Assembly (NCBI RefSeq): GCF_900182555.1
Contig: NZ_FXTH01000004.1
Location: 124,001 to 188,000, forward strand
Source: Fodinibius sediminis
GTDB taxonomy: Bacteria > Bacteroidota > Rhodothermia > Balneolales > Balneolaceae
Reading direction: 5' to 3'
Length of the DNA: 64,000 bases
Part shown: in pieces, positions 1 through 64,000 of the stretch
Layout of the letters: each line of letters starts with the position of its first letter
Position numbering within the stretch: the first letter of the stretch is position 1
Program-made: the position numbers and the translations under genes
Notes under the pieces: model-generated
Told to the model about the DNA's origin: nothing
Databases searched by the model: none
Seen by the model: the letters and a program-made list of their open reading frames with translations, nothing else

Positions 1-6
1 AAATTG

Positions 7-372
7 TGGAGGTGCGGGGAATCGAACCCCGGTCCGAAATGGCATATCGTTCAAGCATCTACATGCTTAGTTACCGAATTAGGTTTCGCCTGCAGCAACG
101 CTCAGTAACACACAACTGCAGACTATTCCGTATAGAGTTTACACGGCCCCTGACGGAAGGCAAGAAGCCGTGCTATCCTGTCATAATCGACGCTCCCAAC
201 GGCCCTGACAGGCAAGTGACCGTGAGAACGGCTAAGCTGCGTTACGCAGCCAAGCTATAAGAATAGTTGTTGTCAACTACATTTAATGCATGATGTTTTT
301 TACGAGTGTCATCGCTCAAACTCGGCATGCAGCCTGCGATTCTACTCATCCCGTCGAATCCGCTACACCCCC
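7..372 (-). ncRNA. ssrA: tmRNA (transfer-messenger RNA)
   Basis: The minus strand begins with GGGGGTG followed by the conserved tmRNA block GTAGCGGATTCGAC. It ends with a T-arm of the GGTTCGATTCC type and CACCTCC, which pairs with the 5' GGGGGTG (one G-U pair), to form the tRNA-like acceptor stem. CCA is not encoded after the discriminator A at position 7. The tag reading frame runs from a GCA resume codon (complement of 287-289) to TAA (complement of 242-244) and reads ALNVVDNNYSYSLAA. The hydrophobic LAA end fits a degron for ClpXP-type proteases. tmRNA rescues stalled ribosomes together with SmpB, which is not in this window. The length of about 366 nt is normal for one-piece tmRNA. The exact 5' end is set by acceptor-stem pairing, not by a promoter. 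Confidence 0.95.
242..289 (-). other. tmRNA proteolysis-tag reading frame
   Basis: Sixteen codons from GCA to TAA inside the tmRNA encode the 15-residue tag ALNVVDNNYSYSLAA. It is longer than the 11-residue E. coli tag and ends in SLAA rather than ALAA. The choice of GCA as resume codon is inferred from the usual alanine resume codon and from its position ahead of the NNY...LAA block. Confidence 0.8.
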
Positions 373-564
373 AAAATGTGAAAGAACGTGTCCAGGAAGC
401 CTCCTTCCTGAATCTGTTGTAATATAACAAATGATTAACGGGATACCATTCCCGATTATTGCGGGCCCCGGGCCCCTCCAACGCTGCTGCGAGGGCCCAG
501 GAGCCGAATGGCGGCAACGGCGATAGCTGCCTGCACAAAACTGTGCGAGGAGCACCGCGGCTGC

Positions 565-3150
565 CTATATCACGATCTCGCCGGCCGGGGGACGCAGGTT
601 GTAGTTCGAGCTCATCACCTGCCCGTAGGCCCCGGTATTGGCCACCAGGACCACATCCCCCTCCCCGGCATGCGGGAACAGGCGGTCGATGCCCAGCTTG
701 TCGCCCGACTCGCAGATGGGCCCCACGATATTCACGGACTGGCTGTTGGGCTCATCCAGCCGCGAGAGGTTGACGATGGTATGCCGCGCCCCGTAGAGGG
801 CCGGGCGGATAAAGGAGTTCATGCCCGTATCCACGCCCACGTACTTGACCTGCCCCTTCCCTTTCAGCTGGGTGACGCGCGTCAGCAGCACGCCGGCCAC
901 CGCCACCAGGAACCGGCCCGGCTCCACCCAGAGCTCGTAGCCGGGGTGGGCCTCCCGGAACTGCTCGAGCGAGGACGCCACCTCCTGTACATCCAGGTGG
1001 GCCTCCGTCTCGTTCTCCCGGATGCCGAAGCCGCCGCCCAGGTCCAGGATGTCCACCCCGCCCAGCTCCTCGGCCACTTCGTGCAGGATGATGGCCGTTC
1101 GTTTCCAGGAGTAGGGATCCTTGATGCCGCTGCCGATGTGGGCGTGCAGCCCCCTGACGGTGATGTTCAGCTCTTCGACCCGCTCCGCCACCTCTTCGAT
1201 CTCAAAGCGGGGGATGCCAAACTTGGAGTGCATGCCCCCGGTCTTGACGTGCTTGTGGTGGCCGTGGCCGTGGCCCGGGTCGATGCGCAGGAAGAGCTCC
1301 TCGTCCTCGAAAAGCGCCGGCCACTCCCGCAGCGGGTAGATATTATCCAGCGTCAGATTGACGCCCAGCTCAAGGGCCTCTCCGTATTCGGTGCGGGGGG
1401 CAAAATTCGGGGTGAAGAGGATCTCCCCGCGGTCGATGTCGGGGAACAGCTCCAGCACCCGGCGCACCTCGCCGATGGAAACGCATTCAAAGCCGAAGCC
1501 CAGCTCGCGGAAGGTGCGCAGCACCTCCGGGTTCGCATTGGCCTTCATGGCATACAGTCGGTAATCCACCGGGTCGATGCTCTCGATCATCGCGGCATAC
1601 TTCTTCAGCGTGTCGGTGTCGTACACATAGCTGGTGCCCGAGCGTTCCACCAGGTCGAGCAGCTGCTCCTGCTTTTCCTTCCACCAGGGCTGCTGATCAC
1701 GGACATCCTTCTCCTGCTCGCCCATCAGCTCGGGCCAGGTCAGCCCGAACGACTGCTGGTTGCCCGACTGGGTGATGATATGGTCGTGCAGCTGGCGGAC
1801 CAGCCGCTCGGCCTGCTCGTTCTCCACCACGAAGGTGAAGTTGAGGTCGTTGGCGGCCTGGTTGACCAGGTACACCTTCTGCTCCTCGAAGACCTCGAAG
1901 GCCCCGCCCAGCTGGTGCAGGATGGTGCGTATGCGCCGCCCCAGCAGGCTCACCGCAGAAACCGACTCGATCACCTTCACCCTGCAGAGCCCGGACAACT
2001 CTTCCACGAAGAGCTTGCGGACGTCATGGAAGTGCGAATTCAGTCCCGGGTCCAGCGATACCGTCACGTTCGACTCGGAGGTCGAGATCAGGTCGATAGA
2101 CAGCCCGTACTGCCGGAACACCTCGAAGACCTCCGCCAGGAAACCCACCTGCTGCCACATCCCCAGCGACTCCATGCTGATCAGCACCACATCCTTGCGC
2201 ACCGCTATCGTCTTGACGAGGGCCGCATCGTCGGACGACTCGTCCGAGATGACCGTCCCCGACAGCTCCGGGCGCTGGGTACAGCGCACGTGGATGGGAA
2301 TATGGTGCTTGCGTGCCGGCAGGATGCTGCGCGGGTGCAGGACCTCCGCCCCGTTGGTGGCGATCTCCTGGGCTTCCTTGTAGCTCAGGTGGTTGAGCAG
2401 GCGCGCCGACGGCACCGTCTGCGGGTTGGCCGAGAAGAGGCCCGGCACGTCGGTCCAGATCTCCAGCCGATCCGCGCCGATCTTGGCCGCGAAGTAGGCG
2501 GCGGACACATCCGATCCCCCGCGTCCCAGCACCACGGTCTTGCCGTTCTCGTCACTGCCGATAAAGCCCTGGGTGACCACCAGGTCGCCCGCCGCGTCAA
2601 GCCGCTCGCGCACCGAGGCGTCCTCGTCGGTGGCACTGACCGCGGCCAGGATCAGCGACCGTTCGCTCACATCCTTCAGGGTTTCCGTGCGGATGCAGTC
2701 GCGGGCGTCGATCCAGGCGCCCGTACCCAGCTCGCGGCGCACATAGGCGGCGCCCAGTTTGGTCGCCATCAGCTCGCCCATGGCCAGCAGCCGGGCCTGA
2801 ACCCGGTAGCTCGCCTCCCCGATCAGCTCCATGCCCTTCACCATATGTTCGAGCTCGCTGAAATCATCCGCCAGCAGCTCATCCACCGGCACCTCCAGGG
2901 CCTCCCCCAGCTCGTAATGGCGGTTCTTGACCTCCTGCACCAGCTCGCCCGTCTCGTTCTCCGGCGCCCGTTCAATGAGCTCCTCCAGCTTGTCGGAGAT
3001 GCCGCTCAGGGCCGAGTGCACCATGCAGACCCGGTAGCCCTCCGCGCGGCGCTGTTTGATAACCGACACAATATTTTTCCAGTTCTCCAGGCTGGACACG
3101 CTGGTCCCCCCGAATTTCAGTACAATCCAATGTGCTTCTTCGTTCGACAT
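565..3150 (-). CDS. lysC-lysA: Bifunctional aspartate kinase / diaminopimelate decarboxylase
   Basis: This 861-residue fusion would catalyse both the first step (phosphorylation of aspartate) and the last step (decarboxylation of meso-diaminopimelate) of lysine synthesis. Residues 1 to about 460 are an aspartokinase: KFGGTS at 12-17, a GRGGSD block near 208, and tandem ACT regulatory domains before residue 460. Residues about 475-861 are a group IV PLP decarboxylase: the PLP lysine in YAMKANANPEV is K536, followed by HIGSG, the glycine-rich LGGGFG and WVEPGR. Separate lysC and lysA genes are the rule. This fusion is known from Xanthomonas and relatives and from scattered other lineages. The start ATG is the first codon of the kinase fold. 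Lysine feedback through the ACT domains is likely but cannot be proven from sequence. Confidence 0.93.
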   Translation of the reverse strand: MSNEEAHWIVLKFGGTSVSSLENWKNIVSVIKQRRAEGYRVCMVHSALSGISDKLEELIERAPENETGELVQEVKNRHYELGEALEVPVDELLADDFSELEHMVKGMELIGEASYRVQARLLAMGELMATKLGAAYVRRELGTGAWIDARDCIRTETLKDVSERSLILAAVSATDEDASVRERLDAAGDLVVTQGFIGSDENGKTVVLGRGGSDVSAAYFAAKIGADRLEIWTDVPGLFSANPQTVPSARLLNHLSYKEAQEIATNGAEVLHPRSILPARKHHIPIHVRCTQRPELSGTVISDESSDDAALVKTIAVRKDVVLISMESLGMWQQVGFLAEVFEVFRQYGLSIDLISTSESNVTVSLDPGLNSHFHDVRKLFVEELSGLCRVKVIESVSAVSLLGRRIRTILHQLGGAFEVFEEQKVYLVNQAANDLNFTFVVENEQAERLVRQLHDHIITQSGNQQSFGLTWPELMGEQEKDVRDQQPWWKEKQEQLLDLVERSGTSYVYDTDTLKKYAAMIESIDPVDYRLYAMKANANPEVLRTFRELGFGFECVSIGEVRRVLELFPDIDRGEILFTPNFAPRTEYGEALELGVNLTLDNIYPLREWPALFEDEELFLRIDPGHGHGHHKHVKTGGMHSKFGIPRFEIEEVAERVEELNITVRGLHAHIGSGIKDPYSWKRTAIILHEVAEELGGVDILDLGGGFGIRENETEAHLDVQEVASSLEQFREAHPGYELWVEPGRFLVAVAGVLLTRVTQLKGKGQVKYVGVDTGMNSFIRPALYGARHTIVNLSRLDEPNSQSVNIVGPICESGDKLGIDRLFPHAGEGDVVLVANTGAYGQVMSSNYNLRPPAGEIVI

Positions 3151-3355
3151 CCTGACAATTTATCCTGTTTGTTGGCTTTAGATGGCCGTTCCTTGGTTAG
3201 CGCAGAATATAATACATCTGATACCCTTTTTTGAAAAAAAAGAAAACTTTTCTTAAGTAGCATTGAGATCGGCGGAAACCCCGTCATAACAGCAGGGCCC
3301 GCCGCCCCCGGTAGGGACGGGGATACAGAACCAACGGGATGGAGGGAACGGCCCC

Positions 3356-4045
3356 ATGAAGATCATACTGCTGCATACCAGCCTGCTGGAAGGCAGGGCG
3401 TTATCGGTTGTTCTACAAACCAGAGGATATCACGTCAGTTTAAGCCCATACCAGGGACCCCTCCCCTTTTCCCATTCCCTTTCTGCAGATTCTTTATTTA
3501 TCATCGATACTTCATTATTACCCCAGCTGCAGGAATCCCAGGTAGATTGGCTATGCAAATCGAACCGCTGTATTGTACTGCTGGGAAACTTAGCGCAGCT
3601 ATTTTGGTTTTTTAAATTCGAGGGCCCGAAAAGGGGCTATGTCTGTAAAAACGACCCAATCCGGCACCTTTATTCAGGAATTAAAAAACTGAGTGATGAA
3701 TCGCTTTTCCTCAGCCAAATGGCGCTGGATCTGCTGCACAAAGAGAGGCTGATGAGGCAGCAGTCATTATTCGGGCAAACCCTCGCTCAGTACCTTACCA
3801 AAACGGAGCTTCAAATTATGCATGAGGTGGCAGTAGGAAAGATAACAAAACAGATTGCGGTTGATCGAAATCGGAGCTATCATACCATCAATAATCACCG
3901 CAAGAACATTATCGAAAAACTACGCCTCAACGGGAAGCTTCGACTTGCGCAGTTCTGTTATCAGCAGAAAAATGCCATTCACACCCTGGTATCCCTTCAG
4001 AAAAACAGGGAAACTATTGATAAACTCACCAAAAATGACCAGTAA
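3356..4045 (+). CDS. LuxR-type HTH regulator with degenerate receiver-like N-terminus
   Basis: A 229-residue protein whose residues about 145-205 form a LuxR/GerE-type DNA-binding domain (LTKTELQIMHEVAVGKITKQIA, then a recognition helix with HTINNHRKNI). Residues 1-115 look like a response-regulator receiver fold, with a hydrophobic first strand, an aspartate in FIID (D51) and a late lysine. The acidic pair that normally follows strand 1 is replaced by HTS, so classical phosphorylation is doubtful. It is the first gene of the AT-rich island and points at the exporter genes, so I infer it controls them. A GGAGGG ribosome-binding site lies about 10 bases before the ATG. No sensor kinase gene is nearby. 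Confidence 0.75.
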   Translation: MKIILLHTSLLEGRALSVVLQTRGYHVSLSPYQGPLPFSHSLSADSLFIIDTSLLPQLQESQVDWLCKSNRCIVLLGNLAQLFWFFKFEGPKRGYVCKNDPIRHLYSGIKKLSDESLFLSQMALDLLHKERLMRQQSLFGQTLAQYLTKTELQIMHEVAVGKITKQIAVDRNRSYHTINNHRKNIIEKLRLNGKLRLAQFCYQQKNAIHTLVSLQKNRETIDKLTKNDQ

Positions 4046-4410
4046 TAGCTATTTACTTTAATCTCATTTCATCATTGGTTGAAGACAGTTCATTATAAAC
4101 CTGCTTCTGGGGGAAAAACTCTTTACGAAACAGGAGGTCAATATGCTTTGAACTGAGATTTGGCTTCATAAAGCTTTTCAAATGACATTCATCAAGTCAG
4201 GGGGATTGAGGGAAATCCTACATCAAAAAAACGATTGGGACGGCACTAACTAGTATCCTTCAAATGCAGCCATAGAAGCAAGTCCAGATCACATACATCT
4301 GCTTGCTATTCACATAGCATTTAAATGAATTTCGTTACTCCAAAAAAAAGCCTCAGGAGTATCTATGTGAATTTAATTTTGTTTCGCTTAATATTTTCGG
4401 GGGTACGTCT
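4046..4410 (+). other. Intergenic leader before the HlyD gene
   Basis: No credible gene was seen in these 365 bases. The stretch is AT-rich and has many stops. It contains an unusually strong ribosome-binding site (AGGAGGT, 4132-4138) in front of a two-codon frame, ATG CTT TGA, at 4143-4151. It probably holds the promoter and leader of the export operon. A frame starting at 4325 that overlaps the HlyD start looks like a chance shadow. Confidence 0.5.
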
Positions 4411-5601
4411 ATGGAAATATTTCCATCAGAAATTATTGATAATTCAGCAGAAGAAAATTTTCGCAAACACACTGTTGAAACTGAAGTCATATACTCCACA
4501 ACCATCCTGTTGATTTTGGCTGCAATTGCCGCATTGCCATTTCTGTTTGTTGAAGTAAGCGTTCATAGCGGGGGCATCATTACCTCTGTCACCGAGCGGA
4601 ATCAACTTACTTCTCCTGTTACCGGCAAAGTAAAGCATCTGTACATCCATGAAAATCAATCTGTAGCAAGAGGTGAACAGGTTGCAGAAATAGCGTCTCC
4701 CATACTTCAGGAAAAATTAAAGTATAATATCAGCCGTCGGGAAAAAGTTAAGAGCTATCTTCAAGATCTCTCCATACTAATAAATATTGATTCCTCCTCC
4801 ACCCTGCAATCAATTGCCTTGGCCACACCTAAATACCAGCACTCACTACTGCAGTTTCAGCATCGGGTCCAAAGTACCACTCATAAAATTCAAAAGGTGA
4901 GCCAAAGCTATCAGCGAGAACAAAAACTATATGAGCTTGAAATGCTCAGTCCGGCCCAATATGAAAGAGCAAAATTTAAGCTTCAAGCATCCCATAATAA
5001 GCTCCAGCTCCATTTCAAACAGCAGCTGAACAAGTGGCAGTCTGAAGAAATTATGTATCAGGATGAACTGGAGCAGCTTCAGACAAAAAATGAACAACTA
5101 AAAAAAGAACAGCAACAATATATCATAAGAGCCCCGGTAACCGGCACAGTTCAGAATATCAAGGGTTTATATGAAGGGAGCTTCGTATCACAGAACCAGA
5201 AACTAGCTGAAATTTCACCAGATACCCGACTTATTGCTGAGTGTTATGTATCACCAAAAAGTATCGGATTAATCAAAGAAGGAATGAAAGCCCGTTTCAA
5301 GATTTCAGCTTTTGATTACAACCATTGGGGTACCATTACTGGCAAGGTTGAAGAAATATCCAACGATATCAGCATAATCAATAACCAACCTGTTTTTATT
5401 GTACGCAGTGTATTAGACCAGACATATCTTGAACTTAAAAACGGTCATCGGGGAAATCTCAGAAAGGGAATGACCATACAGGCACGATTTTACATTACCC
5501 ATCGAAGCCTTTTTCAACTCCTCTATGACAACGTTGACGACTGGCTGAATCCCAACTGGGACAGCCCGAAACGGGAGGACAACAGGTCTTTTAATAAATA
5601 A
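4411..5601 (+). CDS. HlyD-family membrane fusion protein (peptide exporter adaptor)
   Basis: This 396-residue protein would bridge the inner-membrane exporter to an outer-membrane channel during peptide secretion. Residues about 28-48 are a single membrane segment. The first half of a biotinyl/lipoyl-like domain follows (SPVTGKVKHLYIHENQSV near 68-86). A long coiled coil occupies about 100-235. The second lipoyl half (IRAPVTGTVQNIKGLYEG) is near 238, and a beta-barrel domain ends the protein. This order is typical of adaptors of bacteriocin and RTX-type type I systems. It lies 69 bases ahead of the peptidase-containing ABC transporter, which supports one operon. No TolC-like partner gene is in the window, so a chromosomal one elsewhere is presumed. 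Confidence 0.88.
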   Translation: MEIFPSEIIDNSAEENFRKHTVETEVIYSTTILLILAAIAALPFLFVEVSVHSGGIITSVTERNQLTSPVTGKVKHLYIHENQSVARGEQVAEIASPILQEKLKYNISRREKVKSYLQDLSILINIDSSSTLQSIALATPKYQHSLLQFQHRVQSTTHKIQKVSQSYQREQKLYELEMLSPAQYERAKFKLQASHNKLQLHFKQQLNKWQSEEIMYQDELEQLQTKNEQLKKEQQQYIIRAPVTGTVQNIKGLYEGSFVSQNQKLAEISPDTRLIAECYVSPKSIGLIKEGMKARFKISAFDYNHWGTITGKVEEISNDISIINNQPVFIVRSVLDQTYLELKNGHRGNLRKGMTIQARFYITHRSLFQLLYDNVDDWLNPNWDSPKREDNRSFNK

Positions 5602-5670
5602 ATCTGACCCTATTGTTGAATCCTGTATTTATTGAGAACACAAAAAATGTGAATATCAAAATAGTCTTCA

Positions 5671-7875
5671 ATGATGTGGTTCAAAGAACAGAAGATAGGG
5701 ATTAAACAACATGATATCACAGACTGCGGGGCAGCTTGTCTCGCATCCGTAGCCGCCTATTATGAACTTAAGATGCCAATTGCACGCATCCGTCAATATG
5801 CCTCAACCGATAAAAAAGGAACGAATGTTCTGGGGATGATAGAAGCTGCTGAACAATTGGGCTTTACAGCCAAAGGAGTCAAGGGCGACTTTGAGAGCCT
5901 GTTCAAAATCCCAACTCCTGCTGTTGCTCATATTCTGCTGAAAGAGGTTCTGTATCACTATGTAGTCCTTTATGAGGCCAATGACCAACATATTGTGGTC
6001 ATGGATCCACGCGACGGGAAGCTCCATAATATTCCACACGAGGAGTTTAAGAAACAATGGACAGGGGTCCTGGTACTCCTCATGCCGGATGGTAATTTCC
6101 AGAAAGGCAATGAGAAAATATCTATTACCAGCCGCCTGTGGTATCTTTTGAAACCTCACAGAAAAGTTCTACTACAAGCTCTTTTCGGGGCAGCCGTATT
6201 CACAATTATTGGCCTTTCCACAGCTATATTTGTCCAGCTCATCGTTGACCATGTACTACCAGAGCAAAATGAAAATTTGTTAAACCTGCTTGGTATCGGG
6301 ATGTGTATTCTGCTGGTACTGCAAATTTTCATAGGCACTACCAAAACCATATTTACCCTCAAAACAGGTCAGCTTATCGATGCCCGGCTCATCCTGGGAT
6401 ACTACAAGCATCTGTTGAAATTACCCCAGCAATTTTTTGATACCATGCGTGTGGGAGAAATTATATCACGGATCAACGACGCCGTAAAAATCCGAACGTT
6501 CATCAATGATGTTTCAATCAATCTGGCTGTTAATCTATTTGTCGTTCTTTTTTCATTTGGTCTGATGTTCACCTATTTCTGGAAATTGGGTTTGGTTATG
6601 CTGGCTATTATCCCCATGTACATGATCGTCTATGCCATCACCAACACAATCAACAGAAAGACGCAACGCAACGTGATGGAAGATGCAGCGGATCTGGAAT
6701 CACAATTGGTGGAATCCCTTAATTCCGTATCAACGATTAAGCAGTTTGGACTTGAAGAATTCGCTAACCTCAAAACAGAAAACCGTTTTGTCCGGCTCCT
6801 CAAATCCATCTACCGATCAGGGCTGAATTCCGTATTTGCCAGCAACGCCTCAGCCTTTATATCAAAGGTTTTCACCATTATTCTGCTCTGGCTGGGTGCT
6901 TATTATGTGATGGTAAATGTAATAACTACCGGAGAGCTGATGTCTTTCTATTCGGTAATAGGTTACTTTACTGGACCAGCAGAAAAGCTTATAGGTATGA
7001 ATAAGACCATCCAGGATGCCATTATTGCCGGTGACCGACTTTTCGAAATTATGGACCTGGAAAAAGAACAAGAAGGGAAACAGGTGGAACTGCAAGACCA
7101 CATGATTGGCGATATTGTCTTTAAGAATGTCAAATTTCGTTATGGTTCAAGGGTAACCGTTTTTGATAATCTAAGCATCACCATCCCCAAAGGCAGGGTC
7201 ACAGCTTTTGTAGGAGAAAGCGGTTCCGGCAAAACTACCATCATTAATATTCTGCAAAAACTCTACCCACTGGATGACGGCAAGGTACTGATTGGCAATA
7301 TGAACCTGGACTACATGACCAATGCCAGTCTTCGCAAACAAATCTCGGTTGTGCCCCAGACAGTTGATCTCTTTGCTGGAAATGTGATTGAAAATATTGC
7401 TGTGGGTGTCTTTGAACCAGATATGCAGCACATCATTAATATATGTCAAGACCTTGGCATTCTGGACTTCATAGAAGATTTACCTCACGGCTTTGAGACC
7501 TACTTGGGAGAAAACGGAGCTACGCTGTCAGGCGGACAAAAACAACGAATAGCCATTGCCCGTGCGCTCTATACCGATCCTGAAATCCTCATACTGGATG
7601 AAGCCACTTCTTCACTCGATTCCTCATCCGAACAGCACGTGCAACGTGCCCTGCAAGTGCTTAAGAAAAAAGATAAAACAATCATACTTATAGCACATCG
7701 CCTGAGTACTGTCTTTCATGCCGATAAAATATGCGTATTGAGTGAAGGCCAAATTGCAGAAGAAGGCACTCATCAGGAATTGATGGCTAATGAAGAAGAG
7801 TACTACCAACTATGGCAAAAACAGTTCCCCATTCTCAACGGAACATCCTTAGCCGAACTCAAATCATCCCAATAA
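5671..7875 (+). CDS. Peptidase-containing ABC transporter (C39 peptidase, double-glycine exporter)
   Basis: A 734-residue PCAT that would cut a double-glycine leader and export the mature peptide. Residues 1-140 are a C39 cysteine peptidase with catalytic C19 (in DITDCGAACLASV), H96 (HYVVLYE) and D112 (MDPRDG), all present. Residues about 165-450 are the transmembrane domain. The C-terminal nucleotide-binding domain has Walker A GESGSGKTT with K521, the signature LSGGQKQR at 619-626, and Walker B ILILDEATSSLD with D643/E644. The peptidase and ATPase motifs are intact, so it should be active. The length is normal for LagD/PCAT1-like exporters. Two small genes with double-glycine leaders lie just downstream and are the obvious substrates. 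Confidence 0.94.
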   Translation: MMWFKEQKIGIKQHDITDCGAACLASVAAYYELKMPIARIRQYASTDKKGTNVLGMIEAAEQLGFTAKGVKGDFESLFKIPTPAVAHILLKEVLYHYVVLYEANDQHIVVMDPRDGKLHNIPHEEFKKQWTGVLVLLMPDGNFQKGNEKISITSRLWYLLKPHRKVLLQALFGAAVFTIIGLSTAIFVQLIVDHVLPEQNENLLNLLGIGMCILLVLQIFIGTTKTIFTLKTGQLIDARLILGYYKHLLKLPQQFFDTMRVGEIISRINDAVKIRTFINDVSINLAVNLFVVLFSFGLMFTYFWKLGLVMLAIIPMYMIVYAITNTINRKTQRNVMEDAADLESQLVESLNSVSTIKQFGLEEFANLKTENRFVRLLKSIYRSGLNSVFASNASAFISKVFTIILLWLGAYYVMVNVITTGELMSFYSVIGYFTGPAEKLIGMNKTIQDAIIAGDRLFEIMDLEKEQEGKQVELQDHMIGDIVFKNVKFRYGSRVTVFDNLSITIPKGRVTAFVGESGSGKTTIINILQKLYPLDDGKVLIGNMNLDYMTNASLRKQISVVPQTVDLFAGNVIENIAVGVFEPDMQHIINICQDLGILDFIEDLPHGFETYLGENGATLSGGQKQRIAIARALYTDPEILILDEATSSLDSSSEQHVQRALQVLKKKDKTIILIAHRLSTVFHADKICVLSEGQIAEEGTHQELMANEEEYYQLWQKQFPILNGTSLAELKSSQ

Positions 7876-7891
7876 TTAAAAAGAGAACGCT

Positions 7892-8200
7892 ATGGCTTTA
7901 CATACCTATTTAAACCGGATACGACGACTGGATGCAATGATACAAAGAAAAAGTACAGGCCCACCAGAACAGCTGGCCCGGAAACTGGGAATATCAGAGC
8001 GATGGTTATATAAATTTTTACGTGAACTAAAGGAAGAGTTTGACTGTCCCATCACATATGATCACTACCGAAAAAGCTACGTCTATGAAGAAAGGGGGAA
8101 GTTTATCGTAGGCTTTGAAAGTATTTCCAACAGACAACAAAAAGAAATTAGTGGTGGAACTTTAAGAAAATCTGAACGACCGTATTTATTTGTTCAGTAG
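7892..8200 (+). CDS. Small HTH-domain protein
   Basis: A 102-residue protein starting 16 bases after the exporter stop, so almost certainly co-transcribed with it. Residues about 22-55 read as a helix-turn-helix (PPEQLARKLGISERWLYKFLRELKE) of the DeoR/HTH_11 style. After it comes a DHYRKSYVYEERGKF hairpin like the wing seen in small Bacteroidota HTH proteins. No effector domain is present. A local regulator of peptide genes is a reasonable inference but unproven. The C-terminal 30 residues are not recognisable. Confidence 0.7.
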   Translation: MALHTYLNRIRRLDAMIQRKSTGPPEQLARKLGISERWLYKFLRELKEEFDCPITYDHYRKSYVYEERGKFIVGFESISNRQQKEISGGTLRKSERPYLFVQ

Positions 8201-8285
8201 CAGGTCCTTATTTAGAAGTAGAAATCATTATTGAAATGGTTTCATCATAAAAATTATGATAACTAAATATATAAGGCTATTTGAT

Positions 8286-8456
8286 ATGGATAATTTAGAT
8301 AGAATGGGGTTAATCGAGATTAAATCAGAAACTCAAATAAAAACTTATGGTGGAAGAATATTCTGGGGGCTTCTTGGAGCAGCTATTTATGATTGTATTG
8401 CCAACCACGAAACTTTCACCAAAAGCTTTAAGGAAGGCTATAAAGATCATAGTTGA
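8286..8456 (+). CDS. Double-glycine leader peptide 1 (putative bacteriocin precursor)
   Basis: From the ATG at 8286 this gene encodes 56 residues; an in-frame ATG at 8256 would add ten. The leader MDNLDRMGLIEIKSETQIKTYGG has 23 residues and ends in Gly-Gly. It has hydrophobic residues at about -12 and -5 (I...I), like leaders cut by C39 peptidases. The predicted mature part has 33 residues, begins RIFWGLLGAAIYDC, carries one cysteine and ends in a basic, hydrophilic tail (KSFKEGYKDHS). That pattern fits a class II, non-lanthionine bacteriocin or signal peptide. No modifying enzyme was seen. It lies 85 bases after the HTH gene and ahead of peptide 2. The core family was not recognised. Confidence 0.72.
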   Translation: MDNLDRMGLIEIKSETQIKTYGGRIFWGLLGAAIYDCIANHETFTKSFKEGYKDHS

Positions 8457-8515
8457 AAGAATAATACTTTATCAATAATTCTAAACACGTTTTTGTTATG
8501 GGCTATAAAAACCTT

Positions 8516-8686
8516 ATGAAAACATGCAATATAGAGAACTTAACTGAAACTGAAATCAGAAAAATTAATGGAGGAAAGAAAGATGGAACGCTTGCTGATG
8601 AAATAGGATACTTCCTCGGTAGTATATGGGGATCTATCGTAACTTCACATCGAGCAAGAGCTCGTGGCCAGCTACTAGCTCATTAA
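8516..8686 (+). CDS. Double-glycine leader peptide 2 (putative bacteriocin precursor)
   Basis: Starting at the ATG at 8516 (an ATG at 8498 would add six residues), the product has 56 residues. The 20-residue leader MKTCNIENLTETEIRKINGG is a textbook double-glycine leader: L at -12, E-I at -8/-7, I at -4, then GG. The predicted 36-residue core contains GYFLGSIWG, two overlapping GxxxG motifs of the kind that drive helix pairing in two-peptide (class IIb) bacteriocins. It ends in the basic tail SHRARARGQLLAH. The gene sits directly upstream of a strong terminator, so it closes the transcription unit. Peptides 1 and 2 could be the two partners of one bacteriocin. Confidence 0.8.
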   Translation: MKTCNIENLTETEIRKINGGKKDGTLADEIGYFLGSIWGSIVTSHRARARGQLLAH

Positions 8687-8726
8687 TTTGATTGATGGTT
8701 AATTAGCTATTCCATTTTAATTTTTT

Positions 8727-8761
8727 GATGACGACAAGGTTTCTTGTCGTCATCATTTTTT
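8727..8761 (+). terminator. Rho-independent terminator after the peptide genes
   Basis: A perfect 12-bp stem, GATGACGACAAG / CTTGTCGTCATC with loop GTTT (8727-8754), is followed by a T-run to 8761. It ends the unit containing the exporter and both peptide genes. Confidence 0.92.
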
Positions 8762-8806
8762 AATCGCTAATATCTATAATTGATCCCTTATTTAATATTA
8801 TCCTCC

Positions 8807-9682
8807 ATGAATAATTCAAACATATTCATAATATTAAAATCAACTTTATCCTCATTATTTTTAGCGCTATTATTTATTTATATAATAGGGGGAATTTGGC
8901 TGTTCCCCTTCAATTTTCTTCTTCCCCAACACTTTAACAACTTCAGCGCCATCACTATTATTGGAAGAGTCATTGAACGTACTGGTTTTTTAATCATCTT
9001 TCTTACGACTCTACTAACCATAAAAGAAATCTACCATAATTTTAATGGTTATTTGCCTTCAGCTGATCTTTACTGGCGCGAAAGAATCTATATATTCTCT
9101 AAAACTGCACTTATAACCTTTCTATGCCTGACTGTCACTTACCTAGTTGCCATTTTAAGTGGATTAGTGAAAATAGATTTTTACAGTGACCATCTATTCA
9201 TAAGTGATTTTTCATCCAGTCTATATTCTTTCTTTTTCTTGGGGATTATCGGTCATTTTTTTGTTGCAATCGGAGAGGAAATGGTCTATCGTGGATTGAT
9301 ATTTAGGTATCTCTTACAAAAAGCCGAAAATACTCAAGTAGCAATAGTAATTTCCTCTCTCATTTTTTCATTATTCCATTTTCATTATACCGAACCACTG
9401 TCGTTTGTACTTGCTTTTTTAGGAGGGTACCTTTTTGCTCTTATCTATTTTCTGTCGGGTACCCTACTTTATTCGATCAGCATTCATTGGACTTTTAACC
9501 TCTTTATGCACGTTTTCACGCCTGGTCATAAAGACTACCAAGTAAATTACCTTAACCTTGAGATACCAGTTATTCCTGGATGGGGGACTTATTTCGACCT
9601 TGTTAAAATAGGAGCTATCATAATGGCAATTATCGCCATATCAGTACTAAAAGTTCAGGGATTCCAAAAAACTAAACTTTAA
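8807..9682 (+). CDS. CPBP-family intramembrane glutamic endopeptidase
   Basis: A 291-residue polytopic membrane protein with the CPBP (Abi, Rce1-like) signature: motif 1 GEEMVYRG with E157, E158 and R162, motif 2 near FSLFHFHY (about 185-192), and a C-terminal SIHWTFNL segment with another conserved histidine and asparagine region. Seven or eight hydrophobic segments are visible. Homologues in bacteriocin clusters of lactic acid bacteria act as immunity proteins. Given its place just behind two leader peptides, self-protection is the best guess, with peptide processing as the alternative. The ATG at 8807 is preferred over a TTG at 8780. A terminator separates it from the peptides, so it has its own promoter. 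Confidence 0.85.
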   Translation: MNNSNIFIILKSTLSSLFLALLFIYIIGGIWLFPFNFLLPQHFNNFSAITIIGRVIERTGFLIIFLTTLLTIKEIYHNFNGYLPSADLYWRERIYIFSKTALITFLCLTVTYLVAILSGLVKIDFYSDHLFISDFSSSLYSFFFLGIIGHFFVAIGEEMVYRGLIFRYLLQKAENTQVAIVISSLIFSLFHFHYTEPLSFVLAFLGGYLFALIYFLSGTLLYSISIHWTFNLFMHVFTPGHKDYQVNYLNLEIPVIPGWGTYFDLVKIGAIIMAIIAISVLKVQGFQKTKL

Positions 9683-9698
9683 TCTTAATCAAAACTTT

Positions 9699-9922
9699 AT
9701 GGATGCTCCATCTTTTAAAAAATCGCCCTAACCTTCATGGGCGCCCTTGGCGGCACCCTGCTATACTGGGGCAGTATACAGTTCTGGGATACCGGCACTA
9801 TCAACATCCCGGAACTGCTCTTTACCCCTGCCCCCTGGATCGTGGCCAGCGTATGTTCTATTGGCCTCTCCTTCTGGAACATCCTGTTTCCTAATAACGA
9901 TCAGTCGATCATGGAAAGCTAA
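9699..9922 (+). pseudogene. Frameshifted paralogue of the small membrane protein at 10629
   Basis: The frame from the ATG at 9699 reads MDAPSFKK and then stops after an A6 run at 9717-9722. One extra A would restore KIALTFMGALGGTLLYWG and continue to the stop at 9922. That continuous product would align along its whole length with the 74-residue protein at 10629 (VVTFLGALGGTLLYWG). A 61-residue remnant could still be made from the ATG at 9737. The single-base loss in a homopolymer could be true decay, a sequencing slip or a slippery frameshift site. The encoded family was not recognised; it has two hydrophobic segments. Confidence 0.75.
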
Positions 9923-10137
9923 AAGCTATTTCTGCTCTATTTATTTGTTTACTGATAATAGTTAACCATTAATTTGTCTAGCCCAGAAAAGAAGGCAACT
10001 TATGTAGATTGTCTCAACATACCACAAAAATCCGAAGTAAAGGGCATCATAAAATTTTCTAAGATTTAGCTACAAAGCATTATTAACAATGTTCACTAAA
10101 TTGCCCACCACCTCCATGTAAATGACAATCGGTTCTT

Positions 10138-10176
10138 AGGTGAGCAAGTGAGTACTTAAGGTTGGCTTGCTCACCT
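10138..10176 (+). promoter_or_regulatory. Perfect inverted repeat just upstream of a small gene
   Basis: AGGTGAGCAAG (10138-10148) and CTTGCTCACCT (10166-10176) form a perfect 11-bp stem with a 17-base loop. It ends nine bases before the ATG at 10186. No T-run follows on this strand. It could be an operator, an RNA hairpin controlling translation, or a terminator for the minus strand. Confidence 0.55.
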
Positions 10177-10185
10177 AATTAAAAA

Positions 10186-10410
10186 ATGTTAGATGATATG
10201 GATATTTTACTAAACCCAAGTCTTCAACATTTCAACTTATATCTAATCATACTCATCATCACAGTAGGCCTTTTCTATGGTGTTAAGTACAAACGAAAAA
10301 ATAACCTATATAAAAAAGTATATGAGATATCTTACTGGTTATTAACTTTTATAATAATTTTTGAAGTTTTATATCTATTAGCAATACCAGCATATAATTA
10401 TATTAAATAA
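10186..10410 (+). CDS. Small two-TM membrane protein (immunity candidate)
   Basis: A 74-residue, AT-rich gene for a protein with two membrane segments, about residues 18-34 (LYLIILIITVGLFYGV) and 50-70 (WLLTFIIIFEVLYLLAIPA). They are joined by a short basic loop (KYKRKNNLYKK). No family was recognised. Small membrane proteins of this shape beside bacteriocin genes are often immunity proteins, but that is inference from position only. An ATG at 10198 is an alternative start. No good ribosome-binding site is visible, and a perfect hairpin ends nine bases upstream. Confidence 0.6.
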   Translation: MLDDMDILLNPSLQHFNLYLIILIITVGLFYGVKYKRKNNLYKKVYEISYWLLTFIIIFEVLYLLAIPAYNYIK

Positions 10411-10628
10411 CCTGTTAACTTAATTATAGACATAATACGAATCTCAGAGTCCTAATTATGCCGTACAAGAGCATCTCCTAAGCGATTATATTTAAAACGC
10501 TCCATAAACAACAGAACCGGTCTTTCCGGGTAGCAGCTTCCACCGCTCTTCTACCGTAGATGTATCGGTATCTAAGCCTTCAACATGGCCGTATCCTCTC
10601 ATGCCAATCCCAACAAACCACCGCCATC

Positions 10629-10853
10629 ATGAAGAAACAACCAGTCAAGCGCATCGTCGTCACCTTCCTGGGCGCCCTCGGCGGCACCCTGCTCTACTGG
10701 GGCGGCCTGCAGCTCTGGGACACCGGCGCCCTCGATATCCCCGGGCTGCTGCTTGCCCCCGACCCCTGGATCGTGGCCGGCGCCTGTACCGCGATCCTCA
10801 CCCTCTGGAACCTCCTGTTTCGCAGGGACGGGCCGTCGACGGCGGAAGGCTGA
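10629..10853 (+). CDS. Small two-TM membrane protein, intact copy
   Basis: A 74-residue protein, starting MKKQPVKRIVVTFLGALGG, with hydrophobic segments at about 9-25 and 43-62 and a basic N-terminus, so probably N-in. It is GC-rich like the flanking chromosome. Its frameshifted paralogue lies at 9699-9922, inside the AT-rich island; parts of the two copies are nearly identical (GALGGTLLYWG, WDTG, PWIVA). No family is recognised. The ATG at 10629 is chosen because homology with the paralogue starts there; an upstream frame extension is not conserved. Confidence 0.65.
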   Translation: MKKQPVKRIVVTFLGALGGTLLYWGGLQLWDTGALDIPGLLLAPDPWIVAGACTAILTLWNLLFRRDGPSTAEG

Positions 10854-11021
10854 AAAGGCACCCCTCCGGCGGGGCAGCCCGAAGCGCCCCCCGTGGAGCC
10901 CGGCAGCCGGGGATTCCCCGTTTGGTTATCAAACATTTTTGGGGGAAGTTATATCATCATAAAAAGACATCCCATGACGTTTGGGGTAAGCAAGAACAGC
11001 AACCCAATCACCAGGAATACT

Positions 11022-12548
11022 ATGAAGCTGAAACATTTGTTAGCGGCCGCGGTCCTGTGGAGCCTGGCCCTCGCCAGCCCGGCGCAGCCCGCACAGGCCC
11101 AGTCGCTGGAAGAGTTTGAGAAAAACGTAACGGAATTCACCCTCGACAACGGTCTGACCTTCATCATCATCGAACGCCCGGTGGCCCCGGTCGTCAGTTT
11201 TGCCACCTACGTGAACGTGGGCGGGGCCAACGAGCCGGTGGGCCACACCGGCATGGCCCATATCTTTGAACACATGGCGTTCAAGGGCACCCGCGACATC
11301 GGCACCACCAACTGGAAAAAGGAACAGCAGGTGCTCGCCGAACTGGACGCCACCTACCAAAAGTGGCTGCAGGAGAGCTACCAGCCGGTCCCCGACTCGG
11401 CCCGCATGGATACGCTCTGGTCGCACTTCGAGGCGCTCCAGGAGCAGGCGGGGCAGTATGTGGTCAACAACGAGTTTTCGCAGATCATCGACCGCAACGG
11501 CGGCACGGGGATGAACGCCTCCACCAGCGCCGACCGGACCAACTACTTCTACAGCCTGCCGGAAAACCGCATTGAGCTGTGGTTCAGCCTCGAGTCGGAC
11601 CGTTTCAAAAACCCCGTCTTCCGCGAGTTCTACAAGGAAAAAGAGGTGGTGCGCGAGGAGCGGAGAATGCGCACCGAGTCGCAGCCCTTCGGCCGCCTGC
11701 TCGAGGAGTTCCTGGCGGTGGCCTACACGGCCCACCCCTACGGGCGCCCGGTGGTCGGCTGGCACTCCGATATCACGGCCACCACCATGGAAGACGCCCG
11801 CCGCTTCTACAACACCTACTATGTGCCGAACAACATCACCATTGCCATCGCCGGGGATGTGGACCCCGGCCAGGCCCGCACCCTGGCCGAGACCTATTTC
11901 GGAGACCTCCCGGCGGCCGAGGAGCCGCCCCCGGTCTACACCCGCGAGCCCGAACAGCGGGGCGAGCGCCGCTTCACCATACAGGGGCAGTCCCAGCCCT
12001 TCCTGCTGATGGGCTATCACACCGTGGCGCAGGACCATCCCGACGCCAAAGCCCTGCAGCTGCTGGGCTCGGTGCTCTCGGGGGGACGTACCTCGCGGCT
12101 CTACAAGCGGATGGTGGACGAGGAGAAACAGGCCCTGGCCGTACAGGCGCTCAACGGCTACCCGGGCGAGAAGTACGAAAGCATGTTCCTGACCTTTGCG
12201 GTGCCCAACCAGGGCGTGGGCGTCGACACCCTGGAGGCCACCATCCTGGAGGAGATTGAGAAGGTGAAGGAAGGAGCGCTGACCCAGGAAGAGCTCGACC
12301 GCGTCCGCACCAATGCACGGGCCGGGCTCATCCGCAGCCTGGATTCCAATTCGGGCCTGGCGCAGGCCCTGGCCTCCGCCGAGTCGCAGCAGGGCGACTG
12401 GCGCAAGGTGTTTACGGACCTCGAGGAGCTCCGGGAGGTCACCCTCGCCGACCTCCAGCGGGTGGCCCGGAAGTACCTGACAAAGGAGAACCGCACGGTG
12501 GGTACCATCGTCACGCAGACGGGAGAGCCGGGGGACGCCGATGAGTAA
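11022..12548 (+). CDS. M16 family zinc metallopeptidase, catalytic subunit
   Basis: A 508-residue exported insulinase/pitrilysin-type peptidase. A signal peptide (KHLLAAAVLWSLALASPAQPAQAQ) covers the first 27 residues. The inverted zinc motif H80-I-F-E83-H84 is intact, and the third-ligand region VVREERRMR lies well downstream. That spacing is stretched by an insert (about 100-160) rich in charged and aromatic residues, as in several Bacteroidota homologues. Two half-domains of the M16 fold follow. The next gene is its non-catalytic partner, so a periplasmic heterodimer that cleaves small peptides is expected. The start at 11022 was chosen for the signal peptide; upstream in-frame codons would bury it. 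Confidence 0.9.
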   Translation: MKLKHLLAAAVLWSLALASPAQPAQAQSLEEFEKNVTEFTLDNGLTFIIIERPVAPVVSFATYVNVGGANEPVGHTGMAHIFEHMAFKGTRDIGTTNWKKEQQVLAELDATYQKWLQESYQPVPDSARMDTLWSHFEALQEQAGQYVVNNEFSQIIDRNGGTGMNASTSADRTNYFYSLPENRIELWFSLESDRFKNPVFREFYKEKEVVREERRMRTESQPFGRLLEEFLAVAYTAHPYGRPVVGWHSDITATTMEDARRFYNTYYVPNNITIAIAGDVDPGQARTLAETYFGDLPAAEEPPPVYTREPEQRGERRFTIQGQSQPFLLMGYHTVAQDHPDAKALQLLGSVLSGGRTSRLYKRMVDEEKQALAVQALNGYPGEKYESMFLTFAVPNQGVGVDTLEATILEEIEKVKEGALTQEELDRVRTNARAGLIRSLDSNSGLAQALASAESQQGDWRKVFTDLEELREVTLADLQRVARKYLTKENRTVGTIVTQTGEPGDADE

Positions 12549-12597
12549 TAGCAACCCCCGGTTTCATCATCTTTCAACCCTCAAGCCTACGATACTT

Positions 12598-14661
12598 ATG
12601 AAGCAACTCAGCCTGTGCTGCCTGCTGATCCTGCTGCTTACTTCGGCCCTGCAGGCGCAAAAACGATACGACCAGCTCGAATACCCCGAACTCAACGACT
12701 TTCAGAAACCGGAAATCCAAACGTTCACCGCCGACAACGGCGTCACATTCTTCCTGCTGGAAGACGACGAACTGCCCCTCATCGACCTTTCCGTGACCAT
12801 CCGGACCGGCGGCGTGCAGGTGCCCAACGAGAAAGCCGGGCTGGCCGCCATGACGGGGCAGGTGATACGCTCCGGGGGCACCCCCTCTCATCCGGCGGAC
12901 TCGCTCAACGCACTGCTTGAAAACAGGGCGGCCCGCATAGAGACGGGCATCGGCTTCAGCTCGGGCTCGGCCGGCATGAACGTACTGAAAGAGGATTTCG
13001 ACGAGCTGCTGCCGGTGCTGGTCGACCTGCTGATGAACCCGGCTTTCCCGGAAGACAAGATCGAGCTGGCCAAGACCCAGCAGAAAAGCAGCATATCGCG
13101 CCGGAACGACAATGCCGGGCCCATCGCCGCCCGGGAGTTCGACAAGCTGATCTACGGCGACGACAGCAAGTACGGCCGCCTGGTGGAGTATGAAACGGTC
13201 AATAGCGTCAGCCGCGACGATATGGTCAGCTTCCACAAGCAGAACTTCACCGGCCGGAATATGCTGGTGGGCGTGGTGGGCGATTTTGACGCCGGTACAA
13301 TGAGAGAAAAGCTCGTGCAGGCCTTCGGCCGGATACCGGAGGGAACGCCCAATACCCTCCCCTTCCCCGAGGTCGACTACGACTACACCAGCTCCGTCAA
13401 CTTCATCAACAAGGCGGATGTCAACCAGAGTACCGTGCTGCTGGGCCATATCGGGGGCATGCGCGACAACCCCGACTACCCGAAGGTGCAGGTGATGAAC
13501 AACGTGCTCAGCGGGGGCTTCTCCGGCCGGCTCTTCCAGAAGGTCCGCACGGATATGGGCCTGGCCTATTCGGTCGGCGGACAGTACGGCATGAGCAACA
13601 CCTTCTACCCGGGGCAGTTTTACGTGCAGGTACAGACCAAGAGTGCCTCCACGGCAGAAACCATTGATGCCATCATCCGGGAAATCAGGCGCCTGCAGGA
13701 CGAACCTATCACGGAGCAGGAACTGCAGAATACCAAGGACCAGTTCCTGAACTCCCTGGTATTTCGCAATGCCAGCTTTGAGCAGATCCTGAACCGCCGG
13801 ATGAGCAACGAGTACCGCGGCCTTGCCGAGGACGCCTTTGATGAGTTTATTGCGGGCGTCCGCGCAACAACCGTGAAAGATGTGCAGCAGATGGCCCGGG
13901 AATACCTGCACCCGGATGACCTTCAGATCCTGGTGGTCGGCAACAGGGAGGAGATCGGGGACCAGCTGCAGAAATACGGCACAGTCAATGAAATCGATAT
14001 CCGCATTCCCCGGCCCGGCACCGAAAGTACCGAAACGGTACAGGGCGACCCGCAGAAAGGAGCCGAACTGCTCAATGAGATGGCCGAGGCCGTAATCCAT
14101 CCCGGTACGGGGCTTAACAGCCTCTCCGTGACGGGCGAGGTGGTTCAGGGCGGACAGACCATCGGTACCTCCATGACCATTCACTACCCGGACGCCATTG
14201 AGCAGACGATCGAGGCTCCGATGGGGCAGGTTCAGCTCTCCTATAAAGGGGGAAGCGGGACGATGACCATGGGCGGGCAGCAGCGGCCGCTGCCTCCGCA
14301 GATGGCCAATGGCCTCAAAAGTACGCTGAATCGGAGTTTCATGGCTATTGCCATGAGCCATGAGGAACTGAATCCGCAATTCCTGGGCACCGAAGAGGTC
14401 GACGGCCAATCGTACCGGAAGGTGAGCGTGCAGGTCGACGGCACCCCCGTTACGCTGCTGCTGGACCCTGAGACGAAGCTGCCCCGGATTCAGCGGTACC
14501 AGCAGTTCAACCCGCAGCAGGGCCAGCAGGTGACCATTGAAAATCATTACTCCGACTGGCAGACCGTCGATGGCGTCCGTTATCCCTATCACCAGGTCAC
14601 CTTCATGAACGGCACCCAATCGGCAGAGGCATCCTACGAAAGTCACGCCGTTAACGAGTAG
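12598..14661 (+). CDS. M16 family protein, non-catalytic partner with C-terminal extension
   Basis: A 687-residue exported protein. The signal peptide KQLSLCCLLILLLTSALQAQ is clear from the ATG at 12598; an ATG at 12541 overlapping the previous gene would hide it. Residues about 25-470 have the M16 fold, but the HxxEH position reads MTGQVIRSGG, so zinc binding is lost. The R/Y-type substrate pair region GLAYSVGGQYG is kept, as in beta subunits of two-chain M16 enzymes. Residues about 480-687 form an extra domain with beta-strand repeats (GEVVQGGQTIGTSMTIHYPD, VDGVRYPYHQVT) that resembles LolA-like outer-membrane lipoprotein domains. It probably works with the preceding catalytic subunit. Confidence 0.86.
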   Translation: MKQLSLCCLLILLLTSALQAQKRYDQLEYPELNDFQKPEIQTFTADNGVTFFLLEDDELPLIDLSVTIRTGGVQVPNEKAGLAAMTGQVIRSGGTPSHPADSLNALLENRAARIETGIGFSSGSAGMNVLKEDFDELLPVLVDLLMNPAFPEDKIELAKTQQKSSISRRNDNAGPIAAREFDKLIYGDDSKYGRLVEYETVNSVSRDDMVSFHKQNFTGRNMLVGVVGDFDAGTMREKLVQAFGRIPEGTPNTLPFPEVDYDYTSSVNFINKADVNQSTVLLGHIGGMRDNPDYPKVQVMNNVLSGGFSGRLFQKVRTDMGLAYSVGGQYGMSNTFYPGQFYVQVQTKSASTAETIDAIIREIRRLQDEPITEQELQNTKDQFLNSLVFRNASFEQILNRRMSNEYRGLAEDAFDEFIAGVRATTVKDVQQMAREYLHPDDLQILVVGNREEIGDQLQKYGTVNEIDIRIPRPGTESTETVQGDPQKGAELLNEMAEAVIHPGTGLNSLSVTGEVVQGGQTIGTSMTIHYPDAIEQTIEAPMGQVQLSYKGGSGTMTMGGQQRPLPPQMANGLKSTLNRSFMAIAMSHEELNPQFLGTEEVDGQSYRKVSVQVDGTPVTLLLDPETKLPRIQRYQQFNPQQGQQVTIENHYSDWQTVDGVRYPYHQVTFMNGTQSAEASYESHAVNE

Positions 14662-14699
14662 AGTAGCGTGCCTCCTCCTGCTCCAGGCCCGTGCGGGCA

Positions 14700-14724
14700 A
14701 GCCGGGGCAAGACCGTCCCCGGCT
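14700..14724 (+). terminator. Possible terminator of the M16 operon
   Basis: The 8-bp stem AGCCGGGG / CCCCGGCT is followed by CGTTATTT, a weak T-rich tail. It lies 39 bases after the second M16 stop codon. Confidence 0.55.
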
Positions 14725-14808
14725 CGTTATTTGGTGAAGATACTCACCATTAAAATTTGTATCATGCTCATTTTGTCAACCCCTGAACCCAAACCTTAGA
14801 TACAGCCC

Positions 14809-15357
14809 ATGTCATTTTTAACCTGGGAGGACAATCATCCCGCCCCTTCGGAATACCATGAGTTCTACGACCGGTACATCAGTCTCGTAACGGCCCCAAA
14901 TGTAATTCAGATGCTTATCCAGCAGGGCCAGGAGGTGTTCACCCTCATTCAGCAGCTGGACTATGAGCAGTCCGGGTATCGCTATGCGGAAGGAAAATGG
15001 AGTGTAAAAGAGGTGATTGGCCATCTCATTGACAACGAACGCGTCATGGCAGCCCGGGCGCTCAGGATTGCACGCGGCGAGCAGCAGTCGCTGCCGGGCT
15101 ATGACCAGGATGCCTACGTGGAAAAAGCCCGCTTTGACCAGCGGAACCTCCAGAGCCTGTCGGCCGAATATGATGCCCAGCGCAATGCCAACGTCAGCCT
15201 GTTCAACAGCTTTACCGAAGAGCAGACCAGGGGTATGGGTACCGCCGACGGAAAACAGGTTTCCGTTCGGGCCCTGGTCCATATCATTGCGGGGCATGAA
15301 CAGCACCACCTGTCAGTACTGGAAGAAAAATACCGACTTGAAATTTTTGCCGACTAA
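14809..15357 (+). CDS. DinB family protein
   Basis: A 182-residue four-helix-bundle protein of the DinB/YfiT superfamily. The three metal-binding histidines can be placed: one in EVIGHLIDNERV (about residue 71) and two in HIIAGHEQHHL near the C-terminus. Members include bacillithiol- and mycothiol-dependent S-transferases and damage-inducible proteins of unknown activity. The tryptophan in KWSVKEV is also typical. The substrate cannot be assigned. It seems to be a single gene, with a hairpin-forming repeat downstream. Confidence 0.85.
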   Translation: MSFLTWEDNHPAPSEYHEFYDRYISLVTAPNVIQMLIQQGQEVFTLIQQLDYEQSGYRYAEGKWSVKEVIGHLIDNERVMAARALRIARGEQQSLPGYDQDAYVEKARFDQRNLQSLSAEYDAQRNANVSLFNSFTEEQTRGMGTADGKQVSVRALVHIIAGHEQHHLSVLEEKYRLEIFAD

Positions 15358-15396
15358 GACGCCGGCCGGCACCCATCTGTGCCACTCACAGCCGCG

Positions 15397-15425
15397 AGGT
15401 ACCAGGTACGTTTTTTTTGGTACCT
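15397..15425 (+). repeat. Inverted repeat AGGTACCA / TGGTACCT
   Basis: An 8-bp perfect inverted repeat encloses a GGTACG-T7 loop between the DinB and OsmC genes. The T-run lies in the loop, so it is not a standard terminator. It may still end transcription or serve as an operator. Confidence 0.45.
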
Positions 15426-15487
15426 ATATATGCGGCGCAGTGCTTTACCGGTCCCTGTAACCAATAAAAATCATATCACATCCAGTT

Positions 15488-15943
15488 ATGGCTAAAGATT
15501 CAGACAAGCAAAAGATTGTACACGTCCACCTGCCCAAAGAAGAAACCTACAGTACCACGCTGACAGCCGGGCCCCACGAACTGATGGCCGACGAACCCAC
15601 CGAGGTGGAGGGCGGCAGGGACCAGGGACCCGATCCCTACGATTACCTGCTGATGGCACTGGGCTCGTGCACGGTTATGACCATCCGGATGTATATTCAG
15701 CACAAGGGATGGCCGGTCGATGACGTATACATGGAGCTGCGCCATAACAAACGGCACGCCGAGGATTGTGAGAAGTGCGAAGACCCGAAAAGTAAAATTG
15801 ATATTATCGAAAAAGAGGTAATCGTGGAAGGCGAGCTGTCGGAAGAACAGATGGATCGAATCCTGGATATTTCCCAGAAATGCCCGGTTCACCGCACTCT
15901 GCTGAGTGACATTAAGATTGAGAGTTCAATAACGCATAAATAG
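15488..15943 (+). CDS. OsmC family protein
   Basis: A 151-residue OsmC/Ohr-fold protein. The two redox cysteines are in ALGSCTVMT (about residue 61) and QKCPVHRTL (about 137), as in the family. OsmC proteins reduce organic hydroperoxides in the cytoplasm. The extra CEKC pair near residue 97 (AEDCEKCEDPKSK) matches the YhfA-like branch often found in Bacteroidota. It ends seven bases before the convergent channel gene, so the two share a 3' region. Confidence 0.88.
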   Translation: MAKDSDKQKIVHVHLPKEETYSTTLTAGPHELMADEPTEVEGGRDQGPDPYDYLLMALGSCTVMTIRMYIQHKGWPVDDVYMELRHNKRHAEDCEKCEDPKSKIDIIEKEVIVEGELSEEQMDRILDISQKCPVHRTLLSDIKIESSITHK

Positions 15944-15949
15944 CTCTTT

Positions 15950-16909
15950 TCAGCCGGCGCCATCCAGGTCAACCTCTTCAAAATCACTGATCTGCTCCAT
16001 ATTGATGCTCAATCGGCCGTCATCACGCACATTGAAAATATTCGAGAAGCGGGCGCCCCATGCTATTTCGGAATATTTGTACGACGAGCGCGTGTGAACC
16101 GTCTGTGAGAAGGTCTCCGCATAGCCGGTAAGCAGGATCAGTATTTCAGCATCTTTCTTGCGCAGCGTCCCGGGCTTTTTGTCCCGCAGCGGACTGCCCT
16201 CGGTGATGGGATGAACAATGGTCCAGTTCAGGGGAAAAAAGGTGACGCTGTCTCGTTCCAGGGGCAGCTCTTCGTACACGCGGCGCCCGTCTTCCATAAA
16301 CGAGAAGATGACCTTGGCTGACAATTCCATCAGCTGGCCCCGCCGCTTGTTGGCTATCCGGAACATCAGCGCCCTGCCCTCCTGGTAGGGGGCCACAACC
16401 GCCTTTTCACTGAAGGCTATCTTGGCGTGCGGCCGGGAAAACCGGGCAAACATAAAGCCCGTGACCAGGGCAAACCCCAGCAAGCCGACAAAAGACTCAA
16501 TCGTAAACAGGATATTAGCGCCCAGCCCGATGGGCGTAAGCTGACCAAATCCCACCGTTGTGAAGGCCTGCACGCTGAAAAAGAAGGCATTGAGAAAAGG
16601 CGACTCCACGCCTGTGACCTGCGTGCCCGCGATAGCATCGGGTCCGAAGAGCAGGTAACCGGCGGCGAAAAGGCCGTTCACCAGCAGGTACGATCCCAGG
16701 GTGACAAGGAAAAATTTGGGCCAGGAAATACGCAGCATGACCTGGTACAGCGTCATCGACTCCCAGAACGAAAGTCCTTCCCTCCTGACGTTAAAACTCC
16801 CGTCCCTGTTCAGCAGGCGATACCTGCTTTCCCTTCCCACCCGGGAGCCGAAGCCCAGGTCCCGGAACTCCCGGCTAATATTCTGTTGGTATTTTTTCCA
16901 ATTCAACAT
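15950..16909 (-). CDS. KirBac-type inward-rectifier potassium channel
   Basis: A 319-residue ion channel. A slide helix with RDGSFNVRREG (36-45) leads into TM1 (about 65-88). The pore helix and selectivity filter read TTVGFGQ, with TVGFG at 118-122, and TM2 is at about 132-155. Residues 165-305 form the immunoglobulin-like cytoplasmic domain of Kir channels. The filter has F at the usual Y position and Q after it, where KirBac1.1 has TVGYGD; some eukaryotic Kir channels also carry F. It would conduct K+ across the inner membrane. It runs convergent to the OsmC gene and lies 72 bases downstream of gcvP on the same strand. Confidence 0.88.
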   Translation of the reverse strand: MLNWKKYQQNISREFRDLGFGSRVGRESRYRLLNRDGSFNVRREGLSFWESMTLYQVMLRISWPKFFLVTLGSYLLVNGLFAAGYLLFGPDAIAGTQVTGVESPFLNAFFFSVQAFTTVGFGQLTPIGLGANILFTIESFVGLLGFALVTGFMFARFSRPHAKIAFSEKAVVAPYQEGRALMFRIANKRRGQLMELSAKVIFSFMEDGRRVYEELPLERDSVTFFPLNWTIVHPITEGSPLRDKKPGTLRKKDAEILILLTGYAETFSQTVHTRSSYKYSEIAWGARFSNIFNVRDDGRLSINMEQISDFEEVDLDGAG

Positions 16910-16981
16910 ATAGCTGTAACTGAAATTACGATCGCTTGTACTATCGGGGCACCACCGAATCCTGTTCCTGCCATCCGGCCG

Positions 16982-19903
16982 CTACTCGACCGCAGCCGGC
17001 TCCTGCCCTTCGCTGTAGGCGTCCACGGGCACGCAGCTGCACATCAGGTTGCGGTCACCATAGGCATCATCAACGCGGCTGACGGCCGGCCAGAACTTGT
17101 CAAACCGGAGATAATCAAGGGGAAATACCGCCTCTTCACGGCTGTAGGGATGCTCCCAGTGCTCTGCCATAACCGTACGCATGGTGTGGGGAGCATTCTT
17201 TAGCGGGTTATCTTCGGGGTCGGCCTGCCCTTCCTCGATGGAGCGTATCTCCTCGCGGATAGCAATCATGGCCTCACAAAAACGGTCCAGTTCCTGCTTC
17301 GACTCACTTTCCGTGGGTTCAATCATCAGCGTGCCCGGAACGGGGAACGACATCGTCGGAGCATGAAAGCCGTAGTCCATCAGTCGCTTCGCCACATCCA
17401 CCGACTCGACGCTGGCCGATTGCTTGAACGGCCGCAGGTCTACGATAAACTCATGGGCGGCCCGGCCATTCGCCCCGGTATACAGGATGGGATAATGATC
17501 CTGGAGGCGATCCTTGAGATAATTGGCATTTAAAATGGCTATTTCCGTAGCCCGGGTGAGTCCTTCATTCCCCATCATCTTGATATAGGCATAGGAGATG
17601 CTGAGGATGCTTGCACTTCCCCAGGGCGCCGCGGAGATGGCCTTGATGGCATGGTCGCCGCCGGTCGTGACGACGGGATTGCCCGGCAAAAAGGGCGCCA
17701 GTTCCCTGGTGGAAGCGATAGGACCCATGCCGGGGCCGCCCCCGCCATGAGGGATACAAAAGGTTTTGTGCAGGTTCAGGTGACAGACATCAGCCCCGAT
17801 CTCGGCCGGGCTCGTAAGGCCCACCTGGGCGTTCATATTGGCCCCGTCCATGTAGACCAGCCCGCCGTGATTATGAATGATCTGGCAGATCTCCTTGATG
17901 TCTTCTTCGAAAACGCCGTGGGTGGAGGGATAGGTTACCATCAGGGCGGCAAGGTCGTCCTTGTGCTCTTCGGTCTTCTCACGGAGATCCTCGAGGTCGA
18001 TATTTCCATGCTCGTCACATTTTGTAACGACCACCTCCATCCCGGCCATAACGGCACTGGCGGGATTCGTGCCGTGGGCTGAATCCGGTACAATAGTCAC
18101 GTTGCGATGATGTTCTCCCCTGTGCCGGTGATAGGCGCGGATGGTCATCAGCCCGGCAAACTCTCCCTGGGCCCCGGAGTTGGGCTGCAGCGAGACGGCC
18201 TCAAAACCGGTGATCGCCTTGAGCTGGTCCTCGAGCTTTTTAAACAGCCTATGATAGCCCTGCGCCTGTTCTTCCGGTACGAAGGGATGAATTTTGCCAA
18301 ACTCGGGCCAGGTCAGGGGTATCATTTCCGAGGTGGCGTTCAGCTTCATCGTGCACGAACCGAGGGAGATCATCGAGTGCACCAGCGAAAGGTCCTTGTT
18401 TTCAAGCTCCTTCATATAGCGAAGCATCTCGTGCTCGGTATGATACAGGTTGAAGACCGGGTGTTCCAGGTAGTCTGAGGTGCGCTGCAGTGCTTCGGGA
18501 AAGTCCATAACCGCCTCCCCGGCCAGCGCATCCACATCCACCGCTCCCTTGTCGGCGTCACCTGTAATCGAGGCAAACAGTGAAAGCAACTGATCCACAT
18601 GGTCAAGATCCTTCGCTTCGTCAAAGGCGATACCCACCGAGGCGTCATCGAAATATCGCAGGTTCACGCCGGCATCCAGGGCGGCCTGCCTCAGTTGCCC
18701 CTGCTGCTCCTCTCCTTCCAGGGAAACCTTCAGCGTGTCAAAATAGAACTCATTCTCAACGGTAAAATCCAGTTTATTCAACCCGGCATGCATGACCTTG
18801 GCCAGGCCGTGCACGCGCTCCCCGATGCGGCGAAGTCCTGCGGGACCGTGGTAGACCCCGTAAAAACCGGCAATGACAGCCAGCAGGACCTGTGCGGTGC
18901 ATATATTGGAGGTTGCTTTCTCCCGGCGGATATGCTGTTCGCGCGTCTGGAGCGCCATCCGGTACACCGGGTTGCCCTCCTTGTCTTTGGTCACGCCAAT
19001 AATTCGTCCCGGAATTTTACGCTTGTACTTCTCGCGCGTTGCAAAATAGCCGGCATGAGGCCCGCCGTATCCCATGGGCACCCCAAATCGCTGGGCGGAA
19101 CCCACCACGGCATCAGCCCCCATTTCGCCGGGCGGGGTCAATACGGTAAGGCTGAGCAGGTCGGCGGCCACAACCACCTGGTTTCCCTCTTCCCGCGCCG
19201 CTTCGATGAAGTTGCTGTAATCCGCCACCGATCCGTCCGTGCCCGGGTACTGCAGCAGGATGCCATAAAGGTCGTCCGCGGCGAGATCCAGTTCGCGGTG
19301 ATCGCCCACTACAACGTCGATATCCAGCGGCTCGGCACGTCCCCTGACCACCTCGATCGTCTGGGGATGGCAGAGGTCCGAAACAAAAAAGGTATGAGCC
19401 TTTTTCCTTTTGCCACCGCGGCGCATGGCATAAAACATCGACATCGCCTCTGCTGCCGCTGTTCCCTCATCCAGCAGGGAGGCATTGGCCAGCTCCCGCC
19501 CGGTCAGATCGGAAACCATCGTCTGGAAATTGATCAGCGCCTCGAGGCGTCCCTGTGCAATCTCCGCCTGGTAGGGCGTATAAGCGGTATACCAGCCGGG
19601 GTTTTCCAGCACGTTGCGCAGAATGACGTTCGGCGTCAGGGTTTCGTGGTACCCCATGCCGATATAGGAGTCAAAAACTTGGTTTTGGGACGCCAGTTCA
19701 CGAAATTCTTCCAGGAACCGGTATTCACTCATCGGCTCCTCAAGCTTCACTTCCCTGGTTAATCGAATATTGGCGGGAACCGTTTCGTCCATTAACTCAT
19801 CCAGTGAAGAGGCTCCTATGGCCGAAAGCATCTCCCTGATCTGATCAGGGTTGGTTCCAATGTGGCGATGCAGAAAGCGCTCTTTATTAAAATTAATGCT
19901 CAT
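16982..19903 (-). CDS. gcvP: Glycine dehydrogenase (decarboxylating), P protein
   Basis: A 973-residue single-chain P protein of the glycine cleavage system. It decarboxylates glycine with PLP and passes the aminomethyl group to the H-protein lipoyl arm. The N-terminus has the typical RHIGTN start, and YIGMGYH lies near 97. The PLP lysine is K713 in [16 protein letters not shown]. Both halves (alpha- and beta-like) are present, so this is the fused form rather than GcvPA/GcvPB. No gcvT or gcvH lies within the window. No glycine riboswitch is recognisable upstream. Confidence 0.96.
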
Positions 19904-19975
19904 GTATGCTGAGTTTGATTACAGAATATTATGTCAACAACCGGCGTGAGGCGTATAAAATGTATATTGAATGTC

Positions 19976-20009
19976 CCTTCCGGGGTGCATGTTTTAGAAT
20001 GCAGGAAGG
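19976..20009 (-). promoter_or_regulatory. Nested inverted repeat upstream of gcvP
   Basis: CCTTCC / GGAAGG (19976-19981, 20004-20009) encloses a second stem GCAT / ATGC. It lies about 75 bases upstream of the gcvP start and in the shared region with the divergent gene at 20151. It may be a regulator site. No further function can be read. Confidence 0.35.
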
Positions 20010-20150
20010 TAAGCATTCGATGTTTAAATTAACAGTCATTACCTGCCACAAAAAGCGATTCAGAACTATGTAAAAGATCGCGACAGCCGCTTTTTCCTGC
20101 TCATATATTACTTACTTGCTTTCGTTCACTCTTAAACAACCGGATATCCC

Positions 20151-22157
20151 ATGAATATCATTCAACGTCTTCTTTTCCTGTGCCTCTTTGGGGCTCTGCT
20201 GACGATAACTGCTGCTGCGGCCCATGCCCAGGCAACCGATGATTATAGACTGGTCGTTACGCCCGAAGCCCTAACACTCGAAATTGACGACAGGGTGCAG
20301 CTTTCGGGCCATATCGAAGACCGGGATGGTGCCGTGGTCCGTGATTCGGTCCTCTTTTATTCCTACAACCGCGAGAGCGTCAGCGTCAGCAGCAACGGCC
20401 TGGTGAAGGCCCTTAAGCCGGGCACCTTTCAGCTCCGCGCGGTTGCAGCGGCTCCCAATGAGGAGCGGCTAAGCGTTACCATTCCGGTTGAGGTAACGCG
20501 CCCCCCCATCACCGATATTACCTTCACCGACACGCCCGGCCATCTCTATGAAGGCACCAGGAATGCGATTGACCTCGTCGTGACGGATGCCAAAGGCTTC
20601 AGGCGGGATCCCTCGGAAGTCACTTTTGTCAGCTCAGATTCCTCCATTGCATCCATGGATGACTGGGGCCGGTTGTATGCCCTGAAAGCCGGCACTGTTC
20701 GCCTGACTGCCCGGGCCGGAGAAGCGGCAGCCAGCTGGGAGGTCGAGGTTCGGCCCAATCCCACCGCAATGCTCGAACTGACCCACCATGCAAACGATGC
20801 CCGCACCGGGGATGTCATCCGGTTCATCGCCCGCCCGCGCAAGGCGTCCGGGGATATTGTCCAGGACATACCGATTGACTTCTCCTTCACGGCCCATCCG
20901 GGCAACGAACCGGCCGAAGGGGCCCGGGCGCAGATTGCAGAAGACGGCCGTTTTGTGGCCAACAAAGCCGGACTTTACACCGTCGTGGCACGGGCCGGGA
21001 ACGTCGCGGCTGAGCAGACCATCCGTGTTGACGCCCGCAACATTCAAAAAGACCTCAGGATTGCCGGGCACGGGCTGGTGAACGAGGTGCATACTTCCGA
21101 CCTCTGGGTGTGGGAGGGAATCGACGGAAGGGACTATGCCGTAACCGGCACCTGGGGCGGCAATGGGGAAGCCTATTTCTGGGACGTCACGAACCCCTCC
21201 CGCATGACGATCATCGATACGGTTACCGTTGATGCCCGCACCGTCAATGATGTTAAAATTTCTGACGACGGACGTATCGGCGTTATTACGCGCGAGGGGG
21301 CCTCGGACCGTAAAAACGGTATTGTTATCCTGGATGTGCGTGATCCCCACAATGTTGAAGTCATCACCGAGTACACCGACGGACTCACCGGCGGCGTGCA
21401 CAACGCCTTCATCTATGAAGACCATGTTTTTGCGGTCAATAACGGTCGCCGGTACGATATTATCGATATCAGCAACCCCCGGCAGCCCGAAACAGTGGGC
21501 CGTTTTGAACTCGATACGCCGGGCCATGCCATTCATGATGTATGGGTTGAAAACGGTATTGCTTATTCCTCCAACTGGGATGACGGGGTCGTTGCAGTTG
21601 ATGTGGGCAGCACTCCGGCAGCCGATTCCCCGGAACACCATGATATCGGGGCCGGATCGTTCAGCAACCCGGTCAAGCTGGGCAGTTACGCCTACCCCAA
21701 TGGATGGAATCACGCCGCCTTTCCGTTCAAGAGCCGATCCACCGGAGATTTTTATGTCGTTGCCGGTGATGAGGCCTTCCCCAACGGACTTTACGTCAAA
21801 GACAAGCCGACGGTTCCCGCCGGGTGGATTCACTTTATAAAATTTGAAGGCGGATGGGACAACCCGCGGGAAGTGGCACGCTACCAGGTGCCGGAGGCAG
21901 GGACGCATAATTTCTGGGTCAAGGGCGATAAACTTTATGTCGCCTATTACAATGCGGGACTTCGCGTTGTCGACATTTCCGGTGAGCTGATGGGCAACCT
22001 CTACGAGCAGGGGCGAGAGATTGCCCGGTTCCTGCCGACCCACCACAACGGCCGCATCCCCAACGCCCCTATGAGCTGGGGTCCACAGCCGCATAAAGAG
22101 CATATTTTTGTTTCCGACTGGAATTCGGGGATCTGGGCCCTCGAAATTCAAGATTAA
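20151..22157 (+). CDS. Exported Ig-like (Big2) and LVIVD-repeat beta-propeller protein
   Basis: A 668-residue secreted protein. A signal peptide ends at AHAQ (about residue 26). Residues 30-190 contain two bacterial Ig-like (Big_2) domains, with V-x-S-x-x-x-V-x-S-x-x-G-x-V/L type strands followed by K/L-A/P-G-T. A third Ig-like segment runs to about 290. From about 300 to the end there are LVIVD-type propeller blades, each ending in a V-D/I-I-D-I-S core (IIDISNPRQPETVGRF, RVVDISGEL). No catalytic residues are evident. It is followed after 31 bases by another propeller gene, so a joint surface or periplasmic role is likely. The divergent position to gcvP suggests its own promoter in 19904-20150. 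Confidence 0.82.
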   Translation: MNIIQRLLFLCLFGALLTITAAAAHAQATDDYRLVVTPEALTLEIDDRVQLSGHIEDRDGAVVRDSVLFYSYNRESVSVSSNGLVKALKPGTFQLRAVAAAPNEERLSVTIPVEVTRPPITDITFTDTPGHLYEGTRNAIDLVVTDAKGFRRDPSEVTFVSSDSSIASMDDWGRLYALKAGTVRLTARAGEAAASWEVEVRPNPTAMLELTHHANDARTGDVIRFIARPRKASGDIVQDIPIDFSFTAHPGNEPAEGARAQIAEDGRFVANKAGLYTVVARAGNVAAEQTIRVDARNIQKDLRIAGHGLVNEVHTSDLWVWEGIDGRDYAVTGTWGGNGEAYFWDVTNPSRMTIIDTVTVDARTVNDVKISDDGRIGVITREGASDRKNGIVILDVRDPHNVEVITEYTDGLTGGVHNAFIYEDHVFAVNNGRRYDIIDISNPRQPETVGRFELDTPGHAIHDVWVENGIAYSSNWDDGVVAVDVGSTPAADSPEHHDIGAGSFSNPVKLGSYAYPNGWNHAAFPFKSRSTGDFYVVAGDEAFPNGLYVKDKPTVPAGWIHFIKFEGGWDNPREVARYQVPEAGTHNFWVKGDKLYVAYYNAGLRVVDISGELMGNLYEQGREIARFLPTHHNGRIPNAPMSWGPQPHKEHIFVSDWNSGIWALEIQD

Positions 22158-22188
22158 TTGTCAGCATAATCCAACCGTTGATTCTCCA

Positions 22189-23289
22189 ATGATACCCCGC
22201 ATAAAACACTTTTTGCTGTTTGCCTCCCTATGGATTGCTGCAGCCGTCCAGCATGCCGCCGCGCAGACCCATCACCTGTATGTGGCCGCAGAATCGGAAG
22301 ACAAGGTATACCAGATTTCCTTCGATGCCCAGACCCGCGAAACGGCCGTCCGCGACGTCATAACCGTGGGCCAGTATCCCACGGAGAATGAAGGGCCGCA
22401 CGGCATCAACATAGGCCTCAACGGGAAATACTGGTACCTGTCCATTGCCCATGGCAACCCCTATGGCTGGCTGTATAAGTTTAGGACCGGCACCAACGAG
22501 TTCATCGCCCGCACGGAACTGGGAATGTTCCCGGCCAGCCTGGAGGCCTCTGCTGCCACCGGGCTGCTGTACGTGGTGAATTTTAACCTCCACGGCGACA
22601 TGGAACCCAGCATGGTTTCCGTTGTGGATCCCGGGGCCATGACCGTGGTCGCGGAGATAACGACCGGCATCATGCCCCACGGCTCACGCATCAGCTGTGA
22701 CGGCAGGCACCAGTACCATGTATCGATGATGACAGACGAGCTCATCGAAGTAAATACAGCAGCCATGAAAATCAGCCGCCGTCTTTCTGTGACGCCGCCG
22801 CGATCCCGAACCGCCCCCTCCGGCCCCAGTGAAACACCGGTGAAGTCCCCGGCCGCCAAGCCTACCTGGGCCGACCCCCACCCCGCCGCGAAGCTGGTCT
22901 ATGTTGCCAACAACAAATCGAACGAAGTTGTGGAGGTTGACACGGACAGCTGGTCAGTACGCCGCCGTTTCAAGACCGGCTCGGGTCCGTATAACCTGGA
23001 GGTGAGCCCCAATGGAAAATGGATGGTTGTCAGCTATAAAGGAGAGGGTAGCACGGGCGTGTGGAACCTGCAAACCGGCAGGGAAGCCGCAAAAATTGCT
23101 AACAGCCGCTCCATTCCGCACGGGGTGACTATATCACCTGACAGCCGATATGCGTTTGTCTCTGTTGAAGGGATCGGCGGCGAAGCAGGATCGGTGGATG
23201 TCATCGATCTGGAACAGATGGAGCGCGTGGCCGTGCTTGAAGTCGGCAAACAGGCCGGCGGTATTATCTACTGGAAGACAACCGATTGA
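22189..23289 (+). CDS. Exported YncE-like beta-propeller protein
   Basis: A 366-residue exported propeller. The signal peptide KHFLLFASLWIAAAVQHAAAQ is visible from the ATG at 22189, 31 bases after the previous stop. Blades show the YVTN/YncE pattern: LYVAAESEDKVYQISF, LVYVANNKSNEVVEVDTDSW and YAFVSVEGIGG...VDVIDLEQ. Residues about 205-235 are a proline- and serine-rich insert that breaks the repeat. No enzyme motif was found. It forms a pair with the LVIVD protein and probably shares its promoter. Confidence 0.8.
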   Translation: MIPRIKHFLLFASLWIAAAVQHAAAQTHHLYVAAESEDKVYQISFDAQTRETAVRDVITVGQYPTENEGPHGINIGLNGKYWYLSIAHGNPYGWLYKFRTGTNEFIARTELGMFPASLEASAATGLLYVVNFNLHGDMEPSMVSVVDPGAMTVVAEITTGIMPHGSRISCDGRHQYHVSMMTDELIEVNTAAMKISRRLSVTPPRSRTAPSGPSETPVKSPAAKPTWADPHPAAKLVYVANNKSNEVVEVDTDSWSVRRRFKTGSGPYNLEVSPNGKWMVVSYKGEGSTGVWNLQTGREAAKIANSRSIPHGVTISPDSRYAFVSVEGIGGEAGSVDVIDLEQMERVAVLEVGKQAGGIIYWKTTD

Positions 23290-23398
23290 CCAAAAGCAGA
23301 GTATAGACGAACAGGCGACCGGACCGTGTACCTGTAAGCGCCAGGCAGCTCCCCGATGTATTCAATATTCTATTTTTAGTCTTGACTAATTTTATATT

Positions 23399-23412
23399 TT
23401 GATTTAGATCAA
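23399..23412. promoter_or_regulatory. Perfect FNR/CRP-type palindrome
   Basis: TTGATTTAGATCAA matches the FNR-family consensus TTGAT-N4-ATCAA at all ten defined positions. It lies 31 bases before the annotated ATG of the ZIP transporter gene (23443), in a locally AT-rich promoter region. A control site for a CRP/FNR-family regulator is inferred. Confidence 0.6.
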
Positions 23413-23442
23413 GATTTCTTATTCTATGTGTGACGCAACCAC

Positions 23443-24303
23443 ATGCAAACAAGTTTTTTATACATGATGCCATTAGCTGAGCTCAAGGATTTCTTTTTTG
23501 GATTGGGACCGATAACCCAAAGCCTGTTCGGGGGGCTGTTCACCTACACGCTTACCGCCCTTGGGGCGGCCCTTGTTTTCTTCACCCGGGCAATCAATTA
23601 CAAGCTGCTGGATGCCATGATGGGCTTTGCGGCCGGCGTAATGATTGCCGCCAGTTTCTGGTCGCTGCTGGTCCCCTCCATAGACATGGCCGCCGCGCAG
23701 GGGGTGGTGGAATGGCTGCCGGCGGTTGTCGGCTTTCTGTGCGGGGGTATTTTCCTTCGTATCTGCGATGCCTATCTCCCCCACCTTCACATTGGCCTGC
23801 CGGTTGAGGAGGCCGAGGGTATGCCAACCAGCTGGCGACGCGCCACGCTCCTTGTATTAGCCATCACCCTGCACAACATCCCCGAAGGCCTTGCCATAGG
23901 AGTCCTCTTCGGGGCCGCAGCCTCAGGCATTGAGGCAGCGGGCGGGGCCACCGTGATGGGCGCCATCACGCTGGCCATCGGGATCGGCATTCAGAATTTT
24001 CCGGAGGGCACGGCTGTTTCCATGCCTCTTCGCCGGGAGGGGCTCTCCGTCGGCAAGAGCTTCTGGTACGGGCAGCTGTCGGGCATCGTCGAACCGATCT
24101 CCGCTGTCATCGGGGCCGCGGCCGTCTTGATGGTACAGCCGCTGCTGCCCTATGCCCTGGCCTTTGCAGCCGGAGCTATGATCTATGTGGTGGTGGAGGA
24201 ACTCATCCCCGAGTCGCAGCTTCGGGGAAATACCGATATTGCTACCCTGGGTACCATGCTGGGATTCAGCATCATGATGATCCTGGATGTGGCGCTGGGG
24301 TGA
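23443..24303 (+). CDS. ZIP family metal transporter
   Basis: A 286-residue membrane protein of the ZIP (Zn/Fe import) family, with about eight hydrophobic segments. The metal-path motifs are [17 protein letters not shown] (TM4, with H, N, P, E) and [18 protein letters not shown] (TM5). The HNIPEG / NFPEG pair is diagnostic. The histidine-bearing loop ([15 protein letters not shown]) is present but short. It probably brings in zinc, iron or manganese across the inner membrane. The start is uncertain: ATGs at 23443, 23464 and 23467 are all possible and none has a clear ribosome-binding site. An FNR-like palindrome lies upstream. Confidence 0.87.
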
Positions 24304-24402
24304 TTATAAAAAACCGCCGCTCTTTGTGAGAATTTATTTTCTTTCGGTTCAGTATTTTGGTTTCTTGCAATTTTAAGACGAATCGTAGCTTCATTTTCTA
24401 TT

Positions 24403-25491
24403 ATGTCTCCAACCAGGATCTCGTTTAAAAGCAAGGAAAGAAAAGGTTTCGCCCGGGAGTTAAAACATGAAGTAAACAGCTACTTCAGGGAAAACAACAT
24501 ATCGAAGCATGCAGACCATCGAATGGTCCTGAAGACCGTAGTCCTGCTCACGCTTTACTTTGGATCCTATGGACTCATTATCAGCAATAGTTTTGGGCTG
24601 TGGGGGATGGCTTTTCTCTGCTTTGTTATGGGAATCGGGATGGCCGGAATCGGCTTTTCTGTCTCTCATGATGCCCTGCACGGAGCCTATTCTTCCAACA
24701 AGTACATCAATCAATTCCTGGGCTATACCTTTGATCTGCTGGGAGCCAACGGATACATATGGAAAATCACCCATAATATTATCCATCATACCTATACCAA
24801 TATCTATGAGCATGATGAGGATCTGGAAGTAGCTGAATTTATCCGGCTCTCGCCCAATGCAGAACACAAGCCCATTCACAGAATTCAGCATATCCTGGCC
24901 TTCATAGCCTACGGTTTTGCCACCCTATTCTGGGTTTTTATCAAGGACTACAAATATTTTTTCCAGTCCAGCCTGGGTCCTTATGAAGACAAATCACATC
25001 CGCTCTCAGAGTGGGTCACGCTTATTCTGACGAAGCTGATCTATTATGGCTATATACTCGTGCTCCCCTATATGCTGCTTCCTGTAACCTGGTGGCAGAT
25101 CGCTATTGGATTCTTCATTCTCCATTTCACGGCCGGTATTATTCTGGGAGTCGTCTTTCAGCTGGCACATGTTGTGGAGGGAACCGAACACCCTACGGAA
25201 AACGAAGAGGGTAATATTGAAAATACGTGGATGATTCACCAGCTGGAAACCACCTCCGATTTCGCTCACGAGAACAAATTGCTCTGCTGGTACATCGGCG
25301 GACTTAACTACCAGATTGAACATCATCTTTTTCCCAAAGTATGCAGCATCCACTACCCGGCCATAAGCTCCATCGTGCGATCCATGGCAGAGAAGTATGA
25401 CATTCCCTACAATTATCATCCCACCCTGGGTGCCGCCATTGCATCCCACTACCATACGCTTCAACAATTCGGCAGGCCGGCGGCTGACTGA
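24403..25491 (+). CDS. Front-end type fatty acid desaturase
   Basis: A 362-residue membrane di-iron desaturase. The three histidine boxes are SHDALHG, HNIIHHTYTN and NYQIEHHLFP. The glutamine before the last HH (QxxHH) is the mark of front-end (delta-5/6) and sphingolipid desaturases rather than delta-9 enzymes. The N-terminal cytochrome b5 domain common in eukaryotic front-end enzymes is absent, so electrons must come from a separate ferredoxin or cytochrome. Four membrane segments flank the boxes. The substrate could be acyl-CoA, phospholipid-bound acyl chains or another lipid. The gene stands alone. Confidence 0.88.
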   Translation: MSPTRISFKSKERKGFARELKHEVNSYFRENNISKHADHRMVLKTVVLLTLYFGSYGLIISNSFGLWGMAFLCFVMGIGMAGIGFSVSHDALHGAYSSNKYINQFLGYTFDLLGANGYIWKITHNIIHHTYTNIYEHDEDLEVAEFIRLSPNAEHKPIHRIQHILAFIAYGFATLFWVFIKDYKYFFQSSLGPYEDKSHPLSEWVTLILTKLIYYGYILVLPYMLLPVTWWQIAIGFFILHFTAGIILGVVFQLAHVVEGTEHPTENEEGNIENTWMIHQLETTSDFAHENKLLCWYIGGLNYQIEHHLFPKVCSIHYPAISSIVRSMAEKYDIPYNYHPTLGAAIASHYHTLQQFGRPAAD

Positions 25492-25628
25492 CGCATATTA
25501 CCTGTGCACTGGTCGGTTTTCAAACAGTAGTAACAAGATCGGGTAGCAAAAAAGTAATTCTTCTATTACCTTGGTTATAAGGATTCAGGTTGAACAACCA
25601 GAATAAGTTCATAACAACAGGGGAGCAT

Positions 25629-26105
25629 ATGATGGAAGCAAATCTTCTCATAGCAGCACTCTCAGGTTTCATAGGCGCTGTCATTCTAACCCTTCTGATC
25701 TATGTCGTCAAGCTGGCCGGGCAGAATCTGGATATCCCCTATCTCATCGGCTCCCGGTTTGTGGATATTGACAACCGCAGGAAAGTGTATACGGTGGGCG
25801 TAACCCTGCACCTTCTTATCGGGGCCGGCTGGGGCATTCTCTACGTCATCCTGCTCACAGCGATGGCCGTGACGCCCAACTGGCCGGCCGGCATACTCTG
25901 GGGGTTCGCACACGGTATTTTTATCGGTTCCATGATGGGCATTCTGGCTGACACTCACCCGGCCATCGGAAAGGGCAAAGCCATTCCCGATCCCGGTATC
26001 ATGGGTCAGTCATGGGGGCCCCTGGTGCCCTATTATGTACTGGGATTTCATATCATTTACGGGGCCGGCACACTCGCAATTTATCACTATCTCGTTTTCG
26101 GGTGA
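25629..26105 (+). CDS. Four-TM membrane protein of unknown function
   Basis: A 158-residue protein, with starts at 25629 or 25632 behind GGGAG, and four clear hydrophobic segments: about 5-28, 58-80, 88-107 and 133-155. Glycine-rich packing patterns (GAGWGILYV, WGFAHGIFIGSMMG) are notable. The loop DTHPAIGKGKAIPDPGIMGQSWGPLVPY is hydrophilic. I do not recognise the family. It is followed 56 bases later by a 66-residue soluble protein gene. Confidence 0.65.
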   Translation: MMEANLLIAALSGFIGAVILTLLIYVVKLAGQNLDIPYLIGSRFVDIDNRRKVYTVGVTLHLLIGAGWGILYVILLTAMAVTPNWPAGILWGFAHGIFIGSMMGILADTHPAIGKGKAIPDPGIMGQSWGPLVPYYVLGFHIIYGAGTLAIYHYLVFG

Positions 26106-26161
26106 GATCCTTCACCAGAAGCACCCTGACAAACAACCGCCAAATTCAAACCAATCGCACG

Positions 26162-26362
26162 ATGAGCAACAAGTTAAAAACGCTATCTTCTCTTCAGCTG
26201 GAAACACTAATTTCTGATGCCGTGAGTGACTATATCGGGGAAGACTGCAGCTGCCAAATCAGCAACCTTGATACCCCCAACATCGATTCAGAAGCGGATA
26301 TCGCCATTGAAGATAAACGCACGCTGCATTTTGAAATTGAACTTTCCTACGAAGATAGCTGA
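26162..26362 (+). CDS. Small acidic protein of unknown function
   Basis: A 66-residue protein beginning MSNKLKTLSSLQLETLISDAV. The second half is acidic and alternates hydrophobic and polar residues (ADIAIEDKRTLHFEIELSYED), which suggests a beta-sheet. A CSC motif lies near residue 29. It ends six bases before the convergent PH-domain gene. No family was recognised, but codon use and the clean start support a real gene. Confidence 0.55.
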   Translation: MSNKLKTLSSLQLETLISDAVSDYIGEDCSCQISNLDTPNIDSEADIAIEDKRTLHFEIELSYEDS

Positions 26363-26368
26363 GGGGGA

Positions 26369-27862
26369 TTAATCCTCCGGCACAGGCATCGCAGCTGCAC
26401 CGTCTTTGCCGTTTTCCAACTCTTCGTCGGATGAAGGACCCGACGGCTCCTGCCTCATCCACTCCCAGTAGATTGCGGCATCCGCACGGTCCAGATCCCG
26501 TACCGCGAAGGAACGTCCCTGGTTGCCGCTGGCTACATACACAGTAAAATCCTTCAGCTCCAGTCGCGACTGAAAAGGGTTTTCTTTTAACTCGGCGGCC
26601 TGCGTGCGGTATTTCTTGATAATGGCTGTCGTTTTGCTCAGGAGCCGTGCACTCAGTATCACCGTATGATCCTCGCTGCGGATACCTGCATCCCGGTACT
26701 GCTGGTAGCCCAGCAGTAAAGCCGGAATCAACAGCCCCCATGCATAGATCCCGTAGGGCAGTATGGACCACAGAATCAAGATGACCGGCAGCGTCCACCA
26801 GGTCATCCGCAGCAAATAGCGACGCAGGGCACGGGACGGCGGTTGTCTGTTTTCCCCTTCTATCGCCACGTTATATTCGGGCAGCACATCCTTCAAAAAG
26901 GTATACAGGGCGTTTCGCTTTATCAGGGGAAACAGGGTTGTCGAATTTCCCTTGTCCTCGCCGTAGCCGGCACTTTCTATCACCAGCGAGGCATAGCCGA
27001 AGGGCTGTCGCATCAGTTCCTCTTTTACCTGTACCGCCTGTATCCGGTTGAAAGGAATGGTAAGCTGGGTGCGCTCCAGCAATCCCCGGGAGATAAGCAG
27101 TTCCTTTTCCCGGATCTCCACTTCAAAATCGTAATAGGCAATAAGGGTGGACAAAAAAGACAGTCCCCATGAAACGGCCAGTATCGTGATAATGGACAAT
27201 ACGACAAGGGTTGCCGAGGTAGACCGCGGGATGTTGTTTTCAATAAACCGGTATAACTGCTCATCCGATACCAGCTGGTCGATCTGGGAAAACGCCGCCC
27301 CGACCACCGACAGTGCCACCCCCATGCGTCCCGATGTCGTTGCGGCAATCAACAGTTCCCGCTGGCCGAGCGAATAGATTTCACGGGGTTGATCCGCATG
27401 CTCATCCGCTCCCGCCTCCCGCGATTCATCCCCCGCCCGACGCAGCATATCCTTCAGCCGATCGGCCTCTTCGCGGGTCAGTGCACTTATCTTGGCCGCT
27501 TTTGAGGAACTTCCCGCCGTTTTTATTTCGACGGCTACCAGCCCGAACAATCGCTGCACAACTCCCGCACTGATATCAATGACCTGGATACGATCGGAGG
27601 TCAGATACAGTTTTTTCCGAATCAGCACCCCCTGTTCTATTCGCAGCTCTCCCTCGGATACCTGGTACGTAAACCGGTACCAGGAGATGCCCCCCCATAT
27701 AAAGAGGAATACAATTAATCCTACAATCCAGTACAACAAAAAGACATCTTCATCTCCACCCCCGAGGAAGAGGAGAATCAGGATGGTGATCAAGTTGCCC
27801 CGTATGACATCCAGCGCCTTTGTGATGGCCGCCACCGGGTGTTGACGTTGCGGTTCAGACAT
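26369..27862 (-). CDS. Bacterial PH-domain membrane protein (YdbT-like)
   Basis: A 497-residue inner-membrane protein with paired hydrophobic hairpins (about 35-60, 175-240 and 355-390), each followed by a bacterial PH (bPH_2, DUF304) domain. The motif YQVSEGELRIEQGVLIRKKLYLTSDRIQVIDI is the start of the first PH domain, and REKELLISRGLLERTQLTIPFNRIQAVQV that of the second. A third, partial one lies near 400. The arrangement matches B. subtilis YdbT. The start overlaps the end of the upstream PH gene by eight bases, so the two are translationally coupled. The function in the family is poorly known; links to stress and secretion have been proposed. Confidence 0.84.
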   Translation of the reverse strand: MSEPQRQHPVAAITKALDVIRGNLITILILLFLGGGDEDVFLLYWIVGLIVFLFIWGGISWYRFTYQVSEGELRIEQGVLIRKKLYLTSDRIQVIDISAGVVQRLFGLVAVEIKTAGSSSKAAKISALTREEADRLKDMLRRAGDESREAGADEHADQPREIYSLGQRELLIAATTSGRMGVALSVVGAAFSQIDQLVSDEQLYRFIENNIPRSTSATLVVLSIITILAVSWGLSFLSTLIAYYDFEVEIREKELLISRGLLERTQLTIPFNRIQAVQVKEELMRQPFGYASLVIESAGYGEDKGNSTTLFPLIKRNALYTFLKDVLPEYNVAIEGENRQPPSRALRRYLLRMTWWTLPVILILWSILPYGIYAWGLLIPALLLGYQQYRDAGIRSEDHTVILSARLLSKTTAIIKKYRTQAAELKENPFQSRLELKDFTVYVASGNQGRSFAVRDLDRADAAIYWEWMRQEPSGPSSDEELENGKDGAAAMPVPED

Positions 27863-28340
27863 CTTCTTTAGCTAACCGGGCAAATTTAGAGATTCTATCA
27901 CGGACGGCATCGGCTGTTTCTTCTTCAAGAGCCGGTATGCGATGGGTGGTGGCTGCTGTTGAGATCGTAACATCCGCCAGTCCGTATGAGCGCAGAATAG
28001 GCCCCTGCCTTGTATCTACGTGCTGCACGCGTTTGACCGGGACCAGGGTTCGCGTAACGATCAGGATCCCGCTTTGCAAATCAATTTCGTGCTCGTCAAT
28101 CTGATACGACCAGCGCCGCCAGCGAATCTCAGGTACAAAAAGCACAACCAATCCGGATATGATAACCAGCGAGATGGTGAGTGCCAGAATCACCCAGACC
28201 GACAAGGTGCCGGCCCCAAAATAGTGGTACATCCACAGAAAAAGGGGGATTGACAGTAGAAAAAGCATGAAAAGCAGCGTTGAAATACGCCACGCCTTTA
28301 CCGCTGATGCTGAAAGCTTGTTCTTCGGAGATGTGCGCAT
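27855..28340 (-). CDS. Bacterial PH-domain membrane protein (YdbS-like)
   Basis: A 161-residue protein with two membrane segments (about 16-36 and 45-67) and one bPH_2 domain. The domain's core is WSYQIDEHEIDLQSGILIVTRTLVPVKRVQHVDTRQGPILRSYGLADVTISTAAT, here covering residues about 79-135. It is the YdbS partner of the next gene, which it overlaps. The pair order (short, then long) is the same as in Firmicutes. Confidence 0.84.
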   Translation of the reverse strand: MRTSPKNKLSASAVKAWRISTLLFMLFLLSIPLFLWMYHYFGAGTLSVWVILALTISLVIISGLVVLFVPEIRWRRWSYQIDEHEIDLQSGILIVTRTLVPVKRVQHVDTRQGPILRSYGLADVTISTAATTHRIPALEEETADAVRDRISKFARLAKEDV

Positions 28341-28383
28341 GAAGAATATATTAGAGTAATCGTTATCGCACTAAACCTATAAA

Positions 28384-28413
28384 TAAAAAAAGCCACTTTG
28401 CAGTGGCTTTTAA
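28384..28413. terminator. Bidirectional Rho-independent terminator
   Basis: AAAGCCACT TTGC AGTGGCTTT, flanked by an A-run on one side and TTTT on the other. It would end the minus-strand H1-like gene, whose stop is at 28431, and could work on both strands. Confidence 0.85.
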
Positions 28414-28430
28414 AAGAAATCAACAGGCGA

Positions 28431-28607
28431 TTAACCGTTATTCTTAATGTCCTGGATTTCAAGGCGTACTTCCTGCGACAGTTTTCGAAGCTGCTGCAAT
28501 CCTTTACGAGCACGGGTACCGGCGGCTTTATTCCCTTTTTCGTAAAATTTCGTCATATCTTCTTCTACTCCGTTTACAATGCTCTTTAGTTCGTCAAATC
28601 GACTCAT
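28431..28607 (-). CDS. Histone H1-like small basic protein
   Basis: A 58-residue gene on the minus strand. The product starts MSRFDELKSIVNGVEEDM and continues TKFYEKGNKAAGTRARKGL, then QQLRKLSQEVRLEIQDIKNNG. The GNKAAGTRARKGLQ core and the lysine/arginine-rich amphipathic helix match small histone-H1-like (Hc1-type) proteins of Bacteroidota that coat or compact DNA. It has its own terminator. A long upstream leader (to the MFS gene end at 28714) leaves room for a promoter. The length is typical for this bacterial subfamily. Binding to DNA is inferred from the family, not visible directly. Confidence 0.8.
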   Translation of the reverse strand: MSRFDELKSIVNGVEEDMTKFYEKGNKAAGTRARKGLQQLRKLSQEVRLEIQDIKNNG

Positions 28608-28713
28608 GATATTTGTGTTGAGTTAATATTAAGTGAGAATCATTTCTCCTGGATGATTTCATCCGGTTAAAACCCTCAAAGGTACCACTTTATCTGTTAA
28701 AAGGGAGACTTTT

Positions 28714-30012
28714 TTATGAATCGGCCGAAAAAGACTGTTCTCGTACTTCTTTGGCATCCGGCAGCTGGTACAAGAGGATAAACCCCAGGACAAACAGGAC
28801 AACGATGACGCTCATCCCTATTCGCTGACTGTCGGTATAAAAGGTCAGCCATCCGACCAGCAGCGGCCCCATGAAGGCAGTCACTTTTCCGGAAAGAGCC
28901 ATGAGCCCGAACATCTGGTTTTGCAAATCAGGGGGAGCCACATGTGCCATGTAGGTTCGGCTGGCTGCCTGCACCGGCCCTACAAAAATACCCAGGAGCA
29001 GTCCAAAGAGCCAGAAAAGCAATTCCATGTACACAAGCAGAACCGCGGATGTACATATCACAAGTCCGACCAGCGACACCAGCATCGTCAGGCGGCTCCC
29101 CAGCTTATCATCCAGCCAGGCAAAGGCTGCCGCTCCCAGGCCCGCGGTCAGGTTAAGGCCGATGCCGAATAGCAATACATCGCGCTCCCCAAAATCAAAA
29201 GCACCGGCGGCATAAATACCTCCAAAGGCAAAAACCGTAGCCAGGGCATCAATGAAAATCATGCGGGCGACGAGAAATCGTACAATAAAGCGGTATTTCC
29301 GTACCTCCTGCACCGACGTCTTTAACTGTTTCCACCCCGATTTTACGGCCTCTCCCAGGCCGGTGCCGGTCTGTGGACGATCCGGGGTAACCCCGAAAAG
29401 CGGAACTGAAAAGAGCGTATACCAGGCAGCAACGAGCACAAAAGTTGCGCGGATATGCTCCGCCGCTTCTTTATCAAGCCCGAAAGGCGGGGTTTCCACA
29501 TCCACAAAAACAAGCAGGGCGATCACCAGGCACGCCAGCCCCCCGGCATAGCCCAGTCCCCACGACCACCCTGACCATCGCCCCATGCGCTCATCGGAGG
29601 CAAGATCGGGCAGCATCGCATTATAGAAAATAATTGCAAATTCCGATCCTATGGTCCCCAGGAAAACCAGCATCAGTGCCATCAGTACAAACTGCTGTGA
29701 GGGCTCGATGAACCACAATCCGGCCGTCGCCGTCACCGACAGCAAGGTAAACCATCCGATCCAGGGCTTCCGACGCCCCATCTGATCAGCCACGGCACCA
29801 ACAAACGGGGCACAGACGGCTACCACCAGGCCGGCAGCCCCGATGGTATTGCCCCACTGTGTACTCCCCAGGGTATCATTCTCCGCAACGGACTGCATGA
29901 AATAAGTAGCAAAAACAAATGTCTGGATAACGGCAAAAAATGCACTGTTGGCCCAGTCGTAAAGCGCCCAGGAAACGAGGGCCGCTGCCGACGTCTTTTC
30001 TTTATTATTCAT
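28714..30012 (-). CDS. MFS transporter, UMF1 / Atg22-like family
   Basis: A 432-residue carrier with about 12 membrane segments. The N-terminal SWALYDWANSAFFAVIQTFVFATYF is the mark of the vacuole-effluxer (UMF1/Atg22) MFS family found in many bacteria. The loop motif DQMGRRKPW after TM2-3 is the MFS loop signature. The ATG at 30012 is preferred to an upstream TTG that would add three residues. The substrate is unknown; amino acid efflux is known only for the yeast relative. Confidence 0.82.
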   Translation of the reverse strand: MNNKEKTSAAALVSWALYDWANSAFFAVIQTFVFATYFMQSVAENDTLGSTQWGNTIGAAGLVVAVCAPFVGAVADQMGRRKPWIGWFTLLSVTATAGLWFIEPSQQFVLMALMLVFLGTIGSEFAIIFYNAMLPDLASDERMGRWSGWSWGLGYAGGLACLVIALLVFVDVETPPFGLDKEAAEHIRATFVLVAAWYTLFSVPLFGVTPDRPQTGTGLGEAVKSGWKQLKTSVQEVRKYRFIVRFLVARMIFIDALATVFAFGGIYAAGAFDFGERDVLLFGIGLNLTAGLGAAAFAWLDDKLGSRLTMLVSLVGLVICTSAVLLVYMELLFWLFGLLLGIFVGPVQAASRTYMAHVAPPDLQNQMFGLMALSGKVTAFMGPLLVGWLTFYTDSQRIGMSVIVVLFVLGFILLYQLPDAKEVREQSFSADS

Positions 30013-30124
30013 TGAGATCAATCAATTACATATAACATCACCCATTATGAATGGAATACTTGGGAAAAGCAATATGTTGTTATAAACTAACGAAAGTGCA
30101 AACCGAGAAAGAATCAGCTGTATT

Positions 30125-30697
30125 ATGAAGAAAGGGCACCGGAATCTCATTTACGTATACGATGCCGATCGCCGAAAAATCATCATGATTGACGGGGAAA
30201 CCGGGGAGCGAGTGCACGAAGAGGATGACAAGGTCACAGCATTGCTGAAGTATCTGCATAAACAGGGCAAAACACGGCTGCTCCGAAAATTTGCGGTATG
30301 GTGTGCACGTCAGATCAATACCGATCTGAAACCCATCCAGAAAAAGATTCTCGACCTGGCTGAGAAAGCCATATATACCGATGTACGTACGGAGGAGCTT
30401 GCAGAACTCTACCACGAAACAGAAGGTACGGCTGTTGCCGCAGACACGGTGGGCCTGCGCCGGGGGGCAAAAAGCGCGCCCGCTTACCTGGCAGCACGAG
30501 AATGCATCAACCCCGATGCCCTGGAAGGGGCCATCCAAACAGCTCGCTTTCACCGGCTCTGGAATGAAATGCAGGAACAAGAGGAAGGATGGTCCGACAA
30601 GGCTCTGAAAGAAATTAAAGCATCTTCGAACAAAGACGCACTTCGGGAGGGGACCGAACGTCAAACGGATCAGCTGCTGGACCTGATGAATGAATAG
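30125..30697 (+). CDS. Conserved-looking hypothetical protein, cytoplasmic
   Basis: A 190-residue soluble, highly charged protein without a signal peptide or membrane segments. The first 30 residues form beta hairpins (LIYVYDADRRKIIMIDGETGERV); the rest looks helical (KYLHKQGKTRLLRKFAVWCARQ, LAEKAIYTDVRTEELAELY). The C-terminal tail is acidic-basic and probably flexible. I do not recognise the family. It stands alone between a divergent carrier and an oxidoreductase. Confidence 0.6.
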   Translation: MKKGHRNLIYVYDADRRKIIMIDGETGERVHEEDDKVTALLKYLHKQGKTRLLRKFAVWCARQINTDLKPIQKKILDLAEKAIYTDVRTEELAELYHETEGTAVAADTVGLRRGAKSAPAYLAARECINPDALEGAIQTARFHRLWNEMQEQEEGWSDKALKEIKASSNKDALREGTERQTDQLLDLMNE

Positions 30698-30807
30698 CCG
30701 CTTTCTTGTGTACCGACCTTCTTTTTTCCCTTTTAGATTTTATCTTTGTTTCATCTTACTTCTTTACAGGAATTGCTGCTAACATTACAAACTTAAAAAA
30801 GGATTAT

Positions 30808-32052
30808 ATGGAATCACTTCGCTTAGGATTTATTGGATCAGGCTTTATTGCTCAATTTATGGCAACGGCAATGAAACAGGTTCGTCATCTTGAACTCACG
30901 GCGGTCTTCCGGCGGGGCGGATCTGAAGAGCTGGCCGCATTTGCCCATGACAACAAGCTCGGTGAATGCAATATCTACGATACCATAGAAGAGGTATGCC
31001 AGCATTGTGATGCCGTTGCGGTACTGGCCCCAAACCATGTACGGGTAAAACTGGTGGAGGAAATTGTGGATGCCGTACAAAAGGGCGTTGAACTGAAAGG
31101 CATCATCTGCGAAAAACCGCTGGGACGAACGATTGCGGAAGCACGGCGTTTGGTCAAGCTGGCAGACTCGGTTGAACTGCCGACGGCCTATTTTGAAAAT
31201 CAGCTTCACATGAATGCTATTAACAACGCCCTGGATCAGCTGCGTCCCCAGCAGCGGGAAATGGGCAATTTTACGCTCGCCCGAAGCACCGAAGAACATG
31301 CCGGCCCACACAACAGCTGGTTTTGGGATCCCCGAAAACAGGGCGGCGGTGTACTCTCCGATATGGGATGTCACAGCATTGCAGCCTCACGTCATATCCT
31401 GACGCCCGGGGGAAAAGCTCCTGATTTCCTGCAGCCCGTCGCTGTACAGGCTGACACCAGCTTGCTCAAGTGGGGCCAGCCGAAGTATCGTGATCAGCTA
31501 AAGGAACGCTTCGGAGTAGACTATGGAGAAACACCCGCTGAAGATTTTTGTACAGGAATGATAACCTTCCAGAACCCGGAATCAGGACAGATGGTAAAAG
31601 CACAATTCACGGACTCCTGGATGTACGACAAGCAGGGGCTGCGCTTGTCCATGGATGCACTCGGTCCCGGCTATGCCATGGAAGTGAATACGCTTATTTC
31701 ACCGCTGGAAATTTTTATCAGTGACGAAGCAGCCGCCTCGGTGGCGGATGCAGAAACCGCCCTTGAGAAATCAACCTCCTCGCGCGGACTGCTTCCCGTT
31801 CAGCCCAATGAGGCGGACCTGTATGGCTATGTGGGTGAACTCAGGGATATGACCGATGCCTTCCTGGACGGACATGACGCCAAACTGAACTGGCGGTACG
31901 GGCTGGAAATCACGCGCCTCTGCCAGGCGGCTTATATGTCGGCCGAAAAACAGCAGACCCTCGACCTCACCGATCCCGAAACAAATGAGGAACTTGACCG
32001 CTACCAGTCCTTGATTTCGCAGGGCGAAGGGGCTCAGGTACTTTACCATTAA
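30808..32052 (+). CDS. Gfo/Idh/MocA family oxidoreductase
   Basis: A 414-residue NAD(P)-dependent dehydrogenase. The Rossmann motif GFIGSGFIAQ is at residues 7-16, and the family signature CEKPLGRTIAEARRL lies near 101. The second half is the alpha/beta substrate domain, with GGGVLSDMGCHSIAASRHIL (D and H are catalytic candidates). The start at 30808 follows AAAAAGGATT, a ribosome-binding site, and puts the Rossmann strand at the N-terminus. The sugar or inositol-like substrate cannot be named. A kelch protein gene follows 19 bases later, so an operon is likely. Confidence 0.87.
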   Translation: MESLRLGFIGSGFIAQFMATAMKQVRHLELTAVFRRGGSEELAAFAHDNKLGECNIYDTIEEVCQHCDAVAVLAPNHVRVKLVEEIVDAVQKGVELKGIICEKPLGRTIAEARRLVKLADSVELPTAYFENQLHMNAINNALDQLRPQQREMGNFTLARSTEEHAGPHNSWFWDPRKQGGGVLSDMGCHSIAASRHILTPGGKAPDFLQPVAVQADTSLLKWGQPKYRDQLKERFGVDYGETPAEDFCTGMITFQNPESGQMVKAQFTDSWMYDKQGLRLSMDALGPGYAMEVNTLISPLEIFISDEAAASVADAETALEKSTSSRGLLPVQPNEADLYGYVGELRDMTDAFLDGHDAKLNWRYGLEITRLCQAAYMSAEKQQTLDLTDPETNEELDRYQSLISQGEGAQVLYH

Positions 32053-32071
32053 CCATAAATAACCCGATTTT

Positions 32072-33091
32072 ATGAAACGGCATACCCGACAAATAATATT
32101 TTTTGCAACGGCTCTCCTTCTGTGTCTGTCGGCCCGCAGCCTGGTCGCACAACAAGCAGGCCCCGGCTGGCAGATGATCGATCTGGAGGTCCCTCCCTCC
32201 GAGCGGCATGAGAATGCAGCTGCGATCGTAGACGGGAAACTCTACCTGCTGGGTGGTCGCGGTGAACGACCGGTGGAGGTCTATGACCCCGACACCCGCC
32301 AGTGGTCGGAAAAGGCCACCCCTCCCCTGTCGATGCACCATTTCCAGGCTGTAAGCTACGACGGGAAAATTTATGTCATCGGTGCCTTCAATGGCAACTA
32401 CCCTTATGAAGATCCCATCAATCACGTATGGATTTATGATACCCAAAAGGACCAATGGACCCGGGGACCCGAAATCCCAGAAGACCGGCGGCGGGGGGCG
32501 GCAGGAGCAGTAGCTTACAAAGGAAAGATCTATGTCGTAGGCGGCATCCAAAACGGGCACGCCACCGGGCATGTGCGCTGGATGGATGCCTTTGATCCCC
32601 GCACCGGCGAATGGTCGCAGCTGGCTGATGCACCCCGTAACCGAGATCACTTCCAGGCAGCAATTGTGGACGGGAAGCTGTATGCTGCAGGCGGACGAAG
32701 AAGTTCACAGGCAACGAATCAGAACTTTGAACTTACCATCCCTGAGGTTGATGTCTATGATTTCTCAACGAATCGGTGGCAACCGCTTCCACCCTCCGGC
32801 GACCTGCCCACCGAACGCGCCGGGAGTTCTTCAATCCCGGTGGGCAATTATGTGCTTGTGCTGGGGGGAGAAAGTGCCGCCCAGACAGATGCTCACGCCG
32901 AAGTAGAGGCCCTCAACACCCAGACCGGCCAGTGGCACACGCTGCCTCCCCTGAATCAGGGGCGGCATGGCACGCAGGCAGTCATACTGGATAACGAGAT
33001 ACATGTTGCCGCCGGATCCAGGGTGCGGGGAGCCGAAGAGATACAGTCGCAGGAAAGATGGACCATTCCAGACTCGCTGCAGAGCAACTAG
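32072..33091 (+). CDS. Exported kelch-repeat protein
   Basis: A 339-residue exported beta-propeller. The signal peptide is TALLLCLSARSLVAQ (about 1-26). Repeats carry the kelch core: GKLYLLGGRGERPVEVYDPDTRQW, GKIYVIGAFNG, GKIYVVGGIQNGHATGHVRWMDAFDPRTGEW and GKLYAAGGRRSS. GG followed by Y and W at the usual spacing is seen in about six blades. Bacterial relatives include sialic-acid mutarotase NanM, but the active-site residues were not checked. With the oxidoreductase just upstream, a role in sugar-derivative metabolism is possible. Confidence 0.84.
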   Translation: MKRHTRQIIFFATALLLCLSARSLVAQQAGPGWQMIDLEVPPSERHENAAAIVDGKLYLLGGRGERPVEVYDPDTRQWSEKATPPLSMHHFQAVSYDGKIYVIGAFNGNYPYEDPINHVWIYDTQKDQWTRGPEIPEDRRRGAAGAVAYKGKIYVVGGIQNGHATGHVRWMDAFDPRTGEWSQLADAPRNRDHFQAAIVDGKLYAAGGRRSSQATNQNFELTIPEVDVYDFSTNRWQPLPPSGDLPTERAGSSSIPVGNYVLVLGGESAAQTDAHAEVEALNTQTGQWHTLPPLNQGRHGTQAVILDNEIHVAAGSRVRGAEEIQSQERWTIPDSLQSN

Positions 33092-33143
33092 GACCAGCAA
33101 CGGGCAGCCTGAACCGCTAATACGGGACAGAGCCCTCTCAGGG

Positions 33144-33581
33144 TTACAGCAGGTAGCGCAGTATGGCCTCCCAGTCCGGGAATTCGGCTGATCCGAACTG
33201 AAGGTGTTTCCCGGGAAACTGCCCGGCCCCGTTGGCCTTCCGGTCATCAATAAGATAGTCCCCCTGGTTTAGATTCTTGTGATGACTCAGGATCAGCCGC
33301 TTGTGGCCGACTTCGGGAAGATGATCCTTGACCCACAAAAGCTTGTCGGTCCATGCCGATGGATTATTCCAGGGACTGGTGGACAGGATATAGGTATCGT
33401 ACCGGCCGCTCAGCCTATGAAAACCGTCGATAGCCCCGTCAACGGGCGGCAGATCTCTGAAAAAATTCGGGATCTCGTCAAACTTCCCCTGGTATTCGCG
33501 CCTGGTGTCGTCCGAAAGCTGGTCGATACCCCAGGGGAAATCCACCAGTACATTATCCATATCTACATAAATAATATCCAT
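33144..33581 (-). CDS. HAD-superfamily 5'(3')-deoxyribonucleotidase-like protein
   Basis: A 145-residue HAD phosphatase of the NT5C type. Motif I is DMDNVLVDF (nucleophile D7, acid D9), motif II is the STSPWNNPSAWTDKLLWV stretch typical of this family, and motif III/IV is LIDDRKANG. It should remove phosphate from pyrimidine (deoxy)nucleotides in the cytoplasm. The length is a little short for mammalian enzymes but normal for bacterial ones. It is followed on the same strand, with a small gap, by nothing closely linked; the MDR gene at 33607 lies upstream and may be co-transcribed. Confidence 0.8.
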   Translation of the reverse strand: MDIIYVDMDNVLVDFPWGIDQLSDDTRREYQGKFDEIPNFFRDLPPVDGAIDGFHRLSGRYDTYILSTSPWNNPSAWTDKLLWVKDHLPEVGHKRLILSHHKNLNQGDYLIDDRKANGAGQFPGKHLQFGSAEFPDWEAILRYLL

Positions 33582-33606
33582 ATTCCTGCTCCTTGAGGGT
33601 CCCGTA

Positions 33607-34635
33607 CTATGACGGTACCAAAATTACCTTTCCTATGTTTTTCCTTTCTTCAATATAACGATGGGCTTCGGCTGCTTCCTCAAATGTAAAAACAGCATCT
33701 ACATGAGGGGTTATCCACCCTTCATCCACGCCTTCCAGTATGTTCTTCATCCACAATCGGCCTTTTTCCTTCTCATCCCACAGGTGTCCGATATTCACCC
33801 CGAACACCCCTTTATTTTTATTAAGCAACGGAAGCGGATGATAAAACGGCATCTGAAGCACCGTCTTGAGCATATTCCATGCTCCTTTGAAGAGGCCGCT
33901 CCCGTTGCTGGCCGTTGATATGCCAAACATCCCGAGCCTGCCGGTCGACCGCAGGGCCTGGTAGCTGCGTTTCCATTCCCTGCCGCCGAGGGGATCCGTA
34001 ATGAGCTCTACCCCCCGGCCCTCTGTCAAATGCATCACTTCCTCGTACCAGTCGTTGTTGCGGTAATCAATCACATGATCCAGGCCCCGGTCTTCCAGGA
34101 AAGCATGTTTTCGCCGGCTCGCAGTCCCAAACGTCGTGGCCCCTATATGCCGGGCTATGTCCAGGGCGGCCAAACCAACGCCGCCCCCCACATTGTGAAT
34201 TAATACTGATTCGTTGGCTTGCAGCGACCCCATCACAGCCAGCAAAACATAAGCCGTCAGGTAATTGACCGGGAGCGCCGCCGCCTCTTCAAATGAAAGC
34301 CGGGCAGGTTTAGCGAAAAGCTGTGAGGGCGTGACCACAACCTGCTCTGCTTGTCCCCCGAACCTTGTCATTGCAATCACGTCACGGCCCAGCAGGCTCC
34401 GGTCCTTCACCGCATCCCCCAGCGCACTAACCGTGCCAGCGACTTCATACCCCATCACACAGGGTTTTGAAGGGCCGTCGGGGTATTGTCCCTTGCGGGC
34501 AAGGATATCGGCGAAATTCAATCCTGCAGCTTTTACATCAATAACCAGCTCACCAGGTCCCGCCGCCGGATCCGCTGCTTCCTGCACGCTAAGCACTTCG
34601 TAGCCGCCGCTTTTTGTGGTAACAACCTGTCTCAT
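33607..34635 (-). CDS. Zinc-independent MDR oxidoreductase (quinone reductase / VAT-1 like)
   Basis: A 342-residue medium-chain dehydrogenase/reductase. The N-terminal GroES-like fold holds GLNFADILARKGQYPDGP and the cofactor domain has NVGGGVGLAALDIARHIGA. The cysteine ligands of zinc alcohol dehydrogenases are missing, which places it with quinone oxidoreductases and VAT-1-like proteins using NADPH. The ATG at 34635 (MRQVVTT) is preferred; one at 34653 would add six residues. The substrate is probably a quinone or enone. Confidence 0.85.
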   Translation of the reverse strand: MRQVVTTKSGGYEVLSVQEAADPAAGPGELVIDVKAAGLNFADILARKGQYPDGPSKPCVMGYEVAGTVSALGDAVKDRSLLGRDVIAMTRFGGQAEQVVVTPSQLFAKPARLSFEEAAALPVNYLTAYVLLAVMGSLQANESVLIHNVGGGVGLAALDIARHIGATTFGTASRRKHAFLEDRGLDHVIDYRNNDWYEEVMHLTEGRGVELITDPLGGREWKRSYQALRSTGRLGMFGISTASNGSGLFKGAWNMLKTVLQMPFYHPLPLLNKNKGVFGVNIGHLWDEKEKGRLWMKNILEGVDEGWITPHVDAVFTFEEAAEAHRYIEERKNIGKVILVPS

Positions 34636-34816
34636 ATTCAACCATTCATTCACATTTTGCCTAATAAAACCGTGAACCGAAGAAAAACATTCACATTTAT
34701 AATCTTTATGAAACCCATAGAATATAAATAAATAATGCCATCAGGAATCGACCATTCAGTTTTGTATCTTTGTCCGGCCCTGCAGACCCATAATATGGAC
34801 GATCATTAAATTTTCA

Positions 34817-36019
34817 ATGGCGGCTTCTTCTCCCTACCAGCAAAACACAACAGCTCAGAATGTATTGCTCATCAGTGGTATCATTCTCATTGCCATTAAC
34901 ATGAGACCCGCTCTTGCAGGCGTTGGGCCCCTGATAGGTGCCATTCGTGACACAACGGGACTTTCCAACACCATGCTGGGGCTTCTTACCACCCTGCCCC
35001 TGCTCGCCTTTGGCGTGCTTTCAACCCTCACCCCTCTTTTTACCCGTCGCCTTGGCATCGAGGGGACCCTGGCAGCAGCCCTGGCTCTCCTAACCGGTGG
35101 ACTTTTCCTGCGGGTTATTCCAACCAACGCAGCCCTTTTCGGAGGCACCCTGCTGGCAGGTATCGCTATTGCCTTTGGCAATGTACTGCTGCCCAGCATT
35201 GTCAAGCGTGATTTCCCAAATCATACCGGAATCATGACCAGCGTGTATTCCAGTGTGCTGGGACTCGGTGCCACTATTGCAGCCGGTGTCAGTGTCCCCC
35301 TGGCATTCGATTTCAACTGGGGCTGGCACTGGGCGCTGGGAGCATGGGGCATCGTATCAGCCATTGCTTTTTTTGTATGGCTTCCCCAGCTAAAAGATCT
35401 GACGCTACCGAAAAACGACAAGAGCTTTCGGAAAGCACTGCAGGACCTCGGCCGTTCCGGGAAGGCATGGAAGGTAGCCCTGTTCATGGGCCTTCAGTCG
35501 CTGGCCTTCTATGTGATCCTGGCCTGGCTGCCCGAGATTTTGCAGGACCGCGGACTCACGGCCAACACCGCAGGCTGGATGCTCTCCCTCTCCCAGGGCA
35601 TGGGCGTGCTGGGATCCATTGCCCTCCCCTTCTGGGCGGAGAAGAAAAAAGACCAGCGGAGTCTGGTATGGCTGCTGCTCATCCTGGAAATCATAAGCCT
35701 GGCAGGCCTTCTGTTTCCCGAACCCGATATGTACTGGGTAGGGTTGTGGGTCTCTCTCATTGGCTTCTCACTGGGGGGCAGCTTCGGGCTGGCTCTTCTT
35801 TTCATAGTACTGCGTACATCCGATACCCAGACGGCCACCGAGCTCTCTGGCATGGCGCAATCGATCGGCTACCTGCTGGCGGCCGTCGGCCCCACTTTTT
35901 TTGGAGCCCTTCATGATTTAAGCGGTGCCTGGTTTATTCCCATCCTGTTCCTGTTTCTGGTTACCATTGCTAAACTTTTTATGGGCCTGGGAGCCGCACG
36001 CCCCCAGAAAATTAGCTGA
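34817..36019 (+). CDS. MFS transporter, CynX/NimT-like
   Basis: A 400-residue carrier with 12 hydrophobic segments. The N-terminal INMRPALAGVGPLIGAIRDTTGLSNTMLGLLTTLPLLAFG is typical of the CynX/NimT (cyanate / 2-nitroimidazole) MFS family. It stands alone and no cyanase gene is nearby, so the substrate is open. A start at 34817 gives a full N-terminal helix. Confidence 0.84.
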   Translation: MAASSPYQQNTTAQNVLLISGIILIAINMRPALAGVGPLIGAIRDTTGLSNTMLGLLTTLPLLAFGVLSTLTPLFTRRLGIEGTLAAALALLTGGLFLRVIPTNAALFGGTLLAGIAIAFGNVLLPSIVKRDFPNHTGIMTSVYSSVLGLGATIAAGVSVPLAFDFNWGWHWALGAWGIVSAIAFFVWLPQLKDLTLPKNDKSFRKALQDLGRSGKAWKVALFMGLQSLAFYVILAWLPEILQDRGLTANTAGWMLSLSQGMGVLGSIALPFWAEKKKDQRSLVWLLLILEIISLAGLLFPEPDMYWVGLWVSLIGFSLGGSFGLALLFIVLRTSDTQTATELSGMAQSIGYLLAAVGPTFFGALHDLSGAWFIPILFLFLVTIAKLFMGLGAARPQKIS

Positions 36020-36499
36020 GTGCCCGATCCCATCTCCATCAATCAATCTACCTGGTGCGTTACATCAATGGCAGATGCCCGGGGCCTCGTTTTTTTAATC
36101 CGCATCAGCTAAAACTTGTCTTATGTCTGATGCAACAGCGATCCTGTAAAAAATTGCTCCCCACCATTCCGAGAACCGATTCCAGGAGAAATACCTTGTC
36201 ATCCCAGCGGGGATCGGATTTTTCAATACTTTAACGGTTTGCGGAAGCTGAAGGAAGCGGATTTGAGAGCGGGAAAAGTTTACTCTGAAACCATACTGGC
36301 GTTTGATTCCATGGTCCTTGGAAACAGGCAATTTCCGGTACGGAGTCACCGGTGACCTCTTCCTGCACGAACAGATACCACCGGCAAGATGGAGTCTGAC
36401 GTAGTTCACAGTAGCACAGACGCAGCGGGTGAACCAAATAACGCTGATCATGAACATAGAGCTGACAAAGAATTAAACATCCCTGCCTTCCTTTAACAT
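36020..36499. other. Gene-poor stretch between MFS and helicase genes
   Basis: About 480 bases without a convincing gene. Short frames on the minus strand reach 97-120 codons, but they resemble no protein I know, lack good starts and overlap each other. No transposon end, tRNA or repeat was seen. It may be a decayed gene. The right edge is a strong terminator of the helicase gene. Confidence 0.5.
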
Positions 36500-36538
36500 A
36501 AAAAGCGGATGCCTTTGATAACAAGCATCCGCTTTTTT
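36500..36538. terminator. Strong bidirectional terminator after the DEAD-box helicase gene
   Basis: AAAAAGCGGATGC / GCATCCGCTTTTT forms a perfect 13-bp stem with a 12-base loop. It carries T-runs on both strands and lies 36 bases beyond the helicase stop codon. Confidence 0.92.
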
Positions 36539-36573
36539 AATGAGCTGTGAAATGTAAACAACAGAACCCGTGC

Positions 36574-38139
36574 TTAGGCCACTTTTACACGAATTTTCTT
36601 ACCTTTCACGCGATTTCGGTTCATAACCTGCAGCAGCTGGTTCACATGCTTGCCCGGGATATCCACGAAGGAATGATGCGGGAAGATGTCTATATTCCCG
36701 ATCACATTGCCCGGAATGTTGGATTCACCGGCAATGGCTCCTACCAGATCGCCCGGGTATACGTTATTCTTTTTGCCCACATTAAAATGCATTTTGATCA
36801 TTGAGGAATCCTCATACTGCTGCTTTTCCGGGGAGTCACCTTCTACCACCGAACCCTCGGTGGCGTTCTTCAAAAGAGCCGCAGCAATCTCGATTGTCGT
36901 GAAACGATCATCCTGGAACGATTCAATCTGTTCAATGAAGGGACGCAGATCTCCCTTTTCCAGGACTTCTGTCATCCCTTCGAGTGTGTCTGCGGAACGT
37001 GATTTCTGAACATCCGCTGCCGAAGGCAGTTCCAGTGGATTCAGACTCCTTTTTATCTGTCGTTCAATAGTGCGAAGCTGTTTCTTTTTACGTTTGGTCG
37101 CAAATGTAAACGCCATGCCGGAGCGTCCGGCCCTGCCCGTTCGCCCGATGCGGTGCACGTAATACTCGGGGTCCTGCGGGATATCGTAGTTGAATACGGC
37201 GTCAATATCGTCAATATCGAGCCCCCGGGCGGCAACGTCTGTTCCAACGAGCACGTCAATAGTACCGCTGCGGAATTTTGCCATCACCCGGTCGCGCTGG
37301 TTCTGGCTCAGGTCGCCGTTGATAAAATCAGAACCATAACCCCGGGATCGAAGCTCCCGGCTTACTTCTTCCGTTTTGCGCTTGGTGTTGCAAAATACCA
37401 GGGCCAGCTTGAAATCATTAATATCCATGTACCGGCAAATTGCTTCCGTACGAACAGAATCGCGAACTTCAACCACATACTGTTCAATATTGGGCGCCGT
37501 CATCTTTTTACGCTCGATGGCAATGGTCTGGGGATCATTCATGTAGCGCTTCATAATCTTGCGAATGCCTTTTGACATGGTTGCTGAAAACATGATGGTC
37601 TGTACCGGTCCATCAGCGTACGACAGGATTTGTTCCATATCATTCCGGAAGCCCATATTAAGCATTTCGTCTGCTTCGTCGAAGACAACGCGCTGCAGGC
37701 TGTCCAGTTTCATCGTACCCCGGCGAAGGTGATCGATGGTGCGCCCGGGCGTACCCACAACAATATGTGCCCCCCGCTTGAGTGCTTTAATCTGCCTTGA
37801 GATGGATTGCCCTCCATAAACGGGCACCACGTGCAATCCATTCAGGTGTTTCCCGATTTTAATAAGTTCACCCGTCACCTGGATGGCCAGTTCACGGGTG
37901 GGACACATAATAATAGTCTGTACCTGCTGGATACTGATATCAGTCTGCTGGACAACGGGAATACCGAAGGCAGCGGTTTTGCCCGTCCCGGTCTGGGCTT
38001 GTCCCACTACGTCCTGTTGTGTCAACAGCGGGGGGATGCATTGTTCCTGAACAGGCGTTGGCTCTTCAAAGCCCATATCCGTGAGTCCCTGAAGAATTGG
38101 TTGACTGAGATTAAGCTCAGCGAAAGTTGAATCTGTCAT
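36574..38139 (-). CDS. DEAD-box RNA helicase with DbpA-type RNA-binding domain
   Basis: A 521-residue ATP-dependent RNA helicase. Motifs are complete: the Q motif (FEEPTPVQEQCIPPLL), I (AQTGTGKTAAF), Ia (PTREL), Ib (TPGR), II (DEAD), III (SAT), V (ATDVAARGLDI-like block) and VI (HRIGRTGRAGR). Residues about 445-521 form a DbpA RNA-binding domain (HFNVGKKNNVYPGDLVGAIAGE), which in relatives binds 23S rRNA or general RNA. It fits DeaD/CsdA/CshA-like roles in ribosome assembly, cold adaptation or RNA decay. The 265-base upstream region could hold a cold-responsive 5' leader, but none was recognised. Confidence 0.93.
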   Translation of the reverse strand: MTDSTFAELNLSQPILQGLTDMGFEEPTPVQEQCIPPLLTQQDVVGQAQTGTGKTAAFGIPVVQQTDISIQQVQTIIMCPTRELAIQVTGELIKIGKHLNGLHVVPVYGGQSISRQIKALKRGAHIVVGTPGRTIDHLRRGTMKLDSLQRVVFDEADEMLNMGFRNDMEQILSYADGPVQTIMFSATMSKGIRKIMKRYMNDPQTIAIERKKMTAPNIEQYVVEVRDSVRTEAICRYMDINDFKLALVFCNTKRKTEEVSRELRSRGYGSDFINGDLSQNQRDRVMAKFRSGTIDVLVGTDVAARGLDIDDIDAVFNYDIPQDPEYYVHRIGRTGRAGRSGMAFTFATKRKKKQLRTIERQIKRSLNPLELPSAADVQKSRSADTLEGMTEVLEKGDLRPFIEQIESFQDDRFTTIEIAAALLKNATEGSVVEGDSPEKQQYEDSSMIKMHFNVGKKNNVYPGDLVGAIAGESNIPGNVIGNIDIFPHHSFVDIPGKHVNQLLQVMNRNRVKGKKIRVKVA

Positions 38140-38404
38140 ATAGTAAATAAAAGTAAATGAGAATTATTATAAACCTGACGCACACAAAATATACGTATCG
38201 TACCAGCACGATATGCTGCCATCCTACAACGTACATAAAACGAGAGGCGCCGACAGACCTGAGAGAGGGATGTAAGAACCTGTTTAAACGAATAGGTGGG
38301 ATTCACGTAACACCAGAGCGGCAAGATACGGATAATTATGGGTAATCCATATTTCTAATTTGTGACCGTCGCTCCCCGGCGGCTGGAGCTTCCTTCAGGC
38401 GTCT

Positions 38405-39325
38405 CTACTTCTCGCCCACAGGAACTGTTGCGGGGTTCTCCGCTTCTCCCTGCTGCTCTTTTTCCACGCGGGCCTGTTCGGCGGGACTTGCAAACAGGAT
38501 AAACAGCCACTCCCGCCATCCCTCAGCCTCCTGCAAGTCTTTCCATATGGCGATAAATTCATGAAATACAAGATAGATGGGATTGTATGACTCAGGGGGT
38601 TTGGTGATCCCATAGTTCGGCGTGTTGAGTTCGGGCTGAAAGGTGCCGAACATGCGGTCCCAGATGATGAACGTGGAACCGTAGTTTTTATCCAGGTAGT
38701 GATCATCCTTTGCGTGATGCACCCGATGGTGGGAAGGCGTGGTGAAAAAGAATTCTATGGGCCGTGGGAGCTTGTCAATAAGCTCGGTATGAATCCAAAA
38801 TTGGTACAATACGGCAATCTGGTGACAGATAAAGAACACAACCGGGTGAAACCCTGCCAGCGCCACCGGCAGAAAAAAGATCACTTTGAACCCCTGCACC
38901 CATGAAAGACGAAAGGAAACCGAAAAATTATACTGCTCTGAGGAATGGTGCGGCACATGCGTAGCCCACCAGATACGCTGCTCGTGGGCAATGCGGTGAG
39001 CCCAATACCGGCAGAAGTCAAGGACAAAAAAGCATAATACATACGACCACCAGGTATGAGGAACCCGCCAGGGCACCATGTTGTAGAAAAAAAGGACGAG
39101 CGCAAAAATGCTTACCTTGGTAAGGGAGCTCACAATAATGTTGCCTACCCCGATAGCTGTAGAAGCCCAGAAGTCCTTGCTGTCATACAGATCCCATTTC
39201 CGCCAGGCACTTATCCCCCATTCCAGAAAAACAAGAGCAAACATGACAGGAGCAGCATAGATGATGATTGGTGGGAGCCCCATCGCCATGAGCTCTTCAA
39301 TGGTGATAAGTTCGGGCATAAACAA
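38405..39325 (-). CDS. Sterol desaturase / fatty acid hydroxylase family protein
   Basis: A 306-residue membrane di-iron enzyme. The histidine boxes HRIAHEQRIWWATHVPHHSSEQYN and HRVHHAKDDHYLDKNYG carry the eight or more histidines of the ERG3/FA-hydroxylase superfamily. Five hydrophobic segments surround them. Bacterial members hydroxylate or desaturate sterols, carotenoids or lipids, and the substrate here is unknown. The C-terminal tail is rich in E, Q and K. It is transcribed away from the convergent flank and has no linked partner. Confidence 0.86.
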   Translation of the reverse strand: MFMPELITIEELMAMGLPPIIIYAAPVMFALVFLEWGISAWRKWDLYDSKDFWASTAIGVGNIIVSSLTKVSIFALVLFFYNMVPWRVPHTWWSYVLCFFVLDFCRYWAHRIAHEQRIWWATHVPHHSSEQYNFSVSFRLSWVQGFKVIFFLPVALAGFHPVVFFICHQIAVLYQFWIHTELIDKLPRPIEFFFTTPSHHRVHHAKDDHYLDKNYGSTFIIWDRMFGTFQPELNTPNYGITKPPESYNPIYLVFHEFIAIWKDLQEAEGWREWLFILFASPAEQARVEKEQQGEAENPATVPVGEK

Positions 39326-39451
39326 TTATGGTCTGATTTTCTAATTGAAGCAACCAACATATCAGATATTACTCTCAATTAAAAATAAAGTCCCGACATA
39401 CCGGATATGAAAAGCGGTCGTGATTGTACAAGGTTCCCGAGCATCCGGCGG

Positions 39452-40447
39452 CTACCGCTCCTTAAGCGCAGAAGGGTCGGGCTTGATGGTTACCACCGGG
39501 ATATCAAGGTACTGGGCCACTTTCTCTGTGGTAGAGCCCAGGAAGAGGTGGGCCCACCCGCTGTGCCCGTGGGTGGCCATAACGACAAGATCAGCATAAT
39601 CAGCCGCATAGTTTTCGATGCCGACGTGGGCTGTCACGCTTTTCTCAATGACGGTTTGAAAGGGAATACCATGCCTGGAGCCTTCATCCGTAACCAGGAA
39701 TTCATCATGGAAGTCCGACTCCCCTCTTGCAATATGAACCGTATTTTTTTGGTCGCTTTGCAGGTACTCCTCGAGATGATCCAGGAATGCCTCGTAGATG
39801 TTCGCTTCCTCCGTCTTATCGGGATCTCCTTCCCACCCTTCATCCATCGGACTCCCGTAGAGCTCCACGGCATGATAAAATATAATTTCTGCATGGTAGA
39901 TATCGGCCAGGGAGAGAGCCATCGGCAGGGCGGATAGTGAAAGCCTGGAACCGTCGGTCGGCACTAAAATTCGTTCCAGTCCCTCGGAAGATAATGTAGC
40001 ATCCACAGTAAAGACCGGCGTAGTCGAATGACGTATCATTTTCTCCGTTGTGGACCCCCGCAGCAGGTGCGACTCATGGCGTCCTTTGGAAGCCATCACA
40101 ACCAGATCATACAGTTTTTTTTCAGCCAGTTCGGCCATCATTGACCAGGGCTTGCGGGCAATGCGGCAGATAGCCTTTCCCCGGTGCTCCTCCGAAATAT
40201 GAGACGCCATCAGTTCCTTCATCTTTTGAATAGCCTCCTCTTGCGCCTTTGGATACAGATCTTCTTCCATGTCGAGCGGCACGCCGAGCCGGGAAACACT
40301 CTCATTAAAGTATCTCAGCGTGGGAATGATGTGTATAAAATCGATCTTCGCCCCAAACCGGTGTGCAATTTCCTGGCTGTGCGGGTAAGCCAGGGATGCG
40401 TTTTCCGAGAAATCGGTAGGTACCAGTATTTTTTTAATGGTCTCCAT
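39452..40447 (-). CDS. Universal stress protein, tandem UspA domains
   Basis: A 331-residue protein made of two UspA domains (about 1-150 and 165-325). The second has the ATP-binding loop G-x2-G-x9-G-S/T (HGHSGWAHLFLGSTTEKV). The first has a similar SKGRHESHLLRGSTTEKM with the first glycine changed. Both begin with the KILVPTDFS / RILVPTDGS strand. USPs help survival under starvation and stress and bind ATP or AMP in the cytoplasm. The insert between the domains (DEGWEGDPDKTEE) is acidic. Confidence 0.88.
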   Translation of the reverse strand: METIKKILVPTDFSENASLAYPHSQEIAHRFGAKIDFIHIIPTLRYFNESVSRLGVPLDMEEDLYPKAQEEAIQKMKELMASHISEEHRGKAICRIARKPWSMMAELAEKKLYDLVVMASKGRHESHLLRGSTTEKMIRHSTTPVFTVDATLSSEGLERILVPTDGSRLSLSALPMALSLADIYHAEIIFYHAVELYGSPMDEGWEGDPDKTEEANIYEAFLDHLEEYLQSDQKNTVHIARGESDFHDEFLVTDEGSRHGIPFQTVIEKSVTAHVGIENYAADYADLVVMATHGHSGWAHLFLGSTTEKVAQYLDIPVVTIKPDPSALKER

Positions 40448-40498
40448 ATAGCAGGTATTTAAAGATGATGAAATAGCGTTAGCCCTTCCCCCAAAACA

Positions 40499-41635
40499 TT
40501 ACTCTTTCGCTCGCAAATAATCAAGCCCCACAACCATCACCAGGCCCACGAGTACACCCCAGATCCCATCCATAAAATGGTTGGTCCGGGGCCCCTCCAC
40601 CGTCAGATAGGGCACATAGGGATCACTTTTGATCAGCTTCTGCTTGACCGTCTGAAGCTCCACTTTCTTCCGTTGAACCAATTCAGCATCAGGATTTACG
40701 ACCTTGCCCAGACGCTGGAATTTGGGCTGTTGTTTATTCGGAGGAGCAGCGCGAAGCTCTCGCGCCTCGGCACTGTCGTAGGCAATGACCTCCTCTTTTG
40801 TGATGATTTCTGCATAGGTGCGATCCTGGTACGGCCATATAACATAGAGAGAGCCGATCAGGAAGCCGATGAGCAGGGCAAGAGTCCTGGCTTCGTAGCG
40901 GTCCAGCAGCCACGACAGGATGCGTGAAAAAAGGGCCAGTCCAAAGACAGCCCCGATGCCAAAGGGGATAAGCGTAATCAAACCGCTCGCGGTTTCAGCG
41001 GTGCCCAGCTTCCCGATCTGCGAAAGGACAAAGTCGTACTTGCGCATGATGAGCAGGATGTAGGAACCCGAAATGCCCGGCAAAATCATCGCACAAATAG
41101 CAATAGAGCCCGTTAGAAGCACAAAAATCGGTGATTCCGGGGTAGCTGTGGGCACCAGGTTGACGACCCAGAAACCAACCAGGGCCCCGGCAATCAGCGA
41201 CAGTCCATGGGTCCAGTCAAAGCCATCAATAGCTCGTGCCAGTACCACAATGGATCCTACGATGAGCCCGAAAAACAGCCCGTAGATCAGTTCCGGATCG
41301 GTAAACATGAAGACCTGCAGGGGCACCACCTTGGTAAAGAATAACACCGCACAGGCCATGCCGGAAAGCAGCAGTAGCATAAACTTCCAGTCCACTTCCT
41401 CCAGGGCCTCCCTGAAGCGAAAGGTAAACAGGCTTTTTACAAAACCGAGATCAAAACTGCGGATCGCATTGATCAACCGGGTATAGATACCCACAATCAG
41501 CGCCATCGTGCCGCCGCTGACACCGGGCACGATATCGGCGGAACCCATCAGGAACCCCTTGATCAGAAGAAAGGGAGCTTCTCTCCAGGAAGTCTTTTTC
41601 TTGAAATCGTAGCGAGAGTGATCGGCGTCAGGCAA
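40499..41635 (-). CDS. DUF368 membrane protein, undecaprenyl-phosphate translocase candidate
   Basis: A 378-residue polytopic protein with the DUF368 hallmark FLMGSADIVPGVSGGTMALIVGIYTRLI near the N-terminus and a matching internal half (MILPGISGSYILLIMRKYD). DUF368 proteins (PopT) were recently shown to recycle the C55-phosphate lipid carrier across the inner membrane for cell wall synthesis. About ten segments are visible. A soluble insert of about 100 residues (about 245-345) precedes the last helix, which seems longer than usual. The start appears to be TTG at 41635, because the first ATG lies inside the conserved core. Confidence 0.83.
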   Translation of the reverse strand: MPDADHSRYDFKKKTSWREAPFLLIKGFLMGSADIVPGVSGGTMALIVGIYTRLINAIRSFDLGFVKSLFTFRFREALEEVDWKFMLLLLSGMACAVLFFTKVVPLQVFMFTDPELIYGLFFGLIVGSIVVLARAIDGFDWTHGLSLIAGALVGFWVVNLVPTATPESPIFVLLTGSIAICAMILPGISGSYILLIMRKYDFVLSQIGKLGTAETASGLITLIPFGIGAVFGLALFSRILSWLLDRYEARTLALLIGFLIGSLYVIWPYQDRTYAEIITKEEVIAYDSAEARELRAAPPNKQQPKFQRLGKVVNPDAELVQRKKVELQTVKQKLIKSDPYVPYLTVEGPRTNHFMDGIWGVLVGLVMVVGLDYLRAKE

Positions 41636-41728
41636 AGGCAGAAACAGCGTTATGAATTAAAATGAAAGACCCGTACTGAACAACAGTATCGAATCGGGAA
41701 GTTAAAGTTCACAAGTCATAATTCATAA

Positions 41729-42397
41729 TCACTCTTTCCATCCTTGTTCTCCGATAAGAGGCACAAATTTGAAGTCGCTGTAATGTTCTTCCTCAAACTC
41801 CCCCTCCCGGATTTTGATGATCCGAACCATCTCCTGCCGGTTCTCATCGCCCACCGGAACCACCAGCCGCCCATTCACATTGAGCTGGGCCACCAGATCA
41901 TCAGGCACCACCGGAGCCCCGGCGGTAACAACAATCGCATCATAGGGGGCATAGGCCGACCACCCGCGCGTTCCGTCGCCCAGTTTGGCATGTATGGAAT
42001 ACCCCAGCTCGTGCAAGGTTTCCCGTGCTTTCTCATAAAGCTTTTTGTGCCGCTCGACGGTATACACCTGTGCTCCCAGCTCACAGAGAACGGCGGCCTG
42101 GTAGCCGGATCCGGTACCAATCTCCAGCACTTTTTCTCCCGGCTTAACCTCCAGCAATTCAGTTTGACGAGCCACCGTATAGGGCTGGGAGATGGTTTGT
42201 TTCTTACCAATGGGGAGGGCCGAATCCTGGTAAGCCCGATCCTGCAGCGCCGTATCCACAAACACGTGCCGGGCCACCATCTGGATGGCTTCCAGTACAC
42301 GCTGATCCTTAATGCCTTTCTTGCGAAGCTTCTCGACAAGGGCCTTCCGGCGCTGCTTGAATTTAGGGTTGTTAAGTCCCGATCCCCAGTTTATCAT
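41729..42397 (-). CDS. pcm: Protein-L-isoaspartate O-methyltransferase
   Basis: A 222-residue methyltransferase that uses SAM to methylate and repair isoaspartyl residues in aged proteins. The SAM-binding loop is LEIGTGSGYQAAVL, followed by VYTVERH and the YDAIVVTAGAPVVPD motif. The length is normal. The KKQTISQPYTVARQTELL stretch is the substrate-binding signature. It seems to be a single gene between DUF368 and the divergent AsmA gene. Confidence 0.93.
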   Translation of the reverse strand: MINWGSGLNNPKFKQRRKALVEKLRKKGIKDQRVLEAIQMVARHVFVDTALQDRAYQDSALPIGKKQTISQPYTVARQTELLEVKPGEKVLEIGTGSGYQAAVLCELGAQVYTVERHKKLYEKARETLHELGYSIHAKLGDGTRGWSAYAPYDAIVVTAGAPVVPDDLVAQLNVNGRLVVPVGDENRQEMVRIIKIREGEFEEEHYSDFKFVPLIGEQGWKE

Positions 42398-42524
42398 GGT
42401 GTAATAAAAATTGCTGTTATACGATCAGTTGCAGTTATTTATAACATAAGGAACTTGAAACAATAAATTGGGTTTTTATATACCTTATTGCCAATAATTT
42501 AATTTAAGGAACGGGACAGCTTCC

Positions 42525-45500
42525 ATGAAGACTTTTCTCAAGATTATGGCTGCAATCGCTGCGCTGCTGCTGGTCCTTGTCGTAGGGCTGAATCTTTATT
42601 TTACCAATGAGCGACTGCAGAACCTGCTTGTGCCCTATATTGAAGCGTCGGTGGGACGCCCGGTGGAAGTAGAAAACATGTCAGCTACTTTCTTCAGTAC
42701 CTTCCCCCACCCGGGTGTGGAAGTCAACAAGATCTATATTCCCGGTAACACCGAACAAGACACCCTGCTGACCATGGACCGGCTGGTCGCAGGCGTCGCC
42801 CTCTTTCCTCTTTTCCGCGATGAGATCAATATCACGGAACTCCAGCTCGATGCCCCCCGCTTTACCTACACCATTTATGCCGACAGCTCCACCAATCTCG
42901 ATTTTATGGCAACAGATGGGGATACGGAGCCCCCCTCATCTGACAGCTACAACATCGACATTCCATACTTCAGGGTTAGCAGCGGCGACCTGGGCTACCG
43001 GGACTTTACCACCAACACCACCGTCAGGTTTGAGAGTACCAGTGGCGACCTCTCTCTAACCTATGCCGACTCCATTCAAAGCACCATCGACGTGAACATC
43101 GGCGGCCTCCATGCCACGGTCGACAGCGTCAACTATCTAAATGGCCTCCCCGTGCACCTCACCCAGAAATCGACGCTGCACAGTGAGAGCGAACGGCTTA
43201 GTATTCAGGAAGGCACCTTTGCCATACGGGGCCTGGCCATGGACCTGAACGGTTCACTCAGCAGCTGGAGCCAGACCTTGACTGTCGACCTTACCTTCAG
43301 CTCTTCCTCCGACAATTTCGGTGATCTCCTGCGCCTGGTGCCTGAATCGTATTCCGAATCCATTGAAAACTTCGAAAGCCGCGGCTCCCTCGACCTCGGC
43401 GGCATCATCCGGGGACCCGTGACAAACGACAGCATTCCCCGGTTTGACGTTCGTATTAACGTACAGGACGGCTACCTGAAAGATCCCGACCTTCCCCAGC
43501 CCGTCGAGGATATCCAGATTGCCGCCAATGCCACCAACGAACTGATCACCATTAAGACCTTTAATGCCATAGCCGGCGCCAATACGCTGCACGGATCGGG
43601 CACGGTTAACGAACCGCTTGAGGACAGCGGTACCTTCGCTATGGATTTTGTAGCCGACCTGGACCTCGCCACAGTACATCAGTTTTATGATATCACTGAA
43701 CTGAATATTGAACGGCTGGACGGCCAGCTTAACCTGGATGCCAGGGCTGAAGGCCCCCTCGAAGAGCCGGAAGACGTGGCCTTCGACGGCAAAGCCGTAC
43801 TGGCCGACGGCATGTTAAAGTACCAAGAGGTCCCCAAAGCCATCCAGAACATCAATATTGATGCAGCGGGAACCCAGGAACTGTTCACTATCCGCAGCCT
43901 GAGCCTGCAGGCGGCTGAAAACTCACTGTCCGCCGACGGACAAATTCAAAACCTGCTCGACGAAAGCAACCGTTATATTGCCATGGACACCAATCTGCGG
44001 TTTGACCTGGCAACGATCAAGGATTTTTATCCCATCGACGAGGACACTCTGCAGATGGAGGGCATGCTCACCGCCCAGGCAACCCTTGACGGCCGGGCCG
44101 ACCAGATTGAGCAGGCCGTTCAAAGCGGAAGCATAAACCTCAAGAACGGCTATGTGGACTATCAAAAATTTGACAAGCCCTTTCGCAGCATCACCTTTGA
44201 GTCGGTCTTGGAAGGCCCGCGCATGACCATCGTGGAAGGAAGCATGCAGAGCGGGGATAACAGCGTTCAGGCAACCGGGGTTATCAATAACTACCTGAGC
44301 GAAGATCGCACGCTGAACCTGAAAACCCGGGGGAACGCCCGCCTCCGGGAGATCAGCAATTACTATGACCTCGCCCCGGATGTCAGGGAACTCACCGGGA
44401 ATGCCGACTTTAACCTGAACGTGGAGGGGCCGGCCAACAACCCAGCTGCCATGGCTTTTTCCGGCAAGCTCACGGTAGCTGATGCCAGCATGGACGGCGA
44501 ATCGCTGCGCGAGCCGGTGTCGGAGCTCAACGGGACCTTCTCGCTGACCCCTCAGAAAGCAACACTCAACAAGCTGACCTTCAATATGGGCTCCTCCGAT
44601 ATCAATCTGAGCGGCTCGCTCAGCAGTTATATGGAATACCTCAAGGACGAGGAGGACCGGACAACCACTCCCCGTCTTACCGGACAATACCGGGGCAACT
44701 ACCTGGACCTGGACGAGCTGATCGACTGGAGCGATACCACCTCCACCTTCAATCTCGAACTCCCCGACCTCAACGGCGATTTCAGTGCCCAGATCGACCG
44801 CATGAAAATTACGGGGGTCACCATGCAGAGCCTGCAGGCCAGGGCCACATCCACCCCCTCGCAAATCAACCTGACCCAGGCGTCGGTAACCCTTTTTGAG
44901 GGCGAAGCGGAAGGCACGATGGTCTGGGAAATCCCGGACGACCGCCCTTCCACTTTTAATTTCAAGGGATCTCTCGACAGTCTCCGTCTTGAGTCTTTCT
45001 TTGAGGAATATCCCATTCTCGGACGCGACAGCCAGTTCTATAAATTCATCACCGGCACCTTCAGCTCCGATGTGGAATATACTACTGAAATTGACAGCGA
45101 GTTGAATCCCCTCCTTCCCACGACACTGCTGGACGGCACCATGGGCATGAGCAAGGCCCGGATCCACAATCATCCCCTCCAGCAGAGCATGGCCGACTTC
45201 GTCAAGATCAACGCCCTGCGCGACATCGCGCTTGACCAGTGGAAAAGCGCTATATCAGTCAAGAACAATGTTCTTACGATTTCTGATCTTACCCTCACCA
45301 GCAGTGATCTCGGCATGGAGCTCAACGGTACTCAGCACCTGCAAACCGACAAGATTAACTTCCATGTCTCCCTGATCCTGCCGGGTCGCTATAAAGAAAA
45401 TATCGCTCCGGTGATCACCAGCCAGGCGGCCAATGCACTGACCCGCAAGAACGGGACCATCATGGTGCCCCTGCAGATTACCGGCACCTATGAAAATCCC

Positions 45501-45650
45501 TCCGTTCGCCCTGACCAAAGTGTGATCAAACCCATTGTGCGGGAATACCTTAAAAACAAAGCCGGAAATACTATTCGGGACCTTTTTGGCCGCGGTCAAA
45601 AGGATAGCCCGGCCGATACAGCGGCCGCGGATACTTCCTCTGGCAATTAG
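42525..45650 (+). CDS. AsmA-family protein
   Basis: A 1041-residue protein anchored by one N-terminal membrane segment (about 5-27: KIMAAIAALLLVLVVGLNLYF). The AsmA N-terminal domain follows (RLQNLLVPYIEASVGRPVEVENMSATFF). The centre repeats beta-rich units of the type G-x-L-N/V-x-x-D-G-x-L/Y. The C-terminus has the AsmA_2 motif LNGTQHLQTDKINFHVSLILPG. Large AsmA-like proteins such as TamB and YhdP form periplasmic grooves thought to carry phospholipids to the outer membrane. The last 25 residues are rich in S, D, T and A and are probably disordered. Confidence 0.86.
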   Translation: MKTFLKIMAAIAALLLVLVVGLNLYFTNERLQNLLVPYIEASVGRPVEVENMSATFFSTFPHPGVEVNKIYIPGNTEQDTLLTMDRLVAGVALFPLFRDEINITELQLDAPRFTYTIYADSSTNLDFMATDGDTEPPSSDSYNIDIPYFRVSSGDLGYRDFTTNTTVRFESTSGDLSLTYADSIQSTIDVNIGGLHATVDSVNYLNGLPVHLTQKSTLHSESERLSIQEGTFAIRGLAMDLNGSLSSWSQTLTVDLTFSSSSDNFGDLLRLVPESYSESIENFESRGSLDLGGIIRGPVTNDSIPRFDVRINVQDGYLKDPDLPQPVEDIQIAANATNELITIKTFNAIAGANTLHGSGTVNEPLEDSGTFAMDFVADLDLATVHQFYDITELNIERLDGQLNLDARAEGPLEEPEDVAFDGKAVLADGMLKYQEVPKAIQNINIDAAGTQELFTIRSLSLQAAENSLSADGQIQNLLDESNRYIAMDTNLRFDLATIKDFYPIDEDTLQMEGMLTAQATLDGRADQIEQAVQSGSINLKNGYVDYQKFDKPFRSITFESVLEGPRMTIVEGSMQSGDNSVQATGVINNYLSEDRTLNLKTRGNARLREISNYYDLAPDVRELTGNADFNLNVEGPANNPAAMAFSGKLTVADASMDGESLREPVSELNGTFSLTPQKATLNKLTFNMGSSDINLSGSLSSYMEYLKDEEDRTTTPRLTGQYRGNYLDLDELIDWSDTTSTFNLELPDLNGDFSAQIDRMKITGVTMQSLQARATSTPSQINLTQASVTLFEGEAEGTMVWEIPDDRPSTFNFKGSLDSLRLESFFEEYPILGRDSQFYKFITGTFSSDVEYTTEIDSELNPLLPTTLLDGTMGMSKARIHNHPLQQSMADFVKINALRDIALDQWKSAISVKNNVLTISDLTLTSSDLGMELNGTQHLQTDKINFHVSLILPGRYKENIAPVITSQAANALTRKNGTIMVPLQITGTYENPSVRPDQSVIKPIVREYLKNKAGNTIRDLFGRGQKDSPADTAAADTSSGN

Positions 45651-46019
45651 TACAGGCTGGCCGATCGCCCCGTTAAAACTCACTATCAAAAAAATGCTGA
45701 GTGTTGCTTAACAGCCGGCACCCCTTGCCGGGAATCAGGGACTTTTCCACGAAAAAACGCTTCTTCATCGACAACGCGCCTCTTCCTTTTTTTTGACAAC
45801 GGTATTCTCTGTAAAACGGGACATGCTTGCTCATGACAAGTCCCCTTCTTTTGCAAGCAACTCCAGAGGTTCACAATATTTCACTTCCCCCTCGCTCCGG
45901 TGGTGCTGTGGGCAATTGGCCGGCCGACAGACCACACTATCAACTCTCCACGGTAAATATTATCTTAGCATGCATTGATATTCTGAAAAATTTGCAACCG
46001 AGTATTAAGCAACCTTTAG
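45651..46019 (+). other. Intergenic region upstream of cysS
   Basis: About 370 bases with no gene I can support. Short frames on both strands are not protein-like. The end of the stretch is AT-rich and probably carries the cysS promoter. No T-box stem, specifier loop or anti-terminator was recognised. Confidence 0.5.
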
Positions 46020-47474
46020 ATGGACCATCTACATATTTATAACACCCTTAGCCGCCGTAAAGAACAGTTTAAACCCATCAACGATAATTTTGTCGGCATC
46101 TACGTCTGCGGTCCCACCGTCTATGGCGACCCGCACCTCGGGCATGCCAAAAGCTATGTCTCCTTCGATGTCGTAGTCCGCTACCTGCGCTATCTCGGCT
46201 ACAAAGTGCGGTACATTCAGAATATCACCGACGTCGGTCATCTGACCGATGATGCCGACCAGGGAGAAGACAAACTGGAAAAGCAGGCTGCTATTGAGAA
46301 GCTGGAGCCGATGGAAATTGCGGAGAAGTACACTTATAATTACTTCCGCGACATGGACAAGCTGGGCGTAAAGCGGCCGGATATCTCACCCCGGGCCACC
46401 GGCCATATCATTGAGCAGATTGAGATGGTCAAGAAGCTCATCGAAAAAGGGCATGCCTATGAGACCAACGGCAATGTCTATTTTGATGTCTCTTCGGACA
46501 AGGAATACGGCAAACTCAGCGGCCGTTCGGTGGAAGACCAGGAAAGCGGTACCCGCATTGAAACGGCCGGCGACAAGCGGTCGCCCGAAGATTTTGCACT
46601 CTGGAAAAAAGCCGATGACGGTCATCTGATGAAATGGCCATCCCCCTGGGGAATGGGCTATCCCGGGTGGCACGTGGAGTGCTCGGCCATGGCAACCAAG
46701 TATCTCGGCCCCCATTTTGATATCCACGGCGGCGGCATGGACAATCAGTTTCCTCATCATGAATGCGAGATAGCCCAGAGCGAATGCGCCTTTGACCAGC
46801 CTTTTGCCAGCTACTGGATGCACAACAACATGGTGACCCTGGAGGGACAGAAGATGGGCAAATCGCTGGGCAATGCGATCTCTCTTGACCAGTTTTTTTC
46901 TGGTGAACATGACTTGCTCAGCCGCGCCTGGGACCCGCAGGTTATACGCTTTTTCCTGTTGCAAAGCCATTACCGAAGTACTACAGACTTTTCTGAAGAA
47001 GCGCTGGCCGGGGCCGAAAGCGGCCTGAACAACCTCCAGGAGATACTGCAACTCATCGACAACGCCGAAAACGGCAGCGGCGCCCCCTACCCGGTTGATC
47101 AACTGAAGAACAGCCTGGAGGAAAAGCTGAATGATGATTTCAACACAGCCCAGTCTATTGCTGTACTCTTTGAAGAGCTCAAAAAAATCAGGAAACAGAT
47201 CAACAGCGGCAGTACCCCGGAAAACATAGCAGATATGCAGGAGCTTCTTCGCGCATTTGCGGATGGCGTACTGGGATTATGGCCCCGGATCGAAGCAGCC
47301 ACCGAAAATAAAAAGGACAAGACCGGGCAGCTGGTAGAGCTGTTGATAGAATTCCGGAACGAAGCCCGCAGCAACAAGAACTTCGACCTTGCCGATGCCA
47401 TCCGCGACCGACTGAATGCTATGGGCATTGAGCTGATGGATAATCCTGAAGGTACTGATTTTAAAATAAGCTGA
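46020..47474 (+). CDS. cysS: Cysteine--tRNA ligase
   Basis: A 484-residue class I aminoacyl-tRNA synthetase that charges tRNA-Cys. The HIGH motif reads HLGH in VCGPTVYGDPHLGHAK and the KMSKS loop reads KMGKS. Zinc ligands are visible in VCGPTVY, WHVECSAM and HHECEIAQSE. The C-terminal anticodon-binding helices (RNEARSNKNFDLADAIRDRL) are complete. The ATG at 46020 gives the standard MDHLHIYNTLSRRKEQF start. Confidence 0.95.
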   Translation: MDHLHIYNTLSRRKEQFKPINDNFVGIYVCGPTVYGDPHLGHAKSYVSFDVVVRYLRYLGYKVRYIQNITDVGHLTDDADQGEDKLEKQAAIEKLEPMEIAEKYTYNYFRDMDKLGVKRPDISPRATGHIIEQIEMVKKLIEKGHAYETNGNVYFDVSSDKEYGKLSGRSVEDQESGTRIETAGDKRSPEDFALWKKADDGHLMKWPSPWGMGYPGWHVECSAMATKYLGPHFDIHGGGMDNQFPHHECEIAQSECAFDQPFASYWMHNNMVTLEGQKMGKSLGNAISLDQFFSGEHDLLSRAWDPQVIRFFLLQSHYRSTTDFSEEALAGAESGLNNLQEILQLIDNAENGSGAPYPVDQLKNSLEEKLNDDFNTAQSIAVLFEELKKIRKQINSGSTPENIADMQELLRAFADGVLGLWPRIEAATENKKDKTGQLVELLIEFRNEARSNKNFDLADAIRDRLNAMGIELMDNPEGTDFKIS

Positions 47475-47599
47475 ACAAATCCGGGCGGCCATAGTGTCAG
47501 AACGCCATCACGGGCACATACCTGTTGGGCATTTCCCACAGCTGTCAATGGCTGCCCCGATAGCCGAAACGTTACAACTATTACTCATAACAAATTCCT

Positions 47600-48631
47600 A
47601 TGCAACAATCTGATCATCTTGTCTGGAGTGCTGACCCGGTAGCTTTTGATCTTGGCACTCTTCATTTGCCCTTCCCGGTTGCCATATGGGGCCTTGTCGC
47701 CGCCTTTGTGTTTATCTACCTGGGTTATCAAAGGCTGGTTCCTGAAAACCTGCCGCGCAACGAAGAACCGGAAATCCCGTTATGGAAATTCTGGGGGCTG
47801 GTTATCGGGTCTTTTATACTGGGACAGCTCTTATTCCTGTTGCTTCCATCGCCGTCGATCTCTGAAATTGGTCCTATCCGTCCCCGATGGTACGGGCTGC
47901 TCTTTGCATCGGCCTTTATTGTCGGCTACCTGTTAATGCGAAGGATGTACGAGGCCGCCGGCCGTACCCAGGAAGAACTGGACAAGCTGCTTACCTACGT
48001 CATGATCGGAACCATCATAGGGGCACGCCTTGGCCACGTCCTTTTTTATGATCCGGCCTTTTATTTCCGTTACCCGGGCCAGATTCTGGCCATCTGGAAC
48101 GGTGGGCTGGCCAGCCACGGGGCGGCCATCGGCATTCTGCTGGCGATGTACCTATATATCCAGAAGGTGCGCGGAATGAACTTTCTCTGGATTGCCGACC
48201 GGGTCGTTATCGTGGTTGCCATCGGGGGTGCTTTTATCCGAACGGGTAACTTTGTTAACTCGGAAATCATTGGAAAACCCACCGATCTGCCCTGGGGGGT
48301 TATTTTTGAAAACGCCCACGGCCTCAGCGCCGCCGAACAGATGCTTCCGCGGCACCCCACCATGCTCTACGAGGCCCTGCTTTGTGTGGTCATCTTCGCG
48401 GTTCTCTGGGCCCTGTACAAGAAGTACCGCCAGCAGCCGCCGGAAGGTGCCATCTTCGGGCTTTTCCTGGTCCTGCTATTCAGCGGACGCTTCCTGCTCG
48501 AGTTCACTAAAATCAACCAGGCCGCCTTCGCTAATGAGTGGGCAATCAACATGGGACAGTGGTTGAGCCTGCCCCTGATCATTATCGGGGCATGGCTGCT
48601 GGCAAAAAAAGTGGATTGGTCCGATACATAA
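47600..48631 (+). CDS. lgt: Prolipoprotein diacylglyceryl transferase
   Basis: A 343-residue inner-membrane enzyme that attaches diacylglycerol to the lipobox cysteine of prolipoproteins. The signatures are IRPRWYGLLFASAFIVGYLL, IGARLGHVLFYDP, WNGGLASHGAAIGILLA (catalytic histidine) and IRTGNFVNSEIIGKPTDLPWGV. Seven membrane segments are seen. It is longer than the E. coli enzyme (291) because of an N-terminal hydrophobic extension of about 50 residues. The DUF4382 lipoprotein at 62972 would be one substrate. Confidence 0.93.
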   Translation: MQQSDHLVWSADPVAFDLGTLHLPFPVAIWGLVAAFVFIYLGYQRLVPENLPRNEEPEIPLWKFWGLVIGSFILGQLLFLLLPSPSISEIGPIRPRWYGLLFASAFIVGYLLMRRMYEAAGRTQEELDKLLTYVMIGTIIGARLGHVLFYDPAFYFRYPGQILAIWNGGLASHGAAIGILLAMYLYIQKVRGMNFLWIADRVVIVVAIGGAFIRTGNFVNSEIIGKPTDLPWGVIFENAHGLSAAEQMLPRHPTMLYEALLCVVIFAVLWALYKKYRQQPPEGAIFGLFLVLLFSGRFLLEFTKINQAAFANEWAINMGQWLSLPLIIIGAWLLAKKVDWSDT

Positions 48632-48721
48632 CAGTCACTGGAGCAAAAGGGAGTAGACAAAATTGAAGGGAAACAGTACTTTCTTTAAAAAGAACATTCA
48701 ATTCATCTTAGACTTAATATT

Positions 48722-50458
48722 ATGCAAACATTAGACCCGGCGATACGAGAGAAGATTCAAGAGTGGCTGAATGGTAACTATGATGAGGAGACCAAGGCGA
48801 TCATCAGGGAAAAACTGGACCAGGAGAATTATGAGGAGCTGACGGATGCTTTCTACAAAGAGATGGAATTTGGCACCGGCGGCATCCGGGGCATCATGGG
48901 GGTTGGCCCGAATCGGGTTAACAAGTACACCTTCGGCATGGCTACGCAGGGGTTCAGTAATTTTCTGCTGAAAAATCATCCTGATGAAGATATAAAAGTC
49001 GTTATCGCCCACGACTGCCGCAATAATTCGAACAGCCTGGCCCGTACCGTGGCCGATATTTTCTCTGCCAACGGCATCCACGTTTACCTCTTCGACAGCC
49101 TGCGCCCCACCCCGGAGCTTTCATTTGCCATCCGCGAGCTCGGCTGCCACGGGGGCGTCATGCTTACTGCATCGCATAACCCCAAAGAGTATAACGGCTA
49201 CAAAGCCTATGGTCCCAACGGCGGACAGCTTGTATCCCCGCATGACAAGCAGGTGATGGAGGAGGTTCAGAAGATAAATGACGTTGAGGAAGTAAACTTT
49301 GACGGTGTTAATGAGCATATTGAAATGATCGGCGCCGAGATTGATGAAAAATATATTGAAGCTCTAGCTGCCCTTTCAGTTTCCCCGGATGCCATAGAAA
49401 GACAAAAGGATTTAAGCATTGTCTTCTCCCCCATCCACGGAACCTCCGGTGTGCTGGTGCCCCCGGCAATGGAACGCTACGGCTTCGAAAACGTCTCGTA
49501 CGTGGAAGAACAGATGAGCTTTGACGGCAATTTCCCGACCGTGGAATATCCCAATCCGGAAGAGCAGGAAGCCCTGTCAATGGCTCTGGACAAAGCAAAG
49601 TCCATTGATGCCGAACTGGTCATGGCTACGGATCCCGATGCTGACCGCGTGGGCATTGCCGTCAAGGATCATCACGACGATTGGACGCTGCTCAACGGGA
49701 ACCAGACCGGTACCCTGATCATCAACTATATGCTCGACGCCTGGCAGAAGGCGGGAAAACTGACAGGCAGGGAATATATTGTCAAGACCATTGTGACCTC
49801 CTACCTGATTGACCGCATAGCCGACCATTACAATGTCACCTGCTACAATACCCTGACCGGCTTCAAGTATATTGGCGAGCTGATGACCAGGCTGGAGGGA
49901 ACACAGCAGTTTATTGCCGGAGGGGAGGAAAGTTACGGATACCTCATCGGCGAGCATGTACGCGACAAGGATGCCATTGTCTCAGCAGTCATCATTGCAG
50001 AAATGGCGGCTTTTTACAAGGACAAGGGCAGCAGCCTTTACGAGACATTGCTTGATATCTATGAGCAGTATGGTTACTTCAGGGAACGATTGGTTTCTAT
50101 CTACAAGAAAGGACGGGAGGGCGCCCGTGAAATCAAGAAGATGCTGGCCCGCTACCGCGAACAGCCACCGAACGAACTCGGCGGGTCTGAAGTGGTTACC
50201 ATCAAGGACTACCAGATACAACAAGAGAAAGACCTGCGTTCCGGATCGGCAACAGCCATTGATCTGCCCAAATCCAATGTGCTTCAGTTTATAACGGAAG
50301 ACGGTTCCATGATCTCCGTTCGTCCTTCGGGTACAGAACCCAAGATCAAGTTCTATTGCAGCGTCAATACGGACCTTGAAAGCCGGGAAGAGTTTGAAGC
50401 CACAACCCGCCGTCTTGAACACAAAATTGATGCTATCATCGAGGATCTGACGCAGTAG
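48722..50458 (+). CDS. Phosphohexomutase (phosphoglucomutase / phosphomannomutase family)
   Basis: A 578-residue alpha-D-phosphohexomutase. The phosphoserine loop is LTASHNPKEYNGYK (S151), the metal loop is ATDPDADRVGIAV, the sugar loop is GGEESYGYL and the phosphate-binding loop RPSGTEPKIKFY is near the C-terminus. The length of about 580 and the motif spacing match the PgcA-type phosphoglucomutases of Firmicutes and Bacteroidota, which make glucose-1-phosphate. Substrate range (glucose or mannose) cannot be settled by eye. Confidence 0.91.
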   Translation: MQTLDPAIREKIQEWLNGNYDEETKAIIREKLDQENYEELTDAFYKEMEFGTGGIRGIMGVGPNRVNKYTFGMATQGFSNFLLKNHPDEDIKVVIAHDCRNNSNSLARTVADIFSANGIHVYLFDSLRPTPELSFAIRELGCHGGVMLTASHNPKEYNGYKAYGPNGGQLVSPHDKQVMEEVQKINDVEEVNFDGVNEHIEMIGAEIDEKYIEALAALSVSPDAIERQKDLSIVFSPIHGTSGVLVPPAMERYGFENVSYVEEQMSFDGNFPTVEYPNPEEQEALSMALDKAKSIDAELVMATDPDADRVGIAVKDHHDDWTLLNGNQTGTLIINYMLDAWQKAGKLTGREYIVKTIVTSYLIDRIADHYNVTCYNTLTGFKYIGELMTRLEGTQQFIAGGEESYGYLIGEHVRDKDAIVSAVIIAEMAAFYKDKGSSLYETLLDIYEQYGYFRERLVSIYKKGREGAREIKKMLARYREQPPNELGGSEVVTIKDYQIQQEKDLRSGSATAIDLPKSNVLQFITEDGSMISVRPSGTEPKIKFYCSVNTDLESREEFEATTRRLEHKIDAIIEDLTQ

Positions 50459-50627
50459 CCGGAGCTCGCCTGACCAGCAATGGCCGGATATGGATGGGCA
50501 TGTCGCCAAACTCTTGCGACTATTTAATCCTTTTCTAAATTCAGTGCTCTGTTAGAGATTAAAGGGGGCGGGCCGTATCTTTGCATAATAGCAGCTACCC
50601 CCGGCTAATGACGTCAGTCATGTATCA

Positions 50628-51368
50628 ATGAAAAATGAGCTCAACCATAGTCTGGACGAGGATTACAGGGATCCCGGCTGGCTCAGCAGGAATCAAAAAT
50701 ACCTCGCAGAATTTGTTTACGGCGGTATTGACGGCAGTGTAACCACTTTTGCCGTCGTGGCCGGCTCGGCCGGCGCCGACCTGGCCCCTGCCATCATTAT
50801 CATTCTCGGTTTTGCCAATTTAATTGCGGATGGGTTTTCCATGTCCGTTGGCAGCTATCTTTCCAATAAAAGTGAGCTAGAAAACTTCAGGAAGCATGAA
50901 CGCCGGGAGCACTGGGAAGTTGAGAATATGCCGGAACAGGAAACCGAAGAAGTCCGCAATATTTTCAGGGAAAAAGGCTTTGAGGGCCCGTTGCTTGAAA
51001 AAGTCGTAACCGTGATCACAAATGATAAAGAACGCTGGGTCGATGTGATGATGAAGGAAGAACTCGCCATGATGAAACGGTCGAAATCACCTCTGGCAAT
51101 GGGCATCGTCACGTTTATCTCCTTCATTATAGTCGGCCTGGTACCTCTGTTGATCTATATTCTTGATTATGTTACCAGTGCCCCATTGAATCATCTTTTT
51201 ACCAGCTCCATCATTTTGACCTCTTTGTCTTTTGTAGGCATAGGATTCCTCAAATCCATTGTCACTCAAACCAGCAAACTGAAAAGCATTGGCGAAACAC
51301 TACTGCTGGGTACCATAGCGGCAGTCCTGGCCTACTACACCGGCCATTTCCTGGAAAAACTGTTTTAA
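50628..51368 (+). CDS. VIT1/CCC1 family metal transporter
   Basis: A 246-residue membrane protein of the vacuolar iron transporter family. The N-terminal EFVYGGIDGSVTTFAVVAGSAGA and FANLIADGFSMSVGSYLSNKSE are the family signatures. They are followed by a cytoplasmic acidic-helical domain (about 85-145) carrying the EExxxxxxE-type metal motif, then three further segments. These proteins move Fe2+ or Mn2+ out of the cytoplasm. A ZIP importer gene follows 47 bases later, so the two probably form a metal-balance operon. Confidence 0.89.
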   Translation: MKNELNHSLDEDYRDPGWLSRNQKYLAEFVYGGIDGSVTTFAVVAGSAGADLAPAIIIILGFANLIADGFSMSVGSYLSNKSELENFRKHERREHWEVENMPEQETEEVRNIFREKGFEGPLLEKVVTVITNDKERWVDVMMKEELAMMKRSKSPLAMGIVTFISFIIVGLVPLLIYILDYVTSAPLNHLFTSSIILTSLSFVGIGFLKSIVTQTSKLKSIGETLLLGTIAAVLAYYTGHFLEKLF

Positions 51369-51415
51369 AACCAGTGCATACCTGCTAATGCCTGAATAAT
51401 AAACCGAACAGACCG

Positions 51416-52168
51416 ATGTCCGATCTTCTCTCAAGTCCAGAAGCCCAAGTCTTTTACTATGCCATGATCACGGCTGTGGCTACCGGGTTGGGGGCCCTGC
51501 CTTTTATGATATTCAAAAATCTCCAGCACAGGTGGGTGGGCATCTCCAACGCCATAGCATCCGGACTGATGCTTGCAGCCAGTTTCGGCCTGATCTACGA
51601 GGGCCTCAACTACGATCTCTGGTACACCTTCTGGGGGATCATCATCGGACTTCTGTTCATCATTGGCAGCCAGCGCATCCTTGACCGCTACAACGGGCAG
51701 TTTTCCATTGCCAACATCAGTAATGCCGACAGTACTAAAATGCTGCTCATTGTCGGCATCATGACGCTCCATTCTTTCACGGAGGGAGTCAGCGTAGGTG
51801 TTTCTTTCAGCGGCGGGCTGGACCTCGGGCTGTTTATAACCACAGCCATCGCTGTTCACAACATCCCCGAAGGCCTGGCCATCAGCTTGGTATTGATCCC
51901 CCGGGGGGCAAGCCCGCTGAAAGCGGCCTGGTGGAGTATCTTCTCGAGTCTCCCTCAACCTCTTATGGCCGTACCGGCCTTCATCTTCGTTGAAATCTTC
52001 CGGCAGTACCTGCCGATGGGCCTTGGCTTTGCAGGGGGCGCCATGATATGGATGGTCTTTTCGGAACTCATACCAGACGCCCTGGAAGACAGCAACTCAT
52101 CCACCGTTGCCACAACCGTTACCATAGCCGTTGCCCTCATGATTGTCTTCCAGGTTCTTATTGGCTGA
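51416..52168 (+). CDS. ZIP family metal transporter (second copy)
   Basis: A 250-residue ZIP protein. The metal motifs are LHSFTEGVSVGVSFSG (TM4) and [18 protein letters not shown] (TM5). Eight hydrophobic segments are present. It is not closely similar to the ZIP protein at 23443 (the motifs are HSFTEG and HNIPEG here, HNIPEG and NFPEG there), so the two belong to different branches. With the VIT1/CCC1 gene upstream it may form an import/export pair for iron, zinc or manganese. Confidence 0.87.
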   Translation: MSDLLSSPEAQVFYYAMITAVATGLGALPFMIFKNLQHRWVGISNAIASGLMLAASFGLIYEGLNYDLWYTFWGIIIGLLFIIGSQRILDRYNGQFSIANISNADSTKMLLIVGIMTLHSFTEGVSVGVSFSGGLDLGLFITTAIAVHNIPEGLAISLVLIPRGASPLKAAWWSIFSSLPQPLMAVPAFIFVEIFRQYLPMGLGFAGGAMIWMVFSELIPDALEDSNSSTVATTVTIAVALMIVFQVLIG

Positions 52169-52290
52169 AGAGGCCTCTCAGAATTAATAGAACCTTACAA
52201 TTTTTACGCTCAGAATTTCTTATTTTCATCTTTCTGTTTTACGAAACTGCTTCTGATTTTCAAAGCCTCGAATAATTCACCAACAGACTT

Positions 52291-54522
52291 ATGACACAAT
52301 CACTACCAAAGAGTATCAAGTTTTTCGTTTGTACCCTGTTCTTCTCGCTGATCATTTTTCAGCTGCAGAGTCAGGCGCAGCAGAAGGAGCGATATACTGA
52401 AATCGGCGACGCCTTGCTGAGCAGCGGCTTACGCAGCTCAAGCGGCCCCCAGAACGTCAAATGGATTGACGGAGGGGAACGCTACTCCTATATGCAGCGC
52501 AATGAGAAGACAAACAGCATGGAAATCAGGGCCTACAACCCTGCCACCGGTGAAGATGTGCTGATCTTCAATGCCGAAGAACACACCTTCCCCGCTGCCG
52601 ACTCGACCTTTGAATACTCCTCGTTCCAATGGTCCGAAGATTCCAAATATCTGGTTTTTCAGTCCAACTTCCGCCCCGTATACCGCCGCTCCGGCATCTC
52701 CGACTATTACCTTTATTCGGTGGAAAACCAAACCCTCCGCCTGCTGGTGGAAGATGCCCGCACGGCCGAGCTTTCTCCCAATGGTCGCAAAATCGGCTAC
52801 GAGCGAGACGGTGATCTTTTTGTTTATGATATTGAAGCAGAAGAAGAAACCCGGCTAACCGACAGCGGTGATGAATATTTTTACAACGGGCGCTTCGGCT
52901 GGGTCTATGAAGAAGAGTTTGGTCTGGCCCAGGCCTGGCAATGGTCGCCCGACAGCAAGTACATTGCCTACTGGCAAACAGACGAGCGTGACGTTCACCT
53001 CTTCCAAATGACCAGTTATGAAAATCAGCACCCCGAATATGAAAAAATTCCCTATCCCAAAGTGGGAGACGTCAACCCCACGGTAAAGATCGGGGTCGTC
53101 AATGTAGAATCAACGGAACAGCAATGGGTTGATATCCCCGATGACGGTTACATTCCACGCCTGTATTGGACGTCCGAAGAGGGACAGCTTGCCGTTGTAC
53201 ACTTGAATCGTCCCCAGAACCACCTAAAGCTCTATTTCAGTGATGTAAGCTCTGGAGAAAGCAAGTTGGTTATGCAAGAGCAGTCGGATGCCTGGATCGA
53301 CGTCTTTGATTTCTTTGCCGGTATCAATCACCTGTTCTTCTTCCCACCGGAACGTGAGGAATTCTTCTGGATCAGCGACCGGGACGGATGGAGCCACATC
53401 TACCGATATGACTATGAGGGCAATCTCAAAAACCAAGTGACCCGCGGAGACTGGGAGGTAACCTACGTACATAGGGTCAACTATGACAACAACCGAATCT
53501 ACTACACCTCAACCGAGATCTCTCCGCTCGAACGCCATCTCTATTCCATACGCTTCGACGGCAGCGACAAACGGCGATATACACGCACCACTGGTACCCA
53601 TCAGATCGACATGAGTCCCAACACCACCTACTACCTGGACCGGTATTCCAACGTTGACACTCCAACACAGGTTGAGCTCTGGGAGACGAAAAAAGGAAAG
53701 CTGGAGGTATTAGAAGACAACGCATCGGTCAAGGAATTTACTGAGAACCACGTCTATGCCCCACGTGAACTCTTTTCCTTTACTACTTCCGACGGGCAGC
53801 AACTGGACGGCTATATGATCAAGCCCATCGATTTCGATTCCACAGAGTCGTACCCGCTGCTGCTGAATATTTATGGCGGACCGGGGGCCCAGGGAGTCTA
53901 CAATTCGTGGGAATCTTCCGGCTGGCGACAGTATCTCGCACAAGAGGGCTACGTCATCGTCAATGTCAACAACCGGGGCAGCGGGGGCTATGGAAAGGCT
54001 TTTGAAAAAGCGGTCTACAAACAGCTGGGCAAATGGGAAGCGAACGACTTTGTTGAAACGGCACAGTATATGGGGCGGAAAAACTGGGTTGACAGTTCAC
54101 GCATGGCCATCCGCGGGCACAGTTACGGCGGTTATATGACCACCTATACCATGCTTACGCATCCCGATGTGTTCAAAGTGGGTATTGCCGGAGCCCCGGT
54201 CACCGACTGGCGGCTGTACGACAGCATCTATACCGAACGTTATATGGGACTGCTTGACAACAATCTGGAGGCCTACGAGCAGAGTGCCGCTTCTACCCAT
54301 GCGGAGAATCTGCAGGGGCACCTTTTTATCGCCCATTCCGCGATGGATGAAAATGTTCACATCCAGAACACCATGCAGCTGATAACGCAGCTGACAAGCC
54401 AGGGCAAAGACGCGGATCTCCGAATTTATCCTCCCGGAGCTCACGGGGTAGCTTTCAACACTTCCAGCTACGTGCTGCTTTACAGCACCTATACCAACTA
54501 CTTGAATAGATTGCTGAAGTAG
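52291..54522 (+). CDS. S9 family dipeptidyl peptidase IV-like protein
   Basis: A 743-residue exported serine peptidase. A signal peptide (FVCTLFFSLIIFQLQSQAQ) ends near residue 32. The N-terminal beta-propeller (about 60-490) has the DPP-IV double-Glu region (GRFGWVYEEEFG). The alpha/beta hydrolase domain has the catalytic triad S611 (RGHSYGGYM), D686 (SAMDEN) and H718 (PPGAHG). It should remove X-Pro/X-Ala dipeptides from peptide N-termini in the periplasm. It lacks a lipobox. Confidence 0.92.
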   Translation: MTQSLPKSIKFFVCTLFFSLIIFQLQSQAQQKERYTEIGDALLSSGLRSSSGPQNVKWIDGGERYSYMQRNEKTNSMEIRAYNPATGEDVLIFNAEEHTFPAADSTFEYSSFQWSEDSKYLVFQSNFRPVYRRSGISDYYLYSVENQTLRLLVEDARTAELSPNGRKIGYERDGDLFVYDIEAEEETRLTDSGDEYFYNGRFGWVYEEEFGLAQAWQWSPDSKYIAYWQTDERDVHLFQMTSYENQHPEYEKIPYPKVGDVNPTVKIGVVNVESTEQQWVDIPDDGYIPRLYWTSEEGQLAVVHLNRPQNHLKLYFSDVSSGESKLVMQEQSDAWIDVFDFFAGINHLFFFPPEREEFFWISDRDGWSHIYRYDYEGNLKNQVTRGDWEVTYVHRVNYDNNRIYYTSTEISPLERHLYSIRFDGSDKRRYTRTTGTHQIDMSPNTTYYLDRYSNVDTPTQVELWETKKGKLEVLEDNASVKEFTENHVYAPRELFSFTTSDGQQLDGYMIKPIDFDSTESYPLLLNIYGGPGAQGVYNSWESSGWRQYLAQEGYVIVNVNNRGSGGYGKAFEKAVYKQLGKWEANDFVETAQYMGRKNWVDSSRMAIRGHSYGGYMTTYTMLTHPDVFKVGIAGAPVTDWRLYDSIYTERYMGLLDNNLEAYEQSAASTHAENLQGHLFIAHSAMDENVHIQNTMQLITQLTSQGKDADLRIYPPGAHGVAFNTSSYVLLYSTYTNYLNRLLK

Positions 54523-54685
54523 AAAAAGGACAGGCCGGGGGGCAGTCAGCCTCGTTTTCTTGCTGCCCGCCCCTCCCCGAAGCCGATCCTCTCAAAAAAA
54601 TCTTCCTTTTGGGAACTATTCATTGGTGATTGTCAGCTAAAAATTTTATTTATAGCCCGAATTTTTTTTCAAGTCAAACATATCT

Positions 54686-55939
54686 ATGCGCTTCAGAACA
54701 AAACTACTCATCGTCCTGACCATCTTTCTTGGTTTCAACGGGATCAGTAAAAGTCAAACCCCCTCCTCATCATCCGAGGACCAGACCGTTGATGTTTTTC
54801 TCGATTGCAGAAGATGCAGCGAAACCTACATCCGAAATGAGTTGACCTATATCAATTATGTCCGTAATAAAGAAGATGCGGAACTGCACCTGCTGATTAC
54901 ACGTCAATCTACGGGCAGCGGCGGTTTTGAATATACCATGCGGTTCATCGGTAGCCGGGAGTATGAAGGGCAGGACAATACCTACCGGTATATCTCCTCG
55001 GCCTCCGATACACAGGAAGAACGGCAACAGGGGCTTGTGAATCGTATCGGCTTAGGACTGGTGCCCTACCTGTCTTCAATGCCGGTTATCAAGCAGATGG
55101 AGATAAGATACGAGCCCCGGGAAGAGCGTACATCACCTTCAGCGCTAGCCGATGACTGGAACTACTGGGTTTTTGAAGTATATGCCTACACCTCACTGCG
55201 GGGAGAACAAAGCCAGAACCAATTCTTCCTGAGCACCGGGGCCGATGCCGACCGGATTTCAGAAGAGCTGAAAATACGGCTCAATTATGACTGGGACTAT
55301 GATCGACGAAGTTTTGACAGGGATGATTCCACGGATATTTTTATAACCCGCGGGCAGGAACTGGACGGGACCGTAGTTCAAAGCCTCTCTGATCACTGGT
55401 CGGTGGGTATTTTTGCAGAAGCAAACCGCTCTACCAGGAATAACATTGAGCTGGGGGTTTACGGAAGCCCGGCTGTTGAATACAACCTTTTTCCGTACCG
55501 GGAATATGCCCAGCGCGAATTCAGCATCATGTACAGCCTTGCCCCCAACTATTATGAGTACCAAGAGGAAACGATTTATGGAAAGATGCATGAAACACTG
55601 GTCCGGCAGAGGCTGCGTACCAACGTTCAAATAAATCAACCCTGGGGAGAATTCGAGGGCCGGTTGGACGCAACGACCTTTCTTCACGACTTCACCAAAA
55701 ATCGCTTCGAAGTCGACCTGGAACTCGATGTCAGGATATTCCGGGGACTGTCGTTCAATGTCAACAGCCGCTATGCCATTATCCACGACCAGCTGTATAT
55801 TCCAAAAGGTGACATCAGCGACGCCGAGCAGCTGCTCAACCTGCGGCAACAGTCTACTTCCTACTCCTACCGCGTATCCATGGGTATTGCCTACAGCTTC
55901 GGTTCCATATACAACAACATCGTGAATCCCCGATTCTAA
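54686..55939 (+). CDS. Exported beta-rich protein, possible outer-membrane barrel
   Basis: A 417-residue protein with a signal peptide (LLIVLTIFLGFNGISKSQ) and an N-terminal segment carrying the cysteine pair CRRC (about residue 37). Residues 160-417 look like a series of amphipathic beta strands with aromatic girdles (FSIMYSLAPNYYEYQ, RVSMGIAYSFGSIYNN). The last residue is phenylalanine, as in outer-membrane barrels. I do not recognise a named family. It follows the DPP-IV gene by 163 bases and may have its own promoter. Confidence 0.65.
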   Translation: MRFRTKLLIVLTIFLGFNGISKSQTPSSSSEDQTVDVFLDCRRCSETYIRNELTYINYVRNKEDAELHLLITRQSTGSGGFEYTMRFIGSREYEGQDNTYRYISSASDTQEERQQGLVNRIGLGLVPYLSSMPVIKQMEIRYEPREERTSPSALADDWNYWVFEVYAYTSLRGEQSQNQFFLSTGADADRISEELKIRLNYDWDYDRRSFDRDDSTDIFITRGQELDGTVVQSLSDHWSVGIFAEANRSTRNNIELGVYGSPAVEYNLFPYREYAQREFSIMYSLAPNYYEYQEETIYGKMHETLVRQRLRTNVQINQPWGEFEGRLDATTFLHDFTKNRFEVDLELDVRIFRGLSFNVNSRYAIIHDQLYIPKGDISDAEQLLNLRQQSTSYSYRVSMGIAYSFGSIYNNIVNPRF

Positions 55940-55972
55940 CCATACCGTCAGCCTCCGGATGCCAGCGGTGCA

Positions 55973-56941
55973 CTATTCCTGTTTGGAACTGCCCGCGGTG
56001 TCCTGATCCTGGCTGTCTTTTCCAAACCCCTGCAGCATGCTGTCCAGTTTTTCGCCCCCCCGAATTCCAAAATCGAGCGTGCGAATGGGGAACGGAATCA
56101 TGATATCGTGTTCGTTGAACTTCTCATTGATTGCAATAATCGCTTCGCTGCGCATGTCCAGGAAGTCGGGATTCGTACGGAAGTTAACCCAGAAGCAGAC
56201 CTTGAAATTGATGGAACTGCCCCCAAACTCTTCGTAGAAAAACAGAATTTCACGGTCACTGTTATATCCTTCAAGCTCCTCGATGGCCTCGATAGCCAGG
56301 CTGCGGGCTTTCTTCAGATCATCGCCATACGAGATGCCACAGGCGAGATCAATCCTGCGTTGCCCATTACCCGTATAGTTTGTCAGCGGATTCTCGAAGA
56401 CTATTTTATTGGGAATATAAATCGTCTGCCCCTGGGGAGTCTGCAGGATGGTATTTCTCAGGTTCAGCTTCTGCACGGTACCATAGATGTCGTTGGTCTC
56501 AATAATATCTCCGATGCCAAATGGATGACGTATGGTCAGGATAATGCCTGAAATAAAATTGGACGCAATATCCTGAAAGGCAAAACCTAAAGCCAGACCT
56601 ACAATACCGGCACCGGCCAACAGCGAGGTTACCGCCCCGTCCAGGTTCAAGACCCCGAGGGCTATGAAGATACCGATCCCAATGACCACTATGCCCGCAA
56701 CGGTCTCCAGCAGATCTATGACGGTTTTATTGACGGTCGCCTTGGAGAGCAATTTGTGCAGGGTCTTGCGAACCAGCTTGCCAATGACAAAGAATATGAC
56801 CAGCACGAGCAGCGCCATCACCATCTCGGGAAGCATGCTTATCAGGGTATCCAGCCAGCTTTCAAGCTTACTCATAACCTCTTCATTGAGCTTTGCCCTG
56901 AAATCGTCAAAAATTCGGGAAATATCCATCGATTGAAACAT
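55973..56941 (-). CDS. Small-conductance mechanosensitive channel (MscS family)
   Basis: A 322-residue channel with three N-terminal membrane segments. The pore helix TM3 reads LLAGAGIVGLALGFAFQDIASNFISGIILTIRHPFGIGD, here spread over about 111-145. The glycine-alanine spacing and FQDIASN are the MscS signature. The beta and alpha/beta vestibule domain follows (GTVQKLNLRNTILQTPQG). It opens under osmotic downshock. It is convergent with the previous gene. Confidence 0.9.
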   Translation of the reverse strand: MFQSMDISRIFDDFRAKLNEEVMSKLESWLDTLISMLPEMVMALLVLVIFFVIGKLVRKTLHKLLSKATVNKTVIDLLETVAGIVVIGIGIFIALGVLNLDGAVTSLLAGAGIVGLALGFAFQDIASNFISGIILTIRHPFGIGDIIETNDIYGTVQKLNLRNTILQTPQGQTIYIPNKIVFENPLTNYTGNGQRRIDLACGISYGDDLKKARSLAIEAIEELEGYNSDREILFFYEEFGGSSINFKVCFWVNFRTNPDFLDMRSEAIIAINEKFNEHDIMIPFPIRTLDFGIRGGEKLDSMLQGFGKDSQDQDTAGSSKQE

Positions 56942-57149
56942 AGTCTCTGGTTACCGGATTCATTCAAGCCTTAAAATCAAGATATCTGCATTTAATTCAT
57001 AATATTTTATCTGGATCAGTCGAATTTTAAGGTCAGGCTTTCAACGAGTGGTTCCCCTGGCCGATGGCAGGACCTGCCGGGTACGCGATGAACCATGAGG
57101 CGCCAACATTGGTTAACAAAGGTGCCACACAATTTGTATCTTTAGCGCT

Positions 57150-58268
57150 ATGACAGTAAAAACCGATATAGACGAAAAAATTAATCTCAAAGCACTCACC
57201 AAACAAGAGCTGCAGCAGTTTTCCGCCGACCTTGGACTGAAGTCCTTCCGGAGCGATCAGCTGTTTCAGTGGCTCTATCAGAAAGGCGTCCACAGCTTTG
57301 ATGAAATGACTAATTTATCAAAGGATCTGCGTGCACGTCTCGGGGAGGTAGCCCGGGTGCCCACCATCGAGCATGTCCGGCAGCAAGAATCCAGGGATGG
57401 CACCATCAAGTTCCTGTTTAAATTGCAGGGGAAGGAAGAACACAAGATTGAATCTGTCCTTATTCCGGACTTTTACCCCGACGGAGCCGCCAACCGGCTG
57501 ACCGTATGTGTCTCTTCACAGGTAGGCTGTGTATTCGGCTGCTCTTTTTGTGCGACTGGAAAGATGGGTTTTTTCCGCAGTCTGACCCATGGAGAGATTG
57601 TAGACCAGGTGCAGTATATCGATCAGCTGTGCGAGCAGAAATTTGGCAAGGGCATCACCAATATTGTTTATATGGGAATGGGTGAACCTCTTCATAATTA
57701 TAAAGCCATCGTCAATTCGGCTTCCATTATCACCGACGAGCTGAGTATCGGCCTCTCGCCCAAGCGGATTACAGTATCTACCGTTGGACTTACCAAACAG
57801 ATTAGACAGCTTGCTGACGAACGACAGCCCTTCAATCTGGCCATCTCGCTGCATGCCGCCAATGATGAGAAAAGGGATGAAATCATGCCAATCAACAGCT
57901 CTATGAACCTCGAAAAGCTAAAAGAGGCTGTTCAGTACTATTACGAAAAGCTTCACCGGCCCATTACCTATGAATACCTGCTGTTTGATGAGTTTAACGA
58001 CTCGCCGGAAGATGCGCGCCAGCTGGCTGAGATTGTACGCTGGGCCCCCAGCAAAGTCAATATCATCATGTATAATGATGTGGCAGGCGTATCCCTGAAA
58101 GGAGCCCGGGAAGACCGCCTTGACAAATTCATGCAGGAACTTATAGCCCGTGATATCACCGCTACTGTGCGACGCAGCCGCGGCGACGATATTGATGCCG
58201 GCTGCGGGCAGCTGGCTATCAAGGAAGACCAGCCCCGGGGCAAATCAATTCGCAAAGAAATAAATTAG
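57150..58268 (+). CDS. rlmN: 23S rRNA / tRNA adenine-C2 methyltransferase RlmN
   Basis: A 372-residue radical SAM enzyme that methylates C2 of A2503 in 23S rRNA and A37 of some tRNAs. The iron-sulfur cysteines are C127, C131 and C134 in GCVFGCSFCATGKMG. The methyl-carrying cysteine lies in DIDAGCGQLA near the C-terminus. GMGEPLHNY is the SAM-binding motif. The length matches the family. The ATG at 57150 follows an AT-rich leader. Confidence 0.95.
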   Translation: MTVKTDIDEKINLKALTKQELQQFSADLGLKSFRSDQLFQWLYQKGVHSFDEMTNLSKDLRARLGEVARVPTIEHVRQQESRDGTIKFLFKLQGKEEHKIESVLIPDFYPDGAANRLTVCVSSQVGCVFGCSFCATGKMGFFRSLTHGEIVDQVQYIDQLCEQKFGKGITNIVYMGMGEPLHNYKAIVNSASIITDELSIGLSPKRITVSTVGLTKQIRQLADERQPFNLAISLHAANDEKRDEIMPINSSMNLEKLKEAVQYYYEKLHRPITYEYLLFDEFNDSPEDARQLAEIVRWAPSKVNIIMYNDVAGVSLKGAREDRLDKFMQELIARDITATVRRSRGDDIDAGCGQLAIKEDQPRGKSIRKEIN

Positions 58269-58369
58269 ATTAACCGCGCAGCTTCAAGCTTATGCAGGCC
58301 GGCATGCCCCTCTTTTAGACGGTGCTTGGTTATTATGGCCTCCCCCGGGCAAGCCCCGGCGTCGTAATC

Positions 58370-59458
58370 TCAATCGTGAATAAAATTCAATAACCGGTCG
58401 AAACGGGGCAGCCAGCGTTCGGCATCCCATGAAAAATAAATCATGCCGGCTTTGCCTACAACGTGGGTCTGCGGTACAAATCCCCAGAAGCGGCTGTCTT
58501 CACTGTTATCCCGGTTATCACCCATCATGAAATAGTAATCCTGCTGAATCGTATATTGGTTGGTCTGCTCGCCGTTGATCGTAAACTGGTCGCCATTGCG
58601 CCCTACATTATTGCCCTCATACCGCGTGATAATGTTCTCATAGACATGATAGTTCTCGGGCGTGAGCGTTACGGTCTGTCCCTTGAACGGCACCACCGTA
58701 GTCGGAAGGTGATGGTGGTTCACAAAACCGGATGAGAAGCTGAACCGGCGCCGGTCATATTCATTGAAGCCGTCGGGCAGAACAAAGAGCTCAACATTGG
58801 TCACCTCCGGCCATTGCCGGATAGTTTCTGCAACCTGATCGTTCATATTGATACGGTAACGGCCGGGCTGCTGGGAACGGTACAGGGTACCCCCGGCAGC
58901 TTTCACTTTCGCTGCACTCAGCCGCACGCGGTTCCGCACCTGTACTTCGTAGGTCTTCTGGATCCCGGGAAAAGACTGTGCACGATCCCCGTTTACAAAA
59001 AGCTGGTTGTCATCGATCCTCAGGGTATCTCCCGGCACCCCAACCGACCGCTTGACATAATTCGTCTTAGCGGCAACAGGCGCAAGGTCAATGGGATAGT
59101 TAAAAACCACGATGTCATTGCGTTCAACTTCACCCAGTCCCGGAAGACGCACCCACGGCAGCACAAAACCGGGCATATAGATGTTGGTAAACGGGATGCC
59201 GATGACCATGGGTGTGCGCGGCCCATAGCTCATTTTTGAGACGATGAGAAAATCACCGGTCATCAGTGTTTTTTCCATGGAGGGTGTGGGAATACGGTAC
59301 GCCTCAAAAAAGAATGTCCGTATAATCAGCGCCGCCACAAATGCAAAGAGAAGGGCATCAGCCCATTCACGCAGCCAGCTTTTTGCTTGTTTATTTTGAT
59401 CCTTTCTTCGTTGCTCCCTTCTTTGCCGCCGTTCTTCCTTCGAAAGTTGATTTGCCAA
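58370..59458 (-). CDS. lepB: Signal peptidase I
   Basis: A 362-residue membrane-bound leader peptidase. One membrane segment (about 33-52) precedes the catalytic S60 (PTPSMEKTL); the general base is K136 (NYVKRSVGVPGDTLRI). Box E (MGDNRDNSEDSRFWG) is near residue 315. The region between boxes D and E carries a long insert of about 130 residues, as in Bacteroidota enzymes. It removes signal peptides from exported proteins. It lies downstream of lepA with one unknown gene between. Confidence 0.94.
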   Translation of the reverse strand: MANQLSKEERRQRREQRRKDQNKQAKSWLREWADALLFAFVAALIIRTFFFEAYRIPTPSMEKTLMTGDFLIVSKMSYGPRTPMVIGIPFTNIYMPGFVLPWVRLPGLGEVERNDIVVFNYPIDLAPVAAKTNYVKRSVGVPGDTLRIDDNQLFVNGDRAQSFPGIQKTYEVQVRNRVRLSAAKVKAAGGTLYRSQQPGRYRINMNDQVAETIRQWPEVTNVELFVLPDGFNEYDRRRFSFSSGFVNHHHLPTTVVPFKGQTVTLTPENYHVYENIITRYEGNNVGRNGDQFTINGEQTNQYTIQQDYYFMMGDNRDNSEDSRFWGFVPQTHVVGKAGMIYFSWDAERWLPRFDRLLNFIHD

Positions 59459-59498
59459 AATAGCTCCTTATGTGTCGTTCAAATATTTTGTGCCTGGA

Positions 59499-60083
59499 TT
59501 AGTACGTCATTCCGGGAGGGGAAGAAATTTTGGTGGTACGGTAACTGCCATCTTCGTGGGTCACATTAAACCACTGTCTGCGTTCAGGCGAATAGTAATA
59601 ATCCTGGTAGGTCGGCAAATCATTAACAGCCATGATTTCCTGTGAGAAATAGCGTTTAATCTGAGGCATCAGGTCGATGTATTCACTGGCTCCGGCATAA
59701 ACCAGGCCACGCCCGAAGGGACCGTCAATATCGAGCACCATCATGGGGATGCTGTCATCAATAACAAACCAGTACTCGAACTGGATGGCTTGTGCAGGCC
59801 GGAAGTCTTCCAGCTTTATGAGGTCTTCGATGGTCTTGGTCGGGTCACCGTATACCTCCTGCAGGCGCGCCCTGATTTCATTGGTCTGTCGGCCGTCAAT
59901 TTCGGTCTTGTCGTAAAAGCCCTGACCGGTCCATTTGACATCGCCAAATTGACTCATAAACCAACTATGCCGATCCTGCCCGATTTTTTCAATTTCGGGC
60001 TCTTCGAACTGGGCATAACCTGCCGTAGCTATTAAGGGTAAAAACAAAGCAACAAGGACTAAGGGTTTAAGTAACGTTTGCAT
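59499..60083 (-). CDS. Exported protein of unknown function between lepA and lepB
   Basis: A 194-residue exported protein. The signal peptide is KPLVLVALFLPLIATAGYAQ and the mature part begins FEEPEIEKIGQDRHSWF. The mature sequence is rich in aromatic residues and proline (FRPAQAIQFEYWFVIDDSIPM, YQDYYYSPERRQW). No catalytic motif or family was recognised. Its stop codon is 41 bases from the lepB start, so one transcript (lepA, this gene, lepB) is likely. A role in envelope or secretion is inferred from the neighbours only. Confidence 0.65.
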   Translation of the reverse strand: MQTLLKPLVLVALFLPLIATAGYAQFEEPEIEKIGQDRHSWFMSQFGDVKWTGQGFYDKTEIDGRQTNEIRARLQEVYGDPTKTIEDLIKLEDFRPAQAIQFEYWFVIDDSIPMMVLDIDGPFGRGLVYAGASEYIDLMPQIKRYFSQEIMAVNDLPTYQDYYYSPERRQWFNVTHEDGSYRTTKISSPPGMTY

Positions 60084-60163
60084 CAGAAAATGTTTGTTTA
60101 GTAAATGGGTTCAAGTTGGGTTAACGTTGGAAGCCGGTAAATATTACCGGTCTGATAATATAT

Positions 60164-61972
60164 TCAATTATCGTCATCCATGGATAGAACAGCAAGAAAT
60201 GCTTCCTGGGGTACTTCTACTGTACCGACCTGTTTCATCCGTTTCTTTCCTTCTTTTTGTTTTTCCAGAAGTTTTCGCTTTCGGGAGATATCACCGCCAT
60301 AGCATTTAGCCGTAACATCCTTGCGCATCGCCCGGATCGTTTCACGGGCAATAACCTGCGAGCCGATAGCGGCCTGAATGGGGATTTCAAACTGGTGCTG
60401 TGAAATAAGCTTTTTGAGTTTCTTGCACAGTTTACGTCCCAGATCGTAGGCTTTGTCGCGGTGAATGATGCTCGAGAGCGCATCCACCGGGTCCCCGTTG
60501 AGCAGAATATCCAGCCGAACCAGGTCTCCCTGGCGGTATTCCAAAAATTCATAATCCAGTGAGGCGTAGCCCCGCGTACCGCTTTTCAGGCGGTCATAAA
60601 AGTCAAAGACCACTTCCGCCATAGGCAACTCATAGGTAATATCCACGCGCTGGCTCTGCATGTGAATCTGGTTGACATACTTGCCTCGCTTTTCTTCGCA
60701 CAGCTTCATCACCGGACCGATGTAGTCGGAGGGCGTGATAATGCTGGCCCGGATATACGGCTCATAGACCGTATCCACTTTACCGGGATCCGGCATCTCG
60801 CTGGGATTGTCCACCTTGATCTTTTTCTGCTCGTTTTTCTCCGTGACATGCACCTCGTACTCCACATTGGGTACTGTAGTGATAATATCAATATCAAATT
60901 CCCGGTCCAGGCGCTCCTGGACAATCTCCATGTGCAGCATACCCAGAAAACCGGCACGAAAACCAAAGCCGAGGGCCTTGGAGGTTTCCGGCTGGTAGGT
61001 CAGCGAAGCATCATTCAGCTGCAGCTTTTCAAGTGCCGAGCGAAGATCTTCGAATTCATCCGACTGGGTGGGAAACAGCCCGCTGAACACCATCGGCTTG
61101 GGTTCCTGGTAGCCGGGAATAGGTTCTTCGGCCGGATTTTCGGAGGTGGTTAGCGTATCGCCCACCCGCGCATCCTGCAGTGATTTCACACTCCCAATAA
61201 CATAACCGACATCGCCGGCCTCAAGCTTTTCGGTCTGCACCTGTTTAAGTTTCAAGTGGCCGATTTCTTCTGCATCATATTCCTTCTGGGTAGCCATAAA
61301 CCGTATGCCATCTCCCTTATGGAGCGTCCCCTCCATTACCCGGACATACACAATAGAGCCACGATAGGTGTTGAACACAGAATCAAAGATAAGGGCACGC
61401 AGTGGCTTACCGGTATCGCGCGCCGGGCCCGGGATGTGCTCGACTATAGCCTCGAGCAGCTCATCAACCCCCTGCCCTGTTTTGGCTGAGACATGCAGAA
61501 TATCCTCATGATCACAGCCGATAAGGTCAACAATCTGTTGCCCGACCCCTTCCGGGTCTGCTCCCGGCAGGTCGATCTTATTCAAAACCGGAACAATTTC
61601 GAGGTCCTGTTCGATGGCCTGGTAGAGCGTTGAGATGGTCTGGGCCTCAATGCCCTGGGCCGCATCCACCACCAGTAATGCCCCCTCACAGGCTTTAAGT
61701 GCCCGCGAGACCTCGTAGGCAAAATCAACATGCCCGGGAGTATCAATCAGATTGAAGATCACATGTTCGCCATTGGGCCGGTGATAATCCATCTTGATAG
61801 CGTGGCTTTTAATCGTAATGCCGCGCTCACGCTCCAGATCCATATCGTCCAGGATCTGCTCCTGCATTTCCCGCTCGGTTATAGCCCCTGTCCGCTCCAG
61901 CAGACGGTCGGCGAGCGTGGATTTGCCGTGATCAATGTGGGCAATGATACAAAAGTTGCGGATTTCTGACAT
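60164..61972 (-). CDS. lepA: Elongation factor 4 (LepA)
   Basis: A 602-residue ribosomal GTPase that acts in translation fidelity and ribosome assembly. The G motifs are [14 protein letters not shown] (G1), [12 protein letters not shown] (G2), DTPGHVDF (G3) and NKIDLPGAD (G4). The LepA-specific C-terminal domain ([28 protein letters not shown]) is complete. It heads the lepA-X-lepB cluster, an old bacterial gene order. Confidence 0.96.
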
Positions 61973-62085
61973 AAGATTGTGCTACCTGCACCGGTTTGGC
62001 TTACAAAAAAGAACGCTAAAGATACAAAATTCGACTGCTGTTTTCATCCGTAAATACACAAAATTGGAAATAAGACGTGAATATT

Positions 62086-62116
62086 AAAAAAGCCCAACAC
62101 TTAAAGAGCATTGGGC
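62086..62116 (-). terminator. Terminator of the small gene at 62148
   Basis: On the minus strand, GCCCAA / TTGGGC with a 13-base loop is followed by a T6 run (62086-62091). It lies just past the stop codon of the 90-residue gene. Confidence 0.75.
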
Positions 62117-62147
62117 ACACATCACATGTCCGGAAAAGTTGAAAAAC

Positions 62148-62420
62148 TCAGCCTTCGGCCTCTTCCGCCTCATGTTCCTCTGCAACAGGACTCAACAATT
62201 CAACATGAAAGCGGAATTCCTCCCCTTCTATGGTCATGGTTTCGTACATTTCCCGTATGAGACCAAAAACCACTTCCGTCTCCCCTCGCACACTGGTCGA
62301 CAAGTAGTTCACATCTACCTCCACGTCGTGCTGTGCTACTAATTCGAGCAGAAAGTCAATGCTTTCACGAGGTTCGGCCGCTTTAAGAGGAATATACGTA
62401 AACTGTGCAGTTGTAATCAT
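62148..62420 (-). CDS. Small protein resembling the thiamine-binding (MTH1187/YkoF) fold
   Basis: A 90-residue acidic protein. The pattern ITTAQFTYIPLKA, VEVDVNYLSTSVRGETEVVFGLIREMYETM and FRFHVELLSPV resembles the ferredoxin-like alpha/beta fold of MTH1187/YkoF thiamine-binding proteins: a T-x-V-x-G-E-x2-x-V-F turn before a long helix. This is a guess from the pattern, not from a clear family match. It is a single gene with its own terminator, transcribed toward lepA. Confidence 0.5.
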   Translation of the reverse strand: MITTAQFTYIPLKAAEPRESIDFLLELVAQHDVEVDVNYLSTSVRGETEVVFGLIREMYETMTIEGEEFRFHVELLSPVAEEHEAEEAEG

Positions 62421-62971
62421 AATTTAAACACTCAATTTAAAAATCTGTTATTCACTTGTTTTGGTTAGTAAGGATAAATGATTCCCGCTAATAGTTCAAT
62501 GAAAAATACCCGGTCAGCCACGCATGGATGCGTTTACGGCTGCCTTTGCCGGCCGGTATGTGCAGAAACAGGCCACAGCTGAAGAATTTCGATCTTACAG
62601 GATGTCTCAATGGTAATAATTGTTTATCTTTGCCCCACTATTTTAGCAAGCAGCCGGCTATAGCTTGTCAACAGCGGGAAATACTTCCCGTCCCCCCCTG
62701 TCAATATGCACCCGAAAAAATGATATCCCGGGGAACAACTTGTATTTTAAGCAGTATAGATCATACCAGAAGAACCATCACCATAATCGTAATCATGCAC
62801 TGGAAACTAATCAGCAACGCTTTTATTCAGTTGACTATTTTTACCCTTTTTTTGATAGGTTTAGTGATTACCTTTTCAGCCTGACTTCCTGTTTCCTGAA
62901 CGATGGGAAGTCACTGAACGTTAAGCACATACCTGAAAAAAGGTTCTAATCTTGAATAAACATATACTATT
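62421..62971 (+). other. Intergenic region with possible 29-residue membrane peptide
   Basis: About 550 bases with no clear gene. A short frame, 62795-62884, would make a 29-residue hydrophobic peptide (HWKLISNAFIQLTIFTLFLIG), one possible membrane segment. No strong ribosome-binding site supports it. The right end should carry the promoter of the lipoprotein gene. Confidence 0.4.
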
Positions 62972-63820
62972 ATGGCGAACCTAAAGTTACCATCACTATT
63001 ACTCATTTTTTCTGTTGCTGTCATGTTGGGTTTTACTGCCTGCGACACAACAAATGAAAATAATTCAACCCAAACCGGGAAAATTGAAGTCAAGCTGACC
63101 GATGCACCGGCAAATTATGAGGCGGTGAACATTGACATCGAAAAAGTGCTTCTTCATAAAAGCGCGGATGCGGAGGTAGATACCACCGAATCCGGGGAGG
63201 AAGACGCAGAGGACGGGTGGATAACCATCCTTGAAGAGCCGATGGAGGTTGACCTTCTTGAGCTGACCAACGGCAACGATATCACCCTGGGCTCTGCAGA
63301 ACTGGAAGAAGGCCGGTATTCTCAGCTTCGGTTTGTCCTCGGTGATAACAACACCATCACCATCGACGGGCAAACTGAGCCTCTTACCACGCCAAGTGCT
63401 CAACAGTCCGGGTTAAAGCTGCAGCTTAACACCGACATCGAATCGGGCACAACCTATACCCTTCTGGTTGATTTTGATGCCGCCCGATCCATTGTCGAGG
63501 CCGGCAACAGCGGGAAATACATTCTCAAGCCGGTGCTTCATGCCGTCAACCTGGCAGAAGCCGGGTCTATCAGCGGCAATGTTGAACCGCCCGTTTCAGA
63601 GGACGATGGATTCAGAACCAACGTCATGGCCATTACCGGTGATGACACGCTCTCTACTATCACCAGCGACAACGGCGACTATATGATCATGGGACTGCTG
63701 CCAGCCACCTATGACGTGGTTTTCGATCCGGACAGCGATATGCACAGCGATACGACGGTAACCGGCATTGAAGTAACCGCAAATGAAGAAACCGTGGTTG
63801 ATACTGTTTCATTTCAATAA
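62972..63820 (+). CDS. DUF4382 domain lipoprotein
   Basis: A 282-residue lipoprotein. The signal peptide ends in the lipobox LGFTAC, with cysteine about residue 24. Residues about 36-190 are a DUF4382 domain (GKIEVKLTDAPANYEAVNIDIEKVLLH). The rest is a carboxypeptidase-regulatory-like (SD-repeat-like) beta-sandwich (GSISGNVEPP, ITSDNGDYMIMGLLPATYDVVFDP). The function is unknown; such lipoproteins sit on the outer membrane or in the periplasm. The acidic stretch ESGEEDAEDGW forms a loop near 73. Confidence 0.88.
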   Translation: MANLKLPSLLLIFSVAVMLGFTACDTTNENNSTQTGKIEVKLTDAPANYEAVNIDIEKVLLHKSADAEVDTTESGEEDAEDGWITILEEPMEVDLLELTNGNDITLGSAELEEGRYSQLRFVLGDNNTITIDGQTEPLTTPSAQQSGLKLQLNTDIESGTTYTLLVDFDAARSIVEAGNSGKYILKPVLHAVNLAEAGSISGNVEPPVSEDDGFRTNVMAITGDDTLSTITSDNGDYMIMGLLPATYDVVFDPDSDMHSDTTVTGIEVTANEETVVDTVSFQ

Positions 63821-63849
63821 CCCGGTGCAGAAAACATTATCCTAATGTC

Positions 63850-63882
63850 AAGGTCCTGCTTCTGGAAGCAGGACCTTTTTTT
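63850..63882 (+). terminator. Terminator after the DUF4382 lipoprotein gene
   Basis: AAGGTCCTGCTTC / GAAGCAGGACCTT forms a 12-13-bp hairpin with a tiny loop and a T-run (63876-63882). It ends the last gene of the window; nothing further was seen to position 64000. Confidence 0.92.
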
Positions 63883-64000
63883 ATGCCATTCTCACGGCCC
63901 GGCGGTATCAGCCCCCGCCCCATAGTTATATTTGGATTATAAGCAGGCAGTTAATATCCTTCAGCAAGGATTGAGTACAGGGATCATGCCTGGGAATCGA

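Follow-up and report, generated by a model that had tools for sequence, protein, structure and literature searches.

The two small genes that lie side by side at 8286..8456 and 8516..8686 in this part of the Fodinibius sediminis genome raise a simple question: do they encode the two halves of a two-peptide bacteriocin, as a sequence-only reading had suggested? We examined them in their window, the 64,000-nucleotide stretch of DNA in which all coordinates below are counted, and in related genomes. At a probability of roughly three in four, we consider that these genes specify both subunits of a class IIb-like (two-peptide) bacteriocin; a C39 transporter would export it, a CPBP protein would protect the producer, and an upstream element would serve to control the genes. 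The killing and the synergy between the peptides are predictions from sequence.

The host genome is that of a Fodinibius, and the genes sit in an island of low GC content (0.32-0.45 between ~3.5 and 11 kb in 1-kb windows, with ~0.6 on both sides). Here the plus strand carries, in order, genes for a LuxR-type regulator, an HlyD-type adaptor, a C39 transporter and an HTH protein, the two precursor genes, a terminator, and genes for a CPBP/Abi protein and a 74-aa membrane protein. The LuxR-type (GerE) regulator (3356..4045; Pfam GerE, 7.1e-12) has relatives in the corresponding position at L030, L031, L032 and L041, all of them Fodinibius loci (tblastn, 4 of 18 loci). The HlyD-type periplasmic adaptor (4411..5601) matches Pfam HlyD_3 at 2.9e-20 and TIGR01843 at 8.8e-38, the latter below that family's cut-off. 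With its C39 peptidase, membrane and ATPase domains, the peptidase-containing ABC transporter (5671..7875; Pfam C39, 1.2e-34) matches PCAT1 (4ry2) at 2.9e-167 across residues 4-717, and C19, H96 and D112 can be read by eye as its triad. It is the sole C39 match at E <= 0.001 in the host genome (97.9% complete), which holds one C39 transporter and one HTH gene of this kind. An M16 peptidase gene pair adjoins the transporter set in four other genomes (G001, G010, G051 and G007), as it does in the window; the M16 identity comes from Pfam for the window pair, L032 and L028, and from inspection by eye at the other loci. The gene of a small 'ALGGTLLYWG' protein is present in two copies, at 9737-9922 and 10560-10853 of the window, on either side of the 74-aa gene. 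Since the first copy lies inside the low-GC island, a duplication may have been the point around which the island was inserted or rearranged.

The first precursor begins with the ATG at 8286 and consists of the leader MDNLDRMGLIEIKSETQIKTYGG (23 residues; 8286-8354) and the core RIFWGLLGAAIYDCIANHETFTKSFKEGYKDHS (33 residues; 8355-8453), with the stop at 8456. The second begins with the ATG at 8516 and consists of the leader MKTCNIENLTETEIRKINGG (20 residues; 8516-8575) and the core KKDGTLADEIGYFLGSIWGSIVTSHRARARGQLLAH (36 residues; 8576-8683), with the stop at 8686. The lengths originally read from the sequence, 23 and 20 for the double-glycine (GG) leaders and 33 and 36 for the cores, are thus borne out, and the leader scores agree: a matrix trained on 44 stand-alone Balneolales leaders, both window leaders among them, gave 24.0 for the first precursor and 29.8 for the second, against a maximum of 11.9 in a background of 118,579 windows from proteins >300 aa. 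A six-frame scan of the 64-kb window found no ORF besides the two precursors above the leader cut of 7.15. The two genes had also been described as sharing a terminator, and a single terminator-like hairpin with a T-run (13 pairs; 8726..8755) does stand behind both; it has the longest stem of seven terminator-like sites between 3 and 10.5 kb, where 5.2 are expected.

Leaders of the PCAT family fit the pattern L(-12)xxxE(-8)L(-7)xxxxG(-2)G(-1), according to the part of the PCAT1 report available (PMC6959990). An alignment of the leaders with C39 substrates, which the sequence-only reading had proposed as a check, comes out well for the second leader, which fits the whole C39/PCAT pattern (L-12, E-8, I-7, I-4 and GG at -2/-1), and only in part for the first, where I-12 and GG fit the PCAT1 consensus and T-8, Q-7 and T-4 depart from it, its matrix score still being 24.0. 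These departures, and start codons that are uncertain for both genes (in-frame ATGs also lie upstream, at 8256 before 8286 and at 8498 before 8516), leave some room for the GG motifs being incidental and the small ORFs unexpressed or not C39 substrates. We consider this very improbable, as the leader scores lie far beyond the background, the pair is conserved in another genus and sits behind a C39 transporter, and an upstream element described below precedes a pair at 4 of 4 sites in the genome. On the preferred, bacteriocin reading, the transporter's C39 domain would recognise both leaders and cleave after GG, and the mature peptides would be exported through the transporter-HlyD conduit.

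How the two genes behave in relatives bears on whether they work together. Among 116 relatives, trusted matches to the second peptide come from the window's own genome (two) and from Rhodohalobacter sulfatireducens (G051; L028/L051), in which both genes are adjacent, in the same order and behind the same HlyD-transporter-HTH set; identity to the window is 55% for the second precursor and 45% for the first. On contig 2 of the host genome, a second, diverged pair (L029) again has the same order, with a CPBP gene downstream; the transporter was not found in the 16 kb around this pair. Profiles built from these three pairs (window, L029 and Rhodohalobacter) revealed further relatives in three genomes (G073, G001 and G088). 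Profile matches in G010 (mainly the leader covered) and G063 (partial) were dropped, and second-peptide matches in G103 and G070, which lie within a long frame or across stops, were taken as chance. The transporter and HTH genes are conserved among relatives, while the peptides behind them differ, and most loci hold two genes of unlike type. In one locus of G073 (L167; contig 2, 1776-1392), the first gene resembles the usual second peptide by eye (its end reads DVARSGVGSMVR); this pair looks reversed, so the gene order is not fixed.

Alternatively, the genes might encode two separate single-peptide bacteriocins with nothing in common but a promoter and a terminator. Single-peptide bacteroidetocins do occur in the phylum, according to the portion of that report at hand (PMC6671954), a few loci carry three peptides or just one (L033, L042 and L112), and the GxxxG evidence discussed next is weak. 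We nevertheless find two unrelated bacteriocins unlikely: Rhodohalobacter and the host's second pair both keep the two genes side by side in unchanged order, and two unlike genes are present at most loci, while the reversed pair of L167 does not discriminate between the possibilities. For the two-peptide bacteriocin that we favour, both peptides would act jointly on the membranes of related bacteria.

Class IIb peptides are expected to carry a GxxxG or GxxxG-like motif in both partners, as stated in the part of the source available (PMC8538875). The second window core has two overlapping GxxxG motifs (GYFLG and GSIWG), which had been taken as a mark of class IIb; they are indeed there, although 7% of shuffles of the same core have at least two. 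The first core has no GxxxG, its sole similar motif being a GxxxA (GLLGA), in line with the GLLGAA stretch described earlier. A basic tail had been attributed to both cores, and this holds for the second (net charge +2) but not for the first, whose net charge is 0 and whose tail is mixed. There is one cysteine in the first core and none in the second. Compared with shuffles, GxxxG is over-represented among second cores (11 of 15, p 0.003) and among first cores (9 of 15, p 0.01), in a set that was picked by eye and includes related members; GxxxG alone is weak evidence for class IIb. An AlphaFold2 model of the second precursor (from 2 sequences) has helices at 11-17 and 26-55 with a mean pLDDT of 69.8, and says nothing on pairing.

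Some peptides of relatives match a curated class IIb family. In TIGR03949 (class IIb lactobin A/cerein 7B; cut-off 21.5 bits), the second peptides of L032 (28.4 bits) and L030 (22.4), which are congeners' peptides at this same locus, exceed the cut-off, as does the first peptide of a Belliella locus (L059; 24.4 bits). These are the 3 of 19 further peptides from relatives that pass, and their matches begin 9 residues into the precursor and hence rest partly on the leader. The window peptides have no TIGR03949 match at E <= 10, and both new pairs of the host genome (L127 and L128, see below) stay below its cut-off. For NF038034/NF038035 (lactococcin G/enterocin 1071; cut-off 37 bits), the window's second peptide reaches 16.6 bits at best, mostly on the leader; this lactococcin G-beta match, far below the cut-off, is the sole NCBIfam match of the window peptides. 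None of 19 related peptides reaches 37 bits (best 24.9), and neither window precursor matches Pfam at E <= 1. The earlier statement that the cores match no recognised bacteriocin is consistent with these searches, in which neither window peptide rises above any curated family cut-off. Compared with the lactococcin G subunits, the window cores give p values of 0.06 and 0.11, which are not significant. As a further candidate for such kinship, the second core of L104 scored p 0.002, yet that of L055 fitted the 'wrong' subunit at p 0.001. Given the window values and this match to the wrong subunit, we do not claim homology to lactococcin G. Matches from PDB profile searches with both peptide families were taken as chance.

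Characterised two-peptide bacteriocins come from Gram-positives, at least according to the available portion of one review (PMC6957408). Like the Gram-positive class IIb systems (lactococcin G, enterocin 1071, lactobin A/cerein 7B, plantaricins EF and JK), the window encodes a pair of short, dissimilar peptides in neighbouring genes, with GG leaders, a C39 transporter alongside and GxxxG in the second peptide. Membrane proteins, some of them Abi, provide immunity in those systems, and here a CPBP/Abi protein is a candidate by its position. The window differs in that its host is Gram-negative with an HlyD adaptor, its first peptide is without GxxxG, and the pairs lie scattered in the genome with a common element. 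The class II microcins of Enterobacterales resemble the window, as far as the available descriptions go, in being Gram-negative with a GG leader and a C39 transporter. They also have an adaptor, but are single, longer peptides. The PCAT1/CtA system of Clostridium thermocellum has the same transporter architecture as the window; an HlyD adaptor and a leader-bearing HTH protein, both present in the window, are not described in the available part of its report (PMC6959990).

Within the Bacteroidota, the bacteroidetocins share with the window their type of host and GG peptides beside a C39-type transporter. The accessible sections of their report describe single 42-residue peptides with four cysteines, a thiol oxidoreductase and no obvious immunity proteins (PMC6671954), whereas the two window peptides contain a single cysteine between them and are accompanied by candidate immunity genes; the window thus lacks the four-cysteine single peptide that defines that group. 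In Bacteroides dorei, also a member of the Bacteroidota, BAGEL/antiSMASH have labelled several small genes next to an ABC transporter as 'class IIb'. This is annotation; pairing, an element and an HTH leader are not described in the part of the paper available (PMC11944543). Because of these predictions, class IIb annotation is not itself new in the phylum.

The genes downstream are consistent with immunity. The CPBP/Abi (Rce1-like) membrane protease (8807..9682; Pfam PF02517, 5.6e-18) has the motifs EEMVYR, FSLFH and HWTFN; according to the available part of the review (PMC6957408), certain two-peptide bacteriocins have immunity proteins from the Abi family, in which the motifs EXXXR and FXXXH occur. 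CPBP/Abi proteins stand behind the window pair, the L029 pair and the pairs of two other Bacteroidota (L103 and L104), and tblastn with the window protein gave no match near the Rhodohalobacter pair. The window CPBP gene lies behind the terminator and is tied to the pair by position only; it is a candidate immunity gene, whose product would protect the producer. A CPBP relative in F. halophilus (L030, 5915-5055) is broken by one in-frame stop. Small membrane proteins stand behind several other pairs, and loci with similar pairs share them (L034/L037, Z 25; L039/L055, Z 21; L120/L122, Z 15). A DUF3267 putative zincin peptidase follows directly behind third-kind pairs (L128 and L036) and 1 kb behind the L049 pair. 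A further membrane-protein family, mostly ending in P-x-YNY, is found at L030, L032, L033 and L052, and has members in the window and in Rhodohalobacter as well, though the pair there is of another type. The window member is the 74-aa membrane protein (10186..10410), which ends in PAYNYIK, has no Pfam match and is related to these proteins behind the different pair type. Because it accompanies another type of pair, it may be an orphan immunity gene directed at the bacteriocin of a sibling. Relatives with membrane proteins matched to their pairs make specificity and immunity directly testable. Together with the conserved pairs, the class IIb matches of relatives, the C39 transporter and the shared element, these downstream Abi/CPBP or membrane proteins strengthen the original suggestion of a two-peptide bacteriocin.

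GG peptides from such transporters serve communication besides competition, as noted in the available part of one source (PMC7018657), and the window peptides might accordingly be signals (pheromones) rather than killers, with the LuxR-type or HTH protein on the response side. Regulators do belong to the gene set. Between the LuxR and HlyD genes of three other Fodinibius loci there is also a GG peptide with an acidic core (L030, 11132-10956; L031, 11391-11218; L032, 4145-4321; for example STDTGVWDDPNDPDDGGCIPDPFRDLLKDNN), which looks more signal-like than the window pair and may be a signal for the LuxR-type regulator; the same gap in the window has no ORF above the leader cut. That the pair itself is a signal seems improbable to us, since it comprises two co-linear peptides with hydrophobic stretches, the membrane proteins fit the pair type in several relatives, no histidine kinase is among the genes annotated at the locus, and the peptides vary widely while the transporter and HTH protein are conserved, as expected of weapons.

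Putative bacteriocin pairs of this kind may be under common control. By aligning the DNA before the first peptide gene, we saw a 20-bp, partly palindromic element (ACTGTATNTATNNNTNCAGT; ACTGNA-N8-TNCAGT), of which 16 Balneolales loci contain 17 copies 59-88 nt before the start codon of a GG-peptide gene (the window, L028-L037 with two sites in L030, L049, L052, L053, L120 and L121). In a decayed locus (L042) the distance is 304 nt. Seven Balneolales GG-peptide loci have no element within two mismatches (L038, L039, L040, L041, L043, L055 and L122); four of them (L038, L039, L040 and L055) have, on inspection by eye, a variant of it (ACTGCTGTATAA.TGCA.T). The operator- or promoter-like window element (ACCGTATTTATTTGTTCAGT; 8179..8198) has one mismatch, overlaps the end of the HTH gene and lies 88 nt before the first peptide gene. 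A 21-mer version is found once in the window (with two mismatches) and in 0 of 100 shuffles. In the whole 4.43-Mb genome, allowing <=3 mismatches, it has four sites, compared with one for a reversed control pattern. All four stand about 63-88 nt before a pair. Two of the pairs were known and two were found from the motif alone (L127 and L128); each of the latter consists of two GG-peptide genes, and the first of these starts about 63 nt behind the element in one case and about 72 nt in the other. A single genome thus seems to combine four pairs with one transporter and a common control element.

Following the element into other genomes of the order uncovered further peptide genes, in G046 (contig 76) and in G073 (contig 2). 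Of 19 exact sites, 13 precede a GG-peptide gene, three are at a contig end (one in G133, two in G094) and three do not precede one, namely those in G005 and G021 (both TCCAGT) and one on G094:C57, where the downstream ORFs look decayed. Among one-mismatch sites newly examined, 1 of 36 precedes peptides, and the motif is therefore informative only in nearly perfect copies; a site within one mismatch is present in 55 of 128 genomes, mostly without meaning. Two of the host genome's four sites, the window's included, have one mismatch.

The binder of the element is most probably the HTH protein. Wherever an exact site stands before a peptide gene, the genome also carries the HTH gene, sometimes damaged (in G121, G130 and G131 its presence is inferred from peptides that are the same as at L052, L049 and L053). 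The LuxR gene, by contrast, is found in 4 of 18 loci, all Fodinibius, and this difference makes the HTH protein the first candidate. Such a DNA-binding protein would control the four pairs of the genome in common through the element, which may instead be a promoter element rather than an operator. The element is also found before pairs without an adjoining HTH gene (L029 and L120) or with a decayed one. In the latter case (L121, upstream of 7026; G001 C1:1017873-1018043), an HTH gene with two stops stands before an intact element and a satellite pair, which suggests that the element has outlived the HTH gene.

The HTH protein itself has a further feature. This small winged-HTH protein (102 aa; 7892..8200) contains a C39-type leader near its C-terminus: residues 74-89 (GFESISNRQQKEISGG; codons at 8111..8158) score 20.9, again against the background maximum of 11.9 in 118,579 windows, with a matrix that was not trained on HTH proteins. 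I-12, I-4 and GG fit the C39/PCAT pattern, and Q at -7 and -8 do not. Of 47 HTH proteins scored, 16 exceed the background maximum, the window's included, and the leader is also present in other Bacteroidota families (e.g. L102-L106, L108 and L110-L113). In the AlphaFold2 model, HTH and strands extend to residue 73, followed by a helix (80-87) just before GG with a pLDDT near 60; the leader helix of PCAT1 spans -10 to -4, as given in the available part of its report (PMC6959990). Foldseek with the model returned nothing at E <= 0.001, with winged-helix matches ranking top.

Leader-bearing HTH genes are also associated with peptides. GG-peptide genes lie <=2.5 kb downstream of 27 of 28 leader-bearing and 6 of 17 leaderless HTH genes (Fisher p 1.2e-5), and outside Balneolales the counts are 12 of 12 and 3 of 13 (p 1.1e-4); as the HTH sequences are related, these p values are only a guide. 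The test covered 45 of the 47 HTH genes, two loci at contig ends (L054 and L108) being left out. L035, L101 and L109 have GG by eye, score below the cut and were counted as leaderless; L043 is above the cut without a true GG, and the downstream peptide count of L061 includes the neighbouring HTH gene's own tail.

A speculative possibility is that the HTH protein uses this leader to sense the transporter. The leader would dock on, or be cut by, the C39 domain, and the regulator would thereby signal whether the exporter is free or occupied by bacteriocin precursors, switching the scattered pairs via the element. This is a tentative proposal, which we rate at well short of even. Binding may be weak, because the Fodinibius tail has Q at -7, a hydrophobic contact position in PCAT1. 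The export of FlgM in flagella is a parallel in logic to an export-coupled switch. If true, several Bacteroidota families would possess a gene switch coupled to export by a peptidase ABC transporter; it would link export capacity to transcription and provide a signature of DNA and protein for finding such regulons. As another possibility, we considered the short tail of the HTH protein (IYLFS, YLFVQ or SLYV) as a pheromone in Balneolales. Among 14 HTH genes, the element is read in frame 0 in one, frame 1 in six and frame 2 in seven; as it is the DNA that is conserved, not the peptide, and it is read in three frames, we rejected this explanation for Balneolales.

In the literature we searched, we found no experimentally characterised two-peptide bacteriocin from Bacteroidota, no class IIb report in Balneolaceae or Fodinibius and no HTH protein with a C39 leader. 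In a mining study of Bacteroidales, one cluster has an HTH gene, and no leader is mentioned in the available part (PMC10352776); a survey, likewise available in part, reports a Bacteroides cluster with a transporter, HlyD and a GG-peptide gene (PMC4573289). The loci of other Bacteroidota that we examined have no element site before a peptide gene. In several of them (L103, L108, L110-L112 and L059 at 14564-14926), the HTH tails after GG share an ILDGTLISLL-like end.
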